A stretch of 64,000 bases of DNA from NCBI RefSeq assembly GCF_000421565.1, contig NZ_ATXG01000001.1, positions 558,001-622,000 on the forward strand, written 5' to 3'. Numbering within the stretch: the stretch's first letter is position 1; each line of letters begins with the position of its first letter. The stretch is from Agromyces subbeticus DSM 16689. GTDB lineage: Bacteria; Actinomycetota; Actinomycetes; Actinomycetales; Microbacteriaceae. The notes beneath the pieces are model-generated. The model made no database searches and was not told the DNA's origin. It worked only from the letters and a program-made list of their open reading frames with translations. A program made the translations under genes and the position numbers. Positions 1 to 64,000 of this stretch are shown piece by piece.

Positions 1-837
1 GCGCTCGTGCTGCTCGCCGCGTGGATGGGCTACGGCATCGCCGCCGGCTACGCCAGGGAGCGATGGCCCGGCGCCCGCGCCGCACGTGCCCTCTGGGTGG
101 CAGGCACCAGGCCGTGGCGCGCCCGCGAGGTCGTCGACGGTCTCGGTGGCCTCGACCGTGTGTTGCTCGTGGCCGTGCCCGCGGCGTTCCTCGTGGCGAG
201 CCGAGGCATCCAGACCTGGTTCCTGGCACCGTCGCACCTGCTTGTGACCCTCGGCGGTTGGGCGGTGTTCGTCGGCGTGCTCTGGCTCGCCCTCGGCCGA
301 CGTTCGGCGTGGCCGGTGATCGCGGCGATCGGGGGAGCCGCGGTGCTCCGCGTGGCGCTGTTGCTCGTCGTGCTCGCGCCGACCGGCCCGGGCGGCTACT
401 GGTTCGGGTTCTGGACGAATCCGCTCGGCCGTTCGGTGTACATCGCCCTCGCGTTCGCCGCATTCGGGTGGGTCGTGGTCGCCGCCGCGTGGGCGATCGC
501 CGTCGAGCGAGGAAAGCTCTGGGCGACCGGTGCGGTCGTCGCCGGCGTCGGCGCCGTGCTCGCGGTGTTCGGCTCGCTGATCGGCCTGATCGGTCTCGAG
601 GCGGCGCTCACCCGGTGGAACGACGAGATGGCGCTCTTGCCCTGGGGTCTCTCGCGCATCCTCGGCATCAGCGTCTACCTCGACATCCCGACCGACACGG
701 CATGGTGGGTCGCGATCGCAGGTGGCGTGATCGTCGCGGTGGGTGCGATCTGCATCGCGCTGGCTCAGAGGTTCTGGCCGATGTCCCACAGCTTGTCGGG
801 GCGGCCGTCGAGCGCCTCGGACACCGCGAGCGCCTGA
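1..837 (+). CDS. Polytopic membrane protein, 5' end cut by window
   Basis: The frame is open to the left edge of the window, so the true start is probably outside; a GTG at 7 is the first possible start inside. The visible 278 residues hold about six hydrophobic segments (for example around residues 50-65, 75-95, 100-122, 145-165, 175-200 and 238-258) separated by short charged loops, so it is an integral membrane protein. I recognise no family motif. The last 24 residues (rich in S, R and A) lie on the opposite strand of the dGTPase C-terminus: the two genes converge and overlap by 73 bp. The function is unknown. Confidence 0.6.
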   Translation, partial: ALVLLAAWMGYGIAAGYARERWPGARAARALWVAGTRPWRAREVVDGLGGLDRVLLVAVPAAFLVASRGIQTWFLAPSHLLVTLGGWAVFVGVLWLALGRRSAWPVIAAIGGAAVLRVALLLVVLAPTGPGGYWFGFWTNPLGRSVYIALAFAAFGWVVVAAAWAIAVERGKLWATGAVVAGVGAVLAVFGSLIGLIGLEAALTRWNDEMALLPWGLSRILGISVYLDIPTDTAWWVAIAGGVIVAVGAICIALAQRFWPMSHSLSGRPSSASDTASA

Positions 838-2282
838 TCGTCGGAGAGCGAGGCGACGTAGTCGATCACGCCGCGACCGACCCCGAGCCGGCGTACGTCG
901 CCCGGGTCGGGCAGCAGGACGCCGTCGGGGCGCGCCTCGCGAAGCCGGAGGTAACCGTCGGTCGCGATCTCGACGAGCTCCTTGAGGCGCTGCGGCACTC
1001 GCTCGCGATCGTGGTCGTCGGTCGCCCAGGCGCTGAGGCCCTTGACGGCTCGCGCCAGCACCCGGCTGAGGCCGCGCTGGTACATCACGATGTCGGCCCG
1101 GTCGAGGATGAAATGCCGGTGCACGAACTTCAGGATCTCGACCTCGTGCCAGGCGCGGCGATCGAGTGTCACGAGGCCCGAGCGCACGACATCGGCGGGC
1201 GCGGGCACGACCGATGACTGCAAGTGGCTGATCCAGCGGTTGGTGAACGACGAGAGCGCGCGCTCCGACGCGATCGAGCCGTCGAACGAGCTGGCGAGCA
1301 GGCCATCGACGAGGTCGTCGGCCACGACGTGCACTGCATCGGCGAACGCGTCGTCGTCAGCGATCCAGGCATCGCTGCGCTGCATCTTTCGACGCAGACC
1401 CTCGAGCGCACTGCCGGGCGGGGCGGCTCGTGCGGCGAGGGCCTCGTCGTCGAGTTCGCGGAGCTCTGCCCCCGAGGCCATCCAGCCGCGGAACTCCCGT
1501 GCCACGGCGCCCTGGCTGAGCACGCCCGCGCGGTAGAAGTCGTCGACGTCGTGGATCGAGTATGCGATGTCGTCGGCGATGTCCATGATCGAGCACTCGA
1601 GCGATTGCTGCATCGGCGGCTGACCGGAGCGAGCCTGGCCGAGATCGATGGCGTCGATGCCGTAGGCCGAGAACTTCAGCGCCTCGACCCCTCGCGTCGT
1701 GCGACGGAGCCCACGCGGGAGCGGGCCGTCGTCGAAGGCCGCGTCGTCGACGAAGCGCGTCCACGGATACTTGGCGACAGCGGTACGCACCGCTGCCGTG
1801 AGGTTGAGCCCGCGTGGCGCGGCTTCGCTGACGTCGAGCGCGGTGAGGATCCGGTAGCTCTGCGCGTTGCCCTCGAAGCCGTCGACGAGGCCGAGGGTTT
1901 CGCGGGCGAGCCGATCGAGCACGCGTTCGCCGAGATGCCCGAACGGCGGGTGGCCGAGGTCGTGCGCGCTCGCTGCGGCCTGCACGACGACGGCGTCGCA
2001 GCCGTGCTCGAGGGCGAACGCGCGGGTCGGTGCCGCGGCATCCGTCAGCTTGACCGCGATCGCACGCGCCACGGCCGTCACCTTGATGGAGTGCGTCAGC
2101 CGATTGTGGATGAGCGGCCCGGCACCGGGCTGGGCGATGACCTGGGTGACGGCCGAGAGGCGCGAGAAGTAGGGCGAGAACCGGATGCGTTCGAGATCGA
2201 GCCGGAATTGCGAGTGCTCCCCGGTGACCTCCGCGCTGCTGCGCGGCTCCGGAACGAGACGCGATGCGCGATCGATGGGCAT
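765..2282 (-). CDS. dgt: Deoxyguanosinetriphosphate triphosphohydrolase (dGTPase)
   Basis: HD-domain enzyme that cleaves dGTP (and in this family other dNTPs) to deoxynucleoside and triphosphate, shaping dNTP pools in the cytoplasm. The metal-binding HD pattern is clear: RLTHS near residue 64, AHDLGHPPFGH at residues 106-116, and downstream the IDAIDLG and MDIADDIAYSIHD segments (a further HD-type Asp pair). At 505 residues it is longer than short HD phosphohydrolases and typical of dGTPase-like proteins. I chose ATG 2282 over an upstream TTG because a TAGATT box lies exactly 7 bases before the ATG on the coding strand (forward 2290-2295), the arrangement of a leaderless mRNA. It faces away from the tRNA-Trp/secE block and overlaps the membrane gene at its 3' end. 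Confidence 0.9.
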   Translation of the reverse strand: MPIDRASRLVPEPRSSAEVTGEHSQFRLDLERIRFSPYFSRLSAVTQVIAQPGAGPLIHNRLTHSIKVTAVARAIAVKLTDAAAPTRAFALEHGCDAVVVQAAASAHDLGHPPFGHLGERVLDRLARETLGLVDGFEGNAQSYRILTALDVSEAAPRGLNLTAAVRTAVAKYPWTRFVDDAAFDDGPLPRGLRRTTRGVEALKFSAYGIDAIDLGQARSGQPPMQQSLECSIMDIADDIAYSIHDVDDFYRAGVLSQGAVAREFRGWMASGAELRELDDEALAARAAPPGSALEGLRRKMQRSDAWIADDDAFADAVHVVADDLVDGLLASSFDGSIASERALSSFTNRWISHLQSSVVPAPADVVRSGLVTLDRRAWHEVEILKFVHRHFILDRADIVMYQRGLSRVLARAVKGLSAWATDDHDRERVPQRLKELVEIATDGYLRLREARPDGVLLPDPGDVRRLGVGRGVIDYVASLSDDQALAVSEALDGRPDKLWDIGQNL

Positions 2283-2520
2283 GACTCCCAATCTAGGCCG
2301 ATCGGTGCATTGGCGCGCATCGCGGGGTGCTGAGGGGGTCGTGCCCGAGGCGGCATCCGCTCGGCTTTACTCTGCCTTCGGCGTCGCATACACTTGGTGA
2401 GGTTGTTGAAGTCAACCAAGATTCTCTGCGCCTATTTTCGGGCTTTTTCTCGCGAAGAACGCAGTGGATCCGGGTGCTTCGACAATCGGTGGAACAGTCC
2501 GGTCAGCCGGTCGTTTCCAT

Positions 2521-2593
2521 AGGGCGGTGGCTCAATTGGTAGAGCAGCGGTCTCCAAAACCGCAGGTTGCAGGTTCGAGTCCTGTCCGCCCTG
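2521..2593 (+). tRNA. trnW: tRNA-Trp (anticodon CCA)
   Basis: The cloverleaf can be folded by hand. The acceptor stem AGGGCGG/CCGCCCT pairs 2521-2527 with 2586-2592, followed by discriminator G 2593. The D stem is GCTC/GAGC, the anticodon stem GCGGT/ACCGC with loop CTCCAAA (anticodon CCA at 2554-2556), and the T stem GCAGG/CCTGT around TTCGAGT. No CCA end is encoded. Its position directly before secE-nusG is the usual actinobacterial arrangement. Confidence 0.97.
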
Positions 2594-2596
2594 CGA

Positions 2597-2615
2597 GCCG
2601 GCAGCGATTGCCGGC
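2597..2615 (+). other. Hairpin between tRNA-Trp and secE
   Basis: GCCGGCA, loop GCGAT, TGCCGGC: a perfect 7-bp stem starting 3 bases after the tRNA. It has no T-run, so it is more likely an RNA-processing or partial-attenuation structure between the tRNA and the secE mRNA than a full terminator. Confidence 0.5.
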
Positions 2616-2633
2616 CCACGAAAGGTGTACGAG

Positions 2634-2909
2634 GTGGCACGAAAAGTAATCGACGAGCCGAGTGAAGACGTCGTCGCCAATGCGAAGCGCGATCGCGCAG
2701 CGCGTCGGAATCCCTTTTCGCGCGTGGCCCTGTTCATCAGGCAGGTCATCGCCGAACTCAAGAAGGTGGTCACGCCGACCCGCAAGGAGCTCCTCAGTTT
2801 CACGACTGTGGTGCTCGTGTTCGTCGTCATCATGATGGCGATCGTGTGGGCGTTCGACCAGGTGTTCGGCTGGGTCGTGCTGTACGTCTTCGGAACACCG
2901 GGGGTCTGA
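2634..2909 (+). CDS. secE: Preprotein translocase subunit SecE
   Basis: Small essential subunit of the SecYEG protein-export channel. The 91-residue protein has a charged N-terminus, the conserved amphipathic stretch ([20 protein letters not shown], about residues 34-53) and one C-terminal membrane helix (about residues 56-80), the single-helix SecE layout of most bacteria. I start at GTG 2634 ([10 protein letters not shown]) because the AAAGG at 2621-2625 is 8 bases upstream; GTG 2625 would overlap that ribosome site. It sits between tRNA-Trp and nusG, the standard order. Confidence 0.95.
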
Positions 2910-2973
2910 TCGGGCCTTCGGGTTCGACGGATCCGGTTCGCCGCTGGCGCACCGGAGAAAAGGATTGAGAGAA

Positions 2974-3900
2974 GTGTCAAGGACTGAGCGCGACGACGTC
3001 GACTGGGCCACGGCCGCTGAGCAGTCGGCTGAAGACGACGAGGCGCAGACGGGCAGCACGCTCGAGCAGGCAGAGGAATCGGTCGAGCCGGCCGAGCACC
3101 GTGCCGTGCACGTGGTCGATGACGAGGGCAACGATGTCGATCTCGACGCCGTGCTCGACGCCATGGCCGAGTCGAGTGACCCCGAGGCCGACGCCGTGAT
3201 CGACGACGCACTCGACATCGACTCCGCCGAAGAGGCAGAGGCCGCTGCAGAAGCCGTCATCGAAGAAGAAGAGGAGCAGGCCGACCCGTACGCGGAGTTC
3301 CGTGCCGAGCTGCGCTTCCTTCCCGGCAAGTGGTACGTCATCCACTCCTACGCGGGCTTCGAGCGTCGCGTGAAGGCGAACATCGAGCAGCGACGTGAGT
3401 CGATGGCGATGGCCGACTACATCTACCAGGTCGAAGTGCCGATGGAAGATGTCGTCGAGATCAAGAACGGCCAGCGCAAGATGGTCACGCGCGTCCGCAT
3501 CCCCGGCTACGTGCTCGTGCGCATGGACCTCAACGAGGAGAGCTGGTCGGTCATCCGCCACACTCCCGGGGTCACCGGCTTCGTCGGCAACGCGCACAAC
3601 CCGACCCCCCTTCGCTTCGAAGAGGCCTTCGGCATGCTGAAGAGCCTCGTCGAGATCAAGGATGTCGCGCCCGTCAAGGGTGCGAAGGGCGGCGCCGTCG
3701 CCGGTGCCACTCGCGCGATTCCCGCCGAGGTCGACTTCGAGGTCGGCGAGACCATCACGATCAAAGACGGCTCGTTCGCGGGCCTGCCCGGCACGATCAG
3801 CGAGATCAAGCCCGAGAGCGGCAAGCTCACCGTGCTCGTCTCGCTCTTCGAGCGCGAGACCCCGGTCGAGCTCAGCTTCGACCAGGTCACCAAGCTTTGA
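2974..3900 (+). CDS. nusG: Transcription elongation/termination factor NusG
   Basis: NusG binds RNA polymerase and links it to Rho or ribosomes. Residues 1 to about 110 are a very acidic extension (runs of E and D), common in actinobacterial NusG. The NGN domain starts at [16 protein letters not shown] (about residue 118), and the KOW domain follows near residue 255 ([18 protein letters not shown]), ending in the typical SFDQVTKL tail. GTG 2974 is chosen because the GAGAAAAGGA at 2955-2964 is 9 bases upstream. The 308-residue length reflects the acidic extension. It is probably transcribed with secE (64-bp gap). Confidence 0.95.
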
Positions 3901-3902
3901 CG

Positions 3903-3943
3903 CGAGCCGGATCAATGTCGCGAAGCGGCGTTGATGCGGCTCG
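3903..3943 (+). terminator. Hairpin just after nusG
   Basis: The arms CGAGCCG-ATCAA (3903-3915) and TTGAT-CGGCTCG (3931-3943) pair, beginning right after the nusG stop. There is no poly-T tract, as is common in this window. It is immediately followed by a repeat copy, so nusG and rplK are probably separate transcripts. Confidence 0.5.
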
Positions 3944-3949
3944 GGGCAA

Positions 3950-4021
3950 GGTCGAGTAGGCGCGCCAGCGCCGTATCGAGACCCGCTCACGAGGTCTCGA
4001 TACGCTTCGCTACTCGACCGG
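3950..4021. repeat. GGTCGAGTAG inverted repeat, copy 1 (nusG-rplK)
   Basis: About 72 bp. It begins GGTCGAGTAG and ends CTACTCGACC, with inner arms CGTATCGAGACC... and ...GGTCTCGATACG, so the RNA could fold into a two-step hairpin. The same arms occur at 14384, 20798, 25901, 54491, 56981 and 61245. No transposase is associated in the window. Confidence 0.95.
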
Positions 4022-4032
4022 CGAATATCCGT

Positions 4033-4148
4033 TACCATAGATAGGTTGTGCGCTCGCGCGCAGCCGCACAGATCACCGCATCCCGGAACGGCCGGGTTGC
4101 GGGAGAGTGCCCCGGCAACCGGGGCGTTCGAACAGAAAGAGAGAAATC
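4033..4148 (+). promoter_or_regulatory. rplK leader with stacked hairpins
   Basis: A weak -10 candidate, TACCAT, at 4033-4038 is followed by a leader with two tight GC hairpins: CCCGG-AACGG-CCGGG (4082-4096) and CCCCGG-CAA-CCGGGG (4110-4124), then the AGAAAGAGAG ribosome site of rplK. In many bacteria ribosomal protein L1 represses its own operon by binding an rplKA leader; whether one of these hairpins is that site is inference. Confidence 0.35.
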
Positions 4149-4577
4149 ATGGCACCGAAGAAGAAGGTCACCGGTCTGATCAAGCTTCAGATCAAGGCCG
4201 GCGCCGCGAACCCGGCCCCGCCCATCGGCCCGGCCCTGGGTCAGCACGGCGTGAACATCATGGAGTTCTGCAAGGCCTACAACGCAGCGACCGAAGCCCA
4301 GCGCGGCAACGTCATCCCCGTTGAGATCACGGTCTACGAAGACCGTTCGTTCACCTTCATCCTGAAGACCCCGCCCGCCGCCGAGCTCATCAAGAAGGCT
4401 GCCGGCGTCGCCAAGGGTTCCGGCGTTCCCCACACCACCAAGGTCGGCAAGCTGACCCAGGCACAGGTGCGCGAGATCGCCGAGTCGAAGATGGTCGACC
4501 TCAACGCCAACGACCTCGACGCCGCGTCGAAGATCATCGCCGGCACCGCTCGCTCGATGGGCATCACGGTCGAATAG
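4149..4577 (+). CDS. rplK: 50S ribosomal protein L11
   Basis: L11 of the GTPase-associated centre, target of thiostrepton-type antibiotics and needed for stringent-response sensing on the ribosome. It has 142 residues, the usual length. The family start [20 protein letters not shown], the proline-rich [21 protein letters not shown], and the C-terminal rRNA-binding domain with SGVPHTT and the GTARSMGI tail are all present. ATG 4149 follows AGAAAGAGAG. Followed 142 bp later by rplA. Confidence 0.98.
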
Positions 4578-4590
4578 GCCTCGTCTCGTC

Positions 4591-4647
4591 GGTCGAGTGG
4601 CGCGAAGCGCATCGAGACCCGAGACCGGCGGATGCCACGCGGCATCC
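4591..4647. repeat. Decayed half copy of the repeat plus GGATGCC hairpin (rplK-rplA)
   Basis: 4591-4620 keeps one arm of the repeat in altered form (GGTCGAGTGG...CATCGAGACC). It is followed by GGATGCC-ACGC-GGCATCC (4630-4647), a perfect 7-bp hairpin made from the octamer that is over-represented across the window. It is probably a degenerating repeat between two cotranscribed ribosomal genes. Confidence 0.6.
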
Positions 4648-4719
4648 GCTCACCAGAACTCAGCATCCGTGGCAGCGCCCGCCAGGCGCAGATGACCACA
4701 CTCTCTCAAGGAGAACAAC

Positions 4720-5409
4720 ATGGCACAGAAGTCCAAGGCCTACCGCGCCGCGGCCGAGAAGATCGAAGACGGCAAGTTCTACACCCCCAGCGAGGCCGTG
4801 GCCATCGCGAAGGAGACCGGCTCGGTCAAGTTCGACTCGACCATCGAGGTCGCGCTGAAGCTCGGCGTCGACCCGCGTAAGGCCGACCAGATGGTGCGCG
4901 GCACCGTCATCCTCCCGCACGGCACCGGCAAGACCGCCCGCGTCATCGTCTTCGCAACGGGCCCCGCGGCCGAGGCTGCGATCGCGGCCGGCGCCGACGA
5001 GGTCGGCGGCGCCGAGCTCATCGAGAAGGTCGCCGGCGGCTACACCGCGTTCGACTCGGCGGTCTCGACCCCCGAGCTCATGGGCCAGGTCGGCCGTCTC
5101 GGCAAGGTGCTCGGCCCGCGCGGCCTCATGCCCAACCCGAAGACCGGCACCGTCACCCCGAACGTCGGCCAGGCCGTCTCCGACATCAAGGGCGGCAAGA
5201 TCGAGTTCCGCGTCGACAAGCACGCCAACGTGCACTTCGTCGTCGGCAAGGCATCGTTCTCGCTCGACCAGCTCGAAGAGAACGCCAAGGCCGCCCTCGA
5301 AGAGGTCGTGCGCCTGAAGCCGTCGAGCTCCAAGGGCCGTTACATCCAGAAGGGCGCCGTGTCGACCACGTTCGGCCCCGGCATCCCGCTCGACGTCAAC
5401 GCCATCTAG
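4720..5409 (+). CDS. rplA: 50S ribosomal protein L1
   Basis: L1 forms the L1 stalk on 23S rRNA that moves deacylated tRNA out, and in many species also represses its own mRNA. It has 229 residues, as expected. Family blocks are plain: [12 protein letters not shown], the [20 protein letters not shown] signature near residues 125-145, and [19 protein letters not shown] 4720 is preceded by AAGGAG at good spacing. It is the last gene of the block; a strong hairpin follows. Confidence 0.98.
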
Positions 5410-5452
5410 CAACTGACGTCGAACGGCGCACAAGCGCCGTCTCGCACCAGCA

Positions 5453-5486
5453 CGAAGGGCTCGCCGGTTCGCCGGCGGGCCCTTCG
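5453..5486 (+). terminator. Bidirectional terminator, rplA / acylphosphatase
   Basis: A stem of about 15 bp, CGAAGGGC... to ...GCCCTTCG, closed by a TTCG tetraloop (5468-5471). It lies between the convergent rplA and acylphosphatase genes. A second hairpin, ACGGCGC-ACAA-GCGCCGT, lies upstream at 5423-5440. T-richness after the stem is slight (TCGTT). Confidence 0.75.
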
Positions 5487-5527
5487 TCGTTCGCTGGATA
5501 CCGCGATCCGCTCTCCGGGCCGGCGCC

Positions 5528-5797
5528 TCAGTCGGTGATGCGGAACGCGACTTCGCCGAGCGGAGCGGTCACCGCGACATCCGTGCGCTCGATGACGGCG
5601 CCGGGTGGCCCGGCGGCCAGCCAGCCGAGCATCGCCTCGACGGATGCGTCGTCGCCCTCGATCTCGCATTCGACCGTGCCGTCAGGCCGATTGCGCACCC
5701 ACCCGACGAGGCCGCAACGCTCGGCCTCGCGTTGCGCGGAGTAGCGGAAGCCCACGCCTTGCACGATCCCGTGCACGAGCACGTGCCTTCGGATCAT
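5528..5797 (-). CDS. acyP: Acylphosphatase
   Basis: A small cytoplasmic enzyme that hydrolyses carboxyl-phosphate bonds of acylphosphates. The 89 residues match the family length. The anion-binding signature GIVQGVGFRYSAQREAE (residues 10-26, with the catalytic Arg in GVGFR) and GWVRNRPDGTVE (with the catalytic Asn) are both present. The start ATG 5797 has TACGCT six bases upstream on the coding strand, so it may be leaderless, although GGAGAC could also act as a weak ribosome site. Convergent with rplA. Confidence 0.95.
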   Translation of the reverse strand: MIRRHVLVHGIVQGVGFRYSAQREAERCGLVGWVRNRPDGTVECEIEGDDASVEAMLGWLAAGPPGAVIERTDVAVTAPLGEVAFRITD

Positions 5798-5886
5798 GTC
5801 TCCAGCGTAGGCTTCCGCCTCTGGCGCGGTGAACCCGCGAGTCGAATGCCTGGGGGTGACCGGCCGGAGTCTGGGATGATCGGGGA

Positions 5887-6117
5887 ATGACCCGCTCTCC
5901 GCAGCACCCCGGATCGACCGATGAGGCCGGTGATGGTGCCGTGCGGCGCACCACGCTCGAGCGCATCGTCGCGGCGATCGAAGGCCCCGACTTCGAATAC
6001 GGCGTCATTCCGTCGGCCATGTACCAGCGTCTCGTGCCGGTGTGCGCCGAGATCGAAGCGGAGCTCTCGGGGCGCCACAAGCCCGAGGCGTGGAACCGGG
6101 CGACCGACGCCGGCTGA
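5887..6117 (+). CDS. Small hypothetical protein, possibly the front half of a frameshifted gene
   Basis: 76 residues, soluble, with a helical middle (TTLERIVAAIEGPDFEYG) and no known motif. It stops at 6117. In the adjacent forward reading frame, from codon 6117 onward, the sequence encodes a convincing hydrophobic tail (TNPWHAANLGYSLHVF, then a helix containing LVSCLIMLVLCVLDRR). That frame has no start or ribosome site of its own that I trust, and it runs on into the permease's antisense. The two pieces may be one membrane protein broken by a one-base shift near 6100-6117. Function unknown. Confidence 0.4.
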   Translation: MTRSPQHPGSTDEAGDGAVRRTTLERIVAAIEGPDFEYGVIPSAMYQRLVPVCAEIEAELSGRHKPEAWNRATDAG

Positions 6118-6274
6118 CGAACCCGTGGCATGCCGCCAACCTGGGGTACTCGCTCCACGTGTTCAGCCTGCCGCTCGGCCCGGTCTGGGCGCTGCACACC
6201 TTCTACCTCGTCTCGTGCCTCATCATGCTCGTGTTGTGCGTGCTCGACCGCCGCAGCCGCACCCGCCCCGCGCT

Positions 6275-7795
6275 TCAGACTCGGTCGACCACGCGCGTCG
6301 CTCCCGTGCGCAGGCGGATCTCGTCGGCGACCGCGATCGCGTCGCCAGACGGGGCATCCGACTTGCGATCGGGTCGCGCGATGAAGAGGTAGAGCAGCCC
6401 GGTGACCGCCACGACGCCGAGGCCGATCAGCACGACGAAGTCAGTGAAGACGTCGCCCGAGGTGCCGGGCGTCGCGAGCAGCACCATGGCGAAGATGCCG
6501 TAGGCGAGCGCGACCGCGTTGATCGCGAAGCCCCAGCGACCGAGCGAGAACGGACCGGCCGGCTTCCAGCCCTTGATCCGCTGCCGAAGCGAGGCCAGCA
6601 CGACCATCTGGAACGCGACGTAGATGCCGAGCACCGCGAACGCGGTGATCGGCACGAGCAGGTCGTTGTTGAGCCAGATCAGCACGCAGATGAGCGCCGG
6701 CACGGTGCACGCGACGATGAGGGCGTTCGTCGGCACCTTGCTCTTCGGCGAGACCCGGGCGAGCCAGCGGTGGCCGGGAATCATGCCGTCGCGGGCGAAG
6801 GAGAAGAGCAGCCGGCTCGCGGCCGCCTGCAGGCTGAGCACGCACGAGAGAAACGCAGTGACGGCGATCACGAGGAACACCTTCGCCCCGACGACGCCGA
6901 GCGAGGCCTCGAGAATGCCGGGGATGGGGTCGGCGTCTTCGCCGGCGACGATGGAGCCGAGATCGGGAGCGGCGAGCACGTAGCCCGCGAAGGCGAGCAG
7001 GGCCGAGATGCCGCCGACGAAGATCGTCATCATCATCGCCTTGGGGATGCGCCGCGCGGGGTTCTCGACCTCTTCGGCGACGTCGCCGCACGCTTCGAAG
7101 CCGTAGAACAGGAAGAGCCCGGCGAGCGCTGCGCCGAGGAACGCCGCGCCATAGCCGCCATCGCCCTCGACACCCATGCTGTCGAAGAAGATGCCGAAGT
7201 CCTGCTTGCGCTGGAAGACGAGCAGGTAGAGTCCCACGGCAATGACGCCCACGAGTTCGGCGGCGAGCCCGATGCGGGCGACGCGGGCGAGCCACTTGGT
7301 CCCCGAGAAGTTGATCGCGAACGCGATCGCGAGGAACGCGAGGGTGATCCAGAGCGTCGTCTCGTTGGTGATCTCGAGACCGAAGAGGCTCGCGGCGAAG
7401 CCCGATCCGTACTCGGCGACGGCCGTGATCGTGACGATCATCGCCCAGATGTAGACCCAGGCGGCCATCCACGCGTAGCGGCGGCCCCAGAGGCGTCTCG
7501 CCCAAGGATAGATGCCGCCGTGGATCGGGTACTGCGAGACCACCTCGCCGAAGACGAGCGAGACGAGCAGCTGGCCGGTGGCGACGATGACGATCCACCA
7601 GATCGACGGCGGGCCGCCGATCGACAGGGCGACCGCGAAGAGCGAGTACACGCCGACGAGGGGCGAGAGGTAGGTGAATCCGAGGGCGAAGTTCGCCCAG
7701 AGGCTCATCGATCGGTTGAACGAATCCTCGTAGCCGAGCACGCTCAGGTGCTCGCCGTCGGAGAGGCTCGCTGCGGGCCTACGATCTTCGGACAT
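6275..7795 (-). CDS. APC-family amino acid permease
   Basis: Cytoplasmic-membrane importer of the amino acid/polyamine/organocation superfamily. The 506 residues carry about 12 hydrophobic segments. The start of TM1 (FNRSMSLWANFALGFTYLSP) resembles the GABA/choline-type branch of the family; the glycine-rich unwound TM1 and the FYGFEACGDVAEEVENPARR block in the middle are typical. A GGAAGG ribosome site precedes the ATG. Upstream, at 7879-7911, is an operator-like site shared with the aldehyde dehydrogenase at 11839, which ties it to the catabolic genes to the right. The substrate is not certain; an amino acid or amine is likely. Confidence 0.85.
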   Translation of the reverse strand: MSEDRRPAASLSDGEHLSVLGYEDSFNRSMSLWANFALGFTYLSPLVGVYSLFAVALSIGGPPSIWWIVIVATGQLLVSLVFGEVVSQYPIHGGIYPWARRLWGRRYAWMAAWVYIWAMIVTITAVAEYGSGFAASLFGLEITNETTLWITLAFLAIAFAINFSGTKWLARVARIGLAAELVGVIAVGLYLLVFQRKQDFGIFFDSMGVEGDGGYGAAFLGAALAGLFLFYGFEACGDVAEEVENPARRIPKAMMMTIFVGGISALLAFAGYVLAAPDLGSIVAGEDADPIPGILEASLGVVGAKVFLVIAVTAFLSCVLSLQAAASRLLFSFARDGMIPGHRWLARVSPKSKVPTNALIVACTVPALICVLIWLNNDLLVPITAFAVLGIYVAFQMVVLASLRQRIKGWKPAGPFSLGRWGFAINAVALAYGIFAMVLLATPGTSGDVFTDFVVLIGLGVVAVTGLLYLFIARPDRKSDAPSGDAIAVADEIRLRTGATRVVDRV

Positions 7796-7894
7796 CGCTG
7801 CCTTCCACTGTCATCGCTACGTCGGCCACCCCCGCCGACGACACCACGCCGTCGTGGTGTCGCGCCAGCTTAGCCAGACATCCGGTCATAAAGC

Positions 7895-7911
7895 TATAGT
7901 TCCGGATGATT
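7895..7911 (-). promoter_or_regulatory. Candidate GntR operator upstream of the permease
   Basis: TATA-GTTC-CGGATGATT on the + strand, about 100 bp upstream of the permease start. The same pattern (TATA-N4-CGGATGATT) recurs at 11911-11927. It also forms the right arm of CATCCGG-N16-CCGGATG (7879-7908). The assignment to the GntR regulator at 12657-13427 is inference. Confidence 0.45.
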
Positions 7912-7976
7912 AGTTCTCGGCATGATTCGAGGGGTCAGCGGATGCCGCGGCATCCGCTCGGCGTAGCATGGCCGCC

Positions 7977-8342
7977 ATGGGGGAAGTCAGCGACTACATC
8001 GCGGGGCTCGACGGGCCCGAACGAGACGTGATCGAACGCATCAGGGCGCGAGCGATCGCCCTCGTGCCCGAGGCGGTCGAGGGGGTGAGTTACGGCATGC
8101 CGGCCCTGCGCTATCGCGATTCGCCGCTGCTCAGCATCAAGAAGGCGGCGACGCACATCGGGCTCTACCCGTACAGCCCGCCGGTCATCGAGGCGATCGC
8201 CGCCGAACTCGGGGGTTACTCTTGGGCGAAGGGCACGATCAGGTTCACGCCCGAGCATCCGCTGCCCGACTCGCTCGTCGACCGCATCATCCTGCTGCGG
8301 CGCGACGAGATCGACGGGAAGAAGAAGTCGGCCAAGGGCTAG
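7977..8342 (+). CDS. DUF1801-type (YdhG/frataxin-like fold) small protein
   Basis: 121 residues with the DUF1801 pattern: an N-terminal helix (SDYIAGLDGPERDVIERIRARAIAL), EGVSYGMPALRY, LLSIKKAATHIGLYPYSPPVIEAI and KGTIRFTPEHPLPDSLVDRIILLRRDEI. The family has a frataxin-like fold; some members have been proposed as iron chaperones, others are uncharacterised. ATG 7977 is preferred over ATG 7968 because TAGCAT (7964-7969) lies exactly seven bases before it and there is no ribosome site, the leaderless pattern seen elsewhere here. It ends back to back with the next gene: the two TAG stops touch. Confidence 0.8.
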   Translation: MGEVSDYIAGLDGPERDVIERIRARAIALVPEAVEGVSYGMPALRYRDSPLLSIKKAATHIGLYPYSPPVIEAIAAELGGYSWAKGTIRFTPEHPLPDSLVDRIILLRRDEIDGKKKSAKG

Positions 8343-9266
8343 CTAGCCGGCATCGAGGCACGAGGCTGCGACGACGAGGTCCTCCCAGCCCATGCCGACG
8401 CTCTTGAAGACCCGTGGGCGCGTGCGGTCGACGGATGCCTCGCCGCGCACGATGCTCGCGAGCGGCACGAGGTGCGCTTCTCTCGTGCGGCCCTCGGCAA
8501 TCGCGATGATCACGTCGCCCGCCTCGCGGAGCGCCGTGGCCGGGTCTTCGACCACGAGTTGCGAGCGGCCGACGAGCCGGCCGTCGAGCTCGCGCAGGCC
8601 GGGCTCGTGCGATCCGACCGCGATCACGAGCGCATCGTCGTCGACAGCGGCACCGTCGAAGACGGGACTCGCCGCGGTCGTCGCGCACACGACGATTGAG
8701 GCGGTCACGACATCGGCCGCACTGCCGGCGCGAGCGGTGAACCCCTCGTCGCGGAGCCCGCGAGCGAGCGCTTCGGCGCGAACGGCCGACCTGCCGGCGA
8801 TGACGACCTCGTGGAGGTCGCGCACGGCGGCGATCGCGTGCACGTGGCCCCACGCCTGCGGTCCCGAGCCGAAGACGAGCAGGCGCGCCGGCCCATCGGC
8901 CGCGAGGTGGCGCGCGGCCACCGCCGACAGCGCTGGGGTGCGCAACGTCGTGAGCGCCGTCCCGTCGAGCAGCGCACGCGGCGTGAGCGTGGCCGAATCG
9001 AGCACGACGTAGAGCGCCTGGATTCGGGGGAGGCCATGGGCGGGATTGCCCGGTGCGACACTCGCGAGCTTCACGCCCGCGAAACCCGCGACCTCCGACG
9101 GCATGAGCAGCAGCTGGCCGTGCTGCACCGGCACGATCGAACGTGCGGAGTCGGCGGCCGGGTCGTGTCCTTCGGCGAGGGCTCGTTCGAGGGCGTCGAT
9201 CGCGGCGGGGAACCCGACGGCCGAGAAGACGCGCTCGGCGTCGAACCAGGGCAGCGCGCTCGTCAT
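8343..9266 (-). CDS. Ornithine cyclodeaminase / mu-crystallin family reductase
   Basis: NAD(P)-binding enzyme; this family includes ornithine cyclodeaminase and the delta1-pyrroline-2-carboxylate reductases of hydroxyproline and D-amino-acid pathways. The 307 residues include GVKLASVAPGNPAHGLPRIQ, the substrate-side TALRTPA-like TTLRTPALSAVAARHL, and the Rossmann GSGPQAWGHVHA (about residues 125-137). The start ATG 9266 overlaps the TGA of the proline-racemase-family gene (ATGA), so the two are translationally coupled and probably act in sequence on a cyclic imino or amino acid. A delta1-pyrroline-2-carboxylate reductase role is the best guess. Confidence 0.8.
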   Translation of the reverse strand: MTSALPWFDAERVFSAVGFPAAIDALERALAEGHDPAADSARSIVPVQHGQLLLMPSEVAGFAGVKLASVAPGNPAHGLPRIQALYVVLDSATLTPRALLDGTALTTLRTPALSAVAARHLAADGPARLLVFGSGPQAWGHVHAIAAVRDLHEVVIAGRSAVRAEALARGLRDEGFTARAGSAADVVTASIVVCATTAASPVFDGAAVDDDALVIAVGSHEPGLRELDGRLVGRSQLVVEDPATALREAGDVIIAIAEGRTREAHLVPLASIVRGEASVDRTRPRVFKSVGMGWEDLVVAASCLDAG

Positions 9267-10309
9267 CGCAGCACGAAGCCGGCGCCGAGCGCGTCTCGTG
9301 GGTCGAGCACGAAGGTGTGCTCGCCGGTCTGGTACGCCGTGCCGGTGATCTCGGGAATCACATGGCGGGTCGTGTTCGCCGGGCCCGAGGCATCCGCCCG
9401 CTCGAAGCGCGCCGTGAACCGGGTGCCGACGATGGAGTCGTGGGTGAGCGTCTCGCCCTCGGCGAGGGTGCCGTCGGCGGCGAGCAGGGCGACGCGCGCA
9501 CCGGTGCCCGAACCGCACGGCGAACGGTCGACCTCGCCGTCGGCGAACACCGTGACGTTGCGCTGGTGCGGCCCGTCGGCGGTGCGACCGAGGTCATCGA
9601 AGATGATGGTGCCGTAGACGCCCGAGAGGCGTGGGTCGGCCGAGTGCTGTGCGAGCGGCGAATCGTTCAGCGCCCACTTGATGGCGCGGCCGGCCTCGAT
9701 GAGCGCGGGATAGTGATCGGGCGTCACCTCGAGGCCCAGCGCGGCAGCCGGCACCGAGGCGTAGATGGCGCCGCTGAAGCTGAGGTCGACGGCCACCTCG
9801 CGGCCGTCGATCGAGACGGGAACCCCACGCGCGATGACGTGCGACGTGACGTTGCGGAACGTCACCCGCCGAATGCTGCCGCCCTGCTGCTCGACGCTCG
9901 CCGTGACCCTGCCCGACGGCACGTCGATCGTGACGACGGTCGTGCCATCGGGGTCGGCGACGACCCTGCCGGTCTCGACGGCCCACACGCCGAGGGCGAT
10001 CGTGCCGTGACCGCACGCCGTCGAGAAGCCGTCTTTGTGCCAGAAGAGCACCCCGAAGTCGGCGCCGTCGTCGTCGGGCGGCACGATGAAGCCGCCGTAC
10101 ATGTCGGCGTGGCCGCGCGGCTCGAAGCAGAGCAGCCGGCGCAGCGCGTCGAGCCCGTCAGGGTCGTCGTCGCCGATCGCGGAGAGGCGTCGCTCGGCGA
10201 CGGTGGCTCCCGCCGGCACCGGGGCGCCGTCGGCGACGATGCGGAACGGCTCGCCGGCCGTGTGGTAGTCATCGGTGCGGATGCGCCGGGGCGATGGCGT
10301 CGTTGTCAT
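9263..10309 (-). CDS. Proline racemase family protein (probable hydroxyproline 2-epimerase)
   Basis: 348 residues with the family start DDYHTAGEPFRIV. Both active-site cysteines are present: STACGHGTIALG near residue 100 and DRSPCGSGTGARVALLAADG near residue 265. The Cys/Cys pair is the signature of proline racemases and 4-hydroxyproline 2-epimerases; trans-3-hydroxyproline dehydratases of the same fold carry Thr at the second site, so that activity is less likely. The start ATG 10309 has TAGGCT six bases upstream (leaderless pattern). It is coupled to the reductase gene downstream. An oxidase and a deaminase for the full 4-hydroxyproline route are not seen nearby. Confidence 0.85.
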   Translation of the reverse strand: MTTTPSPRRIRTDDYHTAGEPFRIVADGAPVPAGATVAERRLSAIGDDDPDGLDALRRLLCFEPRGHADMYGGFIVPPDDDGADFGVLFWHKDGFSTACGHGTIALGVWAVETGRVVADPDGTTVVTIDVPSGRVTASVEQQGGSIRRVTFRNVTSHVIARGVPVSIDGREVAVDLSFSGAIYASVPAAALGLEVTPDHYPALIEAGRAIKWALNDSPLAQHSADPRLSGVYGTIIFDDLGRTADGPHQRNVTVFADGEVDRSPCGSGTGARVALLAADGTLAEGETLTHDSIVGTRFTARFERADASGPANTTRHVIPEITGTAYQTGEHTFVLDPRDALGAGFVLR

Positions 10310-10402
10310 CGTTCGAGCCTAGCCGGGTGCGTTGGCATTTGGTATGTCACGCATTACAGTGCCCATCAAACGGAAACCGAGTGCGCGCCACTCCCGCACG
10401 AA

Positions 10403-10434
10403 GAAGACGCGACCGGAATCCCGGTCGCGTCTTC
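10403..10434 (-). terminator. Terminator of the aldehyde dehydrogenase gene
   Basis: A perfect 14-bp stem, GAAGACGCGACCGG / CCGGTCGCGTCTTC, with loop AATC, 40 bp beyond the stop at 10475. On the transcribed strand the stem is followed by TTCGTG, a weak T tract. Confidence 0.8.
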
Positions 10435-10474
10435 TCTGGTGCCGTCTCGTGCCGGCGCGAGCGCTGCGCCGCGC

Positions 10475-11839
10475 TCAGCCGATGCGGATCATCTTCTTGT
10501 TGACGAACTCGTCGGCGCCGAAGCGGCCGAGCTCGCGGCCCGAGCCCGATCGCTTCACGCCACCGAAGGGCAGCTCGGCCCCGTCGGCGCCGACCACGTT
10601 CACGAACACCATGCCGGCCTCGATCGAGTCGGCAACGCGCAGCGCCTGCTCGGCGTCGGTCGTGAAGACGTAGGAGCCGAGCCCGAACGGGGTGTCGTTC
10701 GCGAGCTGCACGGCCTCTGCCTCATCGGCCACCTTGAAGACCTGTGCCACCGGGCCGAAGAACTCCTCGTGGAACGCGTCGGAACCGGGCTTCACGTCGG
10801 TGAGCACCGTGCCGGCGTAGAAGTTGCCGTCGGCGGTGCCGCCGGCCACGAGGGTGGCGCCCTGCGCCACGGCGCGCTCGACCTGCTCGGTGAGCGTCGC
10901 GGTCGCCTTCGCCGACGAGAGCGGGCCGAGACCTGTGGTCTCCTTCGTCGGGTCGCCCGTCTCGACGGCCGTGATCGCCGACGTGAACTTCTCGAGGAAG
11001 GGCTGGTAGAGCTCGTCGACGACGATGAAGCGCTTGGCGGCGTTGCAGGCCTGGCCGTTGTTGTCGAGTCGCGCGGCGACGGCCGCCTCGACGGTCGCGT
11101 CGAGGTCGTCGGTCGAGAGCAGGATGAAGGGGTCGCTGCCGCCGAGCTCGAGCACGACCTTCTTGAGGTGGCGGCCCGCGATCTCGGCGATCGCGGCACC
11201 CGCCCGCTCGGAGCCCGTGAGCGAGACACCCTGCACGCGCTTGTCGCCGATGACCGTGGCGATCTGGTCGTGCGAGGCGTAGATGTTGACGTAGGCACCC
11301 TCAGGGAAGCCCGCGTCGCGGAAGATCTGCTCGATCGCGGCGGCCGACTCGGGGCACTGCTCGGCGTGCTTCAAGAGGATCGTGTTGCCGATCACGAGGT
11401 TCGGGCCGGCGAAGCGGGCGACCTGGTAGTACGGGAAGTTCCACGGCATGATGCCGAGCAGCACGCCCAGCGAGCCGCGGCGGATGAGTGCCGAACCCTC
11501 GCCGGCGAGCAGCTCGATCGGCTCGTCTTTCAGCAGCGACTCGGCGTGGTCGGCGTAGTACGCGTAGATGTCGGCGCTGAAGTCGACCTCGCCGTAGGCC
11601 TGCTCGATGGGCTTGCCCATCTCGCGCACGATGATCGAGGCGAGCTCGTCGCGGCGCTCGGTGTGCAGCTCGGCCACCCGACGGATGAGGGCGGCGCGGT
11701 CGGCGACGGAGGTCGAACGCGACCACGTGCGGTGCGTCTCGTCGGCCGAGGCGATGGCTGCCTCGAGCTCGGCGTCGGTGATCGTCGGATACGTCTTGAC
11801 GGTCTCACCGGTTGCAGGATTGATCACGGCATAGCTCAT
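10475..11839 (-). CDS. NAD(P)-dependent aldehyde dehydrogenase (succinate-semialdehyde dehydrogenase-like)
   Basis: Oxidises an aldehyde to the acid, probably a semialdehyde from amino-acid breakdown. The 454 residues show GIMPWNFPYYQVARFAGP, the Rossmann-type VSLTGSERAGAAIAE, the catalytic Glu in VVLELGGSDPF and the catalytic Cys in NNGQACNAAKRFIV. I start at ATG 11839 (MSYAVINPATGE), which has AAGGAG upstream; the frame extends further 5' but without a ribosome site. The family branch (short, NPATGE start) is that of the Sad/GabD2-type succinate-semialdehyde enzymes. An operator-like site lies 72-88 bp upstream. Confidence 0.88.
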   Translation of the reverse strand: MSYAVINPATGETVKTYPTITDAELEAAIASADETHRTWSRSTSVADRAALIRRVAELHTERRDELASIIVREMGKPIEQAYGEVDFSADIYAYYADHAESLLKDEPIELLAGEGSALIRRGSLGVLLGIMPWNFPYYQVARFAGPNLVIGNTILLKHAEQCPESAAAIEQIFRDAGFPEGAYVNIYASHDQIATVIGDKRVQGVSLTGSERAGAAIAEIAGRHLKKVVLELGGSDPFILLSTDDLDATVEAAVAARLDNNGQACNAAKRFIVVDELYQPFLEKFTSAITAVETGDPTKETTGLGPLSSAKATATLTEQVERAVAQGATLVAGGTADGNFYAGTVLTDVKPGSDAFHEEFFGPVAQVFKVADEAEAVQLANDTPFGLGSYVFTTDAEQALRVADSIEAGMVFVNVVGADGAELPFGGVKRSGSGRELGRFGADEFVNKKMIRIG

Positions 11840-11910
11840 GGGGTTCTCCTTCTCGGGGTGCACACGCGCCAGAGCCTCGTCTGCCGCGGTGCATACGCTC
11901 ACGTCAAAGA

Positions 11911-11927
11911 TATAACAACGGATGATT
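11911..11927 (-). promoter_or_regulatory. Candidate GntR operator upstream of the aldehyde dehydrogenase
   Basis: TATA-ACAA-CGGATGATT, an exact match in pattern and spacing to 7895-7911. It sits between the stop of the Cache-domain gene and the dehydrogenase start, where the promoter must be. Confidence 0.45.
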
Positions 11928-12676
11928 CATTTCGACCCGGATGCCGCAGGCTCGACCAATACCCGGAACGGGGTGCCCGGGCAGGCTTCCGTCTCGGCCG
12001 CCGAATCCGCGAGCTGCCCCACCTGCAGTGCGGGATCGGTCGACAGCACCACGCGGCCCGCCTCGTTGACGAGCGCGAGCGGCTTGGGCACCTCGAGGAA
12101 CGCGGCGAGCAGTTCGTGCTCGAGTCGGCGCACCGAGATGTCGGCGCCGACGACGCCGACCATGCCGCTGCCCCCGTTGCCGCTGCCGTCGGCTGCAGCG
12201 GCGTGCACCGGCATCGTCAGCGTCAGGATGTAGTCGCACGTGCACAGGTGGTCGACGTACGGCCCGGTCACGTGCGCGTGCCGGGTCGAGGCGGGGATCG
12301 AGTACCACTCGAGGGCGCGGAAGTCGCGCAGGTATTCGGTGTAGCCCCTCGTCGAGAGGTCGAGTCGCGTCGGCTCGGTCGTCGAGCCGAGCACGGGGTT
12401 GGCCTCGAGCGGGCCGAGCCACCAGGCGAAGTGCACATCGCGACCCCGCACGATCGCGCCGTCGGCGATGAAGCCGGCGCCGACGAGCAGCGGGTCGGGC
12501 TCGGTGAGGCGCGGCAGCACGAGCTCGGAGACGACCGCATCGAGCTCGGCGGGGCGCACCTCGGGCGACGCGTCGATGACGGCTTCGATGGGATGCCGCC
12601 ACTCCGCCAGCAGGTCGAACACTCCGGCGAAGACCTCGCCGACGCCGACGGCGACCTCAGGCGCTGATCGGCTCAT
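11927..12676 (-). CDS. Cache-domain (PDC sensor-like) protein
   Basis: 249 residues. The C-terminal two thirds resemble a Cache/PDC sensor fold: ECWWLGP-like FAWWLGPLE, LEWYSIPASTRHAHVTGPYVDHLCTCDYILTLTMPV, and the fold-typical GVVGADISVRRLEHELLAAF. Such domains usually bind small organic ligands outside the cell, but I see no signal peptide, membrane helix or output domain, so this is a free-standing ligand-binding protein. It overlaps the 3' end of the GntR gene by 20 bp and is cotranscribed with it. It may feed ligand information to the regulator; that is inference. Confidence 0.7.
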   Translation of the reverse strand: MSRSAPEVAVGVGEVFAGVFDLLAEWRHPIEAVIDASPEVRPAELDAVVSELVLPRLTEPDPLLVGAGFIADGAIVRGRDVHFAWWLGPLEANPVLGSTTEPTRLDLSTRGYTEYLRDFRALEWYSIPASTRHAHVTGPYVDHLCTCDYILTLTMPVHAAAADGSGNGGSGMVGVVGADISVRRLEHELLAAFLEVPKPLALVNEAGRVVLSTDPALQVGQLADSAAETEACPGTPFRVLVEPAASGSK

Positions 12677-13427
12677 CGAGACCGCCTCCCCGTTCGATGC
12701 GGGCTTTCGCGGCGAGCAGGAGCTCCGAGAGCCCGCGCACGAGATCGCCGGCCGCCTCGCGCGCCCGCGCCGGGCGGTTGCCCGCGACGGCCCGCATGAT
12801 CGCGTGGTCGTGCGCTGCGGCATCCGTGCGGGCCTGCTCGTCGTCGAGGCCGAGCAGCAGCAACGGCCCGAATTCGGCTTGCAGGCGGATCTGCTCGCGA
12901 ACGAGCCGCGCCGACTGACTGAGCACGGCGAGTTCGAGGAAGAAGCCGCCCTGATTGGTGCGAGCGGATGCTGCGCTGCCGAAGTCCGCCGCGTCGAGCC
13001 ACGCCGTGAGGCGCTCGGCGTCGCCGGCCGAGGCTCGTTCGGAAGCCCGTTCGGCGACCCCGGCGAGGATCGCCCCGAAGTACACCGACATGTCGCTGAG
13101 CTCGACCATCGCGAGCCCGCGCAGTCGGGTCGTGATGAGGGAGCGGTGATCGGCGTCGTCAGCCACGACGAAACTGCCGCCGTCGCGACCGCGACGGGTC
13201 TCGACGAGGCCCGCCTCGCGCAGGATGCCGAGCCCCTCGCGCACGGTGATGAGCGCGACGCCGAAGCGGCGAGCGAGATCGGGCTCGCTCGGCAAGCGCT
13301 CGCCCGCGCCGAGCACACCGAGGATGATGCCGTCGGTCAGGCGCTGGGCGACCTGCTCGGCGCGGCCGGCGTCGGCGAGCTGGGCGAACACGGCCTCGCG
13401 CGCGCCCGGTCCGACCCTCGACTCCAT
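12657..13427 (-). CDS. GntR/FadR-type transcriptional regulator (FCD domain)
   Basis: 256 residues. The N-terminal winged helix is standard GntR: ILGVLGAGERLPSEPDLARRFGVALITVREGLGILREAGLVETRRGRDGG (about residues 34-83, described here in parts). The C-terminal helical FCD domain contains histidine-bearing helices (HDHAIMRAVAGNRPARA). It is divergent from the CoA-transferase gene with a 112-bp shared spacer. The start ATG 13427 has TAGCCT six bases upstream (leaderless pattern). It is likely to control the surrounding catabolic genes, since the three promoters carrying a common GGATGA-type site surround it. Confidence 0.9.
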   Translation of the reverse strand: MESRVGPGAREAVFAQLADAGRAEQVAQRLTDGIILGVLGAGERLPSEPDLARRFGVALITVREGLGILREAGLVETRRGRDGGSFVVADDADHRSLITTRLRGLAMVELSDMSVYFGAILAGVAERASERASAGDAERLTAWLDAADFGSAASARTNQGGFFLELAVLSQSARLVREQIRLQAEFGPLLLLGLDDEQARTDAAAHDHAIMRAVAGNRPARAREAAGDLVRGLSELLLAAKARIERGGGLDEPISA

Positions 13428-13480
13428 GCGTTCAGGCTAGCCGAGCGATTCGGGCGCGGGTGGCGGCGCGCGCAGAAATC

Positions 13481-13498
13481 ATTCAAGATAGGATGAAT
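13481..13498 (+). promoter_or_regulatory. Operator-like inverted repeat between GntR and CoA-transferase genes
   Basis: ATTCA-AGATAGGA-TGAAT, a perfect 5-bp inverted repeat. Aligned as TCAA-GATA-GGATGAATT it is close to the two TATA-N4-CGGATGATT sites. It is 42 bp upstream of the CoA-transferase start and 54 bp upstream of the GntR start. Confidence 0.45.
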
Positions 13499-13539
13499 TG
13501 AAGCGGCGTGCTGGCCGCCGACATGCGAAGGCGGATGGG

Positions 13540-14832
13540 ATGCACGAGCGACGCACCGGCGACGAGACCGTGCTGCCTGCAGGGGCGCCTGCCGGCGTGC
13601 TCGCCGGCGTGCGGGTCGCCGACTTCTCGCGCGTGCTCGCAGGGCCGTACGCCACGATGATGCTCGCCGACTTCGGCGCCGACGTCGTGAAGATCGAGTC
13701 GCCCGGCGGCGACGACACCCGCCACTGGCGCCCGCCCGTCGACGCGAGCGGCCAGGCCACCTACTTCGGCAGCGTCAACCGCAACAAGCGATCGGTCGCC
13801 CTCGACCTCACGGATGAGTCGGGGCTCGCCGAGGCGCGGCGGCTCGCGGCATCCGCCGATGTGGTGATCGAGAACTTCCGGCCCGGCGTCATGCAGCGCT
13901 TCGGGCTCTCGTACGACGACGTGTCGGCGACCAATCCCGGCGTCGTCTACTGCTCGATCACAGGCTTCGGCACAGGAGAGGGCGCCGCGCTCGCCGGCTA
14001 CGACCTGCTCGTGCAGGCTGTCGGCGGGCTCATGTCGATCACGGGCGCTGCCGACGGCGAACCCGCGAAGGCCGGAGTCGCGCTCGTCGACGTGCTCACC
14101 GGGCAGAACGCGGTCGCCGGCATCCTGCTCGCCCTGCGCGAGCGCGACCGCACCGGCCGCGGCCAGCTCGTCGAGGTCAACCTCATGCAGAGCCTGCTCT
14201 CGGCGTTGACGAACCAGGCGGCATCGACCCTCGCGACGGGCGTGCCGCCGCAGCGCCTCGGCAACGCGCACCCGAGCATCGCTCCCTACGCCGTGTTCCG
14301 CGCCGCCGATCGCGAGCTCGTGATCGCGGTCGGCAACGACAAGCAGTTCCGGGCGCTCGCCGAGGTGCTCGACGCTCCGCGCCGGTCGAGTAGCGAGCGA
14401 AGCGAGCGTATCGAGACCAAGCCGGGTCTCGATACGGCCCTGGCGGGCCTACTCGACCAGCGATTGCCGGCGCTGGCCGACGACCCGCGGTTCGCGAGCA
14501 ACGTCGAGCGGGTCGCGCATCGCGCCGAGCTCACGGTGCTCATCGAGGAGCGGCTCGCTGCGGCATCCGCTGCGCAGTGGATCCAGGCCCTCAGCGTCGC
14601 CGGCGTGCCCGCGGGGCTCGTGAACGACGTCGGCGAGGCGATCGCGTTCGGCGAGACGCTCGGCCTCGAGCCCGTCGCCGAGATCGCGTCGGGTGCCCGC
14701 ACGAGCCGCACCGTCGCGAACCCGATCGGCCTCTCGCAGAGCCCTGCCGTTTACCGCACTCCGCCGCCTTCGCTCGACGAGCACGCCGGCGCCGACTGGC
14801 ATCCGACCCCCTCGAAAGGAACGCACCCGTGA
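13540..14832 (+). CDS. Class III (CaiB/BaiF) CoA-transferase with an in-frame repeat insertion
   Basis: Moves CoA between acyl-CoAs and free acids through an aspartyl-CoA intermediate. N-terminal GVRVADFSRVLAGPYATMMLADFGADVVKIE and the catalytic Asp in VALVDVLTGQ (Asp184) are present. Paired with the glutaryl-CoA dehydrogenase (GTGA overlap), it resembles the succinyl-CoA:glutarate CoA-transferase module. Residues about 282-306 are encoded by a copy of the GGTCGAGTAG repeat (14384-14458, 75 bp, 25 codons, no stop), placed between ALAEVLDAP and LPALADDPRF, where homologs normally run straight on. ATG 13540 has GAAGG upstream. Probably still functional because the insertion is at a loop, but this is unproven. 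Confidence 0.85.
   Translation: MHERRTGDETVLPAGAPAGVLAGVRVADFSRVLAGPYATMMLADFGADVVKIESPGGDDTRHWRPPVDASGQATYFGSVNRNKRSVALDLTDESGLAEARRLAASADVVIENFRPGVMQRFGLSYDDVSATNPGVVYCSITGFGTGEGAALAGYDLLVQAVGGLMSITGAADGEPAKAGVALVDVLTGQNAVAGILLALRERDRTGRGQLVEVNLMQSLLSALTNQAASTLATGVPPQRLGNAHPSIAPYAVFRAADRELVIAVGNDKQFRALAEVLDAPRRSSSERSERIETKPGLDTALAGLLDQRLPALADDPRFASNVERVAHRAELTVLIEERLAAASAAQWIQALSVAGVPAGLVNDVGEAIAFGETLGLEPVAEIASGARTSRTVANPIGLSQSPAVYRTPPPSLDEHAGADWHPTPSKGTHP
14384..14458. repeat. GGTCGAGTAG inverted repeat, copy inside the CoA-transferase gene
   Basis: 75 bp, from GGTCGAGTAG to CTACTCGACC, with the inner arms GTATCGAGACC and GGTCTCGATAC. It is the only copy in a coding region. The length is a multiple of three and the TAG at its edge is out of frame, so the gene reads through. 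Confidence 0.93.
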
Positions 14833-16025
14833 CCTCAGCCCCCTCGATCGACGCCGTGTTCGACCTCGACGCCCTGCTCAGCGCCGAGGAGCGCGACTGG
14901 CAGCTGAAGGCGCGCGCGTTCGCGCAGGAGCGAATCCTGCCGGTCATCGAAGACGACTTCGAGGCCAAGCACTTCCGCCGCGAGTTCGTGAAGGAGCTCG
15001 GCGATGCCGGCTTCCTCGGCATGCACCTGCAGGGCTACGGATGCGCCGGAGCGGGCGCCGTCTCATACGGCCTCGTGTGCCTCGAGCTCGAGGCGGCCGA
15101 CAGCGGCTGGCGCACCTTCGTGTCGGTGCAGGGCTCGCTCGCGATGAGCGCGATCCACAAGTACGGCTCCGAGGAGCAGAAGCAGCGCTGGCTTCCCGGC
15201 ATGGCCGCGGGTGACCTCGTCGGCTGCTTCGCGCTCACCGAACCGCAGGGCGGCTCCGACCCAGCCGGGATGACGACGACCGCGCGCCGTGACGGCGACG
15301 GCTGGGTGCTCGACGGTGCGAAGCGCTGGATCGGCCTCGCATCGGTCGCCGACGTCGCCGTGGTGTGGGCGAAGGTCGACGACGCCGAGTTCGGCGGTGG
15401 CGACGGGCGGCCCACGGTGCGCGGCTTCCTCGTGCCGACCGCGACGCCCGGCTTCACGGCGACGCCGATCGACGGCAAGCTCTCGATGCGCGCCTCGGTG
15501 CAGTGCGACATCGAACTCGACGGCGTTCGCGTCGGTGACGACGCGCTGCTGCCCGGAGCGAAGGGTCTCTCGGGTCCGTTCGGCTGCCTGAACGAAGCGC
15601 GCTACGGCATCGTCTGGGGCGCGATGGGCGCCGCGCGTTCGTGCCTCGAGGCGGCGATATCGCGCTCGACGTCGCGCGAGGTGTTCGGCAAGCCGATCGG
15701 CGCGAACCAGCTCATCCAGGCGAAGCTCGCCGACATGTTCCTCGAGGTCGAGAAGGGCGTGCTGCTCGCCCTGCACCTCGGCCGGCTCAAAGAGCGCGGT
15801 GCGCTCACGCCCGCGCAGATCAGCGTCGGCAAGCTCAACAGCGTGCGCGAGGCGCTGCACATCGCGCACGAGGCGCGCGCCATTCTCGCGGGCGACGGCA
15901 TCACGAACGCGTGGCCGGTCATGCGGCATGCCGCGAACCTCGAGTCGGTGCGCACCTACGAGGGCACCGACGAGATCCACCAGCTGATCCTCGGGCGCGA
16001 GCTCACCGGGCTCAACGCGTTCTGA
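14829..16025 (+). CDS. gcdH: Glutaryl-CoA dehydrogenase-like acyl-CoA dehydrogenase
   Basis: FAD enzyme; glutaryl-CoA dehydrogenase oxidatively decarboxylates glutaryl-CoA to crotonyl-CoA. The 398 residues include GCFALTEPQGGSDPAGM, the GAARSCLEAAI/STSREVFGKPIGANQLIQAKLADM block and the catalytic Glu in RTYEGTDEIHQLI (Glu378); the last is shared by the GcdH branch. The start GTG 14829 overlaps the CoA-transferase stop (GTGA), so the two are translated together. Together they could turn glutarate into crotonyl-CoA, as in lysine or 5-aminovalerate breakdown. Confidence 0.88.
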   Translation: MTSAPSIDAVFDLDALLSAEERDWQLKARAFAQERILPVIEDDFEAKHFRREFVKELGDAGFLGMHLQGYGCAGAGAVSYGLVCLELEAADSGWRTFVSVQGSLAMSAIHKYGSEEQKQRWLPGMAAGDLVGCFALTEPQGGSDPAGMTTTARRDGDGWVLDGAKRWIGLASVADVAVVWAKVDDAEFGGGDGRPTVRGFLVPTATPGFTATPIDGKLSMRASVQCDIELDGVRVGDDALLPGAKGLSGPFGCLNEARYGIVWGAMGAARSCLEAAISRSTSREVFGKPIGANQLIQAKLADMFLEVEKGVLLALHLGRLKERGALTPAQISVGKLNSVREALHIAHEARAILAGDGITNAWPVMRHAANLESVRTYEGTDEIHQLILGRELTGLNAF

Positions 16026-16059
16026 GGCACTCCCACGACCGAATCCGCTCGCTCGCACG

Positions 16060-16117
16060 TCGAGTGGGCGAACCTGGCGATTCGGCGGGCGAACGGCAAC
16101 CAAGATCGCCCACTCGA
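16060..16117. repeat. Second-type palindromic repeat (gcdH - aldehyde dehydrogenase)
   Basis: Twelve-base arms TCGAGTGGGCGA (16060-16071) and TCGCCCACTCGA (16106-16117) around a 34-base loop. The design resembles the element at 47269-47323 (outer arms GAGTGGACGCGT/ACGCGTCCACTC) and differs from the GGTCGAGTAG family. Confidence 0.75.
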
Positions 16118-16161
16118 GGACAGGCGCATGATGGACGGCAGCAGAAGCGGAAGGTACCGAG

Positions 16162-17703
16162 ATGACTGAGACGAACATGGCAGCGGAGGCCGCGCGCGTG
16201 GCGCCGCGCGACGAGCTGCGGCACGACGACGATCCGATCGTGACGGATGCCGCGACCGACGTCGAGGTGGCGGTGCGGCTCGCCGCGGCCTCCGGAGTCG
16301 ATCGCTCGTCGCGCGCCGATCGGGCCCGCTGGCTGACCGCTCTCGCCGACGCGATCGAGGCGCATCGCGACGAGCTCGTGGAGCTCGCCGGCGAAGAGAC
16401 CCACCTCGGTGCCGCACGTCTCTCAGGAGAGGTCACGCGCACCGCGACGCAGCTGCGCTTCTTCGCGGGCGTCGCCCTCGAGGGCTCGTACGTCGAGGCG
16501 ACGCTCGATGCGCCCGATGCCTCGCTCACCCCGCCCCGCGCCGACCTGCGCCGCATTCTGCGCCCGATCGGCGTCGTGGCGGTGTTCGCCGCATCCAACT
16601 TCCCGTTCGCGTTCTCGGTGCTCGGCAACGACACCGCTTCGGCGCTGGCCGCCGGATGCGCGGTCGTGGTCAAGGCGCATCCCGGCCATCCCCGACTCTC
16701 GCGGCGCGTCGCCGAGCTCGGGCGTGCGGCGCTGGCCGGCGCGGGCGCTCCGGCTTCGGCGCTCGCCCTCGTCGACGGCTTCGATGCGGGCACCGCGCTC
16801 GTGCGGCATCCGCTGGTCTCGGCCGTCGGCTTCACCGGCTCGACGCGCGGCGGCCGCGCGCTCTTCGATCTCGCCGCGGCACGGCCCGCGCCGATCCCGT
16901 TCTACGGCGAACTCGGCTCGATCAACCCGGTGGTCGTCACGTCGGCCGCGGCGGCTGCGGATGCCGCGGGCATCGCCTCGGGGCTCGCCGGCTCGTTCAC
17001 CCGCGACGGCGGTCAGTACTGCACGAAGCCCGGACTCGTGTTCGTGCCCGAGGGTGCCGGGTTCGAGCGCGAGCTTGCGACCGCGCTCACCGAGGCGCCG
17101 TCGCAGGCGCTGCTCACCGACGGCATCGCCGCGGCCCACGACACCGGGTCGGCGGCGCTCGTTGCCCGTGACGACGTCGAGTTCGTCTTCGCCGGCGAAC
17201 GGATAGCGGATGCCTCGACGCCCGTGATTGCCGCCGCGCCCGTCGTCGTCGCGACCTCGGCTGAGGCGTTCGTCGCAGCACATGAGGTGTTCCTCGAGGA
17301 GTGCTTCGGGCCGCTCACCGTGCTCGTGCGCTACGCCGATGCCGCATCGCTCGCCGCCGCGCTCGCGGTGCTCGAGGGGTCGCTGACCGGCACGATCCAG
17401 CACGCCCCGGGCGAAGACGTCGCCGAGCTGACCGTCGCGCTCGAACGCGTCGCCGGCCGGGTCGTGTTCAACGGCTGGCCGACGGGCGTCGCGATCGCGT
17501 GGGCTCAGCACCACGGCGGTTCGTGGCCCGCCTCCACCGCGTCGGTGCACAGCTCGGTCGGGGCGACGGCCATTCGCCGCTGGCTCGCGCCGATCGCCTA
17601 TCAAGACGCCCCGGCGAGCGTGCTGCCGCCCGAGCTCGCCGACGGCAATCCGCTCGGCATCCCCCGACGCGAAGACGGCGTGCTCATCTCCGCGCCTCAC
17701 TAG
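16162..17703 (+). CDS. Aldehyde dehydrogenase, 2,5-dioxovalerate (alpha-ketoglutarate semialdehyde) type
   Basis: 513 residues, the length of the NADP-dependent alpha-ketoglutarate semialdehyde dehydrogenase branch. Typical stretches are GVVAVFAASNFPFAFSVLGNDTASALAAGC, VVKAHPGHP, AVGFTGSTRGGRALFDLA, PIPFYGELGSINPVVV (catalytic Glu) and SFTRDGGQYCTKPGLVF (catalytic Cys). Enzymes of this branch finish the hydroxyproline and pentose/glucarate routes by making 2-oxoglutarate. GGAAGG precedes ATG 16162. The nearby epimerase and reductase genes fit a hydroxyproline role, but the enzymes making the semialdehyde are missing here. Confidence 0.85.
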   Translation: MTETNMAAEAARVAPRDELRHDDDPIVTDAATDVEVAVRLAAASGVDRSSRADRARWLTALADAIEAHRDELVELAGEETHLGAARLSGEVTRTATQLRFFAGVALEGSYVEATLDAPDASLTPPRADLRRILRPIGVVAVFAASNFPFAFSVLGNDTASALAAGCAVVVKAHPGHPRLSRRVAELGRAALAGAGAPASALALVDGFDAGTALVRHPLVSAVGFTGSTRGGRALFDLAAARPAPIPFYGELGSINPVVVTSAAAAADAAGIASGLAGSFTRDGGQYCTKPGLVFVPEGAGFERELATALTEAPSQALLTDGIAAAHDTGSAALVARDDVEFVFAGERIADASTPVIAAAPVVVATSAEAFVAAHEVFLEECFGPLTVLVRYADAASLAAALAVLEGSLTGTIQHAPGEDVAELTVALERVAGRVVFNGWPTGVAIAWAQHHGGSWPASTASVHSSVGATAIRRWLAPIAYQDAPASVLPPELADGNPLGIPRREDGVLISAPH

Positions 17704-17708
17704 CTGCT

Positions 17709-17743
17709 GACGAGGGGCCGGCCGCACGGGCCGCCCCCTCGTC
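17709..17743. terminator. Bidirectional terminator, aldehyde dehydrogenase / small membrane protein
   Basis: GACGAGGGG (17709-17717) pairs with CCCCTCGTC (17735-17743), with further pairing of GGCC parts inside. It lies between convergent genes ending at 17703 and 17758. Confidence 0.75.
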
Positions 17744-17757
17744 GTGTGTCGAGAACC

Positions 17758-18084
17758 TCAGTTGATGCCGGGTATGACGAGCCAGCGGTTGACGAGAATC
17801 AGCCAGAGCGCGATGAGCACGATCGCGGCGATCGTGATGCTCAGCCCAGTGCGACCGCGGACGATGAGTGCGACCACGAGCACGATCAGGGTCGCGATGC
17901 CGAGCACGAGCGAACCGAACGGGATGCCCGGCAGGAACAGCGAAAGTACGAACAGCGCCGCGACGATGACCTCGATGATGCCGACGATCGAGGTGCCGCG
18001 GCCGCGGAGGCGACGAATGCCGTCGATGAGCGCGAGCACACCGCCGACGAGAGCGATGACGAGAAGCCAGGACAGGGTGAACAC
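17758..18084 (-). CDS. Small four-helix membrane protein
   Basis: 108 residues made almost entirely of about four hydrophobic segments (LSWLLVIALVGGVLALIDGI, IVGIIEVIVAALFVLSLFL, LVLGIATLIVLVVALIV, ITIAAIVLIALWLILV) with a basic loop RRLRGRG. GTG 18084 is chosen because AAGGAA lies upstream and the frame beyond it codes for unlikely, Cys/Arg/Pro-rich sequence. No motif; function unknown. It is a common type of uncharacterised actinobacterial protein. Confidence 0.7.
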   Translation of the reverse strand: MFTLSWLLVIALVGGVLALIDGIRRLRGRGTSIVGIIEVIVAALFVLSLFLPGIPFGSLVLGIATLIVLVVALIVRGRTGLSITIAAIVLIALWLILVNRWLVIPGIN

Positions 18085-18395
18085 GGGTAGGGGGTTCCTT
18101 CCGATCGGTGTGGGGGAGCACCACGGCGACGGAGGGGACTCCATCGCCGCGGCCCAGCCTATCGACGGGCCCCTCTGCAGCTCGGGAGGGTTGCGCGGGG
18201 CGCTCGACCACGGTATGCCGCAAACGGAATGCGATCGCGGGCACGGACGGCGCGAGTTCCCGCCCGGCGGGGAATGAAACGCGGGGTAACGCCGTTTTCT
18301 CCACGGGCGAGGTCGTGATGGACTCGACTCGAAACCCGATCCCCGTGCACGGCACCACGTCGCGGGCACAGCACTCCCCACGAACGGAGCTCCAC
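18085..18395 (+). promoter_or_regulatory. 311-bp divergent spacer upstream of the cystine importer
   Basis: No gene. It holds the promoter region for the leftward membrane protein, the 15-mer ATGCCGCAAACGGAA at 18215-18229 (also found at 37091-37105) and the SigR-like promoter at 18271-18296. I looked for a SAM or other riboswitch core and saw none. Confidence 0.6.
18271..18296 (+). promoter_or_regulatory. SigR/SigH-type promoter of the cystine importer
   Basis: GGAAT (18271-18275), exactly 18 bases, GTT (18294-18296, as CGTT). This is the actinobacterial thiol-stress ECF sigma consensus GGAA(T/C)-N18-GTT. The start of transcription would be near 18302, leaving a leader of about 95 bases. 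The functional match (cystine uptake under disulphide stress) supports it. Confidence 0.6.
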
Positions 18396-19211
18396 ATGTC
18401 TCGCGCACCCCGCGTTCGCACCCTGCTCGGCCTCGCCGCAGCATCCGTCGCCCTCGTCACCCTCGCCGCCTGCTCGAGCGGCGCGCCGGCATCGAGCGAT
18501 GCCGCGAGCGACGACGAGTACGGACTCGTGAAGGCTGGAACGCTGACTGTCGCGACCGAGGGCACCTACCCGCCCTTCACATACCACGAGGGCGGCGCAG
18601 GCGAACTCGTCGGCTATGACGTCGAGATCGCCGAGGCCGTCGCCGAGAAGCTCGGCCTCGAGATCCAGTTCGAAGAGACGCAGTGGGACGCGATCTTCGC
18701 GGGTCTCGACGCCGGCCGCTTCGACGTCATCGCGAACCAGGTGTCGATCAACCCCGAGCGCGAAGAGAGCTACCTCTTCTCGACGCCGTACACGGTGTCG
18801 CCGAGCGTCGTCGTGGTGAACGAGGGCGATGACTCGATCTCGAGCTTTGAAGACCTCGAGGGCAAGACCACGGCGCAGTCGCTCACGAGCAACTTCTACC
18901 AGCTCGCCGTCGACGCGGGTGCGAACGTCGAGGCCGTCGAGGGCTGGGCGCAGGCCGTCGCCCTCCTCGAGCAGGGCCGAGTCGACGCGACCGTGAACGA
19001 CAAGCTCACCTACCTCGACTATCTCAAGCAGACGCCCGACGCCAAGCTCGCCGTGGCCGCCGAGACCGATCCGAGCGAGAGCGCCCTCACGTTCGCGAAA
19101 GACAAGACCGCACTCGTGAAGGCCGTCGACGAGGCACTCGCCGAACTCCGCGAGGAGGGCGTGCTCGCTGAGCTCGGCGAGAAGTACTTCGGCGAGGACG
19201 TCTCGCAGTAG
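18396..19211 (+). CDS. Cystine-type ABC transporter substrate-binding lipoprotein
   Basis: 271 residues. A signal peptide ends in the lipobox LAAC (about residues 24-27), so the mature protein is a lipid-anchored solute-binding protein of family 3. The core (LTVATEGTYPPFTYHE, GYDVEIAEAVAEKLG, FEETQWDAIFAGLDAGRFDVIANQVSINPER, FSTPYTVS) is that of L-cystine-binding proteins (FliY/TcyJ branch); the phrase DVIANQV is typical. It is first gene of a three-gene importer and separated from the permease by a 72-base hairpin, which usually gives the binding protein a higher mRNA level. Confidence 0.9.
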   Translation: MSRAPRVRTLLGLAAASVALVTLAACSSGAPASSDAASDDEYGLVKAGTLTVATEGTYPPFTYHEGGAGELVGYDVEIAEAVAEKLGLEIQFEETQWDAIFAGLDAGRFDVIANQVSINPEREESYLFSTPYTVSPSVVVVNEGDDSISSFEDLEGKTTAQSLTSNFYQLAVDAGANVEAVEGWAQAVALLEQGRVDATVNDKLTYLDYLKQTPDAKLAVAAETDPSESALTFAKDKTALVKAVDEALAELREEGVLAELGEKYFGEDVSQ

Positions 19212-19230
19212 CGCTCGACCGCAAACACCG

Positions 19231-19302
19231 GCGGATGCCGCGTTCCCCTGATTCGCACGGACGACAGCGTCCGAGTGGAATCATGGGGGGCGCGGCATCC
19301 GC
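19231..19302 (+). other. Long intercistronic hairpin in the cystine operon
   Basis: GCGGATGCCGCG (19231-19242) pairs with CGCGGCATCCGC (19291-19302), TGATTC with GAATCA, and CGGACG with CGTCCG, so the whole 72 bases fold into one interrupted stem. Position (between binding protein and permease) suggests mRNA stabilisation of the first gene. Confidence 0.75.
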
Positions 19303-19326
19303 CGTATTCCGGAAGGCGGTGAGGCG

Positions 19327-19989
19327 ATGACCGAGTGGCAGCTCGCGCTCGACTCGTTCTGGCCATTGTTCTGGGGCGGCATCAGCGGCACCATCCCGCT
19401 CGCAGTGGCCTCCTTCGCGCTCGGCCTCGTGCTCGCGCTCGGCGTCGCGCTCATGCGCATCAGCCGCAATCGGGTGCTGAGTGGCATCGCGAGGTTCTAC
19501 ATCTCGGTGATCCGCGGCACGCCGCTGCTCGTGCAACTGTTCGTGATCTTCTACGGCATGCCGTCGATCGGAATCACGATCGACCCGTGGCCGAGCGCGA
19601 TCATCGCATTCTCGCTCAACGTCGGCGGGTACGCGGCCGAGGTGATCAGGGCGGCGATCCTCTCGGTGCCGAAGGGGCAGTGGGAGGCCGGGTTCACGAT
19701 CGGCATGTCGCCGGGCACGACCCTCGTGCGGCTGATCCTGCCGCAGGCGGCTCGAGTGTCGGTGCCGCCGCTGTCGAACACCTTCATCTCGCTCGTGAAG
19801 GACACCTCGCTCGCCTCGCTCATCCTCGTGACAGAGATGTTCCGAGTGGCGCAGGAGATCGCCGCGTTCAGCCGCGAGTTCCTGCTCATCTACATCGAGG
19901 CTGCGCTCATCTACTGGCTGTTCTGCCTCGTGCTCTCGAGCGGGCAGAACCTGATCGAGAAGAGGTTGGATCGCTATGTCGCCCACTGA
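19327..19989 (+). CDS. Cystine-type ABC transporter permease
   Basis: 220 residues, about five membrane helices. The His/Glu/Gln-type polar amino acid permease signature is clear: [48 protein letters not shown] (EAA loop contacting the ATPase) and [35 protein letters not shown] lies upstream of ATG 19327. Its end overlaps the ATPase start by 14 bases. Confidence 0.92.
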
Positions 19990-20809
19990 CGCCGACCCGC
20001 TCGCCCCGATCGCCGCGCCCGACGACTCCGTGCTGCTCACAGCCCGCGGCATCCGCAAGTCGTTCGGCGACAACGAGGTGCTGCGCTCGATCGACCTCGA
20101 GGTGCGGCGCGGCGAGGTCGTCGTGCTCATCGGCCCGAGCGGCTCGGGCAAGACCACCGTGCTGCGTTCGCTCAACGGGCTCGAGACGCCCGGCGGCGGC
20201 ACCATCGAGTTCGCCGACGGGCCGGTGCTCGACTTCGCGAAGCCGATCACGAAGGCGCAGCGCTACGCGCTTCGCGATCGATCGGCGATGGTCTTCCAGC
20301 AGCACAACCTCTTTCCGCACATGACCGTGCTGCAGAACGTGATCGAGGGCCCGATCCGGGTGCAGCGAGTGCCCAAGGCGCAAGCGATCGCTGAGGCATC
20401 CGCTCTGCTCGACCGGGTCGGCCTCGCCGAGAAGCGCGACGCCTACCCGTTCGAGCTCTCGGGCGGGCAGCAGCAGCGGGTGGGCATCGTGCGAGCGCTC
20501 GCCTTGAAGCCGCAGGTGCTGCTCTTCGACGAGCCGACGAGCGCGCTCGACCCCGAACTCGTGGGCGAGGTGCTGCAGGTGATCAAGGAGCTCGCCGACG
20601 AGGGCTGGACCATGGTGGTCGTCACGCACGAGCTGAGTTTCGCCCGGCAGGCGGCCGACGAGGTGCTCTTCATGGACGGCGGCGTCGTGGTCGAGCGCGG
20701 CGAGCCCGGCACGATCTTCACCAACCCGACGCACGAGCGCACGCGGCGGTTCCTCGACCGCATCCTGCGGCCGCTCGAGGATGGCGGCGAGGCTCCGCCG
20801 GTCGAGTAG
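19976..20809 (+). CDS. Cystine-type ABC transporter ATP-binding protein
   Basis: 277 residues with Walker [11 protein letters not shown]-loop [18 protein letters not shown], signature LSGGQQQRV, Walker [15 protein letters not shown] and the His switch VVTHE. It energises import through the preceding permease. The last four residues and stop (PPVE, TAG) come from the left edge of a GGTCGAGTAG repeat copy, so the original C-terminus has been changed or trimmed by the element. Confidence 0.93.
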
Positions 20810-20872
20810 CGGAGCGTATCGAGACCCGCATTCAGGTCTCGATACGGCGCTGGCGCGCCTACTCGACCGGCG
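20798..20872. repeat. GGTCGAGTAG inverted repeat, copy 3 (after the cystine operon)
   Basis: Starts as CCGGTCGAGTAG and ends CTACTCGACCGG, with inner arms CGTATCGAGACC / GGTCTCGATACG. It carries the TAG stop of the ATPase gene (20807-20809) and may act as the operon's terminator. Confidence 0.95.
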
Positions 20873-20906
20873 GCGCTCGTCGCGGCACGCCCGCTAGCGT
20901 TGAAGC

Positions 20907-21656
20907 ATGGCCGGCTCGCGACGCACCAGCGCTGACGGGCAGCAGCGGGCGCGGCGGGCGCTCGGAGTCTTCCGGCTGCTGGTCGCGGTGCTCGAGATCG
21001 CCGCGCTGGTCGGCAACTTCCAGTACGTGCTCGGCTTCCGGCTCTTCGCGACCGCCAACTTCTTCAGCTACTTCACGGTGCAATCGGCGTTCGCGGCGGT
21101 CGTCACGCTCGGCATCGCCGGCGCGTTCGCGCTCTTCGCCCCGCGCGACCCCGCGTGGCTCGGGGTGCTGCGCACCATGGTCACGGTCTACGTGCTCGTC
21201 TCGGGCATCGTGTTCGCGATCATCGTCGCGCAGGCGTCGACCCGCGACTACCGCATGGACGTGCCGTGGTCGGACACCGTGCTGCACTTCGTGGTGCCGG
21301 CGCTCGCCGTGGCCGCGTGGACCGCCGACAGCATCATGGCCGTGAACCCGCGGGTGCCGTGGTCGACCGCCGGCTGGGTGCTCGTGTTCCCGTCGATCTG
21401 GCTCGTCTACACGTTGCTTCGCGGCGCCGACATCGGCTGGTACCCGTACTTCTTCCTCGACGAGGCACAGGTCGGTGGCCCCGTGGGCGTCGCCATCTAC
21501 TGCCTGCTCGTGCTCGTGATCTTCGTGTCGCTGACGGCGGGGCTCGTTGCCATCAATCGAGCGTTGTGGCGAAGGGCGCGAGCGCCTCGAGCACCGCTGC
21601 CTGGAACGCCTGATCGTCGAGTGCTTCGAGCCGAGTCGCCTGCCCTGCGGCGATGA
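20907..21656 (+). CDS. Pr6Pr-like (FAR-17a/AIG1 superfamily-type) membrane protein
   Basis: 249 residues, about six membrane segments. It has FRLLVAVLEIAALVGN, ATANFFSYFTVQSAF, a central conserved WSDTVLHFVVPALAVAAW (histidine in a helix) and a W(Y/P)YFFLD-type end, as in actinobacterial Pr6Pr proteins. A second, divergent copy lies at 60552-61256 with the same plan (NFFSFFTILSNALS, LHVWAPLYVVLDW, WYPYPFLNP). The family's fold in eukaryotes includes fatty-acid-ester hydrolases; function in bacteria is unknown. ATG 20907 has TAGCGT six bases upstream (leaderless). The last 100 bases overlap the convergent amine oxidase gene. Confidence 0.8.
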   Translation: MAGSRRTSADGQQRARRALGVFRLLVAVLEIAALVGNFQYVLGFRLFATANFFSYFTVQSAFAAVVTLGIAGAFALFAPRDPAWLGVLRTMVTVYVLVSGIVFAIIVAQASTRDYRMDVPWSDTVLHFVVPALAVAAWTADSIMAVNPRVPWSTAGWVLVFPSIWLVYTLLRGADIGWYPYFFLDEAQVGGPVGVAIYCLLVLVIFVSLTAGLVAINRALWRRARAPRAPLPGTPDRRVLRAESPALRR

Positions 21657-23082
21657 GGCCGACGAGCACGGGCTCGCCGGTCGCAGCGCCGACATCGATC
21701 CACGCGGCCACGGGGGAGGGCGCCCCGACGACGGTCAGCACCTCGACGGTCGGGGTCTCGTCGGGGTCTTCGGGTTCGCCGCCCGGGCCGTCGAAGTCGC
21801 CATCGGGCGAACCGGGTGCGCCCGTGGCATCCGCTCGCCAGAACGCCTCGTCGAAGCGCAGCCAGACCGTGTCGACGACTCCCATGCCGAGCATGGCGAT
21901 CGCCCGCTGGTGCATGAGCGGCAGGGCGGGGCTGAAGCGCACGGTGTCGGTCTTGAGCACGCCGAGCGGCACCGTGACGATCGCCCGATCGACGTTGAGG
22001 GACTCGCCGGAATCGAGCCGCAGGCTCACTCGGCGATCGTTGTAGGCGATGCGCGTGACGACGCTCGATACGGCGATGTCGAGGGGCTTCGCGAGCTCGT
22101 CGACGTAGTCGGCGAGGCGACCGGTGATGAGGTTGCCGAGACGCTGCAGGCGGCGCGGGTCGTAGCGGCCGGCGGACACCGCGGATGTCGCTGCACCGGT
22201 CGACGGTTCGACGCCGCTGCGGATGGTGTGCGCGAGCCAGTCGGCAGGGCTCACGCCCGTGGCGTCGGGCGAGGACGACAGTGGTGCGGCGCCCGAGCCG
22301 GCGAGTGCGGCCGCGAGCGAGACGTCGGCCGGCTGCTCGCTCGCCCACTGCTGGGCGGTCGCGATCGCGTTGGGCCCCGTCGCCGGGATCGGCACGCGGG
22401 CGCCCTCGGCGGTGGTGGCCGAGAGGTCGGGAACGAAGGGCACGGTGTCGACGGATGCCTCGTGCATGGCGTCGAGCAGGGCCGCGTCGTCGCCCGCGAA
22501 CACCGTGCCGAGCTCGATCGGCGTGTCGAATCCCGCGGCGTCGACGGAGTGCGCCCGCCCGCCGAGCCGGTCGCGCGCCTCGATCACGACGACCTCGAAG
22601 CCGGCGTCGACGAGTTCGCGCGCCGCCGTGAGGCCCGCGATGCCGGCGCCGATCACGGCCACGCGTTCGCCCGGTTCGCCCAGGCGGGCGATGTCGTCGG
22701 CGGCGCGCAGCCCCGATGCTCGCGCGCCCTCGAGCGTGCCTGGGGCGTCGGCATCGGTCGCCTCGCCGGAGATGACGATGCGCTCGCCGACCGGTTCGCC
22801 GAGCCGCTCGCGCAACTCGGTCGGGGCACCGACGGCGTCGAAGCTGAACGCGCCTCGCGCGAACGGGTCGCGGCCCCAGCGCGAGCGCCGCATCGCGGTC
22901 GGCAGCGGCACGCCGTTCGTCGGCGAGGGCGGAGTCGTGGTCGGCGCCGCGGTCGTCGGCACGGGGCTCGGGCCGGGCTCCGACCAGGTGCAGCTCGCGA
23001 GAGCGAGCGTCGCGATGCCCGAGAACGAGGCGGCGAGAAAGGTTCGCCGGCCGATGCCGCCGGGCGCCGCCCGAGAGTCCAT
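21553..23082 (-). CDS. Exported FAD-dependent amine oxidase (Tat lipoprotein)
   Basis: 509 residues. The N-terminus GRRTFLAASFSGIATLALASC has a twin-arginine motif followed by a lipobox Cys, then a Pro/Thr linker, so the folded flavoprotein is probably exported by Tat and lipid-anchored outside. The FAD site VIGAGIAGLTAARELVDAGFEVVVIEARDRLGGRA (about residues 127-161, listed in parts) and the FAD-contacting AIVTVPLGVLK and the C-terminal DVGAATGEPVLVGLIAAGQA point to a flavin monoamine oxidase fold. ATG 23082 has TAGCCT seven bases upstream. Substrate unknown. It follows the aminotransferase genes on the same strand (49 bp gap). Confidence 0.82.
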   Translation of the reverse strand: MDSRAAPGGIGRRTFLAASFSGIATLALASCTWSEPGPSPVPTTAAPTTTPPSPTNGVPLPTAMRRSRWGRDPFARGAFSFDAVGAPTELRERLGEPVGERIVISGEATDADAPGTLEGARASGLRAADDIARLGEPGERVAVIGAGIAGLTAARELVDAGFEVVVIEARDRLGGRAHSVDAAGFDTPIELGTVFAGDDAALLDAMHEASVDTVPFVPDLSATTAEGARVPIPATGPNAIATAQQWASEQPADVSLAAALAGSGAAPLSSSPDATGVSPADWLAHTIRSGVEPSTGAATSAVSAGRYDPRRLQRLGNLITGRLADYVDELAKPLDIAVSSVVTRIAYNDRRVSLRLDSGESLNVDRAIVTVPLGVLKTDTVRFSPALPLMHQRAIAMLGMGVVDTVWLRFDEAFWRADATGAPGSPDGDFDGPGGEPEDPDETPTVEVLTVVGAPSPVAAWIDVGAATGEPVLVGLIAAGQATRLEALDDQAFQAAVLEALAPFATTLD

Positions 23083-23131
23083 GTGATTCAGGCTAGCCGA
23101 CGGCCCGGCACCCGGGAGGTTGCGGGCTCGC

Positions 23132-24337
23132 TCACGCGGAGATCGACGGGTCCACCGCGCGGAATGCGGTCGCGAATCGCGGCAGGCTCGCCTCGATGGT
23201 CTCCATCGTCGCCGTGAGGCAGATCCGGAAGAAGCCGGGTGTCTCGAACATCCGGCCCGGCAGCACGAGCACGCCCTCGCGGTCGAGCGCCGCGGCGAAG
23301 GCGGCATCATCGCCGATCGGTGACTCGGGGAACAGGTAGAACGTGCCCTCGGGCACCGTGACTCGATAGCCGATGTCGCGGAGGGCGGCCACCATGACGT
23401 CGCGCTTGCGCTGGAAGAGCGGGAGGTCGAATTCCAATGTCTCGAGCTGGGGGAGCGCATACTGCATCGAGGCGTTGGGGAAGAGCCATCCGCCGGTGAT
23501 CTGGATCGCCTCGATCGCGTTGCGCAGCAGCTCACGGTCGGGCATCGTCGGTGGCACCGCGAGGTAGCCCATGCGCTCACCCGGTGAGAGCAGCGTCTTG
23601 CCATAGCTGTAGGCGAGGAAGCTCCAGGCGTAGAACTCGACCGGGCTGCGGAACCGCGTGCCGTCGAACACGATGCGGTTGTAGGCCTCATCGGAGATGA
23701 GGAAGATGCGGCGGCCGTTGCGCTCGGAGGCGGCATCGAGCAGGGCGCCGAGCCGCTCGAGCGTCTCGACGGGGTAGATGCGGCCGGTCGGGTTGTTCGG
23801 GCTGTTGACGATCACGATACGCGTGCGGGGCGTGATCGCTTCTGTGATCGCGTCGAGGTCGAGGTCGAAGGTCGTGCGATCGATCGGCACCTTCACCGGC
23901 ACGAGGCCGGCCTCGCGAACGAGTCCCTCGTAGAGGAACCACGGCGGCAGGCTGTACACGACCTCGTCGCCGACATCGCCGACGATCTTGAGGGCGGTCG
24001 ATATCGCCGCGAATCCGCCCGTCGTGAGGTGCACGTCCTCGTTCTCGAACGGGATGCCGACATGCCGTCGCAGAGATTCGGTGGCGGCCGCGATCGCCCC
24101 CGCGTCACCGAAGTTGTATGCGAACCATAGCTCGTGCTGCGGGATCAGCGCCTCTCGAAGGATCTCGACGTACGCCGCAGACGGCTGGTCGTGCGGGTCG
24201 CCGAAGGTGAAGTCGAGCACGCCGGGCTCGTGCCGGCGGCGCTCGTATCCCGAACGTCGATAGAACTCGTACAGCAGCTGGAACGGCGTCGCGCCCTCGA
24301 CGTTCGCAACGCGATCGGAAGTGAGTCGTTCATCCAT
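23132..24337 (-). CDS. Class I/II PLP-dependent aminotransferase
   Basis: 401 residues of the aspartate-aminotransferase fold. Visible landmarks: LDFTFGDPHDQPS, TTGGFAAISTAL, IVNSPNNPTGRIYP, ISDEAYNRIVFDG and the PLP Lys in YSYGKTLLSPGERMGYLA. GAGGGAAG lies upstream of the ATG. The exact substrate cannot be read from the sequence. It follows the class III aminotransferase gene with a strong hairpin between them (24412-24450). Confidence 0.88.
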   Translation of the reverse strand: MDERLTSDRVANVEGATPFQLLYEFYRRSGYERRRHEPGVLDFTFGDPHDQPSAAYVEILREALIPQHELWFAYNFGDAGAIAAATESLRRHVGIPFENEDVHLTTGGFAAISTALKIVGDVGDEVVYSLPPWFLYEGLVREAGLVPVKVPIDRTTFDLDLDAITEAITPRTRIVIVNSPNNPTGRIYPVETLERLGALLDAASERNGRRIFLISDEAYNRIVFDGTRFRSPVEFYAWSFLAYSYGKTLLSPGERMGYLAVPPTMPDRELLRNAIEAIQITGGWLFPNASMQYALPQLETLEFDLPLFQRKRDVMVAALRDIGYRVTVPEGTFYLFPESPIGDDAAFAAALDREGVLVLPGRMFETPGFFRICLTATMETIEASLPRFATAFRAVDPSISA

Positions 24338-24411
24338 GAGCGCTTCCCTCGGGTTCTGGGAGGCTCCGTCGGCACGGAGACCCCGTGAATGCCGCCATGG
24401 TACTCCGCAGA

Positions 24412-24450
24412 GAGGCCCGCGTCCTCGGGGAGAGCCCGGGCGCGGGCCTC
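24412..24450 (-). terminator. Terminator after the class III aminotransferase gene
   Basis: GAGGCCCGCG (24412-24421) pairs with CGCGGGCCTC (24441-24450), with a GGG/CCC-containing loop, 10 bases past the stop at 24461. Confidence 0.65.
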
Positions 24451-24460
24451 AGTGCAGTCG

Positions 24461-25876
24461 TTACACCGCGAGGTACTCGTCGGCGACGCTCAGCGCCTCG
24501 TCGATGATGTCGAGCCCGCGCACGAGCTCGGCTTCGGTGATCACGAGCGGCGGTGCGACGTGCAGGCGGTTGAAGTGCACGAACGGCCAGAGGCCGGCAC
24601 GCTTGCATGCTGCCGCGACGGCCGCCATCGGCGCGGCATCCGCCCCGCTCGCGTTGAACGGCACGAGCGGTTCGCGGGTGCCGGCGTCGCGCACGAGCTC
24701 GATCGCCCAGAACAGCCCCATGCCGCGCACCTCGCCGATCGAGGGGTGGGCCGCTGCCATCGCGCGGAGTCGGGGCTCGACGACCCGGGCGCCCAGGTCG
24801 CGCACCCGCTCGAGGATCCCGTCGCGCTCGAACACCTCGAAGGTCGCGACGCCGGCGGCGCAGGCGAGCGGATGCCCCGAGTAGGTGAGCCCGCCGGCGA
24901 ACGCCACCGTGTCGAAGTGCGAGGCGATGCGCTGCGAGATGACCACGCCGCCGAGCGGCACGTAGCCCGAGTTCACGCCCTTGGCGAAGGTGATCAGGTC
25001 GGGCACGACGTCGAAGGCGTTGACGGCGAACCACTCGCCGACGCGGCCGAAGCCGACCATGACCTCGTCGGCGATGTAGACGATGCCGTAGCGGTCGCAG
25101 AGCTCGCGCACTCCCTGCAGGTACCCGGGCGGCGGCACGAGCACGCCATTGGTGCCGACGATCGTCTCGATGATGATGGCGGCGATCGTGCCGGCGCCCT
25201 CGAGCGTGATGACCTGCTCGAGGTGCTCGAGAGCGCGCGTCGCCTCGTGCTCGGGAGAGTCGGCGTGGAACGAGGAGCGGTACGGGTACGGGCCCATGAA
25301 GTGGGCGACGGAGCCGTCGCTCGGCTCGTTGGCCCAGCGGCGCGGGTCGCCCGTGAGCGAGATCGCCGTCGCGGTGCCGCCGTGGTAGCTGCGGTACATC
25401 GACAGCACCTTGCGCCGGCCCGTCACGGCGCGCGCCATGCGCACGGCGTACTCGTTGGCGTCGGCCCCACCGTTCGTGAAGAAGACCTTGTCGAGGTCGC
25501 CCGGTGCGACCTCGGCGATGCGACGGGCGAGGTCGCCGCGCACGTCGTTCGCCATCGACGGCTGGATCGTCGCGAGCCGCCCCGCCTGCTGCTGGATGGC
25601 GGCGACGAGGTCGGGATGCTGGTGCCCGAGGTTCAGGTTCACGAGCTGGCTCGAGAAGTCGAGGTACGCGTTGCCGTCGTAGTCCCAGAAGGTCGAGCCC
25701 TCGCCGGCCGCGATCGGCAGCGGGTCGATGAGCGCTTGCGCGCTCCACGAGTGGAAGACGTGTGCCCGGTCGTCGGCGCGCACCTGAGCCTCTGCGGCGG
25801 CGTCGGGCAGCGGATGCACCGTGCCGGACCGGTCTGCGTACACGGCTTCGGTCTCGGCGGTGATGGTGTCGGTCAT
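24461..25876 (-). CDS. Class III omega-aminotransferase (beta-alanine/taurine type)
   Basis: 471 residues. Fold type I, class III: YLDFSSQLVNLNLGHQHPDLV, FFTNGGADANEYAVRMAR, SYHGGT, VYIADEVMVGFGRVGEW and the PLP Lys in ITFAKGVNSGYVPLGGV. It moves an omega-amino group (beta-alanine, taurine or similar) to a keto acid. Directly upstream on the strand is an mmsA-type CoA-acylating semialdehyde dehydrogenase; the pair aptA-mmsA is the known beta-alanine to acetyl-CoA route, which I favour. AAAGG precedes the ATG. A repeat copy sits in the 101-bp gap. Confidence 0.87.
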   Translation of the reverse strand: MTDTITAETEAVYADRSGTVHPLPDAAAEAQVRADDRAHVFHSWSAQALIDPLPIAAGEGSTFWDYDGNAYLDFSSQLVNLNLGHQHPDLVAAIQQQAGRLATIQPSMANDVRGDLARRIAEVAPGDLDKVFFTNGGADANEYAVRMARAVTGRRKVLSMYRSYHGGTATAISLTGDPRRWANEPSDGSVAHFMGPYPYRSSFHADSPEHEATRALEHLEQVITLEGAGTIAAIIIETIVGTNGVLVPPPGYLQGVRELCDRYGIVYIADEVMVGFGRVGEWFAVNAFDVVPDLITFAKGVNSGYVPLGGVVISQRIASHFDTVAFAGGLTYSGHPLACAAGVATFEVFERDGILERVRDLGARVVEPRLRAMAAAHPSIGEVRGMGLFWAIELVRDAGTREPLVPFNASGADAAPMAAVAAACKRAGLWPFVHFNRLHVAPPLVITEAELVRGLDIIDEALSVADEYLAV

Positions 25877-25900
25877 GCGGTTGCCTTTCGGAGCCTCGCC

Positions 25901-25967
25901 GGTCGAGTAGCGAAGCGTATCGAGACCTCTCGGGTCTCGATACGGCGCTGGCGCGCCTACTCGACCG
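25901..25967. repeat. GGTCGAGTAG inverted repeat, copy 4 (mmsA - aminotransferase)
   Basis: About 67 bp, with GGTCGAGTAG and CTACTCGACC ends and the TATCGAGACC/GGTCTCGATA inner arms. It lies between two genes that run the same way. Confidence 0.95.
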
Positions 25968-25977
25968 GCGGAAGGGA

Positions 25978-27558
25978 TCAGTGGTTCTGGGGGAAGCCGA
26001 GGTTGATGCCGCCGTGCGCGGAGTCATTGCGCGTGGCCGGGTCGATCCAGCGGGCGGTCACGGCCTTCTCGCGGGTGAAGAAGTCGAAGCCGTGGGTGCC
26101 GTAGGCTTTCGCGTCACCGAACAGCGACTGCTTCCACCCGCCGAAGGAGTGGTAGGCGACGGGCACGGGAATCGGCACGTTGATGCCGATCATGCCGACC
26201 TGCACCTCGTTCTGGAAGCGGCGTGCTGCGCCGCCGTCGTTGGTGAAGATCGCGGTGCCGTTGCCGAACCGGCCCGAGTTGATCAGGTCGAGACCCTCGT
26301 CGTACGTGGCCACGCGAACGATCGAGAGCACCGGGCCGAAGATCTCCTCGGTGTACGCCCGCGAGGTGGTGGGCACGTTGTCGATCAGGGTCGGGCCGAA
26401 GAAGAAGCCCTCTTCATGGCCGTCGACCGTGAACCCGCGGCCGTCGACCACGATCGTCGCTCCGTCGGCCTCGGCGATGTCGACGTAGGAGGCGACCTTG
26501 TCGCGGTGCACGTCGGTGATGAGCGGGCCCATGTCGGGTTCACTGAGCTTGCCGTCACCGGCGTCGATGCCTGCGCCGTTGCCGATCTTCAGCTTCGCGA
26601 TGCGCTCGCTGATCTTGCCGATCAGCTCGTCGGCGACCGGCTCGACGGCGAGAACGACCGAGATCGCCATGCAACGCTCGCCGGCGGCGCCGTACCCGGC
26701 GTTCACGGCCTGGTCGGCGACGAGGTCGAGGTCGGCGTCAGGCAGCACGAGCATGTGGTTCTTGGCGCCGCCGAGCGCCTGGACGCGCTTGCCGTGCTTC
26801 GACGCGGTCTCGTAGATGTACTGGGCGATCGGGGTCGATCCGACGAACGAGATCGACTGCACGATCGGCGAGGTGAGCAGGCCGTCGACGGCGAGCTTGT
26901 CGCCCTGCAGCACGGTGAACACGCCGTCGGGGAGCCCAGCGTCCTTCCAGAGCTGTGCGATCCAGAGCGCCGCAGAGGGGTCCTTCTCGCTCGGCTTCAG
27001 CACGACGGCGTTGCCGGCGGCGATCGCGATGGGGAAGAACCACATGGGAACCATGGCCGGGAAGTTGAAGGGGCTGATGATGCCGACCACGCCGAGCGGC
27101 TGCTTCAGCGAGTACACGTCGATGCCGGTCGAGACGTTCTCGGAGTAGGCGCCCTTGATCAGGTTGGGGAACCCGGTCGCGAGTTCGACGACCTCCTGGC
27201 CGCGCATGATCTCGCCCATCGCATCGGAGACGACCTTGCCATGCTCGGCCGTGATGATCGCCGCGAGCTCGCCCTTGCGCGAGTTCAGCAGCTCGCGGAA
27301 CGAGAACATCACGGTCTGCCGCTTCGCGATCGAGTAGCCGCTCCACAGCTCGAACCCGGCCTGCGCCGACGCGATCGCCGCGTCGATCTCAGCCTGGTCG
27401 GCCAGCGCGACCTCGGCCCGCACTGCACCCGTCGCTGGGTTGTACACCGGGGCCGTGCGGCCCGAGCCCGACGCGCGCAGCGCGCCGTCGATCCAGTGTC
27501 CGATCAGCCGCACGTCGGGGGCCGACGCAGGCGAGGAAGCGGTCTCGGTGATGCTCAT
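25978..27558 (-). CDS. mmsA: CoA-acylating methylmalonate/malonate-semialdehyde dehydrogenase
   Basis: Converts malonate or methylmalonate semialdehyde plus CoA and NAD+ to acetyl- or propionyl-CoA. 526 residues, of which the first about 20 are a low-complexity start. The MmsA-type stretches are plain: GVVGIISPFNFPAMVPMWFFPIAI, KPSEKDPSAALWIAQLWKDAGLPDGV, ISFVGSTPIAQYIYE, QALGGAKNHMLVLPDADLD, and the catalytic Cys in GAAGERCMAISVVLAV. GAAGGAA lies before ATG 27558. Divergent from the PucR gene, which probably activates it. Confidence 0.92.
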   Translation of the reverse strand: MSITETASSPASAPDVRLIGHWIDGALRASGSGRTAPVYNPATGAVRAEVALADQAEIDAAIASAQAGFELWSGYSIAKRQTVMFSFRELLNSRKGELAAIITAEHGKVVSDAMGEIMRGQEVVELATGFPNLIKGAYSENVSTGIDVYSLKQPLGVVGIISPFNFPAMVPMWFFPIAIAAGNAVVLKPSEKDPSAALWIAQLWKDAGLPDGVFTVLQGDKLAVDGLLTSPIVQSISFVGSTPIAQYIYETASKHGKRVQALGGAKNHMLVLPDADLDLVADQAVNAGYGAAGERCMAISVVLAVEPVADELIGKISERIAKLKIGNGAGIDAGDGKLSEPDMGPLITDVHRDKVASYVDIAEADGATIVVDGRGFTVDGHEEGFFFGPTLIDNVPTTSRAYTEEIFGPVLSIVRVATYDEGLDLINSGRFGNGTAIFTNDGGAARRFQNEVQVGMIGINVPIPVPVAYHSFGGWKQSLFGDAKAYGTHGFDFFTREKAVTARWIDPATRNDSAHGGINLGFPQNH

Positions 27559-27663
27559 GGCAGTTCCTTCGCTGGTGTGCCCGCGGGCGTGTCGATGCCG
27601 AAATCGGACAGAGTGGCCGACGTCGACTAGGCTTCGTGTTTCCAGTGTTGCAGAGGAGGAACG

Positions 27664-29343
27664 GTGAATCCCGTGGCAGAACGTCGCGAAGATGAGGCGA
27701 TCCAGACGAATCGTCCGGTCGGTGCGATCGCGGGCGACGGCCTTCCGACGGTGCGTGAGATCCTCGCGATCCCCGCCGTGGCTCGGGGTCTGCCCGAGGT
27801 GCTCTCGAGCGACGCGACGCTCGATTCGCACGTGCGCTGGGCTCACGTCTCCGACAGCGCCGGAGTGGCTCGACTGCTCGACGGCGGCGAGCTGCTGCTC
27901 TCGACCGGGTCGGGCTGGCCGACCGAGCCGGCCGACCTCACCGCGTTCATCGTCGGGCTCGTCGAGGCGGGGCTCGCGGGTCTCGTGCTCGAGCTCGGCG
28001 TGCACTACCGCTACGTGCCGGCCGTGGTCGAGACGGCGGCACGCGAGCACGGGCTCGCCCTCGTCGCGCTGCACCGCGAGGTCAAGTTCGTCGTGCTCAC
28101 CGAGGCGGTGCACAGCCGCATCATCTCGGAGCAGACCGCGGCGCTGCGGGCCCGCGACGAGGTGCGCGAGCGCTTCACCGCCCTCGCGCTGCGGGGTTCG
28201 CCGCCCGACTTCATCGTGCAGCAGCTGGCCCAGACGCTCGGCGCCGCGGTCGTGCTCGAGAACCTCGCTCACGAGGTCGTCGCCGCCGAGGTGCCGCTCT
28301 CAGCCGAAGAGGAGCTCTTCACCAGGTGGGAGGCGCGCTCGCGGCTCGCGCATCGCCAGCATGACGAGCAGCGCCGGCGCACCCTCGGCGTCGCGGCCGA
28401 CGAGTGGCTCATCGTGCCGGTCGAGGCGCGGGGCATCCGCTGGGGTCATCTCATCGCCCTGCCGGGGCCGGCGCACCCGGCCGGACGCACGAGCGTGCTC
28501 GAGCAGGGCGCGATCGCCCTCGCGCTCGGTCGTCTCGCCGACGGCGCCGCCGACGAGTGGGTGCGCCTCGGTCGGCAGCGGCTCGTCGACGGACTGCTCG
28601 CCGGCAGGTTCGCCGGGCTGCCGGCCGCGTCGGCCCGGGTCGAGGCCGCCGGCCTGCCGATCGACGGCGCCCGGCTCTTCGGCCTCGTCGCTACGGGTGC
28701 CGTCGTGACCTCGACGGCAGCGGAGGTCGCGGCTCGCGAACTCGGCGGGCGGGTGCTCGCCGGCGCGGTGCCCGACGGCACGCTTCCGATGCCCGGCATG
28801 GTGGCGCTGCTCTCGTTGCCGGCGTCGCGCCGGTTCGACGACGCGTCGGCCCGAGCGCTCGCCCAGGCGCTGGTTGCCGGGGACTCGGGCGCGCTCGAAC
28901 GCCTCGTCGTCTCGATCGGCTCGGAGGCGACCACACTCGAGGCGCTGCTCGGCTCGGTGCAGGAGGCGATCGACCTCGCGCGCGGGCCGGCACCGCGAGC
29001 GGCTCGCGGCCCCGTGCTGCGACGCGCCGACGATCGCCCGCTGATGAAGCTGGTGACCGCGCTCCGTGACGACCACCGCCTGCTCGAGCACGGCGAGCGC
29101 ATGCTCGAGCCGCTCATCGACTACGACCTCGCGCGCAGCGGCGACCTGCTCGACGTGCTCGCCGCCGTGCTCGCGCATCCGGGCAACCGCACCGCAGCGG
29201 CATCCGCTTCGCACCTGTCGCGATCGGTGTTCTACCAGCGGCTCGCGCTCATCAGCGAGCTGCTCGGGGCCGACCTCGATGACGGCGAGACGCTGACTGC
29301 GCTGCACCTCGCGCTGCTCGTGCGACGCAACATCGTGCGGTGA
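27664..29343 (+). CDS. PucR-family transcriptional regulator
   Basis: 559 residues. The N-terminal purine-catabolism regulator-like domain (LPTVREILAIPAVARGLPEVL... near residues 30-150) and the C-terminal PucR helix-turn-helix (AAVLAHPGNRTAAASASHLSRSVFYQRLALISELLGADL, about residues 500-540) are clear. PucR proteins activate nitrogen-compound catabolic genes; divergence from mmsA (105-bp spacer) suggests control of the mmsA-aminotransferase operon. GTG 27664 follows GGAGGAACG. Confidence 0.88.
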   Translation: MNPVAERREDEAIQTNRPVGAIAGDGLPTVREILAIPAVARGLPEVLSSDATLDSHVRWAHVSDSAGVARLLDGGELLLSTGSGWPTEPADLTAFIVGLVEAGLAGLVLELGVHYRYVPAVVETAAREHGLALVALHREVKFVVLTEAVHSRIISEQTAALRARDEVRERFTALALRGSPPDFIVQQLAQTLGAAVVLENLAHEVVAAEVPLSAEEELFTRWEARSRLAHRQHDEQRRRTLGVAADEWLIVPVEARGIRWGHLIALPGPAHPAGRTSVLEQGAIALALGRLADGAADEWVRLGRQRLVDGLLAGRFAGLPAASARVEAAGLPIDGARLFGLVATGAVVTSTAAEVAARELGGRVLAGAVPDGTLPMPGMVALLSLPASRRFDDASARALAQALVAGDSGALERLVVSIGSEATTLEALLGSVQEAIDLARGPAPRAARGPVLRRADDRPLMKLVTALRDDHRLLEHGERMLEPLIDYDLARSGDLLDVLAAVLAHPGNRTAAASASHLSRSVFYQRLALISELLGADLDDGETLTALHLALLVRRNIVR

Positions 29344-29562
29344 CCTGAGCGGCGTCGACGCGCCCTGCGGTTGCCTGGGGCCACGACCAATGGCGCTCCG
29401 GTGGCGATCCGGTGGTCGATCCGACCGGCGGCGCGCCATCGTCAGGTCAGTGTGTGCGGACATCGACGGTGCAGGCGGCAGGGATCTTTACGCCGCAGCC
29501 CAGCGACCCCTAACGTCTCCCCAGCCCCGAACTGCATTCGGGATCTTCGGATTGGAGCACGG

Positions 29563-31068
29563 ATGGCGCAGCACAGCGGACTTCGCAGCAACGCGGTGGG
29601 ACTCGGCGGGGCGGTCATCATGTCCGCCGCGCTCATGGGCCCGGCGGTCTCGGTCTACTTCAACCCACAGGTGGTGGCAGGCAGTGCCGGCCCTGCCATG
29701 CCCCTCGTGTTCGTCATCGCACTCGTCGTGATGCTCGTGCTCGCGAGCAGCATCATGGCGATGGCGCGGGTGTTCCCGAGCGCCGGCTCGTTCTACACCT
29801 ACGTCTCGCGCGGGGTCGGCCCCCGCACGGGCTTCGTGACGGGCGGCCTGATGTTCCTCGCCTATGCCTTGCTCGTGCCCGCCGAGCTCGCACTCATCGG
29901 CGTCTACGCGCAAGACGTGCTCGCCGGATACGGCGTGCACGTGCATTGGACCATCATCTCGGCGATCTTCACGGTGCTGATGATCGTGCTGTCGCTGCGC
30001 GGCATCTCAGGGTCGCTCCGCACCGCAGCCATCCTGTTCTGCGTCGAGGTCGGCGTCATCGTAGTGCTGAGCGCGATCGTGCTCGTGCAGGGCGGCGCCG
30101 ATGGGCTCACCCTCGAGCCGTTCAACCCGGCGGCGTCTCCGACCGGCCTCTCGGGCATCGCGCTCGGCATGACCTTCGGCATCCTCTCGTTCGTCGGTTT
30201 CGAAGCCGCGACCACGCTGGGCGAAGAGGTGCGGAATCCGCGCCGGAACGTGCCGCGCGGCATCCTGTACTCGCTGCTGCTCGTCGGTGCGATCTACGTC
30301 TTCTGCACCTACAGCGAGATGATCGGCTTCGGTGTCACCGGGGTCGGCGAACTCGCCGGCAGCGCCGCACCCTTCAACGTGCTCGCGCGCGAGTACGCTC
30401 CCTGGCTCGAGCTGCTGATCGGCCTCGCCGGAATCTCGAGCATCTTCGCCGTCACCATGAACGCGAACAACGGCATCGTGCGCATCATCTTCGCCATGGG
30501 GCGCGAGGGGATGCTGCCGAGCGGTCTCGGCCGCATCCATTCCGTGCATCGCACCCCGACGAACGCGATCTGGCTGCAGGCCGTCGTCTCGGTCGTCTTC
30601 ACCTTCGGCCTGGGGCTGCTCGCCGGGCCGTTCAACACCTACGTCTACCTCGGCTCGATCCTGACGCTCGCGATCATCCCCGTCTACATCCTCACGAACA
30701 TCGCGTGCATGCGGCACTTCGCCCGCGAGGGCCGCAGCGAGCGCGCGGTGTGGCGGCATGTGGTGCTGCCGGTCCTCGGCATCCTGTTGCTCGCCATCCC
30801 GATCTACGGGCAGGTGTATCCCGTGCCGGCCGAGCCGCTGCGCTACTTCCCGTACGTCGTGCTGGCGTTCATCGCGATCATGGCGGTCGTCGCCGTGGTG
30901 TTCGGACGCCGGCGCCCGGAGGTGCTCGCCCGGGCCGGTGCGGTGCTCGCGGGCAGCGACGCGGATGCTTCAAGTGACGCGGATGTCCCGGAGCGGCCGG
31001 ACACCTCGGGCACCGTGCCGGAAGGTGCCGCCGCGGTCGGCGAGCAGAGCGATGCCGGAGGCCGCTGA
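29563..31068 (+). CDS. APC-family amino acid permease
   Basis: 501 residues and about 12 hydrophobic helices: NAVGLGGAVIMSAALMGPAVSVYFNPQ (TM1), a central GFEAATTLGEEVRNPRRNVPRG and RIIFAMGREGMLPSGLGRIH, hallmarks of the superfamily. ATG 29563 is used as the frame upstream has no ribosome site and unlikely composition. The soluble C-terminal tail (from about residue 465) is acidic and Ser/Asp-rich. It could import a substrate for the amine/beta-alanine genes to the left; inference. Its end overlaps the next gene by 17 bases. Confidence 0.87.
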   Translation: MAQHSGLRSNAVGLGGAVIMSAALMGPAVSVYFNPQVVAGSAGPAMPLVFVIALVVMLVLASSIMAMARVFPSAGSFYTYVSRGVGPRTGFVTGGLMFLAYALLVPAELALIGVYAQDVLAGYGVHVHWTIISAIFTVLMIVLSLRGISGSLRTAAILFCVEVGVIVVLSAIVLVQGGADGLTLEPFNPAASPTGLSGIALGMTFGILSFVGFEAATTLGEEVRNPRRNVPRGILYSLLLVGAIYVFCTYSEMIGFGVTGVGELAGSAAPFNVLAREYAPWLELLIGLAGISSIFAVTMNANNGIVRIIFAMGREGMLPSGLGRIHSVHRTPTNAIWLQAVVSVVFTFGLGLLAGPFNTYVYLGSILTLAIIPVYILTNIACMRHFAREGRSERAVWRHVVLPVLGILLLAIPIYGQVYPVPAEPLRYFPYVVLAFIAIMAVVAVVFGRRRPEVLARAGAVLAGSDADASSDADVPERPDTSGTVPEGAAAVGEQSDAGGR

Positions 31069-31501
31069 GCTGCGGGCGGCCGTCTCGATCGGGCTCGACC
31101 TCGCGGTCGAGCTCATCGGGGCGGCTCGCCGCCGCGCGGAGCAGATCGGGGTCGCGGTGAGCATCGCAGTCGTCGACGGCGGTGGGCATCTCGTCGCCTT
31201 CGCCCGCATGGACGGCGCCGAGATCGCGGGACCGACCCTCGCCGTCGACAAGGCGTTCACGGCGGTCGCCCATCGCGTTGCGACGTCGGAACTCGGTGCG
31301 CTCGCCGCTCCGGGCGGGTCGCTGTTCGGCCTGCATGCGAACGGCGGCGGGCGATACGTGCTGTTCGCGGGCGGCGTGCCGCTGGCGATCGACGGCGTCG
31401 TGCTCGGTGGAGTCGGGGTGAGCGGCGCCGACGCGGCCGACGACGAGTCGTGCGCGTACGCCGCCTCGGCGGCGTTCGCGGAGGCCGGCTCCGCGCGCTG
31501 A
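31052..31501 (+). CDS. GlcG/HbpS family heme-degrading or -binding domain protein
   Basis: 149 residues with the family pattern: helical start (AAVSIGLDLAVELIGAARRRAEQIG), VAVSIAVVDGGGHLVAFARMDGAEIAGPTLAVDKAFTAV (family signature, in parts) and GGVPLAIDGVVLGGVGVSGA at the end. HbpS of Streptomyces binds heme; GlcG genes often accompany catabolic operons with no settled role. It overlaps the permease 3' end, so it is translationally coupled. No signal peptide. Confidence 0.8.
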   Translation: MPEAAELRAAVSIGLDLAVELIGAARRRAEQIGVAVSIAVVDGGGHLVAFARMDGAEIAGPTLAVDKAFTAVAHRVATSELGALAAPGGSLFGLHANGGGRYVLFAGGVPLAIDGVVLGGVGVSGADAADDESCAYAASAAFAEAGSAR

Positions 31502-31520
31502 ATTCGGTGGGTCCTGTCGT

Positions 31521-31558
31521 TTACTTGCTATTGACAAGTGCACTTGCAAAGAGCAAGC
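31521..31558 (+). promoter_or_regulatory. Operator region of the VOC/HxlR pair
   Basis: CAAGTGCACTTG (31535-31546) is a perfect 12-bp palindrome. Around it, CTTGC (31524-31528) and GCAAG (31553-31557) form an outer inverted repeat, and TTGACA at 31531-31536 could be a -35 box. HxlR proteins bind such paired sites; the HxlR gene is second in this operon, suggesting autoregulation. Confidence 0.6.
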
Positions 31559-31606
31559 TAGGTCTCGCAACACCACCCAGACCAGTTCCAGCCATCGGAG
31601 GCCACC

Positions 31607-32068
31607 ATGACCGCGACCAGCATCTTCGTGAATCTGCCCACCACCGACCTCGACCGCTCGAAGGCGTTCTACGAGGCGCTCGGGTTCAGCATCAACCCGA
31701 TGTTCACCGACGAGAACGCGGCCTGTGTCGTGCTCGGCGAGAACATCTACTTCATGGTGCTCACTCGTGAGTACCTCGGCACCTTCACCGACAAGCAGAT
31801 CATCGACCCGAAGACGCAGGCGCAGGCTCTCATCGCGCTCAGTCGCGAGTCACGCGATGACGTCGACGCGGTGCTCGGCAAGGGACTCGCCGCCGGTGGC
31901 AACGAGCCGCGCGAGGCGCAGGACTTCGGCTTCATGTACTCGCGCGACCTCGAAGACCCCGACGGCAACATCCTCGAGTTCCTCTACATGGCGCCGGAGG
32001 CCGCCGAGAAGGGCCCCGATGCCTACCTGAGCCAGCAGGGCGCCGACGCGGCGTCGACGCCGGCCTGA
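31607..32068 (+). CDS. VOC-family (glyoxalase/bleomycin-resistance fold) protein
   Basis: 153 residues, a pair of beta-alpha-beta-beta-beta units. Characteristic starts are IFVNLPTTDLDRSKAFYEALGFSINPMFTDENAACVVLGENIYFMVL and, in the second half, DFGFMYSRDLEDPDGNILEFLYM, with the metal-ligand-type Glu near the end. It matches the common actinobacterial VOC proteins next to HxlR regulators. GGAGG precedes ATG 31607. Substrate unknown. Confidence 0.88.
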   Translation: MTATSIFVNLPTTDLDRSKAFYEALGFSINPMFTDENAACVVLGENIYFMVLTREYLGTFTDKQIIDPKTQAQALIALSRESRDDVDAVLGKGLAAGGNEPREAQDFGFMYSRDLEDPDGNILEFLYMAPEAAEKGPDAYLSQQGADAASTPA

Positions 32069-32081
32069 CCGGGTCGGCCTC

Positions 32082-32801
32082 GTGGCCACTCGCGGGGCTC
32101 GCGGCTTCGGCCAGCACAGCGGCGCGGCTCGGGCGCTCGAGCGGGTCGGCGATCGATGGGCGCTGCTCATCGTTCGCGACCTGCTCGTCGGCCCGCGCCG
32201 TTACGGCGACCTGAAGACCGGGCTCCCACGCATCCCCACCAACATCCTGAGCGACCGGCTCAAAGAGCTGCAAGAGGCCGGCGTCGTGCGGCGTGTACCC
32301 ACCGTGCGCGGCGGCTACGAGCTCACCCCGCTCGGGCGCGGCCTCGAGCCGGTGGTGCTCGCCCTCGAACGCTGGGGATGGTCGGTGCCCGGCGAGCCGG
32401 CCGACGATGACCGAGTGTCGGGCGATGCAGTGACCATCGCGCTGCGCGCGGCATTCCGGCCGGATGCCGCAGCGACGCTGCCGCCCACCGAATACGTGCT
32501 GCACGTCGGCGAGGTGTCGGTCTCGGCGATCGTCGTCGGCGCGAGCCTCGACGTGATGCCGGTCGGCGCAGGCGCGCTGCCCCAGCCGCGACGCCGCTCA
32601 GCCTTCGAGCCCGTGCCGCAGACCGTGCTCGACCTCGAGGTCTCGCCCGCGTCACTTCGCGAGTTCCTCGCCGGTGATGCCGGCCTCGCGACCGTGCTCG
32701 CCGGCGAGACCGAACTGCTCGGGCGCTTCGGATCGACCTTCCGCATCGAGCCCGTCGGTCCGTCGAACAATGCGTCGTCGGCCGCAGCCGCAGCAGCCTG
32801 A
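32082..32801 (+). CDS. HxlR-family winged-helix regulator with SCP2-like C-terminus
   Basis: 239 residues. Residues 18-100 are an HxlR winged helix (ALERVGDRWALLIVRDLLVGPRRYGDLKTGLPRIPTNILSDRLKELQEAGVV in parts). The C-terminal part (residues 110-220) looks like an SCP2/sterol-carrier-type domain, which is a known HxlR fusion in actinobacteria. It starts with GTG 32082, 13 bases after the VOC gene, without a clear ribosome site. It is likely to repress its own operon. Confidence 0.85.
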   Translation: MATRGARGFGQHSGAARALERVGDRWALLIVRDLLVGPRRYGDLKTGLPRIPTNILSDRLKELQEAGVVRRVPTVRGGYELTPLGRGLEPVVLALERWGWSVPGEPADDDRVSGDAVTIALRAAFRPDAAATLPPTEYVLHVGEVSVSAIVVGASLDVMPVGAGALPQPRRRSAFEPVPQTVLDLEVSPASLREFLAGDAGLATVLAGETELLGRFGSTFRIEPVGPSNNASSAAAAAA

Positions 32802-32810
32802 GAGCGGGGC

Positions 32811-33167
32811 TCAGCCGATGAACACCTTGCGCAGCGTCTCGCGCACGGTCCAGATCGTCTTCATGCCGGCCTCGAGGCGCACGACGGCGCCCGGAGCAAG
32901 CACGATCGGGTCGGCGGCAGGGTGCTCGAACTCGACCGTCGCCGCGCCCGCGAGCACGACGAAGACCTCGTCGACCTCGACGTCGCGCATCGCGCCGGGC
33001 GTCATCTCCCAGACTCCGATCTCGCCGGCGCTCGAGGTGTCGAGGGCGAGGTAGCCCGTGGTCGGTGCCCCGGCGACGATCTGCTCGGCCGACACCGGTT
33101 CGTGCGCGAGGCGAGCGGATGCGGCATCCGTCACCGTTCCAGCGAGAAGCCGCAGCTCGTCGCTCAT
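32811..33167 (-). CDS. Cupin-domain protein
   Basis: 118 residues, a single small beta-barrel: GEIGVWEMTPGAMRDVEVDEVFVVLAGAATVEFE and IVLAPGAVVRLEAGMKTIWTVRETLRKVFI match the ureidoglycine-aminohydrolase-type cupin set (the W and the last block are typical). The metal-binding His set is mostly replaced, so a catalytic role is uncertain. Its ATG overlaps the TGA of the DAO-type oxidase (ATGA). Confidence 0.82.
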   Translation of the reverse strand: MSDELRLLAGTVTDAASARLAHEPVSAEQIVAGAPTTGYLALDTSSAGEIGVWEMTPGAMRDVEVDEVFVVLAGAATVEFEHPAADPIVLAPGAVVRLEAGMKTIWTVRETLRKVFIG

Positions 33168-34612
33168 GAGTCGAACCCCAGCCCGAGGGCGTCGAGCGTC
33201 TTCAGCAGCACGTTGCGCTTGCCGCGGTCGTGGTCGGCCCGGTCGAGCGACCAGCGCGTGGCGTTGATGCCGATCGCGGCAGCCGGCTCTGGTGGGAATG
33301 GCAGCGGGCGCTTCCGTACCATCTCGAGCGAGGTGCGCTCGTTGTCGCGACCCTCGAGCAGGTCGAGCATGACTTCGGCGGCGAAGCGCGTCGAGCCCAC
33401 GCCGAGGCCCGTGAAGCCCGCCGCGTAGGCGATGCGGTCATCGCGGGCCGTGCCGAAGAACGCCGTGAACTGGGTGCTCGTGTCGATCGCGCCCGCCCAC
33501 TGGTGGCTGAACTGCAGGCCCTCGAGTTGCGGGAACGTCGTGAAGAAGTGGCTCGCGAGCTTCTGCCACGTCTCTGGCCGGTTCTCGTAGTCGCTGCGCA
33601 CCTTGCGGCCGTAGTGGTAGATCGCGTCGTAGCCGCCGAAGAGGATGCGGTTGTCTTTCGAGAGCCGGTAGTAGTGGAACTGGTTCGCCATGTCGCCGAT
33701 GCCCTGGCGGTCGTTCCAGCCGATGTCGGCGAGCTGCTTCGGCGACAGCGGCTCGGTCATCAGCACGTAGTCGTAGACCGGCACGGTCATCAGGCGGTTG
33801 CGCTTCAGCAATGACGGGAACACGTTCGTGGCGAGCACGGCATGCGCAGCGTCGACCCGGCCGCCATCGGTGACGACCGAGACGGCGCCCGTCGATCCCG
33901 GCGTCTCGAGGCGCTTGACGGGGGAGTGCTCGAAGATCTCGACCCCGAGCTCTTCGGCGACCCGGGCGAGCTCTGCGGCGAGCCGTGCCGGATGCAGCAT
34001 GCCGTTCGTCCGCTGCTCCCAGACTCCCGCGAGATAGGTGGGCGAGGCGACCGAGGCCTGCACCTGCGCCTCATCGAGATAGACGATGCCCTCTTCGCCG
34101 CGCGCGACGGCCTCGGCATGCCACTCGCGCAGCCACTCGACCTGGTGTTCCTCGATCGCCGGCGCGAGCTGGCCGGTGCGCTCGAAGTGGAAGTCCATGC
34201 CGAGCTCGGCCTCTGACGCTTCGATCGCGTCGAGGTTCTCGATGCCGAGGCGGTGGAGCGTCGGCATCTCCTTCGGCCAGCGGGCCATGCCGTTCTCGTC
34301 ACCGTGAGTGAGGCTCGCCTCGCAGAAGCCGCCGTTGCGGCCCGATGCCGCCCAGCCGATGGACTTCGCCTCGACGAGCACGACGTGCGCGTTCGGGTTG
34401 CGGCGCTTGGCGAGCACCGCGCTCCAGAGGCCGGTGTAGCCGCCGCCGACGACGACGAGGTCGGCCACGCGCCGCCCCGTGAGCTTCGGGCGACCGCCGA
34501 CGGCGCCGGCGGGCAGGTCGTCGAGCCAGAACACCGAGTGCCTGGTGGCGGCGAGTGCGTGCTCGACGACGGATGCCGGCGGCTGACGTCGTTCGAAGAC
34601 GGTGGTTCCCAC
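33164..34612 (-). CDS. FAD-dependent oxidoreductase (DAO fold, PuuB/gamma-glutamylputrescine oxidase-like)
   Basis: 482 residues. The FAD site ADLVVVGGGYTGLWSAVLAKRRNPNAHVVLVEAKSIGWAASGRNGGF is standard for the DAO family; the SGRNGGF and the end GFTGLGVGSTRFAAEVMLDLL are typical for putrescine or sarcosine-type amine oxidases. GTG 34612 is preferred over GTG 34621 because CGGAG lies 8 bases before it. The cupin is coupled downstream. It may oxidise a glutamylated amine or an amino acid derivative; this is inference from family resemblance. Confidence 0.85.
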   Translation of the reverse strand: MGTTVFERRQPPASVVEHALAATRHSVFWLDDLPAGAVGGRPKLTGRRVADLVVVGGGYTGLWSAVLAKRRNPNAHVVLVEAKSIGWAASGRNGGFCEASLTHGDENGMARWPKEMPTLHRLGIENLDAIEASEAELGMDFHFERTGQLAPAIEEHQVEWLREWHAEAVARGEEGIVYLDEAQVQASVASPTYLAGVWEQRTNGMLHPARLAAELARVAEELGVEIFEHSPVKRLETPGSTGAVSVVTDGGRVDAAHAVLATNVFPSLLKRNRLMTVPVYDYVLMTEPLSPKQLADIGWNDRQGIGDMANQFHYYRLSKDNRILFGGYDAIYHYGRKVRSDYENRPETWQKLASHFFTTFPQLEGLQFSHQWAGAIDTSTQFTAFFGTARDDRIAYAAGFTGLGVGSTRFAAEVMLDLLEGRDNERTSLEMVRKRPLPFPPEPAAAIGINATRWSLDRADHDRGKRNVLLKTLDALGLGFDS

Positions 34613-34768
34613 TGCGATCACTCCGATGCGGTTGTGGTGGATTCCATCCTCCCGCGCGCACAGTGCCCGCCGCTATGGGCCAGGTGTCGCGACATCCGCT
34701 CGCCTCCGGACAGGGTGGCCGGATACGGCGGATGCGTACATGTCGGTGCGGGCACGCGAAGATGGCAC

Positions 34769-35554
34769 GTGACCGATTCGATCGACTACTCCCGTTACGA
34801 GATCGAGTTCGACGCCGACTTCTCCGGCAGCGACCTCGACCCGGCCCAGTGGCTGCCGTACTACCTGCCGCAGTGGTCGAGCCGTGAACGCAGCCGCGCC
34901 CGCTACGAGATCGGCGAGGGGCGTCTCACGCTGCGTGTCGATGCCGACCAGTCGCCGTGGTCCGAGGAGTACGACGGGTCGGTGCGGGTGTCGAACCTGC
35001 AGACGGCGGTGCGTTCCGGGCCGCTCGGCAGCGCGTCTGGTCAGCACCCGTTCCGCGAGGGGCTCGTCGTGCGGGAGGCGCAGCCCGACGTGCGGCTCTA
35101 CACCCCGCGCTATGGAATCGTCGAGGTGCGCGCCGCTGCGACCGTCGGCGAGCACAGCATGGCGGCGCTGTGGATGATCGGCGTCGAAGACCGGCCAGAG
35201 CAGTCGGCTGAGATCTGCGTGTTCGAGATCTTCGGGCGTGAGATCGGCGAGCACGAGGCGCTCGTCGGCATGGGGGTGCATCCCTTCAACGACCCGTCGA
35301 TCCGTGACGACTTCGCGCGGGTGGCGATGCCGGGCGACGCTCGGCAGTTCCACGACTACGCCGTCGAGTGGGCGCCGGGGTCGACGGTGTTCTTCATCGA
35401 CGGCCGTGAGGTGCATCGCAGCGACCAGTCGCCTGACTATCCCATGCAGTTGATGCTCGACCTGTTCCACTTCCCGCCCGAATCGGGTGAGGGCGTCGAA
35501 TATCCGCAAGCGTTCACGGTCGAGTGGGTCCGGGGCTACCGCCGCCTCGCGTAG
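34769..35554 (+). CDS. GH16-like (laminarinase/beta-glucanase fold) protein lacking the usual catalytic Asp
   Basis: 261 residues. The opening (IEFDADFSGSDLDPAQWLPYYLPQWSS), GRLTLRVDADQSPW, YGIVEVRAAATVGEHSMAALWMIG, and FHDYAVEWAPGSTVFFIDGREVHRSDQSPDYPMQLMLDLF follow the GH16 jelly roll. The catalytic site, normally E-x-D-x-x-E, reads EICVFE here, with the Asp replaced by Cys; both Glu remain. Secreted GH16 enzymes have signal peptides; none is seen. It starts with GTG 34769. It may be a weak or non-catalytic carbohydrate binder. Confidence 0.75.
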   Translation: MTDSIDYSRYEIEFDADFSGSDLDPAQWLPYYLPQWSSRERSRARYEIGEGRLTLRVDADQSPWSEEYDGSVRVSNLQTAVRSGPLGSASGQHPFREGLVVREAQPDVRLYTPRYGIVEVRAAATVGEHSMAALWMIGVEDRPEQSAEICVFEIFGREIGEHEALVGMGVHPFNDPSIRDDFARVAMPGDARQFHDYAVEWAPGSTVFFIDGREVHRSDQSPDYPMQLMLDLFHFPPESGEGVEYPQAFTVEWVRGYRRLA

Positions 35555-35575
35555 CGGCAGGGGAGGGCAGGAACG

Positions 35576-37063
35576 TCAGGCCTGCGGGGCGTGCGCCTCG
35601 AGGAACTGGTAGACCTCGGTCTGGTCGACGCCGGGGAACGTGCCGGTCGGCAGCGCCGCGAGCAGCGAGGTCGGGGTGCGGGCCGCCGGCCACGAGGCAT
35701 CCGCCCACCGATCGGCGAGGCTGGTCGGTGCCTGGCAGCACGCGGGGTCGGGGCACCGCGACACCGCACGATGCGGTGTCTCGCGCCCGCGGAACCACTT
35801 CACGTGCTCGAACGGCACGCCGACCGACACCGAGTACTCGCCCTCTTTCGCCTTCTCGATGCGCGAGGTGCACCAGAACGTGCCCGACGGAGTGTCGGTG
35901 TACTGGTACCACGGGCTGAACCGGTCTTCGACGTCGAACACCGTGCGCGCGGTCCAGTTGCGGCACATCGTCGTGCCCTCGATCGCGCCGAGGGCATCGG
36001 ACGGGAAGCGCACGCGATCGTTCTCGTACGCCTTGATGATCGTGCCCGACTCGTGCACCTTGGTGAAGTGCACGGGGATGCCGAGCCGCGCCGTCGCGAG
36101 GTTCGTGAACCGGTGCGCCGCGGTCTCGTACGAGACGGCGAAGGCGTCGCGCAGCTCCTCCATCGAGATGCGGCGCAGGTTCTTCGCCTCGGTCAGGAAC
36201 CGCACTGCTGCCTGCTCGGGCAGCAGGATCGCGGCCGTGAGGTAGTTCGTCTCGATGCGCTGGCGCAGGAAGTCGGCGTAGCCGGCCGGCTCCTCGTGGC
36301 CGAGCAGGTGGCTCGCGAGGGCCTGCAGGATCGGTGAGCGGGAGTCGCGCGACGGCGACTGCTGTGTCGGCAGGTAGACGCGCCCGTTGCGCTTGTCGGT
36401 CACCGAACGGGTGGAGTGCGGCAGGTCGCCGACGTAGTGCAGCGAGTAGCCGAGGTGGCTCGCCATGTCGGCGACCAGCTGGTGAGAGACCGGGCCGCCG
36501 GTGTGGCCGACCGCTTCGAGCAGCTCGGCCGCCTTCGCCTCCAGCTCGGGATAGAAGTTGTCGCGAGCCCGCATCTCGTCGCGCAGCTGGGCATTCGCGC
36601 GGCGCGCCTCTTCGGGGGTCGCGGCACGCTCGCGGTGCAAGCGGTCGATCTCGTTGTGCAGGCTCAGGATCGTCTGCAGGGTCTGGTCGTTCATGCCCTT
36701 CGCGACGCGGAACGACGGCAGGCCGAGCGCGGCGAACACCGGCCCGCGCTGTGCGCGCTCGACGGCGATCTCGAGGGCGGCGCGCTCCGAAGGGGCATCC
36801 GCTCGCAGCAGTTCGTCGACGCTCGTGCCGAGCGCGAGGGCGATCGTGCGCAGCATCGAGAGTCGCGGCTCGCGCTTGCCGTTCTCGATCGCGCTGACCT
36901 GCGAAGGCGCCCGGTCGATCGCCGTGGCGAGCTCGCCGAGGGTCAGGCCACGGGCCGTTCGGCGATCGCGGATGCGGCGGCCGAGCGTGAGCGCGTCGAC
37001 CTCGTCGGCACTCGACTCGGCAAGGTCGGGGGAGGGATTCGCGCTGCGATCCGCGGTGATCAT
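35576..37063 (-). CDS. ScfR-type XRE regulator (HTH + ImmA/IrrE + DUF2083; RamB-like)
   Basis: 495 residues. HTH near residues 26-80 (LGRRIRDRRTARGLTLGELATAIDRAPSQVSAIENGKREPRLS), a middle ImmA/IrrE-type region with ALASHLLGHEEPAGYADFLRQRIETNYLTAAILLP, and the C-terminal DUF2083 block (RNWTARTVFDVEDRF... CPDPACCQAP). This is the short-chain-acyl-CoA-responsive family, including RamB and MccR, which tune acetate, propionate and glyoxylate genes. ATG 37063 has GAAGGC upstream; the frame extends 12 codons further to a TTG. An aceA-aceB pair lies 16 kb away in the same window with a RamB-like site. Confidence 0.88.
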   Translation of the reverse strand: MITADRSANPSPDLAESSADEVDALTLGRRIRDRRTARGLTLGELATAIDRAPSQVSAIENGKREPRLSMLRTIALALGTSVDELLRADAPSERAALEIAVERAQRGPVFAALGLPSFRVAKGMNDQTLQTILSLHNEIDRLHRERAATPEEARRANAQLRDEMRARDNFYPELEAKAAELLEAVGHTGGPVSHQLVADMASHLGYSLHYVGDLPHSTRSVTDKRNGRVYLPTQQSPSRDSRSPILQALASHLLGHEEPAGYADFLRQRIETNYLTAAILLPEQAAVRFLTEAKNLRRISMEELRDAFAVSYETAAHRFTNLATARLGIPVHFTKVHESGTIIKAYENDRVRFPSDALGAIEGTTMCRNWTARTVFDVEDRFSPWYQYTDTPSGTFWCTSRIEKAKEGEYSVSVGVPFEHVKWFRGRETPHRAVSRCPDPACCQAPTSLADRWADASWPAARTPTSLLAALPTGTFPGVDQTEVYQFLEAHAPQA

Positions 37064-37205
37064 GCCTTCGATGGTGACACGGGCGAGGGGATGCCGCAAA
37101 CGGAAGAATCTCGAAACTTCTGCCGTTGGCCAGTGGATTCCCGATATTCACCTCGATCATGTCGAATGCGGCGTTGAAAGAACATGATTCTGCGGCGGAC
37201 GCTGC

Positions 37206-38168
37206 TCAAGCCGATGGACTCAGTCGTGGTTTCAGCTCGTTCGCGAAGAAGTCCATGAACCCGTCGGGGTCGGGCCCGTTGTTCATCAGCACGACGTGGT
37301 CGTAGCCGACCTCCTCGTACCTGCGGATCGCGTCGAGGTGCTTGGCGACATCGGGCCCGCAGGGCATCGTGTTCGCCACGTCCTCCGGCCTGACGACTTC
37401 GGCGGCCGCCTCGAAGTTGGACGGATTCGGGAGCTCGCTCATGACCTTCCATCCCGTGAGCGACCAGCGGCTCGTCTCGAATGCCGACTGGACCGCCTCC
37501 TCCTCGGTCTCCGCCCACGCGAGACCCACCTCGCCGTACCTCGGGCCATCGCCCCCTGCAGCGCGGTACGCCTCGAGCAGCTCGGTCTTCGGCTCGGTGC
37601 CGAACATGCCGTCGCCGAGTTCGGCGGCGAGCTCGGCGGCATCCGGGCCGCCTGCCGCGACCGCGATGCCGGGCAGCTCGTCGGGAAGGTCGAACACGCG
37701 GGCGTCCTCGAGGTCGAGGTACTCGCCTCGGTACGACTGGTACCCGCCCGACCACAGCAGACGGATGATCTCGATCGCTTCACGCAGCATATTCTGCCGC
37801 TCGGCGACCGCCGGGAATCCGCGCCCCACGACGTGTTCGTTCAGGCGCTCCCCGGAACCGACGCCGAGTGTGAACCGGCCGTCGGAGAGGAGCGCGACGG
37901 TGGCGGCCGCCTGGGCGATGATCGCCGGGTGATATCGCACGGTCGGGCACGTGACGCCGGTCGCGAGCCCGAGCCGCGAGGTCTTCGCCGCGATCGAGCC
38001 GAGCACGCTCCACGCGAACGGCGAGTGCCCCTGCGAGTCGAGCCAGGGATGGAAGTGATCGCTGATTTCCACGAAATCGAATCCGCTCTGCTCTGCGAGC
38101 TCGGCCTGGCGAACGAGTTCTCTCGGAGCGAAGGCTTCAGCAGACAGCTTGTAGCCATATCGGATCAT
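37206..38168 (-). CDS. LLM-class F420-dependent oxidoreductase (G6PDH-like subfamily)
   Basis: 320 residues. Bacterial luciferase-like barrel: GYKLSAEAFAPRELVRQAELAEQSGFDFVEISDHFHPW, LGSIAAKTSRLGLATGVTCP, and GVGSGERLNEHVVGRGFPAVAERQNMLREAIEIIRLLW are characteristic of F420-using enzymes related to glucose-6-phosphate dehydrogenase (the Fgd-type subfamily). ATG 38168 follows GAGGGGGACC. Substrate not predicted. The gene stands alone, transcribed in the same direction as the ScfR gene downstream. Confidence 0.85.
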   Translation of the reverse strand: MIRYGYKLSAEAFAPRELVRQAELAEQSGFDFVEISDHFHPWLDSQGHSPFAWSVLGSIAAKTSRLGLATGVTCPTVRYHPAIIAQAAATVALLSDGRFTLGVGSGERLNEHVVGRGFPAVAERQNMLREAIEIIRLLWSGGYQSYRGEYLDLEDARVFDLPDELPGIAVAAGGPDAAELAAELGDGMFGTEPKTELLEAYRAAGGDGPRYGEVGLAWAETEEEAVQSAFETSRWSLTGWKVMSELPNPSNFEAAAEVVRPEDVANTMPCGPDVAKHLDAIRRYEEVGYDHVVLMNNGPDPDGFMDFFANELKPRLSPSA

Positions 38169-38560
38169 CGGTCCCCCTCGCTGGTCGGTGCAGGGCCGCA
38201 CCTTCGACGGTGCTGTCGAATCGGCCCGCGATACCGTCGACGTCGGCGACGCTACCCGTGCGTCATCTGGCTCGGAAGCGCTTGCGGCGGACACCCGCAA
38301 GGACGACAATGCGCGGGTTGCGCTCCGACCGGTCTGACGTTGCCTGCAGCCAAAGCGCGCAGGCCCGTAGGCGCCCGTTATACGCCGCCGTCGCCGGCCG
38401 CGCAAGTCCCTTCTCGCGCGAGCAGCCCCGCTCTAACGTTGCGCGCATCAGCCGGCGTCGACCTCATCATCCTGTCCGACCCCGGCCCATCCCGACGGCG
38501 CGACCCGACTCCGAACCGGCATCGATCGACGCTGACCGACACCACGGAAGCGAGAGCAAG
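38169..38560. other. 392-bp spacer without a gene
   Basis: Divergent region between the F420 enzyme and the envelope operon. One clean hairpin, CTTGCGG-N7-CCGCAAG (38281-38301). I see no convincing -35/-10 pair or ORF with coding character. It must hold the promoters of both neighbours. Confidence 0.6.
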
Positions 38561-39343
38561 ATGACCGAGAACACCCCATCCCAGCATTCGGACGACGTGC
38601 CGACGACTGGCTCCATGCGTGATGTCGACGCCGGTGCCGGAACGAGCACCGGAGGCGGTTCCGGCGCGACCGGGCGCCACCCGGGCGGTGTCACCACCGA
38701 CTCTGCCGGCTCCACCGGCGCGGGCCGATCGCCCTCTCTCGCCGACGACGCCGCCTCGGTGGCCTCCGACGCCGGGGAAGCCGGCCACCGAGTGGCCGAC
38801 GTCGCCAAGGAGGAAGGCAAGGCCGTCGTCGAGGAGACCACGGAACAGGCGCGCCGGCTCGCCGACGATGTCACCACCGAACTGCGCGAGCAAGCGGCGG
38901 TGCAGCAGAAGCGGGTAGCCAGCGGACTCCGGTCCGCGGGAGCGCAGTTCACGCACATGGCCGAGGATTCCAGCGAGCCGGGCTACGCCGCCGACCTCGT
39001 GCGCCAAGCGGGCCGGCGGGCCGACGATGTCGCCCAGTGGCTCGATGCACGAGACCCCGGTTCTCTCGTGCAAGAGGTGAAGTCGTTCGCCCGCCGGCGA
39101 CCGGGAGCCTTCCTCGCGATCGCGGTCGGAGCCGGCGTCGTCGTCGGACGGCTGACGCGGGCACTCGCGACGCCGCCCGACCACGGGTCCGCTGCGTCGG
39201 AGTCCCGAGCGTCCGGATCGGTTGCACCCGGCGCGAGGACGGTGACGCCTGCCGCCGCCGGAATCCGAACCCCCGGTGCCGGCCAGCCTGGATCAGTGGG
39301 TGCACGATCAGTCGGTGCGCCTGGAGGAGGCGTGGCACGATGA
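38561..39343 (+). CDS. Envelope-stress-type protein, disordered N-terminus and one membrane segment
   Basis: 260 residues: a low-complexity Ser/Thr/Gly start (1-55), a helical, amphipathic middle with many Ala, Glu and Arg (about 60-170; coiled coil-like), a short hydrophobic stretch FLAIAVGAGVVVGRLTRAL (near 185-205) and a Gly/Ala tail. It is first of three genes joined by two ATGA overlaps. No named domain. The set (this, a Holin-X-type protein and a DUF3618 protein) is a typical actinobacterial membrane-stress operon of unknown role. Confidence 0.65.
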   Translation: MTENTPSQHSDDVPTTGSMRDVDAGAGTSTGGGSGATGRHPGGVTTDSAGSTGAGRSPSLADDAASVASDAGEAGHRVADVAKEEGKAVVEETTEQARRLADDVTTELREQAAVQQKRVASGLRSAGAQFTHMAEDSSEPGYAADLVRQAGRRADDVAQWLDARDPGSLVQEVKSFARRRPGAFLAIAVGAGVVVGRLTRALATPPDHGSAASESRASGSVAPGARTVTPAAAGIRTPGAGQPGSVGARSVGAPGGGVAR

Positions 39344-39846
39344 CCGACGAACCTCGTATCGGCGCGCACGATGCACGGTTGGGATCGACCGATCCGAGAG
39401 CGGGCGCGTCCGCGACATCTGCCGACCTGCCCTCGCCATCGCCCACGCCCTCCGAAGTGCACGCCGAGACGACCTCGCTCGGCGACCTCTTCGCAGAGGT
39501 CAGCCGTGATGTCTCACTGCTCATGCGGCAGGAGGTCGAACTGGCCAAGGCCGAGATCTCGCAGTCGGCGAAGCGGGCCGGAAAGGGTGCCGGCATGTAC
39601 GGCGGCGCCGGCATCGCCGGGTTGCTCGCCGTGCTGTTCCTCTCGATCGCGCTCTGGTGGGGACTCGGCTACTGGATCGGCAACGCCTGGTCGGCCGTCG
39701 TCGTCGCCGCCATCTGGGCCGTCGTTGCACTCGTGCTGGCGGTCATCGGCAAGAAGGAATTCGACAGCGTCGAGGGCATGCCCGAGACCGTCGAGAGCAT
39801 GAAGAAGATACCCGAGACGCTGAAGAGAAATGAGGAGAACCGATGA
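39340..39846 (+). CDS. Holin-X/PF07332-type membrane protein
   Basis: 168 residues: a polar N-terminus, then LGDLFAEVSRDVSLLMRQEVELAKAEISQSAKRAGKGAGMYGGAGIAGLLAVLFLSIAL and a second helix AVVVAAIWAVVALVLAVIG, the two-helix design of the family called actinobacterial putative holin-X. The name does not imply a phage origin; the neighbourhood is chromosomal. ATG overlaps the TGA of the preceding gene and its own TGA overlaps the next ATG. Confidence 0.8.
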   Translation: MTDEPRIGAHDARLGSTDPRAGASATSADLPSPSPTPSEVHAETTSLGDLFAEVSRDVSLLMRQEVELAKAEISQSAKRAGKGAGMYGGAGIAGLLAVLFLSIALWWGLGYWIGNAWSAVVVAAIWAVVALVLAVIGKKEFDSVEGMPETVESMKKIPETLKRNEENR

Positions 39847-40412
39847 GCGACCCCGAACTGATCCGCTCGGACATCGAGCGGACCCGACGAGAACTCGGTA
39901 GCGACGTCGATGCGCTCGCCGACAAGGTCAATCCGGCGAAGATGGCTCACCGCCAGGGCGACCGGATGAGAAACGCGATCGGCCGGCTGACCGACCGGGT
40001 CATGGGCACGGCATCCGACGTGGTCGAATCGGCTGAGTCGGCCGTCGACTCGGCAGGCGAGGCCGTGGCCGGAGCACCGCGGAAGGTTGCATCGGCCACC
40101 CAGGGCAACCCCATCGCGGTCGGCCTCATCGCCTTCGGCGTTGGATGGCTCGCCTCATCCCTCATCCCGGCATCGAGGCCGGAGCGGGATCTCGCAGAGA
40201 AGGCGAAGGAGGCGGCGGCCCCGCTCATCGAGGAGGCGCGAGATGTGGCGCAGGAGTCGGTGGAGCACTTGCGCGAACCCGCCATGGAAGGAGCCGAAGC
40301 CGTCAAGGAACGCGCGACCGAGGCGGTCGAAGCCGTGCGCGACGAGGGAGCTTCGGCGGCATCAGACGTTCAGGCCGAAGCCAAGCATGCTGCGGAGCGC
40401 CGGATGGAGTGA
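39843..40412 (+). CDS. DUF3618-type protein
   Basis: 189 residues. The N-terminus DPELIRSDIERTRRELGSDVDALADKVNPAKMAHRQGDRMRNAIGRL is the DUF3618 signature; a hydrophobic segment IAVGLIAFGVGWLASSLIP (about 90-108) and a long Ala/Glu/Arg-rich amphipathic helix follow. Such proteins travel with Holin-X and YtxH-like genes in actinobacterial and proteobacterial stress operons. Coupled by ATGA to the previous gene. Function not known. Confidence 0.82.
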   Translation: MSDPELIRSDIERTRRELGSDVDALADKVNPAKMAHRQGDRMRNAIGRLTDRVMGTASDVVESAESAVDSAGEAVAGAPRKVASATQGNPIAVGLIAFGVGWLASSLIPASRPERDLAEKAKEAAAPLIEEARDVAQESVEHLREPAMEGAEAVKERATEAVEAVRDEGASAASDVQAEAKHAAERRME

Positions 40413-40642
40413 AGATTCGACGAGCGGATGACGCGAAGCACCCCGCAGAGGACCGGCATCGAAGCCGGAATAGTCAGCTGAGAGGCCACGCCGAGCGTGA
40501 GCGCCCGTCGGAGACGAGCGCGGGCTCGCACAGTGTCTCCCTGACGCGTCGATGGGGAGTTCTCCCCGTTCTCGCTGGCTTGCGGCAACTGGTTGGATGG
40601 ACGGGGCCGCATCGGCCCGCATCAGAGGGGAAAACACACACC

Positions 40643-41125
40643 ATGACTGCAACACGCCCGATCGCCGCCGCATCGCTGGCTCTGCTCGCCCTGCTGTTCA
40701 CCGGCTGCGCGGCCGGCACCGCCGACACCGGATCGTCGGACGGCGCCAAGACCGAGGCGAGCGTCGAGGCCGAGACCACGGCCGATCAGTCGACGCAAGA
40801 GGCGTGCGACCTCATGAAGGGCAGCCTCGAAGAGCTCGTGACCCTCACCAGCGGCGAGAACGCCGGTGCGCTCGCAACCGATCCCGCCGCCGCGGTCACC
40901 GCGCTGAAGACCGCTGAGGCGAGCATGCGCGAAGCCGCCGCCGACGTCACGAACGCCGAGATCGCCGCACCCGCGACCGCCGCCTCGGGCGCGATGACGG
41001 AGTACGTCGCGTTCCTCGACACCGTGGTCGCCGACCCGGCGAACGCCGACATGGCGAAGCTCGGCGAGCAGGTCACGGCACTGCAGACCGGCATCACCGG
41101 CCTCAGCGAGGTCTGCACGCTCTGA
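40643..41125 (+). CDS. Small secreted lipoprotein, hypothetical
   Basis: 160 residues. Signal peptide with the lipobox LFTGC (Cys near residue 22), an acidic Ser/Thr-rich linker, then helices rich in Ala, Glu, Thr with two Cys (ACDLMKGSLEEL, SEVC) that could form a disulphide. No named family. Followed by a very strong hairpin. Confidence 0.75.
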   Translation: MTATRPIAAASLALLALLFTGCAAGTADTGSSDGAKTEASVEAETTADQSTQEACDLMKGSLEELVTLTSGENAGALATDPAAAVTALKTAEASMREAAADVTNAEIAAPATAASGAMTEYVAFLDTVVADPANADMAKLGEQVTALQTGITGLSEVCTL

Positions 41126-41167
41126 TCGCCGACGCGATCTGACGAAGCGGCGTCGCGGCCAGGTTCC

Positions 41168-41205
41168 CCGACGGGGGTGGAAGCACGAGCTTCCACCCCC
41201 GTCGG
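41168..41205. terminator. Bidirectional terminator, lipoprotein / amidohydrolase
   Basis: Perfect 17-bp stem, CCGACGGGGGTGGAAGC / GCTTCCACCCCCGTCGG with loop ACGA, between two convergent genes. Confidence 0.85.
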
Positions 41206-41248
41206 CATTCGGGGATGGGGTGGGGCGCCGGCCGGGGCGCTCAGGCGC

Positions 41249-42904
41249 TCAGGCCTCGGATGCCGCGAACACCCGCTCGCCCTCGACGAAGGTCTGCAGC
41301 ACGCGGGTGGCGCCGATCTCAGCGACCGGGCCGGCGAACGGATCGCGGTCGAGCACGACGAGATCGGCGAGCTTGCCGACCTCGATCGTGCCCGTCTCGT
41401 CGAGGTGGTTCACGAACGCCGATCCGGCCGTGTACGCCGTGAGCGACGACGCGAGGTCGATCGCCTGCTCGGGCAGGAACGCCTCGAACTTCCCCTCCTC
41501 ATAACCCGGGGCGGCGATGCGGTTGACGGCGACGTGAATGGCGGCGAGCGGGTTCGGCGTCGACACCGACCAGTCGCTGCCGGCGGCGAGTACCGCGCCC
41601 GAGCGCAGCAGGTCGCCGAACGGGTACTGCCACGCATCGCGGGGCGAGCCGAGGAATGGCAGGGTGAGCTCGACCATCTGCGGTTCGAGCGCGGCCCAGA
41701 GCGATTGCATGTTCGCGATCACGCCGAGCTCGCGGAAGCGCGGGATGTCGTCGGGGTGCACGACCTGCAGGTGCGCGATGTGGTGCCGGTGATCGTTTCG
41801 GCCGTTCGTCGCGATCGTGCGCTCGACCGCGTCGAGGCACTCGCGCACCGCCCGGTCGCCGATCGCGTGGAAGTGCAGTTGGAACCCGAGTGCGTCGAGC
41901 CGCGGGGCCGCCTCGTTCAAGATCTCGGGCGGCACGAACGAGATGCCGGAGTTGGAGGTGTTGTGGCCGTGGCCGTCGCAATACGGTTCGAGCATCGAGG
42001 CGGTGAAGTTCTCGGCGACCCCGTCTTGCATGATCTTGATGCTCGTCGCGGCGAAGCGCCCGCCCCGGTACCGCGAGCGCTTCTCGACGAGCTCGGGAAT
42101 CTGCTCGAGCCCGCGCGTGCGGTCCCACCAGAGGGCGCCGACGACCCGACCGGTCAGTGCTCCGGATGCCGCGGCGGCGAGGTAGGCCGGACCGGGGTCA
42201 CCGGCATCCCCGTAACTGCCGACGATCGCGTCCTGCCACGCGGTGATGCCGTACGAGTGCAGGTAGCGCTGCCCGAGCAGCAGGGCCTCGGTGAGCTGCT
42301 CGACGGTCGTCTCGGGAAGCAGCCGGTTGACGAGCGACATCGCGCCCTCGTGCAGCGTGCCGGTCGGTTCGCCCGAGGCATCCCGCTCGATGCGCCCGTC
42401 GGCCGGGTCGGGGGTGTCGCGGTCGATGCCCGCGAGGCGCAGCGCCGCCGAGTTCACCCACGCGCCGTGGCCGTCACGGTTCGGCAGGAACGCCGGCCGA
42501 TCGGGCACCACCCGGTCGAGGGATGCCGCGGTCGGCGTGCCGCCCGGGAACGCCGACATCGACCAGCCGCCGCCGAGCACCCACGGCTCGTCGAGGTGGC
42601 TCGCGGCGTAGGAGCCGATGCGCTCGAGGTACTCGGGCTCGGTGACGAACTCCGACAGGTCGCAGCGCATGAGGTCGAGGCCGCCCCACACGGGGTGCAC
42701 GTGCGCGTCCTGGAAGCCGGGGGTCAGCAGCCGGCCGTCGAGGTCGATGACCTCGGTGCCCGGCCCGATCAGCTCGCGCACCTCGTGGTCGGCGCTGACG
42801 GCGACGATGCGGCCGCCGCGCACGGCCACTGCCGAGGCGCGCGAGCGCACGGTGTTCGCGGTGAAGACGGGCCCGCCGGTGAAGACGAGGTCGGCTTGGG
42901 TCAT
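41249..42904 (-). CDS. YtcJ-like amidohydrolase (amidohydrolase-3 family)
   Basis: 551 residues of the metal-dependent amidohydrolase superfamily. The beta-strand 1 metal motif appears as TPGFQDAHVHPVWGG and further family blocks include QFHFHAIGDRAVRECLDAVE-like (LHFHAIGDRAVRE), DHRHHIAHLQVVHPDDI and AGSDWSVSTPNPLAAIHVAVNR. YtcJ-type enzymes hydrolyse N-acyl or amide bonds of unknown substrates. It is the last gene of the ABC-importer operon, 15 bp after the permease, so it may act on the imported compound (inference). Confidence 0.88.
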   Translation of the reverse strand: MTQADLVFTGGPVFTANTVRSRASAVAVRGGRIVAVSADHEVRELIGPGTEVIDLDGRLLTPGFQDAHVHPVWGGLDLMRCDLSEFVTEPEYLERIGSYAASHLDEPWVLGGGWSMSAFPGGTPTAASLDRVVPDRPAFLPNRDGHGAWVNSAALRLAGIDRDTPDPADGRIERDASGEPTGTLHEGAMSLVNRLLPETTVEQLTEALLLGQRYLHSYGITAWQDAIVGSYGDAGDPGPAYLAAAASGALTGRVVGALWWDRTRGLEQIPELVEKRSRYRGGRFAATSIKIMQDGVAENFTASMLEPYCDGHGHNTSNSGISFVPPEILNEAAPRLDALGFQLHFHAIGDRAVRECLDAVERTIATNGRNDHRHHIAHLQVVHPDDIPRFRELGVIANMQSLWAALEPQMVELTLPFLGSPRDAWQYPFGDLLRSGAVLAAGSDWSVSTPNPLAAIHVAVNRIAAPGYEEGKFEAFLPEQAIDLASSLTAYTAGSAFVNHLDETGTIEVGKLADLVVLDRDPFAGPVAEIGATRVLQTFVEGERVFAASEA

Positions 42905-42919
42905 GGATGCATCCTTACG

Positions 42920-43762
42920 TCAGCTGCCGGTCATCGTGCGGGCGATCTGCGTCGCCGAGTCGCCCGCCCGGCGCAGCACCAGCGCCACGAGTCCGAGCGC
43001 CACGAGCGTCAGCACGAGCATGATCGTCGAGACCGCCGCGATCTCGGGCCGCAGCCCGCTGCGCAGCGCGCTCAGCACGTACACCGGCCACGGCGTCGTG
43101 CCCGACACCTGCACGAACGCGGCGATGACCGTGTTGTCGAGGCTCAGCGTGAACGAGAGCAGGAACCCGGCGAGCACGGCGGGCATCGCGAGCGGCAGCG
43201 TCACCCGGCGGAACGTCGTGAACGGCTTCGCATACAGGTCGGCGGATGCCTCTTCGAGCTGTGCATCGAGCCCCACGAGTCGTGCGCGCACGATGTACGA
43301 GACGACCGCGATCGAGAACAGCGAGTGCCCGACGACGAGGCGTACGATGCCGTCGTTGAAGATGCTCAGGCCCGCGTCTTGGCCGAGCAGCACGAGCCAC
43401 GGCAGCAGCGCCACGGCGTCGACGATCTCGGGCGTCACCGAGACGAGCAGCAGCAGGCCGATGAACCAGAGCGCCCACTTGCCGGGATGCCGTGCCATCG
43501 CGATGCCCGCGAGGGTGCCGAGCAGGGTGGCGAGCAGTGCGGCGATCGCGCCGGTCTGGATCGACACCCACACCGCGTCGCGGATGACCGGCCGCTCGAC
43601 GATCGCGAGGAACGCGTCGAATCCGAATCCGCCCCACGAGACGAGCAGGCGGCCCGTGTTGAACGACGACAGGATGATCACGACGATCGGTGCGAAGAGG
43701 AACAGGAAGACCGCGACGCTCCACACCGTCAGCGCGACATCCGACCACGACCGCTGCTTCAT
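42920..43762 (-). CDS. potC: Polyamine-type ABC transporter permease II (PotC-like)
   Basis: 280 residues with about six membrane helices: SVAVFLFLFAPIVVIILSSFN, the PotC-type EAA loop LEEASADLYAKPFTTFRRVTLPLAMPAVLAG and LSFTLSLDNTVIAAFV. The start ATG 43762 overlaps the preceding permease's TGA (ATGA). One of the two membrane subunits of the importer. Confidence 0.9.
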   Translation of the reverse strand: MKQRSWSDVALTVWSVAVFLFLFAPIVVIILSSFNTGRLLVSWGGFGFDAFLAIVERPVIRDAVWVSIQTGAIAALLATLLGTLAGIAMARHPGKWALWFIGLLLLVSVTPEIVDAVALLPWLVLLGQDAGLSIFNDGIVRLVVGHSLFSIAVVSYIVRARLVGLDAQLEEASADLYAKPFTTFRRVTLPLAMPAVLAGFLLSFTLSLDNTVIAAFVQVSGTTPWPVYVLSALRSGLRPEIAAVSTIMLVLTLVALGLVALVLRRAGDSATQIARTMTGS

Positions 43763-44679
43763 GCCGCCACCTCCTGCGATCTGGGGGCGACAGATGCCGC
43801 GGGTTCGGGCTCGCCGAGCACGAGTCGATTCTGCAGCCGGAACGGCAGGGTCACGAGCCACACGAGCAGCCCGCCGATCGCCACCGTGAGCATGATCACG
43901 AGGATGAGGAGCACCGCCATCGCCGAGCCGAGCGCCCAGTTCTGCGCGGTCTGGAACTGGCTCGCCACGAGCTGGCCGACCATGTTGCCCTTCGCGCCGC
44001 CGAGCACCGTCGCGGTGATGTAGTCGCCCATGAGCGGGATGAAGACGAGCAGCACGCCCGCGATGACGCCTGGCCGGGCGAGCGGCAGCGTGATGCGCAC
44101 GAAGGTGCGGGCCTTGCCCGCGCCGAGGTCTTTCGAGGCCTCTCGCAGGGGGTCGCCGACCCGGTCGAATGCGACGAAGAGCGGCAGGATCATGAGCGGC
44201 AGGTAGTTGTAGACCACCCCGAGCAGCACCGCGCCGCGGGTGTAGAGCAGGTCGAGCGGGCCGCCGATGATGCCGACCGACTGCAGTGCGGTCGACAGCC
44301 ACCCCTCAGGTGCGAGGATCACCTGCCAGCCGATCGTGCGCACGAGGAAGTTGGTCCAGAACGGCACCATCACGAGCGCGAGCAGCAGCCCACGACGCGA
44401 CGGAGGCGCCTTGACCGCCATCCAGTAGGCGACGGGCAACCCGACCACGAGGCAGATGGCGGTGCCGGCGATACCGATCCAGAGGGTGTTGGTGAACGTC
44501 TGGAAGAACGTCGGCGAGAGTGCTTCGAGGTAGCGGTCGAAGGAGAGCACGTCGTTGGCGTGCGTGCCGAAGATGCCGGGCTTGTAGCCGAAGCTGAACC
44601 AGACGACCATCGCGACCGGCGCCACGAAGAACACCAGGAGCCACGCCCACGCGGGGATCGCGAGCGCGAAGCGCGGCAT
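43759..44679 (-). CDS. potB: Polyamine-type ABC transporter permease I (PotB-like)
   Basis: 306 residues from ATG 44679 (MPRFALAIPAWAW), about six helices; EAA loop REASKDLGAGKARTFVRITLPLARPGVIAG and LPLMILPLFVAFDRV are PotB-like. GTG 44694, overlapping the binding-protein stop, is an alternative start. The gap to the binding protein is 7 bases. Confidence 0.87.
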   Translation of the reverse strand: MPRFALAIPAWAWLLVFFVAPVAMVVWFSFGYKPGIFGTHANDVLSFDRYLEALSPTFFQTFTNTLWIGIAGTAICLVVGLPVAYWMAVKAPPSRRGLLLALVMVPFWTNFLVRTIGWQVILAPEGWLSTALQSVGIIGGPLDLLYTRGAVLLGVVYNYLPLMILPLFVAFDRVGDPLREASKDLGAGKARTFVRITLPLARPGVIAGVLLVFIPLMGDYITATVLGGAKGNMVGQLVASQFQTAQNWALGSAMAVLLILVIMLTVAIGGLLVWLVTLPFRLQNRLVLGEPEPAASVAPRSQEVAA

Positions 44680-44686
44680 CCGGAAG

Positions 44687-45871
44687 CTACGCACCAGCGG
44701 CCGCCTTCGTCTTGTTCCAGATGTCGACGCGACGCTGTTGCGCCTCATTCACCTCGCCCTCGCGCATCGTGTCGATCTGCTCTGGTGTGAAGAACACGAG
44801 GTCGAGCATGGGCAGCCCGGCGTCGGCCGCAGCCTGCTCGATGCCCGTCGCGCCCGTGTGGTAGCCGATGTAGTCGAGCTCGGCGAGCGAGTTCTCGGGC
44901 TCGAGCACGTAGTTGATGAACGCGTGTGCGGCCTCGGGGTTCGGCGCGCCGGCCGCGATGGCCCAGTTGTCCATCCAGATCTCGGTCTCGGGGCCGGGGA
45001 ACACCCATTGCCAGCGGTCGGGGTCGGGGCTCTCGAGGATGCCGAGGCGTGAGTCGCCGTTCCACGACTGCATGAGCACGTGGGTGCCCTGCGGGATCGC
45101 CGAGCCGCCGGGGTAGGAGTCGAACGCCGCGATGTTCGGCGCCAGCGTGTTCACGAGGAAGTCCTCGGCAGCGGCGAGTTCGTCCTCGTCGGTCGTGTTC
45201 CAGTCGATGCCGTTCGCCCAGAAGTACGCACCCGTGAGGTCCCCCGGATCGTCGAGCACCGACATCCGGCCGCTCGCTTCGTTCTGCGCTGCGTCGAGGA
45301 AATCGGCCCACGTCGTGAGCTCACGGGTGATGACCGTCTTGTCGTAGACGAAACCTGTCGTGCCCCACGCCTTGCAGATCGAGTACGCGTTCTGGGGATC
45401 CCACGCGCGGCCGAGGAACGCGGGGTCCATGTACTCGAGGTTCGGGATGAGATCGAGGTTGAGCTCGCTCAGCAGGCCGTTCTCGATCATCTGGGGGATG
45501 AACACGCCGGTCGGCACCACGATGTCGTAGCCCGAGGTGCCCTTCGCCGCGACGAGCTTCGAGATGAGCTCTTCATTCGAGCCGAAGGAGTCGAGGGTGA
45601 TCTTCGGGCCGAGCTCGTCGGTGAACGCCGCGAGCACGTCGGGAGCGTCGTAGTCGCCCCACGTGTAGATCGACAGGTCGCTCTCGAGTTCACCGCCGGT
45701 CGCGCGGGGCGCTGTGCCGGTCGCTCCGCCCGGGCTGCACGCGGCGAGCAGGCCGGTCGCGCCGGCCGCGGCGGCGAAGCTCAGGAAGCGGCGACGGGAG
45801 AGCTCGGAGCTGATGATCTTCGCGGCGCTCGTGCTCGCGAGGATGCGGACGTGGGGGCGGTTCTCGCTCAT
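44687..45871 (-). CDS. potD: Polyamine-type ABC transporter substrate-binding protein (Tat lipoprotein)
   Basis: 394 residues. The start MSENRPHVRI... has SRRRFLSFAAAAGATGLLAAC: twin arginines plus a lipobox, so it is probably exported by Tat and lipid-anchored. The mature part begins like PotD/PotF (LSIYTWGDYDAPDVLAAFTDELGP, GYDIVVPTGVFIPQMIENGLLSELN, WGTTGFVYDKTVI, PEAAHAFINYVLEPEN). GGAGA precedes ATG 45871. Substrate: a polyamine or related amine is likely; amino acid derivatives cannot be excluded. Confidence 0.9.
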   Translation of the reverse strand: MSENRPHVRILASTSAAKIISSELSRRRFLSFAAAAGATGLLAACSPGGATGTAPRATGGELESDLSIYTWGDYDAPDVLAAFTDELGPKITLDSFGSNEELISKLVAAKGTSGYDIVVPTGVFIPQMIENGLLSELNLDLIPNLEYMDPAFLGRAWDPQNAYSICKAWGTTGFVYDKTVITRELTTWADFLDAAQNEASGRMSVLDDPGDLTGAYFWANGIDWNTTDEDELAAAEDFLVNTLAPNIAAFDSYPGGSAIPQGTHVLMQSWNGDSRLGILESPDPDRWQWVFPGPETEIWMDNWAIAAGAPNPEAAHAFINYVLEPENSLAELDYIGYHTGATGIEQAAADAGLPMLDLVFFTPEQIDTMREGEVNEAQQRRVDIWNKTKAAAGA

Positions 45872-45918
45872 ATCGGTCTCCGTTGGTCGGTTCGCGGTTG
45901 CGGTTGGAGGTGATCTGG

Positions 45919-47100
45919 TCAGTCGGTCGGCGGGGCGACGTAGCCCGCCGCGGTCGCCGCATCGTCGGCGGGGAAGAGCAGCACGCTCTCGGCGCTCCAC
46001 GAGCAGACGACGGCGTCGCCGAGGCCGAGCGCCGGCGCCTCGGGGGTCGGGCGCCGCACGATGAGGCTCTCTTCGCCCACGCGCACGAGGTACTGCATCG
46101 TCTCGCCGAGGTGCGAGACGCCGATGAGCGTGCCCCGGGCGGTGTTGACGGCAGCGGATGTCGCGGCCGCGGTATCCGCCTCGATGTGCACGAACTCGGG
46201 GCGCACGGCAGCCTGGCCGTTGCCGCCTGCCGCGAGCTCGGGCCGAAGGCCGCGCACGAGCGCGTGAGGGGTCTCGACCGCGGCGCCGCCCTCGGCGACC
46301 TGCCCGCGGAAGAAGTTCTGCTGGCCGACGAACGCGGCGACGTAGGCTGACGCCGGGCGGGCATAGATCGTGTCGGCGTCGGCGAGCTGCTCGATGCGGC
46401 CGTCGCGCATGATCGCGATGCGGTCGCTCATCGAGAGCGCCTCGCCCTGGTCGTGGGTGACGAAGACGAAGGTGATGCCGAGCCGCGACTGCAGCAGCTT
46501 CAGCTCGAGCTGCATCTCTTCGCGCAACTGCCGGTCGAGCGCGCCAAGCGGCTCGTCGAGCAGCAGCACCGCCGGCCGGTTCACGAGGGCGCGGGCGAGC
46601 GCGATGCGCTGCTGCTGCCCGCCCGACAGCTGGGTCGAGGTGCGGTCCGCGAAGCGGCGCATCTGCACGAGGTCGAGCGCCTCGATGACGCGCTCGCGCA
46701 CCTCGGCCTTGGGCGTGCGCCGCTGCTGCAGGCCGTAGGCGACGTTCTCGGCGACCGACATGTGCGGAAAGAGCGCGTACGCCTGGAAGACGGTGTTCAC
46801 GTCGCGGCGGTACGGGGGAGCGCCGAGCACCGAGCGCCCGGAGATGCGAATGTCGCCGGCATCGGGCTGCTCGAATCCGGCGATCATGCGCAGCGTGGTG
46901 GTCTTGCCGCAGCCCGACGGCCCGAGCAGCGAGATGAACTCGCCGGCCTCGATCGTGAGCGACAGGCCGTCGACCGCGGTGGCCTGACCGTACCGCTTCG
47001 TCACCCCGTCGAGCACCACGCTGCCCGCCGTCTCGTCGGGCTTGCCCGCGGGCTCTTTCGGGGAGACCGCCCTGGCCTCGGTCGCCGGTGTCGTTGTCAC
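45919..47100 (-). CDS. potA: Polyamine-type ABC transporter ATPase (PotA-like)
   Basis: 393 residues. Walker A LLGPSGCGKTTTLRMIAGFE, Q-loop TVFQAYALFPHMSV, signature [15 protein letters not shown], Walker B VLLLDEPLGALD, His switch FVFVTHDQ; C-terminal TOBE domain starts near residue 285. GTG 47100 has GGGAGGTG upstream. First gene of the operon potA-D-B-C-amidohydrolase (47100 to 41249). Confidence 0.93.
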   Translation of the reverse strand: MTTTPATEARAVSPKEPAGKPDETAGSVVLDGVTKRYGQATAVDGLSLTIEAGEFISLLGPSGCGKTTTLRMIAGFEQPDAGDIRISGRSVLGAPPYRRDVNTVFQAYALFPHMSVAENVAYGLQQRRTPKAEVRERVIEALDLVQMRRFADRTSTQLSGGQQQRIALARALVNRPAVLLLDEPLGALDRQLREEMQLELKLLQSRLGITFVFVTHDQGEALSMSDRIAIMRDGRIEQLADADTIYARPASAYVAAFVGQQNFFRGQVAEGGAAVETPHALVRGLRPELAAGGNGQAAVRPEFVHIEADTAAATSAAVNTARGTLIGVSHLGETMQYLVRVGEESLIVRRPTPEAPALGLGDAVVCSWSAESVLLFPADDAATAAGYVAPPTD

Positions 47101-47333
47101 GTGATGGCACCTCCCGTTCGCTCGGACGCCACATCGCGTTCGTCGCCATTCAATCCGTGCGACACCCGGTGCGCAATGGCCGAGCCGACGAACGGGACAA
47201 ACCATCGGGCGGGGCTCACCCGCCCGACAGTTCGTCCGGGAGCCCCGTAACGCCCGCGAAACCGACGCGAGTGGACGCGTCGTGCCGGAATGCCTGACGC
47301 AGACCGGCAATACGCGTCCACTCACGTGATCGT
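47101..47333. promoter_or_regulatory. Spacer upstream of potA, holding a second-type palindromic repeat
   Basis: Serves as the promoter region of potA (leftward). 47269-47323 is a palindromic element: outer arms GAGTGGACGCGT / ACGCGTCCACTC, inner arms TGCCGG / CCGGCA, akin to the one at 16060-16117. I see no clear -10/-35 pair. Confidence 0.55.
47269..47323. repeat. Second-type palindromic repeat (macB-like gene - potA)
   Basis: 55 bp, 12-base outer arms plus 6-base inner arms, so a four-arm fold is possible. It shares GAGTGG-NCG with the element at 16060. Confidence 0.7.
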
Positions 47334-48521
47334 TCAGGCGTTCAGCGCGGCGGTCGGTGAGGTGCGGGCAGCTCGTGCCGCCGGAAGGGCGCCCGCGATC
47401 GCGCCGACGATGACTGTCGCGCCGACGCCGGCGGCCAGCACCAAGGCGGGCACAGAGACGAGCCAGCCGTTCGCGGCGGCGACCACCGCGGTGATGCCCC
47501 ACCCGATCGCCGTTCCCGCGATACCGCCGTACAGGGCGAGCAGCATCGCCTCGACGAGGAACTGCGAACGGATGTGTCCGCGCGTCGCGCCGAGGGAGCG
47601 GCGCAGCCCGATCTCCTGCCGCCGCTCGAGCACCGTGATGACCATGGTGTTCGCGACCCCGATGCCGCCGACCAGGAGCGCGATCGAGCCGACGCCCACG
47701 AGCAGGCCCGTGAACGCCTGATCGATGGAGTTCTTGGCGGCGAGCGCGTCGGAGGGCCGGCTCACCTTCACTTCGCTCGGCGACTCAGGGTCGATCGTCG
47801 CGGGCAGGAGCTCGCGCACCTCGGCCACGAGTTCGTCGTCGCCGCGCTCGTAGATGGTCGTCGGCGCGCCCTCGAAGCCGAAGAGCTCGCTCGCGATCGG
47901 CCCGCCGATGAGGGCGACGGTGTCGAGCTCGGGCGCAAGCGGGGATCGGTCGAGAATGCCGACGACGGTGAACTGCTTGCCTCCGAGGAGGACCCGGCTC
48001 CCGACGCTCACGATGCCGAGACGCTCAGCGGCTTTCGCCCCGAGCACGACCGCCGGGTAGCGCTCGGTCGCTTCGTTCAGCCAATTGCCCGATGCAAGGG
48101 GCGTGCTCGTCGCGCCGAGCAGCTCGAGGTCGGCGGCGGCCACCGTGAGTCCCTGGGTCGCGCCGGCGTCGATGTGCTCGTTCCGGTAGACGTGCACCTT
48201 CTTCAGCGTGGAGGACCAGCTCGCCTGATCGACGCCCGCGATGCGCCGCACCCGGTCCACCGCATCGACGGGCAACTCCGTATCCTCTCCGAAGAAGTCG
48301 GTGCCCGCCGCCGCCGTGAGCAGGTTCGTGCCGAGCGCGGCCAGCTTCTGCTTCACGAGTGCCTCGCTCGAGGTCGAGATACCGACGACCGCGATCATCG
48401 CCGCGATGCCGATCGCGATGCCGAGAGCCGAAAGTGCCGCACGCATCGGTCGGGCGCGGAGCCCGTGGAACCCGAGCCCCACCAGGTCGCGCGCCCGCAG
48501 CCGCGAACGGAGGCCGTTCAC
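47334..48521 (-). CDS. MacB-like ABC exporter permease (FtsX domain)
   Basis: 395 residues: one N-terminal helix (MRAALSALGIAIGIAAMIAVVGI), a large extracellular MacB-PCD domain (about 45-265), then three C-terminal helices (LLVGVGSIALLVGGIGVANTMVI with the ERRQEIGLRRSLGATRGHI loop). This is the MacB/LolC-type mechanotransmission permease for antibiotics, peptides or lipoproteins. Its ATG overlaps the ATPase stop (ATGA). Confidence 0.9.
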   Translation of the reverse strand: MNGLRSRLRARDLVGLGFHGLRARPMRAALSALGIAIGIAAMIAVVGISTSSEALVKQKLAALGTNLLTAAAGTDFFGEDTELPVDAVDRVRRIAGVDQASWSSTLKKVHVYRNEHIDAGATQGLTVAAADLELLGATSTPLASGNWLNEATERYPAVVLGAKAAERLGIVSVGSRVLLGGKQFTVVGILDRSPLAPELDTVALIGGPIASELFGFEGAPTTIYERGDDELVAEVRELLPATIDPESPSEVKVSRPSDALAAKNSIDQAFTGLLVGVGSIALLVGGIGVANTMVITVLERRQEIGLRRSLGATRGHIRSQFLVEAMLLALYGGIAGTAIGWGITAVVAAANGWLVSVPALVLAAGVGATVIVGAIAGALPAARAARTSPTAALNA

Positions 48522-49222
48522 GAGGCGGTCCCGACGAGGTCGCCGACCCGGCGGTCGCCGACGAGTTCGCCGTCACGGATGCCGAGCTGCCGCGGCATCC
48601 GCTCGGCGACCTGATGGTCGTGCGTGATCACGACAACCGTCGTCCCCGAGGCGTTCAAGTCGGCGAGGATCGATACGACGGCCGCCCCCGAGCGAGTATC
48701 GAGCGCCCCGGTGGGCTCGTCGGCGAGGATGAGCGCCGGCTCGCCGACCACGGCGCGGGCGATCGCGACCCGCTGGCGCTCGCCGCCCGACAATTCCTGC
48801 GGTCGATGGTGCGCCCTCGCCGAGAGGCCGACGCGATCGAGCGCGATCGCGGCGCGAGCGCGCCGTTCACTCGCCGGCACTCCCGAATAGAGCAGGCCGG
48901 TGGCGACGTTGTCCACCGCGCTGACCCCCTCGGCGAGGTGGTACTGCTGGAAGACGAAACCGATGGCGAACGCCCGGAGCGCCGACAACTCGGAGTCGCT
49001 CATCGCACCCGTGTCGTGTCCATCGATGTGGATGTCGCCGGTGCTCGGCCGATCGAGGGTGCCGATGAGGTTCAGCAGCGTCGACTTGCCCGAGCCGCTC
49101 GGCCCGACGATCGCGAGCATCTCGCCGCGATCGATGTCGAAATCGACGTGCGAGAGGGCGACGGTCGGCGGCGAGCCATACGAGCGCGACACGCCCCGCA
49201 GCGAGACGAGTGGCACGCTCAT
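48518..49222 (-). CDS. MacB-like ABC exporter ATPase
   Basis: 234 residues. Walker A AIVGPSGSGKSTLLNLIGTLDRPSTG, Q-loop GFVFQQYHLAEGVSAVDNV, signature ELSGGERQRVAIARAVVGEP, Walker B ALILADEPTGALD, His switch VVITHDHQVA. The LSGGERQRVAIARA and ADEPTGALD forms are typical of the LolD/MacB branch. Coupled to both neighbours by ATGA overlaps. Confidence 0.92.
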   Translation of the reverse strand: MSVPLVSLRGVSRSYGSPPTVALSHVDFDIDRGEMLAIVGPSGSGKSTLLNLIGTLDRPSTGDIHIDGHDTGAMSDSELSALRAFAIGFVFQQYHLAEGVSAVDNVATGLLYSGVPASERRARAAIALDRVGLSARAHHRPQELSGGERQRVAIARAVVGEPALILADEPTGALDTRSGAAVVSILADLNASGTTVVVITHDHQVAERMPRQLGIRDGELVGDRRVGDLVGTAS

Positions 49223-50328
49223 TTCGCGACCACGACCTCGTCGCCGGCTTCGAGATCGCCGCCGGTCACCTCGACCATGCCGTCGGCGAAGGCGCCGAGT
49301 TCGATCGGAACGACCTTCGATTCGCCATCCACGACGACCTCGACCGCCGAACCGCCGCCAGAGGTCGCGAGGAGCGCGAGCACCGGCACCAGCAGAGCGT
49401 CCTCCCGTTTCACCGCGGTGAGTTCGCCGGTCACGCCCACATCGTCGAGTCCGTCGGCGGATGCCGCATCGTCGAGGGTGATCGTGACGGGCAGCTTCAG
49501 CTTCTTCCCGCCCTGACCGTCGTCCTGCTCGACCGGCGCGCCGACGGCCGAGACCGTACCCTCGGTCGGGCCGCGACCCGGCAGGCTCAGCTGCACTTTC
49601 GCTCCCACCACCGCGACCTCCTTGAGGTTCGGCGCGAGGTACGCGGTCACTCGCTTCTCGGTGCCCGAGACGGTGACGATCGCCGGCCCGGCCGGATCGC
49701 CGACGACGGCTTTCGCCCCCGAAACACGCAGGGGGCCCGCAGCGAAGACGATGCGACCCGGCTCGATCGTGCCCGTCTCCTCGAGGCCGAGGGCCTCCTG
49801 CCACTCCTCGATCGCGTCGGCGGTCGAAGCGGCGAACTCGGTGTCGGGCTCGCGGTCGAAGTAGCCGAGCGCGGCGAGGTTCTGTTCGAGTTGCAGCACG
49901 TCAGGGCCGTCGTCCATCCCCGACGTGAACGGCCGCCACATCGGCAATGAGCCGAGGAAGAGCACGACCGGCTGGTTGTCGACGCGGAACAGTTCGCCGC
50001 CGCGATCGATCACCGACCCGGCGCCGGGAAGCGCCGTGACCGTGCCGCCGAGACTCGTGCCGAGGTCGCGCACGGCCTCGTAGGCGAGTCGACCCGTCAC
50101 CCGTACCCGCTCGGTGAGCGGGCCGCGCGCGACGGTTTCGGTCGGAGCGTCGACCGCGTTGCCGATTCCGTCATCGTCGGCAGCCGACGCCGGCGGACGA
50201 TTCAGCACGAGTACGGTCGCCACGACGCCGATCACGGCGACGCACGCGCCCGCGACGAGCCACGGGGCACGTCGTCTCGGCCGCCGTGTCGTGGCTGCGG
50301 CACCCGGAACCTGCTCGTCGGCGGTCAT
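49219..50328 (-). CDS. Periplasmic adaptor-like protein with peptidoglycan-binding domain
   Basis: 369 residues. One N-terminal helix (WLVAGACVAVIGVVATVLVL), then VARGPLTERVRVTGRLAYE, a peptidoglycan-binding-like domain (DDGPDVLQLEQNLAALGYFDREPDTEFAASTADAIEEWQEALGLEETGTI in parts, about residues 130-190) and HlyD-like barrels (LPVTITLDDAAS, VGVTGELTAVKREDALLVPVLALL). Such adaptors pair with MacB exporters in Gram-positives. ATGA overlaps on both sides. Confidence 0.85.
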   Translation of the reverse strand: MTADEQVPGAAATTRRPRRRAPWLVAGACVAVIGVVATVLVLNRPPASAADDDGIGNAVDAPTETVARGPLTERVRVTGRLAYEAVRDLGTSLGGTVTALPGAGSVIDRGGELFRVDNQPVVLFLGSLPMWRPFTSGMDDGPDVLQLEQNLAALGYFDREPDTEFAASTADAIEEWQEALGLEETGTIEPGRIVFAAGPLRVSGAKAVVGDPAGPAIVTVSGTEKRVTAYLAPNLKEVAVVGAKVQLSLPGRGPTEGTVSAVGAPVEQDDGQGGKKLKLPVTITLDDAASADGLDDVGVTGELTAVKREDALLVPVLALLATSGGGSAVEVVVDGESKVVPIELGAFADGMVEVTGGDLEAGDEVVVAK

Positions 50329-50891
50329 TCGTCGTCCTTCGGCATCTCCGGGAAGCCGGCCTCTTCGTTGCAGGCGTCCATGACCGCCGGGTCGATGTCG
50401 TCGGCGGGCATCGCCTGCATCGCGACCACGCCACCGTCGCTCGAGATCTCGGGGTCGGGGAAGTCGTAGCCGGCCTCGCGCATGCACGCAGCGAAGGCGA
50501 GCATCGCCTCGTTCATTTCGTCGGCGTCGGGCATGCCCGGCTGCACGGGCGGCTCGCCGACCTTCTCGATGCAGGTCTCGTGCGCCGCATCCATCGCCTC
50601 CATGTCGAGCTCGTCGACGTTGAGCGTCGCCGCTGAGTCGTCGCTCGTCTCGGTCGAGCTGGTGGTGCCGCTCATCGAGACGTCGACGCCCTGTTCCTTC
50701 ATGCAGTCGCCGAATTCGAGCGACCAGTCGTCATACTCGGCCTGGGCGTCGCCTGACGCGAGGTCGGCGCCGTCCGACGCGCCGTCCGACGCGTTGGGCG
50801 CGCACGCCGAGAGCGCGATCAGCAGGCCGATGCCGGTCAGGGCGAGCAGTGCACGCGCCCGGCGGGGTCGCGGCCTGGTGAGGTTCGTCAT
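50325..50891 (-). CDS. Lipoprotein with an internally repeated Cys motif, first in the exporter operon
   Basis: 188 residues, signal peptide ending in the lipobox LSAC. The mature part has two similar segments: FGDCMKEQGVDV and FAACMREAGYDFPDP, plus other Cys (ETCIEK, DACNEE), suggesting an ancient duplication and disulphides. Proteins with the ACMREAG-type motif commonly precede MacB-like exporters in actinobacteria. AAAGGAA precedes ATG 50891. Its role (cargo capture or sensing) is unknown. Confidence 0.8.
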   Translation of the reverse strand: MTNLTRPRPRRARALLALTGIGLLIALSACAPNASDGASDGADLASGDAQAEYDDWSLEFGDCMKEQGVDVSMSGTTSSTETSDDSAATLNVDELDMEAMDAAHETCIEKVGEPPVQPGMPDADEMNEAMLAFAACMREAGYDFPDPEISSDGGVVAMQAMPADDIDPAVMDACNEEAGFPEMPKDDE

Positions 50892-50934
50892 GGGAGTTCC
50901 TTTCGTCGCACCCTCGAAGGGCGGGGTCAGGTCC

Positions 50935-50977
50935 CAGCACACTCACAGCACGGTCGTAGGGGAGTAAAAGCCAGCAC
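50935..50977. promoter_or_regulatory. CAGCAC direct repeats between the exporter and two-component genes
   Basis: CAGCAC at 50935-50940, 50946-50951 and 50972-50977. The first two are 11 bp apart, the half-site spacing usual for OmpR-type response regulators. They lie 40 bp upstream of the lipoprotein start (leftward) and 80 bp from the response-regulator start. Confidence 0.4.
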
Positions 50978-51058
50978 TGACGAATTCCTTATGCCGGGCG
51001 CGCTTCACTGGAGTCCGGCACGCCTCACCCGAGGACTGCCGAGCAATGGAGGAGCCCC

Positions 51059-51727
51059 GTGCGCGTGCTGATCGTGGAAGACGAGCCCTACCTCGCCGAG
51101 GCCGTGCGAGCCGGACTCGCCCTCGAGGCCATCGCCGCCGACATCGCCGTCGACGGAGCGACCGCGCTCTTCGCGATCGACGTCAACGACTACGACGCGG
51201 TGCTGCTCGATCGCGATCTGCCCGGAATCCACGGCGACGAGGTGTGTCGCACGCTCGTGGCGCGCGAAGAACGTCCCGCGATCCTGATGCTCACGGCAGC
51301 CCGGCGCCTCGGCGACAAGGTCGGCGGTTTCGAGCTCGGCGCCGACGACTATCTCGCGAAGCCGTTCGAGTTCCCCGAACTCGTCGCGCGGGTGCGGGCG
51401 CTCGGGCGGCGCCGATTCACGGCGCTGCCGCCGCGACTCGAAGCGGCGGGAGTGACGCTCGACCCGTTCCGACGCGAGGTGTTCCGCGACGGGCGCTTCG
51501 TGCGCCTCAGCCGCAAGGAGTTCTCGGTGCTCGAGGTGCTGATGCGGGCGTCGGGTGGCGTGGTCAGCGCCGAGACACTGCTCGAGAAGGCGTGGGACGA
51601 GAACGCGAATCCGTTCACGAACTCGGTCAAGGTGACCATCTCGACGTTGCGCCGCAAGCTCGGCGAGCCGTGGATGATCCGCACCGACCCCGGTGCCGGC
51701 TACGCGATCGACGTGCCACGTGGCTGA
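51059..51727 (+). CDS. OmpR-type response regulator
   Basis: 222 residues. Receiver: VEDEPYLAEAV (acid pocket), phospho-acceptor Asp51 in VLLDRDLPG, and Lys in ADDYLAKPFEFPE. C-terminal winged helix: LSRKEFSVLEVLMRASGGVVSAETLLEKAW ... NSVKVTISTLRRKLG. GTG 51059 has GGAGG upstream. It overlaps the kinase gene by 8 bases and probably controls the divergent exporter operon. Confidence 0.93.
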   Translation: MRVLIVEDEPYLAEAVRAGLALEAIAADIAVDGATALFAIDVNDYDAVLLDRDLPGIHGDEVCRTLVAREERPAILMLTAARRLGDKVGGFELGADDYLAKPFEFPELVARVRALGRRRFTALPPRLEAAGVTLDPFRREVFRDGRFVRLSRKEFSVLEVLMRASGGVVSAETLLEKAWDENANPFTNSVKVTISTLRRKLGEPWMIRTDPGAGYAIDVPRG

Positions 51728-52949
51728 CGCCGCGGTGTCCGCGCCCCGCTCGTTCCGGTTAACGGTCCGAGCGCGACTCGCCCTCACCTACGCCGGACTG
51801 CTCACGATCGCCGGCGTCGTACTCCTCGCGATCATCGCCTTCTTCGTCGGCCTCGTGCCGACGTACGACTTCGTGGACGCCACCGCGCTCGACTCGACCG
51901 GCTACGGCATCGCGGAACCGGGCGTTCCGGCCGGTGAGGTGATGCCGAGCGAGGGCTGGATCGCGACCGACGAAGGGCTCGCCGCCGCGGCGACGACGGT
52001 GCCGGTCACGGTCGCCTCACGCTCCGACATGCTGCAGTTGCTGCTGTGGGTCTCGGGCGGCGCCCTCCTCGTGCTCGCCGCGGGTGGAACCTGGGCAGGA
52101 TGGTTCGTCGCGGGACGGATGCTGCGCCCGCTGCAGGAGGTCAATCGCGCAGCGCATCGTGCGGCCCGCGGACACCTTGACCATCGCATCGCACTCGCCG
52201 GCCCGCGCGACGAGATCACCGATCTCGCCGACACCTTCGACCAGATGCTCACCGAGCTCGAGCGCTCGCTCGGCGCGCACCGCCGGTTCGCGGCGAATGC
52301 CTCGCACGAGCTGCGCACGCCGCTCGCGACCACCCGAACGATGCTGGACGTCGCGATCAGCTCGCCCAGATCCTCCCGCGAACCCGGCCTACCCGACATC
52401 GCGCTGCTCGAGCGCCTGCGCGAGACGAACGAGCGCAGCATCGCGACTGTCGAAGCGCTGCTGGACCTCTCCGAAGCCGAGGCCGGAGCCGCGGCGACGG
52501 TGCCCGTCGAGCTCGCCGAGCTCGCGGCATCCATCGTCGACGATGCCAGGCCCGAGGCCGCGCTGGCCGACGTGCGAATCGAACTGGCCACCTCGCCCGA
52601 GACGATCTCGGGCGATGAGGTGCTGCTCAGGCAGATGCTCGCGAACCTCGTGCAGAACGCGATCCGGCACAACGTGCCCGGCGGCGTCGTTCGGGTGTCG
52701 ACCCGCTCGTCGAGCCGGTGGACGACGATCGAGGTGGCGAACAGCGGAGACGTGCTCGAATCGGCGACGGTCGCCGAGCTGACCGCGCCGTTCTATCGGG
52801 TGCGGGGTCGCACGACCGCGGCCTCTCAACGCGGCAGGGGCCTCGGCCTGTCGATCGTCGAGGCGATCGCCGCGCGGCACGGCGCGACCCTGCACCTCGC
52901 GCCGCGGGTCAACGGCGGGCTGCGGGTCGCAGTGCGGTTCCCGCGCTGA
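51720..52949 (+). CDS. Sensor histidine kinase
   Basis: 409 residues: TM1 (LALTYAGLLTIAGVVLLAIIAFFVGLV), a short extracytoplasmic part of about 65 residues, TM2 (LLLWVSGGALLVLAAGGTWAGWFVAG), HAMP (RPLQEVNRAAHRAARG), HisKA with FAANASHELRTPLATTRTML, and HATPase with N box NLVQNAIRHN and G box QRGRGLGLSIVEAIAARHGA. It is likely to sense envelope stress or an exporter substrate and to phosphorylate the adjacent regulator. Confidence 0.93.
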   Translation: MADAAVSAPRSFRLTVRARLALTYAGLLTIAGVVLLAIIAFFVGLVPTYDFVDATALDSTGYGIAEPGVPAGEVMPSEGWIATDEGLAAAATTVPVTVASRSDMLQLLLWVSGGALLVLAAGGTWAGWFVAGRMLRPLQEVNRAAHRAARGHLDHRIALAGPRDEITDLADTFDQMLTELERSLGAHRRFAANASHELRTPLATTRTMLDVAISSPRSSREPGLPDIALLERLRETNERSIATVEALLDLSEAEAGAAATVPVELAELAASIVDDARPEAALADVRIELATSPETISGDEVLLRQMLANLVQNAIRHNVPGGVVRVSTRSSSRWTTIEVANSGDVLESATVAELTAPFYRVRGRTTAASQRGRGLGLSIVEAIAARHGATLHLAPRVNGGLRVAVRFPR

Positions 52950-52984
52950 GCGCGCTGAGCGGCGCTGAGTCCTCAACGCGCCGC

Positions 52985-53020
52985 GCGTTCTTCCGCGGCG
53001 CAGAAAGAACGCGAAAGTTC
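52985..53020 (+). promoter_or_regulatory. Operator-like repeats upstream of aceA
   Basis: GCGTTCTT (52985-52992) and AAGAACGC (53005-53012) form an inverted repeat, and GAAC-GCGAAA-GTTC follows (53007-53020). The rc, GAACTTTCGC, resembles the AACTTTGC core of RamB sites in corynebacteria. It is 129 bp upstream of the aceA start. Confidence 0.45.
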
Positions 53021-53148
53021 ACCCCGAGATCATTGGTTCGAGGGTGTCGAGCGGGCGCAGTGTGGATGCCAGGCACCCCGAACGACGTCGAGTGAGACGC
53101 CGAACGGGAGTCACCGAAGCATCCGCTCAGCACCACTCGGAGGACACC

Positions 53149-54480
53149 ATGACGACGACGAACCGCCCCGGCGACCAGACCCAGACCGCTGCCGAGCTGC
53201 AGCTCGAGTGGGACGCCGACCCGCGCTGGGAGGGCGTGAGCCGCGACTACACCGCCGCCGACGTCGTCGTACTTCGCGGCCCGGTTCGCGAGGAGCGCAC
53301 GCTCGCCAAGCGCGGCGCCGAGCGCCTGTGGCAGGACATCCAGCAGAACACCGGCACAGCGTTCGCGCCGCAGGATGACCCGCAGTGGTCGGCCGCGCTC
53401 GGTGCCCTCACCGGCAACCAGGCCGTGCAGCAGGTGCGCGCCGGCCTCAAGGCGATCTACCTCAGCGGCTGGCAGGTCGCCGCCGACGCGAACCTCTCTG
53501 GCCAGACCTATCCCGACCAGTCGCTCTACCCCGCGAACTCGGTGCCCGCCGTCGTGCGCCGCATCAACAACGCGCTGCTGCGGGCCGGGCAGATCGAGTA
53601 CGGCAACGAGGCGCAGACCGGCGTCTCCGACTGGATGGCCCCCATCGTCGCCGACGCCGAGGCCGGCTTCGGCGGCCCGCTCAACGCCTACGAGCTCATG
53701 CACCAGATGATCGAGGCGGGCGCCGCGGGCGTGCACTGGGAGGACCAGCTCGCGAGCGAGAAGAAGTGCGGCCACATGGGCGGCAAGGTGCTCGTGCCGA
53801 CGGCGCAGCACATCCGCACGATCAATGCGGCGAGGCTGGCGGCGGACGTCGCCGGCGTGCCGTCGATCATCATCGCCCGCACCGACGCCCTCGCCGCGAC
53901 GCTGCTCACGAGCGACCACGACGAACGCGACCGCCCCTTCGTGACGGGCGAGCGCACCGCCGAGGGCTTCTACGAGGTGCAGAACGGCATCGAGCCGGTC
54001 ATCGCCCGTGGGCTCGCCTACGCCGAGTACGCCGACCTGCTCTGGGTCGAGTCGGCCGAGCCCGACCTCGACCTCGCGCGCCGGTTCGCCGAGGCCGTGC
54101 ACGCGAAGTTCCCCGGCAAGCGCCTGAGCTACAACTGCTCGCCCTCGTTCAACTGGAAGCGCCACCTCGACGACGACCAGATCGCGAAGTTCCAGCGCGA
54201 GCTCGCATCGATGGGCTACGCGTTCCAGTTCATCACCCTCGCGGGCTTCCACGCCCTCAACCACTCCATGTTCACGCTCGCGAAGGACTACAACGAGCGG
54301 CACATGAGCGCCTACGTCGAACTCCAGGAGGCGGAATTCGCCTCGGAGAAGCACGGCTACACCGCCACGCGCCACCAGCGCGAGGTCGGCACCGGCTACT
54401 TCGACCAGATCGCCACCGCGCTGAACCCCACCAGCGCAACGCTCGCCCTCGTCGGATCGACCGAGGAAGACCAGTTCTGA
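53149..54480 (+). CDS. aceA: Isocitrate lyase
   Basis: First step of the glyoxylate shunt: isocitrate to glyoxylate and succinate, needed on acetate and fatty acids. 443 residues. The catalytic motif KKCGHMGGK (about residue 203) with the active-site Cys is present, with [55 protein letters not shown] and [19 protein letters not shown] precedes ATG 53149. Next is aceB, separated only by a repeat. Confidence 0.98.
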
Positions 54481-54490
54481 CTCATCCGCT

Positions 54491-54564
54491 GGTCGAGTAG
54501 GCGCGCCAGCGCCGTATCGAGACCTGGTGACCGGGTCTCGATACGCGCTTCGCGCTACTCGACC
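54491..54564. repeat. GGTCGAGTAG inverted repeat, copy 5 (aceA-aceB)
   Basis: 74 bp: GGTCGAGTAG ... CTACTCGACC with CGTATCGAGACC and GGTCTCGATACG arms. It lies 10 bases after aceA and 23 before aceB, so it may reduce readthrough. Confidence 0.95.
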
Positions 54565-54587
54565 GACGAACCGAAGGAGACACGATC

Positions 54588-56297
<1,710 letters not shown>

Positions 56298-56304
56298 GGC
56301 TCAG

Positions 56305-56371
56305 CCCGAAGGGGCCGGCCCGACCGCATCCGGCGATCCCGGAAGGTGCAACGGCCGGGGCGGCCCCTTCG
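56305..56371 (+). terminator. Long hairpin after aceB
   Basis: CGAAGGGGCCG (56305-56315) pairs with CGGCCCCTTCG (56361-56371); the loop of about 45 bases contains further GC pairs. No T tract. Confidence 0.6.
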
Positions 56372-56398
56372 TGCTGCCAGTGACCTCTGCCAGAATCG

Positions 56399-56992
56399 AT
56401 GCTCGTGACCCAGACGACAGAGACCACCGTGCGCATCAGGCCCGCCGAGCCGACGGATGCCGCAGCGCTCTCGGCGCTCGCCGCCGCGACCTTTCCGCTC
56501 GCCTGCCCGCCGCACACCACGGCTGAGGCGATCGCGGCCTTCATCGCCGAGCACTTCGGTGTCGGCCACTTCGCGGGCTATCTCGCCGACCGCGACCGCA
56601 TCCTCCTCGTGGCGGAGGAGCCGGCGACGGATGCCGCGGGCGAGCCCCGGCTCGTCGGATACACGATGCTCGTCGCGGGCGAACCGGCCGATGCCGATGC
56701 CGCACGGGCGGTCGCGGCTCGGCCGGCGATCGAGTTCAGCAAGGTGTACGTGCTGGCCGATGCGCACGGCACCGGCACGGGTGCCGCGCTCATGCGCACC
56801 TCCCTCGAGGCGGCGCAGGCGAGCGGCGCAGCGACCGCCTGGCTCGGCGTCAACGAGGAGAACGCGCGAGCGATCGCCTTCTACGAGCGCCACGGGTTCG
56901 CGAAGGTCGGCCGCAAGCACTTCACCGTCGGCGGCCGCGTCGAAGACGACTGGGTGTTCGAGCGCCCGCTCGCCGTCCCGCCGGTCGAGTAG
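56399..56992 (+). CDS. GNAT-family N-acetyltransferase
   Basis: 197 residues. Acetyl-CoA-dependent acetyltransferase fold: VRIRPAEPTDAAALSALAAATFPLACPPHTTAEAI, EFSKVYVLADAHGTGTGAALMRTSLEAAQASGAATAWLGVNEENARAIAFYERHGFAKVGRKHFTVGGRVEDDWVFER (in parts, with the acetyl-CoA Gly loop GTGTGAAL). ATG 56399 or GTG 56405 could be the start. The last residues PPVE and the TAG stop come from the edge of a repeat copy. Substrate unknown. Confidence 0.87.
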   Translation: MLVTQTTETTVRIRPAEPTDAAALSALAAATFPLACPPHTTAEAIAAFIAEHFGVGHFAGYLADRDRILLVAEEPATDAAGEPRLVGYTMLVAGEPADADAARAVAARPAIEFSKVYVLADAHGTGTGAALMRTSLEAAQASGAATAWLGVNEENARAIAFYERHGFAKVGRKHFTVGGRVEDDWVFERPLAVPPVE

Positions 56993-57091
56993 GCGCTCCA
57001 GCGCGCCACACCGCCGGTCGAGTAGGCGCTCCAGCGCCGTATCGAGACCACGCGACGGGTCTCGATACGCTCCTGCGTCGCTACTCGACCG
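56981..57091. repeat. GGTCGAGTAG inverted repeat, tandem copy 6 (GNAT - MFS)
   Basis: A short left arm CCGGTCGAGTAG + GGCGCTCCAGCGCG at 56981-57006, then a complete copy from 57015 to 57091. The TAG of the GNAT gene (56990-56992) and, on the other strand, the TAG of the MFS gene (57081-57083) are both in repeat sequence. Confidence 0.93.
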
Positions 57092-58463
57092 GCGGGTGGG
57101 TCGCGCCGATCGTGCGCGCCGCATGGCGCGCGATCCACCAGATGCCGAGGCCAGAGGCGAGGAAGATCCCGCTGAGCACGACCCAGCCCGAGAACCCGTG
57201 CTCGATCGCGGTCGCGTTCACGACGAGGGGTGCGGCGAGCGCGCCGACCGAGTAGCCCATGCCGAACACGCCCTGGTAGCTGCCGGCCTGCACGGGGTCG
57301 GCGAGCTCGAAGCTCAACCCCCATCCACCGGCCTGGGAGAGCACCTCGGCGAAGGCGTGCGCGACCGCGGCGAGCACGAGCACGGCGACGGCGAAGCCGA
57401 CCGGCAGCCCCGCCGCCGCCGCGTAGATGATGCACGCCGCCGCCATCAGCCACGCCGCGATGCCCGAGACCCGGGCCGCGACCCGGAGATCGTGCGTGCC
57501 ACGCGAGAGGGGCACCTGGAAGATCACGACGATCACGGTGTTGAGGATGAGGAGCGCCGCGACCAGGGCTTCGGGCGCCGTGGTCTCGCGCGCGATCCAG
57601 AGCGGCACCCCGAGCTCGGCCACTCCGAACTGCATGCCGAAGACGGCGCTGATCGCCGTGAAGAGCAGGTAACGGGGGTCGCGCCAGGGGGAGTGCCGTC
57701 GCCACATCCGCCGTTCGGCGGCGGCGGCCGCAGCGCTCGCCGCCGCATCGAAGGAGCCGGTCGCGGTGGTCACTGTCGCGACCGGCGGGCGGTTGGGTGC
57801 GTCGACATGGGCCGGCAGCTTCACGAGCTGCACGATGCCGAGCAGGTAGAGCAGGCCGGCGCCGATGATGAGTGCGCGGTAGGCCTCTGCCGAGCCGATG
57901 GCGAGGGCGAGCGCACCGAGCCCTGATCCGGCGGCGATCGCGATGTTGGTGACCGTACGCAGCACCGCACGGGCGTGCACCCGGCCGTCGCCCTCGAATC
58001 CGCGAGCGATGATCGCCGAGCGGGTCGAGTTGGCAGCCTGCTCGAAGGTGCCGCAGATCACGGCGATGACGAGCGCGCTGATGAAGTCGCCGGCGAAGAC
58101 GTAGGCGATCAGCGCCACGCCCTCGATCGCGGTGAATCCGATCAGCAGTCGCTTGGCGCTGAACCGGTCGGCGAGCCAGCCTCCGGCGAAGGAGGCGACG
58201 ACGCCAGCCGCGCTCGCCGCGGCGAGCACGATCGCGACCTCGTGCGGGGCGAGCCCGACGATGAACGTGAAGTACAGCACCGTGACGGTGAGGAAGATGC
58301 CGCGGCCGACCCGTGAGATCAGGGTCGCGCCGACGAGGATGCGCAGCACCGGATCGGAGACGGATGCCGCGATGCGGGCCGCGAACGATCGCTTGGCGGG
58401 AAGCTCGGGGTCGACGGTCGGGATCGTGCCGGTGTCTTCGGACGGTGCTGCGGTAGGGCTCAC
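57081..58463 (-). CDS. MFS transporter
   Basis: 460 residues and about 12 helices: ILVGATLISRVGRGIFLTVTVLYF, the loop GGWLADRFSAKRLLIGF (A-loop GXXXDR), and ALVIAVICGTFEQAANSTRSAIIARGF; a central loop (210-255) contains AAASAAAAAAERRMWRR. Drug-type major facilitator, proton-coupled, substrate unknown. Its last four residues PPVE and stop come from the repeat. It starts with GTG 58463, divergent from an ArsR-type gene 56 bases away that probably represses it. Confidence 0.85.
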   Translation of the reverse strand: MSPTAAPSEDTGTIPTVDPELPAKRSFAARIAASVSDPVLRILVGATLISRVGRGIFLTVTVLYFTFIVGLAPHEVAIVLAAASAAGVVASFAGGWLADRFSAKRLLIGFTAIEGVALIAYVFAGDFISALVIAVICGTFEQAANSTRSAIIARGFEGDGRVHARAVLRTVTNIAIAAGSGLGALALAIGSAEAYRALIIGAGLLYLLGIVQLVKLPAHVDAPNRPPVATVTTATGSFDAAASAAAAAAERRMWRRHSPWRDPRYLLFTAISAVFGMQFGVAELGVPLWIARETTAPEALVAALLILNTVIVVIFQVPLSRGTHDLRVAARVSGIAAWLMAAACIIYAAAAGLPVGFAVAVLVLAAVAHAFAEVLSQAGGWGLSFELADPVQAGSYQGVFGMGYSVGALAAPLVVNATAIEHGFSGWVVLSGIFLASGLGIWWIARHAARTIGATHPPVE

Positions 58464-58506
58464 TCGTCCATTTCTCGCAGACCCGGCACCGTGGCGAAAT
58501 TGATGT

Positions 58507-58517
58507 AGCGTTACGCT
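58507..58517. promoter_or_regulatory. Operator-like palindrome in the ArsR/MFS spacer
   Basis: AGCGT-T-ACGCT, a perfect 11-base inverted repeat directly before the ArsR start codon (ATG 58520). The -10-like TAGCGT (58506-58511) is inside it, so repressor binding would block transcription of a leaderless mRNA. Confidence 0.55.
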
Positions 58518-58519
58518 TC

Positions 58520-59479
58520 ATGTTGCGATACGTGCTGAGCGAAGGGGATGTCGCGGCGGTGCGTTTCGGCATCTCGCCGCTGTGCGAGCTGGGGCTGTCG
58601 CTGCGCGCCATCGACGACCCCTCCCGCTTCCCGCTGCAGTTGCCGTGGCTGCGCCGCACCGAGCAGGCGCGCGCCGACCTCGACATCGAGGCACTGCGCG
58701 GGCTGATCGACGGGCGACTCTGGACGCCCGACTTCCTGAACCCGCGGCCCGAGTCGCCGCTGACCCGCCTCGATGACGAGTTCGAGCAGTTGCGCGCGAC
58801 CCCTCCCGACATCTTCCTCGCCGACCTGGTCGCGGTGCACGGGCATGTGCCGCCGGTCTTCGCGGGATCGCCGAAGGCCGCCATCCGGCGCATCGTGCGG
58901 GCCCTGCAAGAACTCTGGGACGCCTCGTTCGCTCCCTACTGGCCGCGCATGCGCGCCGTGCTCGAGGCCGACGTCGTGCACCGGGGCCGGCAGATCGCGC
59001 AGAGCGGGCTCTCGACGATGCTGAACGGCATCTCGTCGACGGTCGACTACGAGGGCGGTGTCGTGTCAGTGCACCTCAGAGACCCTGCCGACCGCGAGCA
59101 GCGCATCGACGGCCTCGGGCTCACGCTCGTGCCGACGATGTTCACCCGCCGGGGCTCGGCCCCCGTCGGCGACGGCCCCCCGATGATCATGTATCCGGCC
59201 CGCGGACAGGGCGCGCTCTGGGAGACCGAGCAGGTGGCGAACCCCGCAGCGGTCGCCGCGATCCTCGGCCAGACCCGGGCGAGCCTGCTCTCCGCGCTCG
59301 GCGATCCGGCGTCGTCGACCGAGCTCGGCGTACGTTTCGGGGTGACCCCGTCAGCCGTGAACCAGCACCTGCGGGCGCTTCGCGACGCCGGCCTGCTCGT
59401 CTCGACGCGCTACGGCCACAGCGTGCTCTACCTGCGCAGCGAACTCGGCAGCGCCCTGCTCGACGCCCGGGCCGGCTGA
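58520..59479 (+). CDS. ArsR-type regulator with DUF5937-like N-terminus
   Basis: 319 residues. The N-terminal part (RYVLSEGDVAAVRFGISPLCELGLSLRAIDDP) matches the DUF5937-type domain of actinobacterial ArsR-related regulators; the C-terminal winged helix is at about 250-310 (LLSALGDPASSTELGVRFGVTPSAVNQHLRALRDAGLLVSTRYGHSVLYL in parts). ATG 58520 has a TAnnnT box 8 bases upstream and no ribosome site, so leaderless. Convergent with the quinone oxidoreductase gene. Confidence 0.88.
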   Translation: MLRYVLSEGDVAAVRFGISPLCELGLSLRAIDDPSRFPLQLPWLRRTEQARADLDIEALRGLIDGRLWTPDFLNPRPESPLTRLDDEFEQLRATPPDIFLADLVAVHGHVPPVFAGSPKAAIRRIVRALQELWDASFAPYWPRMRAVLEADVVHRGRQIAQSGLSTMLNGISSTVDYEGGVVSVHLRDPADREQRIDGLGLTLVPTMFTRRGSAPVGDGPPMIMYPARGQGALWETEQVANPAAVAAILGQTRASLLSALGDPASSTELGVRFGVTPSAVNQHLRALRDAGLLVSTRYGHSVLYLRSELGSALLDARAG

Positions 59480-59489
59480 GCCTCGAGCC

Positions 59490-60452
59490 TCACGCGGGGT
59501 CGGGCATCACCCGCAGCACGAGCTTGCCGCGCACGTGCCCGGCCTCGATCAGGCGGTGCGCTTCGGCGCCCTGCTCGAGCGGCAACTCCTGCTCGACGTG
59601 CACGCGCACCGCACCGTCGTCGATGAGGCGCGTGATCACCGAGAGGGTGCGGGCGTCGGGTGCGACCGAATAACCGGTCGAGCGGATGCCGCGGGCCGCG
59701 GCCTCCTCGGCCATGGTCGGCCATGATCCCGTCGGCACCGTCACGATGAGCCCGCCAGGCCGCAACGCGTCGAGCGAACGAGTCCCCGTGGCATCCGTGA
59801 CATTGCCGATCAGGTCGATGACCACGTCTTGGTCGGTGGCGACCTCTTCGAATCGTTCGGTCGTGTAGTCGATGACGCGACGTGCGCCGAGCTCGCGCAC
59901 GAAGTCGGCGTTGCGACCCGACGCGGTCGCGGTGACGATGGCACCGAAGTAGGCCGCGAACTGCACCGCGAAATGGCCGACGCCGCCCGCGGCGGCATGG
60001 ATCAGCACTCGCTGGCCGTCGTGCACTCGCGCCGTGTCGACGACGGCGCCCCACGCCGTGAGCGCCGCGAGCGGCACCGCGGCCGCCTCGGCGAACGAGA
60101 GTGACACGGGCATGCGCGTGACGCTCATCGAGCTCACCGAGATCAGTTCGGCATAGCTGCCGCCGACTCGGGGCACCCGGCCCATGCCGTAGACCCGATC
60201 ACCGGGCTGCAGTGGATGCGCCGTGTACGGCACCGCCTCGACGACACCGGCGAAATCGCCGCCGAGCACGGCCGGGTACGCGGGGATCGCCCCGGCGACG
60301 CCTCGGCCGGCACGGGTCTTCGCGTCGATCGGGTTCACGCCCGCCGCGACGATCCGCACGAGCACCTCGTCGCTGACCCGCCTCGGGTCGGGTACCTCGG
60401 CCAGGTGCAACTCGTCGGCACCGCCCGTCTGATCGATCACCAAAGCCCGCAT
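59490..60452 (-). CDS. Zinc-independent medium-chain dehydrogenase (quinone oxidoreductase-like)
   Basis: 320 residues. GroES-like start (MRALVIDQTGGADELHLAEVPDPRR), then RVLIHAAAGGVGHFAVQFAAYFGA (NADPH site), VIDYTTERFEEV and DVVIDLIGN. No zinc-ligand Cys/His set, so it is a QOR-type NADPH-dependent reductase. GGAGGGTG precedes ATG 60452. The opposite-strand Pr6Pr gene begins 100 bp away. Confidence 0.9.
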   Translation of the reverse strand: MRALVIDQTGGADELHLAEVPDPRRVSDEVLVRIVAAGVNPIDAKTRAGRGVAGAIPAYPAVLGGDFAGVVEAVPYTAHPLQPGDRVYGMGRVPRVGGSYAELISVSSMSVTRMPVSLSFAEAAAVPLAALTAWGAVVDTARVHDGQRVLIHAAAGGVGHFAVQFAAYFGAIVTATASGRNADFVRELGARRVIDYTTERFEEVATDQDVVIDLIGNVTDATGTRSLDALRPGGLIVTVPTGSWPTMAEEAAARGIRSTGYSVAPDARTLSVITRLIDDGAVRVHVEQELPLEQGAEAHRLIEAGHVRGKLVLRVMPDPA

Positions 60453-60474
60453 CGACACACCCTCCGTGATTCGT

Positions 60475-60503
60475 CTTCGCACGATAGTCGCTCTCGCTAT
60501 GAT
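60475..60503 (+). promoter_or_regulatory. Promoter of the second Pr6Pr-like gene
   Basis: TATGAT at 60498-60503 is a good -10; a weak -35 (TTCGCA at 60476-60481, spacing 16) lies upstream. Transcription would start near 60510, 40 bases from ATG 60552. Confidence 0.5.
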
Positions 60504-60551
60504 CGCACCGACCCCCGGTGGCGGGTGGCGTCGGTGAACAGGGGAGTGCGC

Positions 60552-61256
60552 ATGCGAGCAGTGTGGGGCGTCATCAGGATCGCGGCTGCGGCGGGCATCA
60601 TCATCGCGATCGTCGGGCAATTCGCGAAGAGCCTCTCGATGGTCGACGATCCGGTGGTCTTCGTCATCAACTTCTTCAGCTTCTTCACCATCCTCTCGAA
60701 CGCACTGTCGGTCATCGTGCTGCTGCTCGGCGCCTGGTACGCATTCCGGGCGCCTCGCGACCCCGATTCGTACAACCTGGTGCGTGCGTGCGTCGTGACC
60801 TACATGGCCACGACGTTCGTCGTCTACAACCTGCTGCTCCGCGACATCTCACTCGACCAGGCGACGACACTGCCGTGGTCGAACGAGATCCTGCACGTCT
60901 GGGCGCCGCTCTACGTCGTGCTCGACTGGGTCCTCGCGCCCGGTCGTCGCCCGATCAGGTGGAAGCGGCTCTGGACCATCGCCCTGTTCCCGATCGTCTG
61001 GGCCGTCTACACGATGATCCGCGGAGTCGTCGCCGACTGGTACCCGTACCCGTTCCTGAACCCCGCGATCGAACCCGGCGTCGGATACGACGGCGTGTCC
61101 GTCTACGTGATCGCGATCGCCTCGTTCATCCTGCTCGTCGGCGCCGGCATCCTCGGCATCAGCCGCGTGGCGTGGCCGTATCGCGCTGCCGCACCGGTCG
61201 AATCCGCCGTACCCGTCGACGACGCACCGGCCCTGTCGCGAACGTCGGTCGAGTAG
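60552..61256 (+). CDS. Pr6Pr-like membrane protein, paralog of 20907-21656
   Basis: 234 residues with about six helices. Shared features with the first copy: NFFSFFTILSNALSVIVLLLGAWYAFRAPRDPDSYNLVRACVVTYM, TLPWSNEILHVWAPLYVVLDWV, IALFPIVWAVYTMIRG and DWYPYPFLNP. The role is unknown. GGGGAG precedes ATG 60552. The tail ends SVE followed by TAG from the repeat. A second copy of an unknown family in one 64 kb window suggests a duplicated membrane function. Confidence 0.8.
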   Translation: MRAVWGVIRIAAAAGIIIAIVGQFAKSLSMVDDPVVFVINFFSFFTILSNALSVIVLLLGAWYAFRAPRDPDSYNLVRACVVTYMATTFVVYNLLLRDISLDQATTLPWSNEILHVWAPLYVVLDWVLAPGRRPIRWKRLWTIALFPIVWAVYTMIRGVVADWYPYPFLNPAIEPGVGYDGVSVYVIAIASFILLVGAGILGISRVAWPYRAAAPVESAVPVDDAPALSRTSVE

Positions 61257-61325
61257 GCGCTCCAGCGCCGTATCGAGACCACGCGACTGGCCTCGATACG
61301 CTCCTGCGTCGCTACTCGACCGGCG
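61245..61325. repeat. GGTCGAGTAG inverted repeat, copy 7 (after Pr6Pr-like gene)
   Basis: GTCGGTCGAGTAGG ... CTACTCGACCGGCGG with the TATCGAGACC / (GG)CCTCGATAC arms. It contains the TAG stop of the membrane protein (61254-61256). Confidence 0.93.
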
Positions 61326-61338
61326 GTGCAGGCGCGCT

Positions 61339-62130
61339 TCAGGCGCGGGTGTGCTGCAGCCAGCGGGCGACGCCCTCGCGCAGCAGCGCGGTCTGCACGT
61401 TCAGCCCGTCGTCGCGCGGCGGCAACTCGACGAGCGGGGCATCGAGCCCCGCCGCCCAGCGTTCGGCGAGCTCGTACGGATGCACCGGGTCACGTCGCGC
61501 CCCGATGACGAGTGAGCGCACCCCCCGGCCGGCGAGACCCGCGAGCTCGGCATCGGCCGTGAACGCGCGGTTGCGCGGGATCTCGACGAGACGCATGGCC
61601 CGACGTGCGGCATCGGGCGCGGCGAACTGCGTGAGCAGCCCGCGGCCGCCGGCGGGCGACACCGCTGCGACCCGCTGGAAGACGGCGCGCTCACGGAACT
61701 CCTCGACGCCCGCAGGGCCGGCATCGGCGAGGATCTGGCCGATCACCGGGAAGGCGCGCAGGTTGTCGGGTAACGACTGGTCGCTGAACGACGGTCGCAC
61801 GAACACGGCATGTTCGATCGGCAGGAGCTCGTCGAGCGCGAGTCGCAGGGCGATCGCGGCTCCGAGCGAGATGCCGATCACCGTGAGCGGGGCGGATGCA
61901 TCACCGCCCGTGTCGGCGATCGACTCGCGCACCGACGTGGCGACGTCGTCGGCGAGTCGATCGAGCCGGAAGTCGTCGGGCTCGCCGACCGAGAGATAGC
62001 CCCCGTGAGCACGGATGTCGGGCGCGATGATGAGCTCGCCGGCACCGATCGCGGCGTGCACCGCCGGGGTGAAGAGGTCGATCGGCTGGCGCCGGTCGGC
62101 GCCGAGCCCGTGCAGCACGACGGTGGTCAC
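61339..62130 (-). CDS. Alpha/beta hydrolase
   Basis: 263 residues. The nucleophile elbow GISLG (about residue 87-91), an oxyanion-type start TTVVLHGLGADRRQ, a late acid in SLVIGARRDPVHPYELAERW and a C-terminal His in PPRDDGLNVQ... region cannot be assigned with certainty. Fold is clear; substrate unknown. GTG 62130 overlaps the TGA of the YqaJ-like gene (GTGA), so translation is coupled. Confidence 0.82.
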   Translation of the reverse strand: MTTVVLHGLGADRRQPIDLFTPAVHAAIGAGELIIAPDIRAHGGYLSVGEPDDFRLDRLADDVATSVRESIADTGGDASAPLTVIGISLGAAIALRLALDELLPIEHAVFVRPSFSDQSLPDNLRAFPVIGQILADAGPAGVEEFRERAVFQRVAAVSPAGGRGLLTQFAAPDAARRAMRLVEIPRNRAFTADAELAGLAGRGVRSLVIGARRDPVHPYELAERWAAGLDAPLVELPPRDDGLNVQTALLREGVARWLQHTRA

Positions 62131-62825
62131 GCGAGCGCCCCCGGTCGATAGACGGCTCTGGGGTCTGTGGCCGCGCCGTTCGGCCGGATCGCTGCGAGCA
62201 GCTGGTTCGCCAGCCCGACGAGGATCGCGATCTGGTCGTCGTCGCGGTCGACCCAGCGGCTCAGCGGCTCAGCGGCGACCGGCACGAAATCGTCGTGCTG
62301 CTCCCAGACCACGAGCGTGCGCTCGGCCCCGAGCACGTACTGCTGCCACCAGACCTGGCGCAGGTAACCGCGGGGGATGCCCCGCCACGGCTTGGAGGTG
62401 GTCTTGATCTCGCACAGTTCGAGGATGCCGTTCGGCGCGACTCGCAGGCCATCGGGAGTCGCGAGATGCCGACGTTCGAACTCGGAGTGGAACAGCAGCG
62501 ATGACGGCTCGATGCCGTGCTGCGCCCTGGCCCACTCGGCGATGACGGGCTCGCGCTCGCGGCCGTGGTCGGTGTAGCGGCTGCCGCCGAAACTGTAGCG
62601 GCTGCCGTGCAGCTTCTCGTGCGCCGCGGTGCGCACCGACTCGCGAGTGGCGAGCTTCGCGGCATCCGTCGCGGTGATGCCTTGCGACCGCGCTCGCAGC
62701 CAGGCCACCCGGTCGCTCGAATCGGCCACGACTCGGGACTGGCACGCGTGCCGCGGGGGTTCGGCGACCGCGACCGGCGTTGTCACACTCTCGAGATCGA
62801 AGAGGGCGAAGGGGGTGTCGGGCAC
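62127..62825 (-). CDS. YqaJ-like nuclease-fold protein
   Basis: 232 residues. Strings that fit a YqaJ/lambda-exonuclease-type fold: GITATDAAKLATRES, YTDHGREREPVIAEWARAQHG, NGILELCEIKTTSKPWRGIP (the E-x-K active-site step) and RQVWWQQYVLGAERTLVVWEQHD. Such nucleases normally belong to phage recombination. GTG 62825 is chosen because TACGCT lies six bases before it (leaderless), not the GTG at 62867. It is followed by a coupled alpha/beta hydrolase, not by phage genes. Confidence 0.72.
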   Translation of the reverse strand: MPDTPFALFDLESVTTPVAVAEPPRHACQSRVVADSSDRVAWLRARSQGITATDAAKLATRESVRTAAHEKLHGSRYSFGGSRYTDHGREREPVIAEWARAQHGIEPSSLLFHSEFERRHLATPDGLRVAPNGILELCEIKTTSKPWRGIPRGYLRQVWWQQYVLGAERTLVVWEQHDDFVPVAAEPLSRWVDRDDDQIAILVGLANQLLAAIRPNGAATDPRAVYRPGALA

Positions 62826-62913
62826 TCTCCGAGCGTACCCTTCGGCACCCACCTCCACCCGCGTCACACGCGGCCGGATCGAAGCGATCGGGGCGAGTTC
62901 CGGGAAGGAGGGG

Positions 62914-64000
62914 TCAGCGGGCTGCGAGGGCGTCGATGCCCTCGGGCGAGAGCGCGTGGTGGATCGCGAGCATGCTCGCGCCGAGCACTGCGGCGTTCTC
63001 GGCGGCCGCCGACTGCACGATCGTCAGGTGCTCGGTCGCGAGCGGCATCGAGCGCGTGTAGACGACCTCGCGCACGCCGGCGATCAGGTGTTCGCCCGCT
63101 CTCGCCATCGAGCCGCCGATCGCGACGACCGAGGGGTTGACGAGGCTCACGCACGCCGTGAGCACCTCGCCGATGTCGCGGCCGGCCTGGCGAACGGCCT
63201 GGATCGCCTCGATGTCGCCGTGCTTGACGAGTTCGACGACATCGTTCGAGGTCTCTGCCTCGATGCCCTGTTCGCGAAGCGCCCTGGCGATCGCCGGACC
63301 CGAGGCGAGGGCCTCGAGGCATCCGCGGTTGCCGCAGTGACAGGGCACGTCGCTGCCGCGGGCCACGCGAACGTGGCCGATGTCGCCGGCGATGCCCTGC
63401 GCGCCGCGCTGCAGCATGCCGCCCGAGATGATGCCAGAGCCGATGCCGGTGGCGACCTTCACGAACATGAGGTGCTCGACCTGCGGCCAGGCGAGCGCGC
63501 GCTCGCCGAGCGCCATGATGTTGACGTCGTTGTCGACGAGCACCGGAACCTCGAGGTGCTGCTGCACCCAGCCGGGCACGTCGAAGCGGTCCCAGCCGGG
63601 CATGATCGGCGGGTTCACGGGTCGGCCCGTGGAGTGCTCGACCGGTCCGGGCACGCCGATGCCGATGGCGGCGAGATCGTGGCGGTCGCGGCCGAGGCCG
63701 TCGATCAGCGCGCGGCCGGCTTCGACCATCCAGCCGAGCACCGCCTCGGGGCCTTCTGCGATGTCGCGTCGTTCGGAGTGCTCGGCGAGCACGGTGCCGG
63801 CGAGGTCCGTCACGGCGATCGTCGCGTGCGAAGCGCCGAGGTCGGCCGCGAGAACGATGCGGGCCGACGGGTTGAGTGCGAACTGCGAGGGGGGCCGGCC
63901 GCCCGTCGAAGCCGCATCTGCCACGGGGGAGACGAGTCCGAGTTGCATGAGCTCATCGACTCGCGCCGCGATCGTGGAGCGCGCGAGCCCCGTCGTCTGC
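62914..64000 (-). CDS. ROK-family transcriptional repressor/kinase, 5' end cut by window
   Basis: At least 361 residues visible. The part before residue about 20 (QTTGLARSTIAARVDELMQLGLVSP) is the recognition part of an HTH, so this is the NagC/Mlc/XylR type. The ROK domain is complete: LAADLGASHATIAVTDLAG, GIGVPGPVEHSTGRPVNPPIMPGW, NDVNIMALGER, and the zinc set GDIGHVRVARGSDVPCHCGNRGCLEALAS. It may regulate sugar uptake or use. Start outside the window. Confidence 0.9.
   Translation of the reverse strand, partial: QTTGLARSTIAARVDELMQLGLVSPVADAASTGGRPPSQFALNPSARIVLAADLGASHATIAVTDLAGTVLAEHSERRDIAEGPEAVLGWMVEAGRALIDGLGRDRHDLAAIGIGVPGPVEHSTGRPVNPPIMPGWDRFDVPGWVQQHLEVPVLVDNDVNIMALGERALAWPQVEHLMFVKVATGIGSGIISGGMLQRGAQGIAGDIGHVRVARGSDVPCHCGNRGCLEALASGPAIARALREQGIEAETSNDVVELVKHGDIEAIQAVRQAGRDIGEVLTACVSLVNPSVVAIGGSMARAGEHLIAGVREVVYTRSMPLATEHLTIVQSAAAENAAVLGASMLAIHHALSPEGIDALAAR

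Follow-up and report, generated by a model that had tools for sequence, protein, structure and literature searches.

A SigR-type promoter match overlaps a direct repeat shared with sulfur genes upstream of a cystine-type importer operon in Agromyces subbeticus

The importer operon and its upstream region

The window, i.e., the whole 64-kb stretch of Agromyces subbeticus DNA that was analysed, contains an importer operon of three genes (Table 1). The initial annotation had named it a cystine importer. This assignment is likely, not proven, as cystine (Tcy) models are the top NCBIfam matches for all three subunits but none of them exceeds its curated cut-off. Among PDB sequences, the binding protein matches the cystine binder 2yln best (214 bits).

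About 100 nt upstream of the importer genes lies the sequence GGAAT-N18-GTT (GGAATGAAACGCGGGGTAACGCCGTT). It had been annotated as an exact match to the SigR consensus in both sequence and spacing, and this was confirmed, with zero mismatches and a spacing of exactly 18, inside the range of 16-19 nt of the SigH promoters of C. glutamicum. Within the spacer of this site a direct repeat, GnMAY-N5-GTMAY, is found at 18276-18290. It is followed by a block TGN-TGGACT, which reads TGA-TGGACT in A. subbeticus, where TGGACT is without the A usual at position 2 of a -10 element. With caution, the block may be read as a weak -10 of the housekeeping type, and the GTT of the SigR-type match falls at the would-be -35 zone of this second promoter. 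A version of the upstream pattern that comprises all conserved bases (block 1, see below) matches without mismatch only once in the genome.

An Rfam search of positions 17600-21000 detected no riboswitch or leader RNA, and a simple sigma-70 and terminator scan found nothing. A leader peptide starting at GTG ATG GAC was rejected, because the indels between species in the Agromyces alignment are not multiples of three.

Table 1. Features at the importer locus (positions in the window)
Feature	Position	Strand	Basis or remark
Divergent small membrane protein	17758..18084	-	No family match in profile searches
SigR/SigH-type promoter match GGAAT-N18-GTT	18271..18296	+	Sequence; N18 in 33/45 Agromyces, N19 in 4 more
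Half-site 1 of direct repeat, GAAAC	18276..18280	+	GMAAC in most Agromyces, GTMAY in other genera
Half-site 2 of direct repeat, GTAAC (GTMAY)	18286..18290	+	10 bp after half-site 1
TGN-TGGACT block, candidate extended -10	18316..18324	+	22-23 nt after GTT, 28-29 nt after half-site 2
Probable ribosome-binding site AACGGAG	18383..18389	+	Sequence; conserved in Agromyces alignment
Lipoprotein substrate-binding protein, SBP_bac_3, cystine-type	18396..19211	+	Best NCBIfam PRK11260, 185 bits (cut-off 312)
Permease	19327..19989	+	Best NCBIfam cystine permease PRK15100, 251.5 bits (cut-off 300)
ATPase	19976..20809	+	Best NCBIfam TcyN PRK11264, 320.2 bits (cut-off 406)

SigR-type sites in the window and in the genome

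The pattern GGAAT-N17..19-GTT has two matches in the window, against a mean of 1.06 in shuffled sequence, and at least two were obtained in 26 of 100 shuffles. A lone match therefore says little, because about one per window is expected, and GGAAT-N18-GTT could be a chance match without function. The site at 18271-18296 is lifted above chance, because it is kept in 33 of the 45 orthologous upstream regions of Agromyces (shuffle mean 0.05). The fixed distance between GTT and the TGN block also makes a coincidence unlikely, and we give this explanation hardly any credence. The other match in the window (37115-37141, minus strand, spacing 19) is located between genes for a luciferase-like oxidoreductase and an XRE-type regulator, the product of the latter having a long C-terminal region.

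The 4.3-Mb genome (34 contigs) harbours both the cognate sigma factor and an RsrA-like anti-sigma gene. SigR scores 306.5 bits on TIGR02947 (cut-off 251.55) in the profile search, and the product of the gene next to sigR has the HxxxCxxC motif and reaches 61.5 bits on the RsrA model, 1 bit under the cut-off of 62.5. In the whole genome 39 matches to GGAAT-N18-GTT were detected. The reversed pattern gave one match but is not relied on as a control, because it has other dinucleotides. About one third of the 39 sites precede known SigR-type genes, with gene names taken from reading the translations: trxB, dnaK, clpB, sigR itself, FrnE/DsbA-like and DUF4193-like genes, several luciferase-like oxidoreductases and SufB. 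Except for SufB, these SigR-type targets read GGAATA, including the site of sigR, whereas the importer site reads GGAATG. The SufB-like gene has a GGAATG-type site 24 nt upstream (L018, G000:C2:390640-390665); no other canonical-looking SigR target of this genome departs from GGAATA. At another locus (L172), two GGAAT-N18-GTT sites (G000:C16:15430-15455, minus strand, and 15480-15505, plus strand) point apart with 24 nt between them. Flanked by a luciferase-like oxidoreductase gene on one side and an NADP-oxidoreductase-like gene on the other, they possibly form a divergent pair of SigR promoters.

The exact match and the presence of SigR and RsrA-like genes agree with a single SigR-dependent promoter at 18271-18296, which would drive the importer after disulphide stress and in which the other conserved bases would be spacer and leader. 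The GGAATG in place of GGAATA speaks against this, as does the pattern of conservation.

Conservation within Agromyces

A clear orthologue was found in 45 of 60 Agromyces genomes, and all 45 upstream regions were aligned. The alignment is variable except for two conserved blocks: block 1 reads GGRAAT-G-MAAC-GCGGG-GTMAY-GCS-GTT and block 2 TGN-TGGACT. The distance from GTT to TGN is 22 or 23 nt in 42 of 42 measured regions (L133 and L166 were missed by the pattern and L129 yielded no distance; all three are included in the motif counts of the 45 regions), and half-site 2 is separated from TGGACT by 28 or 29 nt.

The elements are not kept equally well. GGAAT-N18-GTT is exact in 33 of 45 regions and has N19 in four, so that 37 carry it at N17-19. 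In the remaining eight the SigR site is absent, GGAAT being changed to GAAAT in seven and gone in one; these comprise the three nearest relatives, whose binding proteins are 96-97% identical, and five other Agromyces. The repeat GnMAY-N5-GTMAY is present in 41 of 45 regions (shuffle mean 0.48) and TGNYGGACT in 44, and the repeat persists where GGAAT is lost, for example in the three nearest relatives.

As a control, the known SigR target trxB was used. It keeps GGAATA and GTT in 30 of 30 cases (best 30 loci of the 60 genomes), so retention of the importer site in close relatives, with 33 of 45 at N18, lies below that of trxB among its best loci. Conservation per spacer position is 1.57 bits for trxB (best 30 loci) and 1.33 bits for tcyA, and spacer conservation alone cannot separate the readings, because the trxB spacer is conserved as well. 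The latter is due to TAGACT, a -10-like hexamer within this spacer (G000:C3:269235-269260, minus strand, L021), which is kept in 29 of the 30 best loci (L203-L232) and reads TACACT in one. The trxB gene of Agromyces thus likely has overlapping housekeeping and SigR promoters of its own.

The loss of GGAAT in eight of 45 Agromyces including the nearest relatives, the N19 spacing in four more and the contrast with trxB all count against a promoter used by SigR alone, which also leaves unexplained both the fixed distance to TGN-TGGACT and a repeat that is common with metFE.

Conservation in other Microbacteriaceae

In a search of 398 Microbacteriaceae genomes, 117 had a match to the binding protein at 1e-70, seven of them Agromyces. 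From the 110 non-Agromyces regions 103 from 26 genera were used; two at contig ends and five low-ranking ones were left out. Here GTnAY-Nk-GTnAY occurs with k=5 in 44 of 103 regions; no other k in the range 0-20 is found in more than five. Counted by genus, N5 is found in 17 of 26 and other spacings in at most four. The repeat was first spotted by eye among 23 loci (L180-L202). The remaining 80 regions were fetched once the motif was defined, and 34 of these have it. A strict repeat is missing from 59 of the 103 regions, 26 of which show a looser form. In 38 of the 44 repeat regions TAnnnT begins 27, 28 or 29 nt after half-site 2 (random-position control 0.8), and the first TAnnnT is never found at the other allowed distances within 24-33 nt.

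GGAAT itself occurs in 76 of the 103 regions (shuffle mean 13.6), and GGAAT-N17..19-GTT in 53 (shuffle mean 0.34), covering 18 of the 26 genera. The spacing peaks at k=17 (14 regions), 18 (27) and 19 (12), with further occurrences at k=21 (11) and k=13 (6); any remaining k from 8 to 30 has two at most. SigR-type control of the importer therefore looks old and widespread, because the pattern spans 18 of 26 other genera. This argues for SigR, as does genus g35, in which all nine species read carry GGAATACC...GCGTTGA, i.e., GGAATA, and are without TAnnnT at GTT. Taking these points together with the Agromyces data, we consider it quite unlikely that a SigR promoter alone accounts for the locus of A. 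subbeticus. In two species of genus g34 (L247 and L267), a second GGAATACC-N19-GTT lies far upstream of tcyA, separate from the repeat, and may belong to another gene.

The relative position of the two elements differs between genera. In other genera GGAAT is placed just after half-site 2; in Agromyces it is found just before half-site 1, and the repeat is therefore now within the SigR spacer. In genus g79 the spacing between GGAAT and GTT is 21 in eight of nine species, unfit for SigR. No usable GTT accompanies the repeat and TAnnnT in genera g78, g3, g22 and g57. The placement in other genera and the spacing in g79 fit a second alternative, namely that only a sulfur operator with its housekeeping-type promoter is used here and GGAAT-N18-GTT is a remnant of an ancestral SigR site or part of an extended operator. 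It would also account for the eight Agromyces in which GGAAT became GAAAT or was lost, most of which retain the repeat and TGNYGGACT. However, there is no obvious need to retain GGAAT in 37 of 45 Agromyces if SigR never reads it, and the family-wide spacing peak at 17-19 also speaks against it. We regard this alternative as rather improbable, albeit less so than SigR alone.

The same layout at other sulfur genes

The pattern GTCAY-N5-GTNAY-N27..30-TAnnnT gave ten matches in ten genomes and none with the reversed control. They precede metF (four times), thioredoxin-like genes (three times), msrA and tcyA, and one is without an assigned gene; four of the ten matches and their labels rest on reading the translations. 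Profile searches served to check the labels MetF, MetE, MetN, MetQ, MmuM, MsrA, OsmC, DUF4395, thioredoxin-like and rhodanese. In A. subbeticus itself, one repeat site stands before metF-metE and the other before thioredoxin-DUF4395-OsmC. The latter three genes form one operon behind the sulfur box (G000:C9:42167-43638, L367), in which DUF4395 may partner the thioredoxin in the membrane and be linked to sulfur.

A near-identical pattern had 26 matches in 24 further genomes, against five for the reversed control. At least ten of them are sulfur genes and 14-16 are not obviously sulfur-linked. Six of these further matches precede tcyA. Others stand before metF, metN (in a metNIQ operon), the homocysteine methyltransferase gene mmuM (350 bits, cut-off 215) and genes for a rhodanese, an FMN reductase and a thioredoxin-like CxxC protein without family match. 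The same layout thus precedes metFE, the thioredoxin-DUF4395-OsmC cluster, metNIQ, mmuM and msrA, and sulfur amino acids and thiols are the common theme of the repeat-bearing genes.

A proposed composite promoter

We therefore favour, with slightly better than even confidence, a composite in which a sulfur-regulon promoter at 18271-18324 is overlaid by a SigR-type promoter. A predicted regulator would bind the direct repeat, 28 nt upstream of the weak housekeeping-type -10 TGA-TGGACT, and would govern the cystine importer together with metFE and the thioredoxin-DUF4395-OsmC operon, in other genera also with metNIQ, mmuM and msrA. As the repeat lies next to the -35 zone, it suggests an activator, which would respond to a shortage of sulfur amino acids. 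After disulphide stress, SigR could use the overlaid GGAAT-N18-GTT, which would provide an additional start some 30 nt upstream of the first. Since the repeat is located within the SigR spacer, regulator and SigR should exclude each other.

Several observations weaken the composite: 59 of the 103 non-Agromyces regions are without the strict repeat, TGGACT is without the A, half-site 1 is GMAAC in Agromyces, 14-16 of the 26 further matches are not obviously sulfur genes, the search for the regulator gave no candidate, and the SigR site is gone in eight of 45 Agromyces.

The initial annotation, in which SigR controls the importer, is partly supported. It had recognized a real element and named it reasonably, and SigR, the RsrA-like gene, the GGAATA site at sigR, the cystine-type importer and the spread over 18 of 26 genera all agree with it. 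The absence of the site from eight of 45 Agromyces, the three closest relatives among them, compared with 30 of 30 best loci for trxB, does not. The more constrained repeat and -10-like sequence, which are common to sulfur amino-acid genes, had been missed, and these data do not establish SigR as the direct and sole control of cystine uptake.

More broadly, we tentatively propose, at somewhat less than even confidence, that in Microbacteriaceae an unnamed sulfur amino-acid regulator recognizes GTMAY-N5-GTMAY some 28 nt upstream of the -10 of metFE, tcyABC, metNIQ, mmuM and thioredoxin operons, and that in Agromyces its site was built into a SigR spacer, where SigR and the regulator would compete at the importer. 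If true, two routes that secure cysteine for mycothiol would be joined, namely stress via SigR and supply via the sulfur amino-acid regulon. The repeat that is common to the metF, thioredoxin and importer promoters offers a short DNA bait with which the missing regulator of this large family, whose members live in soil and on plants, could be caught.

Search for the regulator and comparison with known systems

No regulator candidate emerged from nine readable LysR-type loci (PF00126 list), from the PF00486 list, or from the neighbourhoods of tcyA in ten genomes and of seven box-bearing sites. A search of the PMC literature found no description of a regulon with this repeat, which is weak evidence of novelty. 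LysR-type boxes have the form TnA-N7-TnA, with T-N11-A. GTnAY-N5-GTnAY contains TnA-N7-TnA, but half-site 1 of Agromyces (GMAAC) is without the T.

The SigR side of the locus resembles SigR/RsrA of Streptomyces and SigH/RshA of Corynebacterium and Mycobacterium in that the GGAAT/GTT spacing fits, sigR and an RsrA-like gene are present, and trxB, dnaK, clpB and sigR of A. subbeticus carry such sites. The SigH promoters of C. glutamicum have GGAAT...GTT spacings of 16-19, and the SigH genes presented in the text consulted include no cystine importer (PMC3489674). The importer site differs in that it reads GGAATG, is lost in eight of 45 congeners and holds another conserved element in its spacer.

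According to the available text on CmbR, a LysR-type regulator of Streptococcus pneumoniae, it controls metEF and tcyB, and metQ is also cysteine-responsive (PMC5131005). Control of metEF and of a cysteine/cystine transporter gene by a single regulator is thus a likeness, whereas the CmbR operator described there is an A+T-rich, palindrome-like site of 21 bp, GYGATAAAAAWWAYTTATMAC (PMC5131005). None of the 148 regions analysed here contains a reduced core of this site. NdgR of Streptomyces coelicolor is an IclR-type regulator, itself SigR-induced, which links thiol stress to cysteine genes and metF; its site, as given in the accessible text, is a 15-bp imperfect palindrome, in contrast to the repeat here (PMC4340878). 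A simplified NdgR pattern matched 0 of 148 regions. The same was true for a simplified form of the McbR operator.

Direct repeats of GTnAC-like half-sites are known from the boxes of the OmpR-type regulators MtrA, GlnR and AfsQ1 (PMC13189361, PMC6265350, PMC10704036, PMC6988585). In the available portions of these papers mostly 6 nt separate the GTnAC cores, giving a period of 11 bp, and PMC13189361 also gives 5 or 6 nt. The repeat here differs, with 5 nt and a period of 10 bp, and a box of these regulators was rejected on the basis of spacing. In the 11-bp phase, GTnAC-N6-GTnAC is found in 0 of 148 regions, and GTnAY at N6 in 2 of 103 versus 44 of 103 at N5. It is possible that the repeat of the sulfur genes is a 5-nt variant of the MtrA box.
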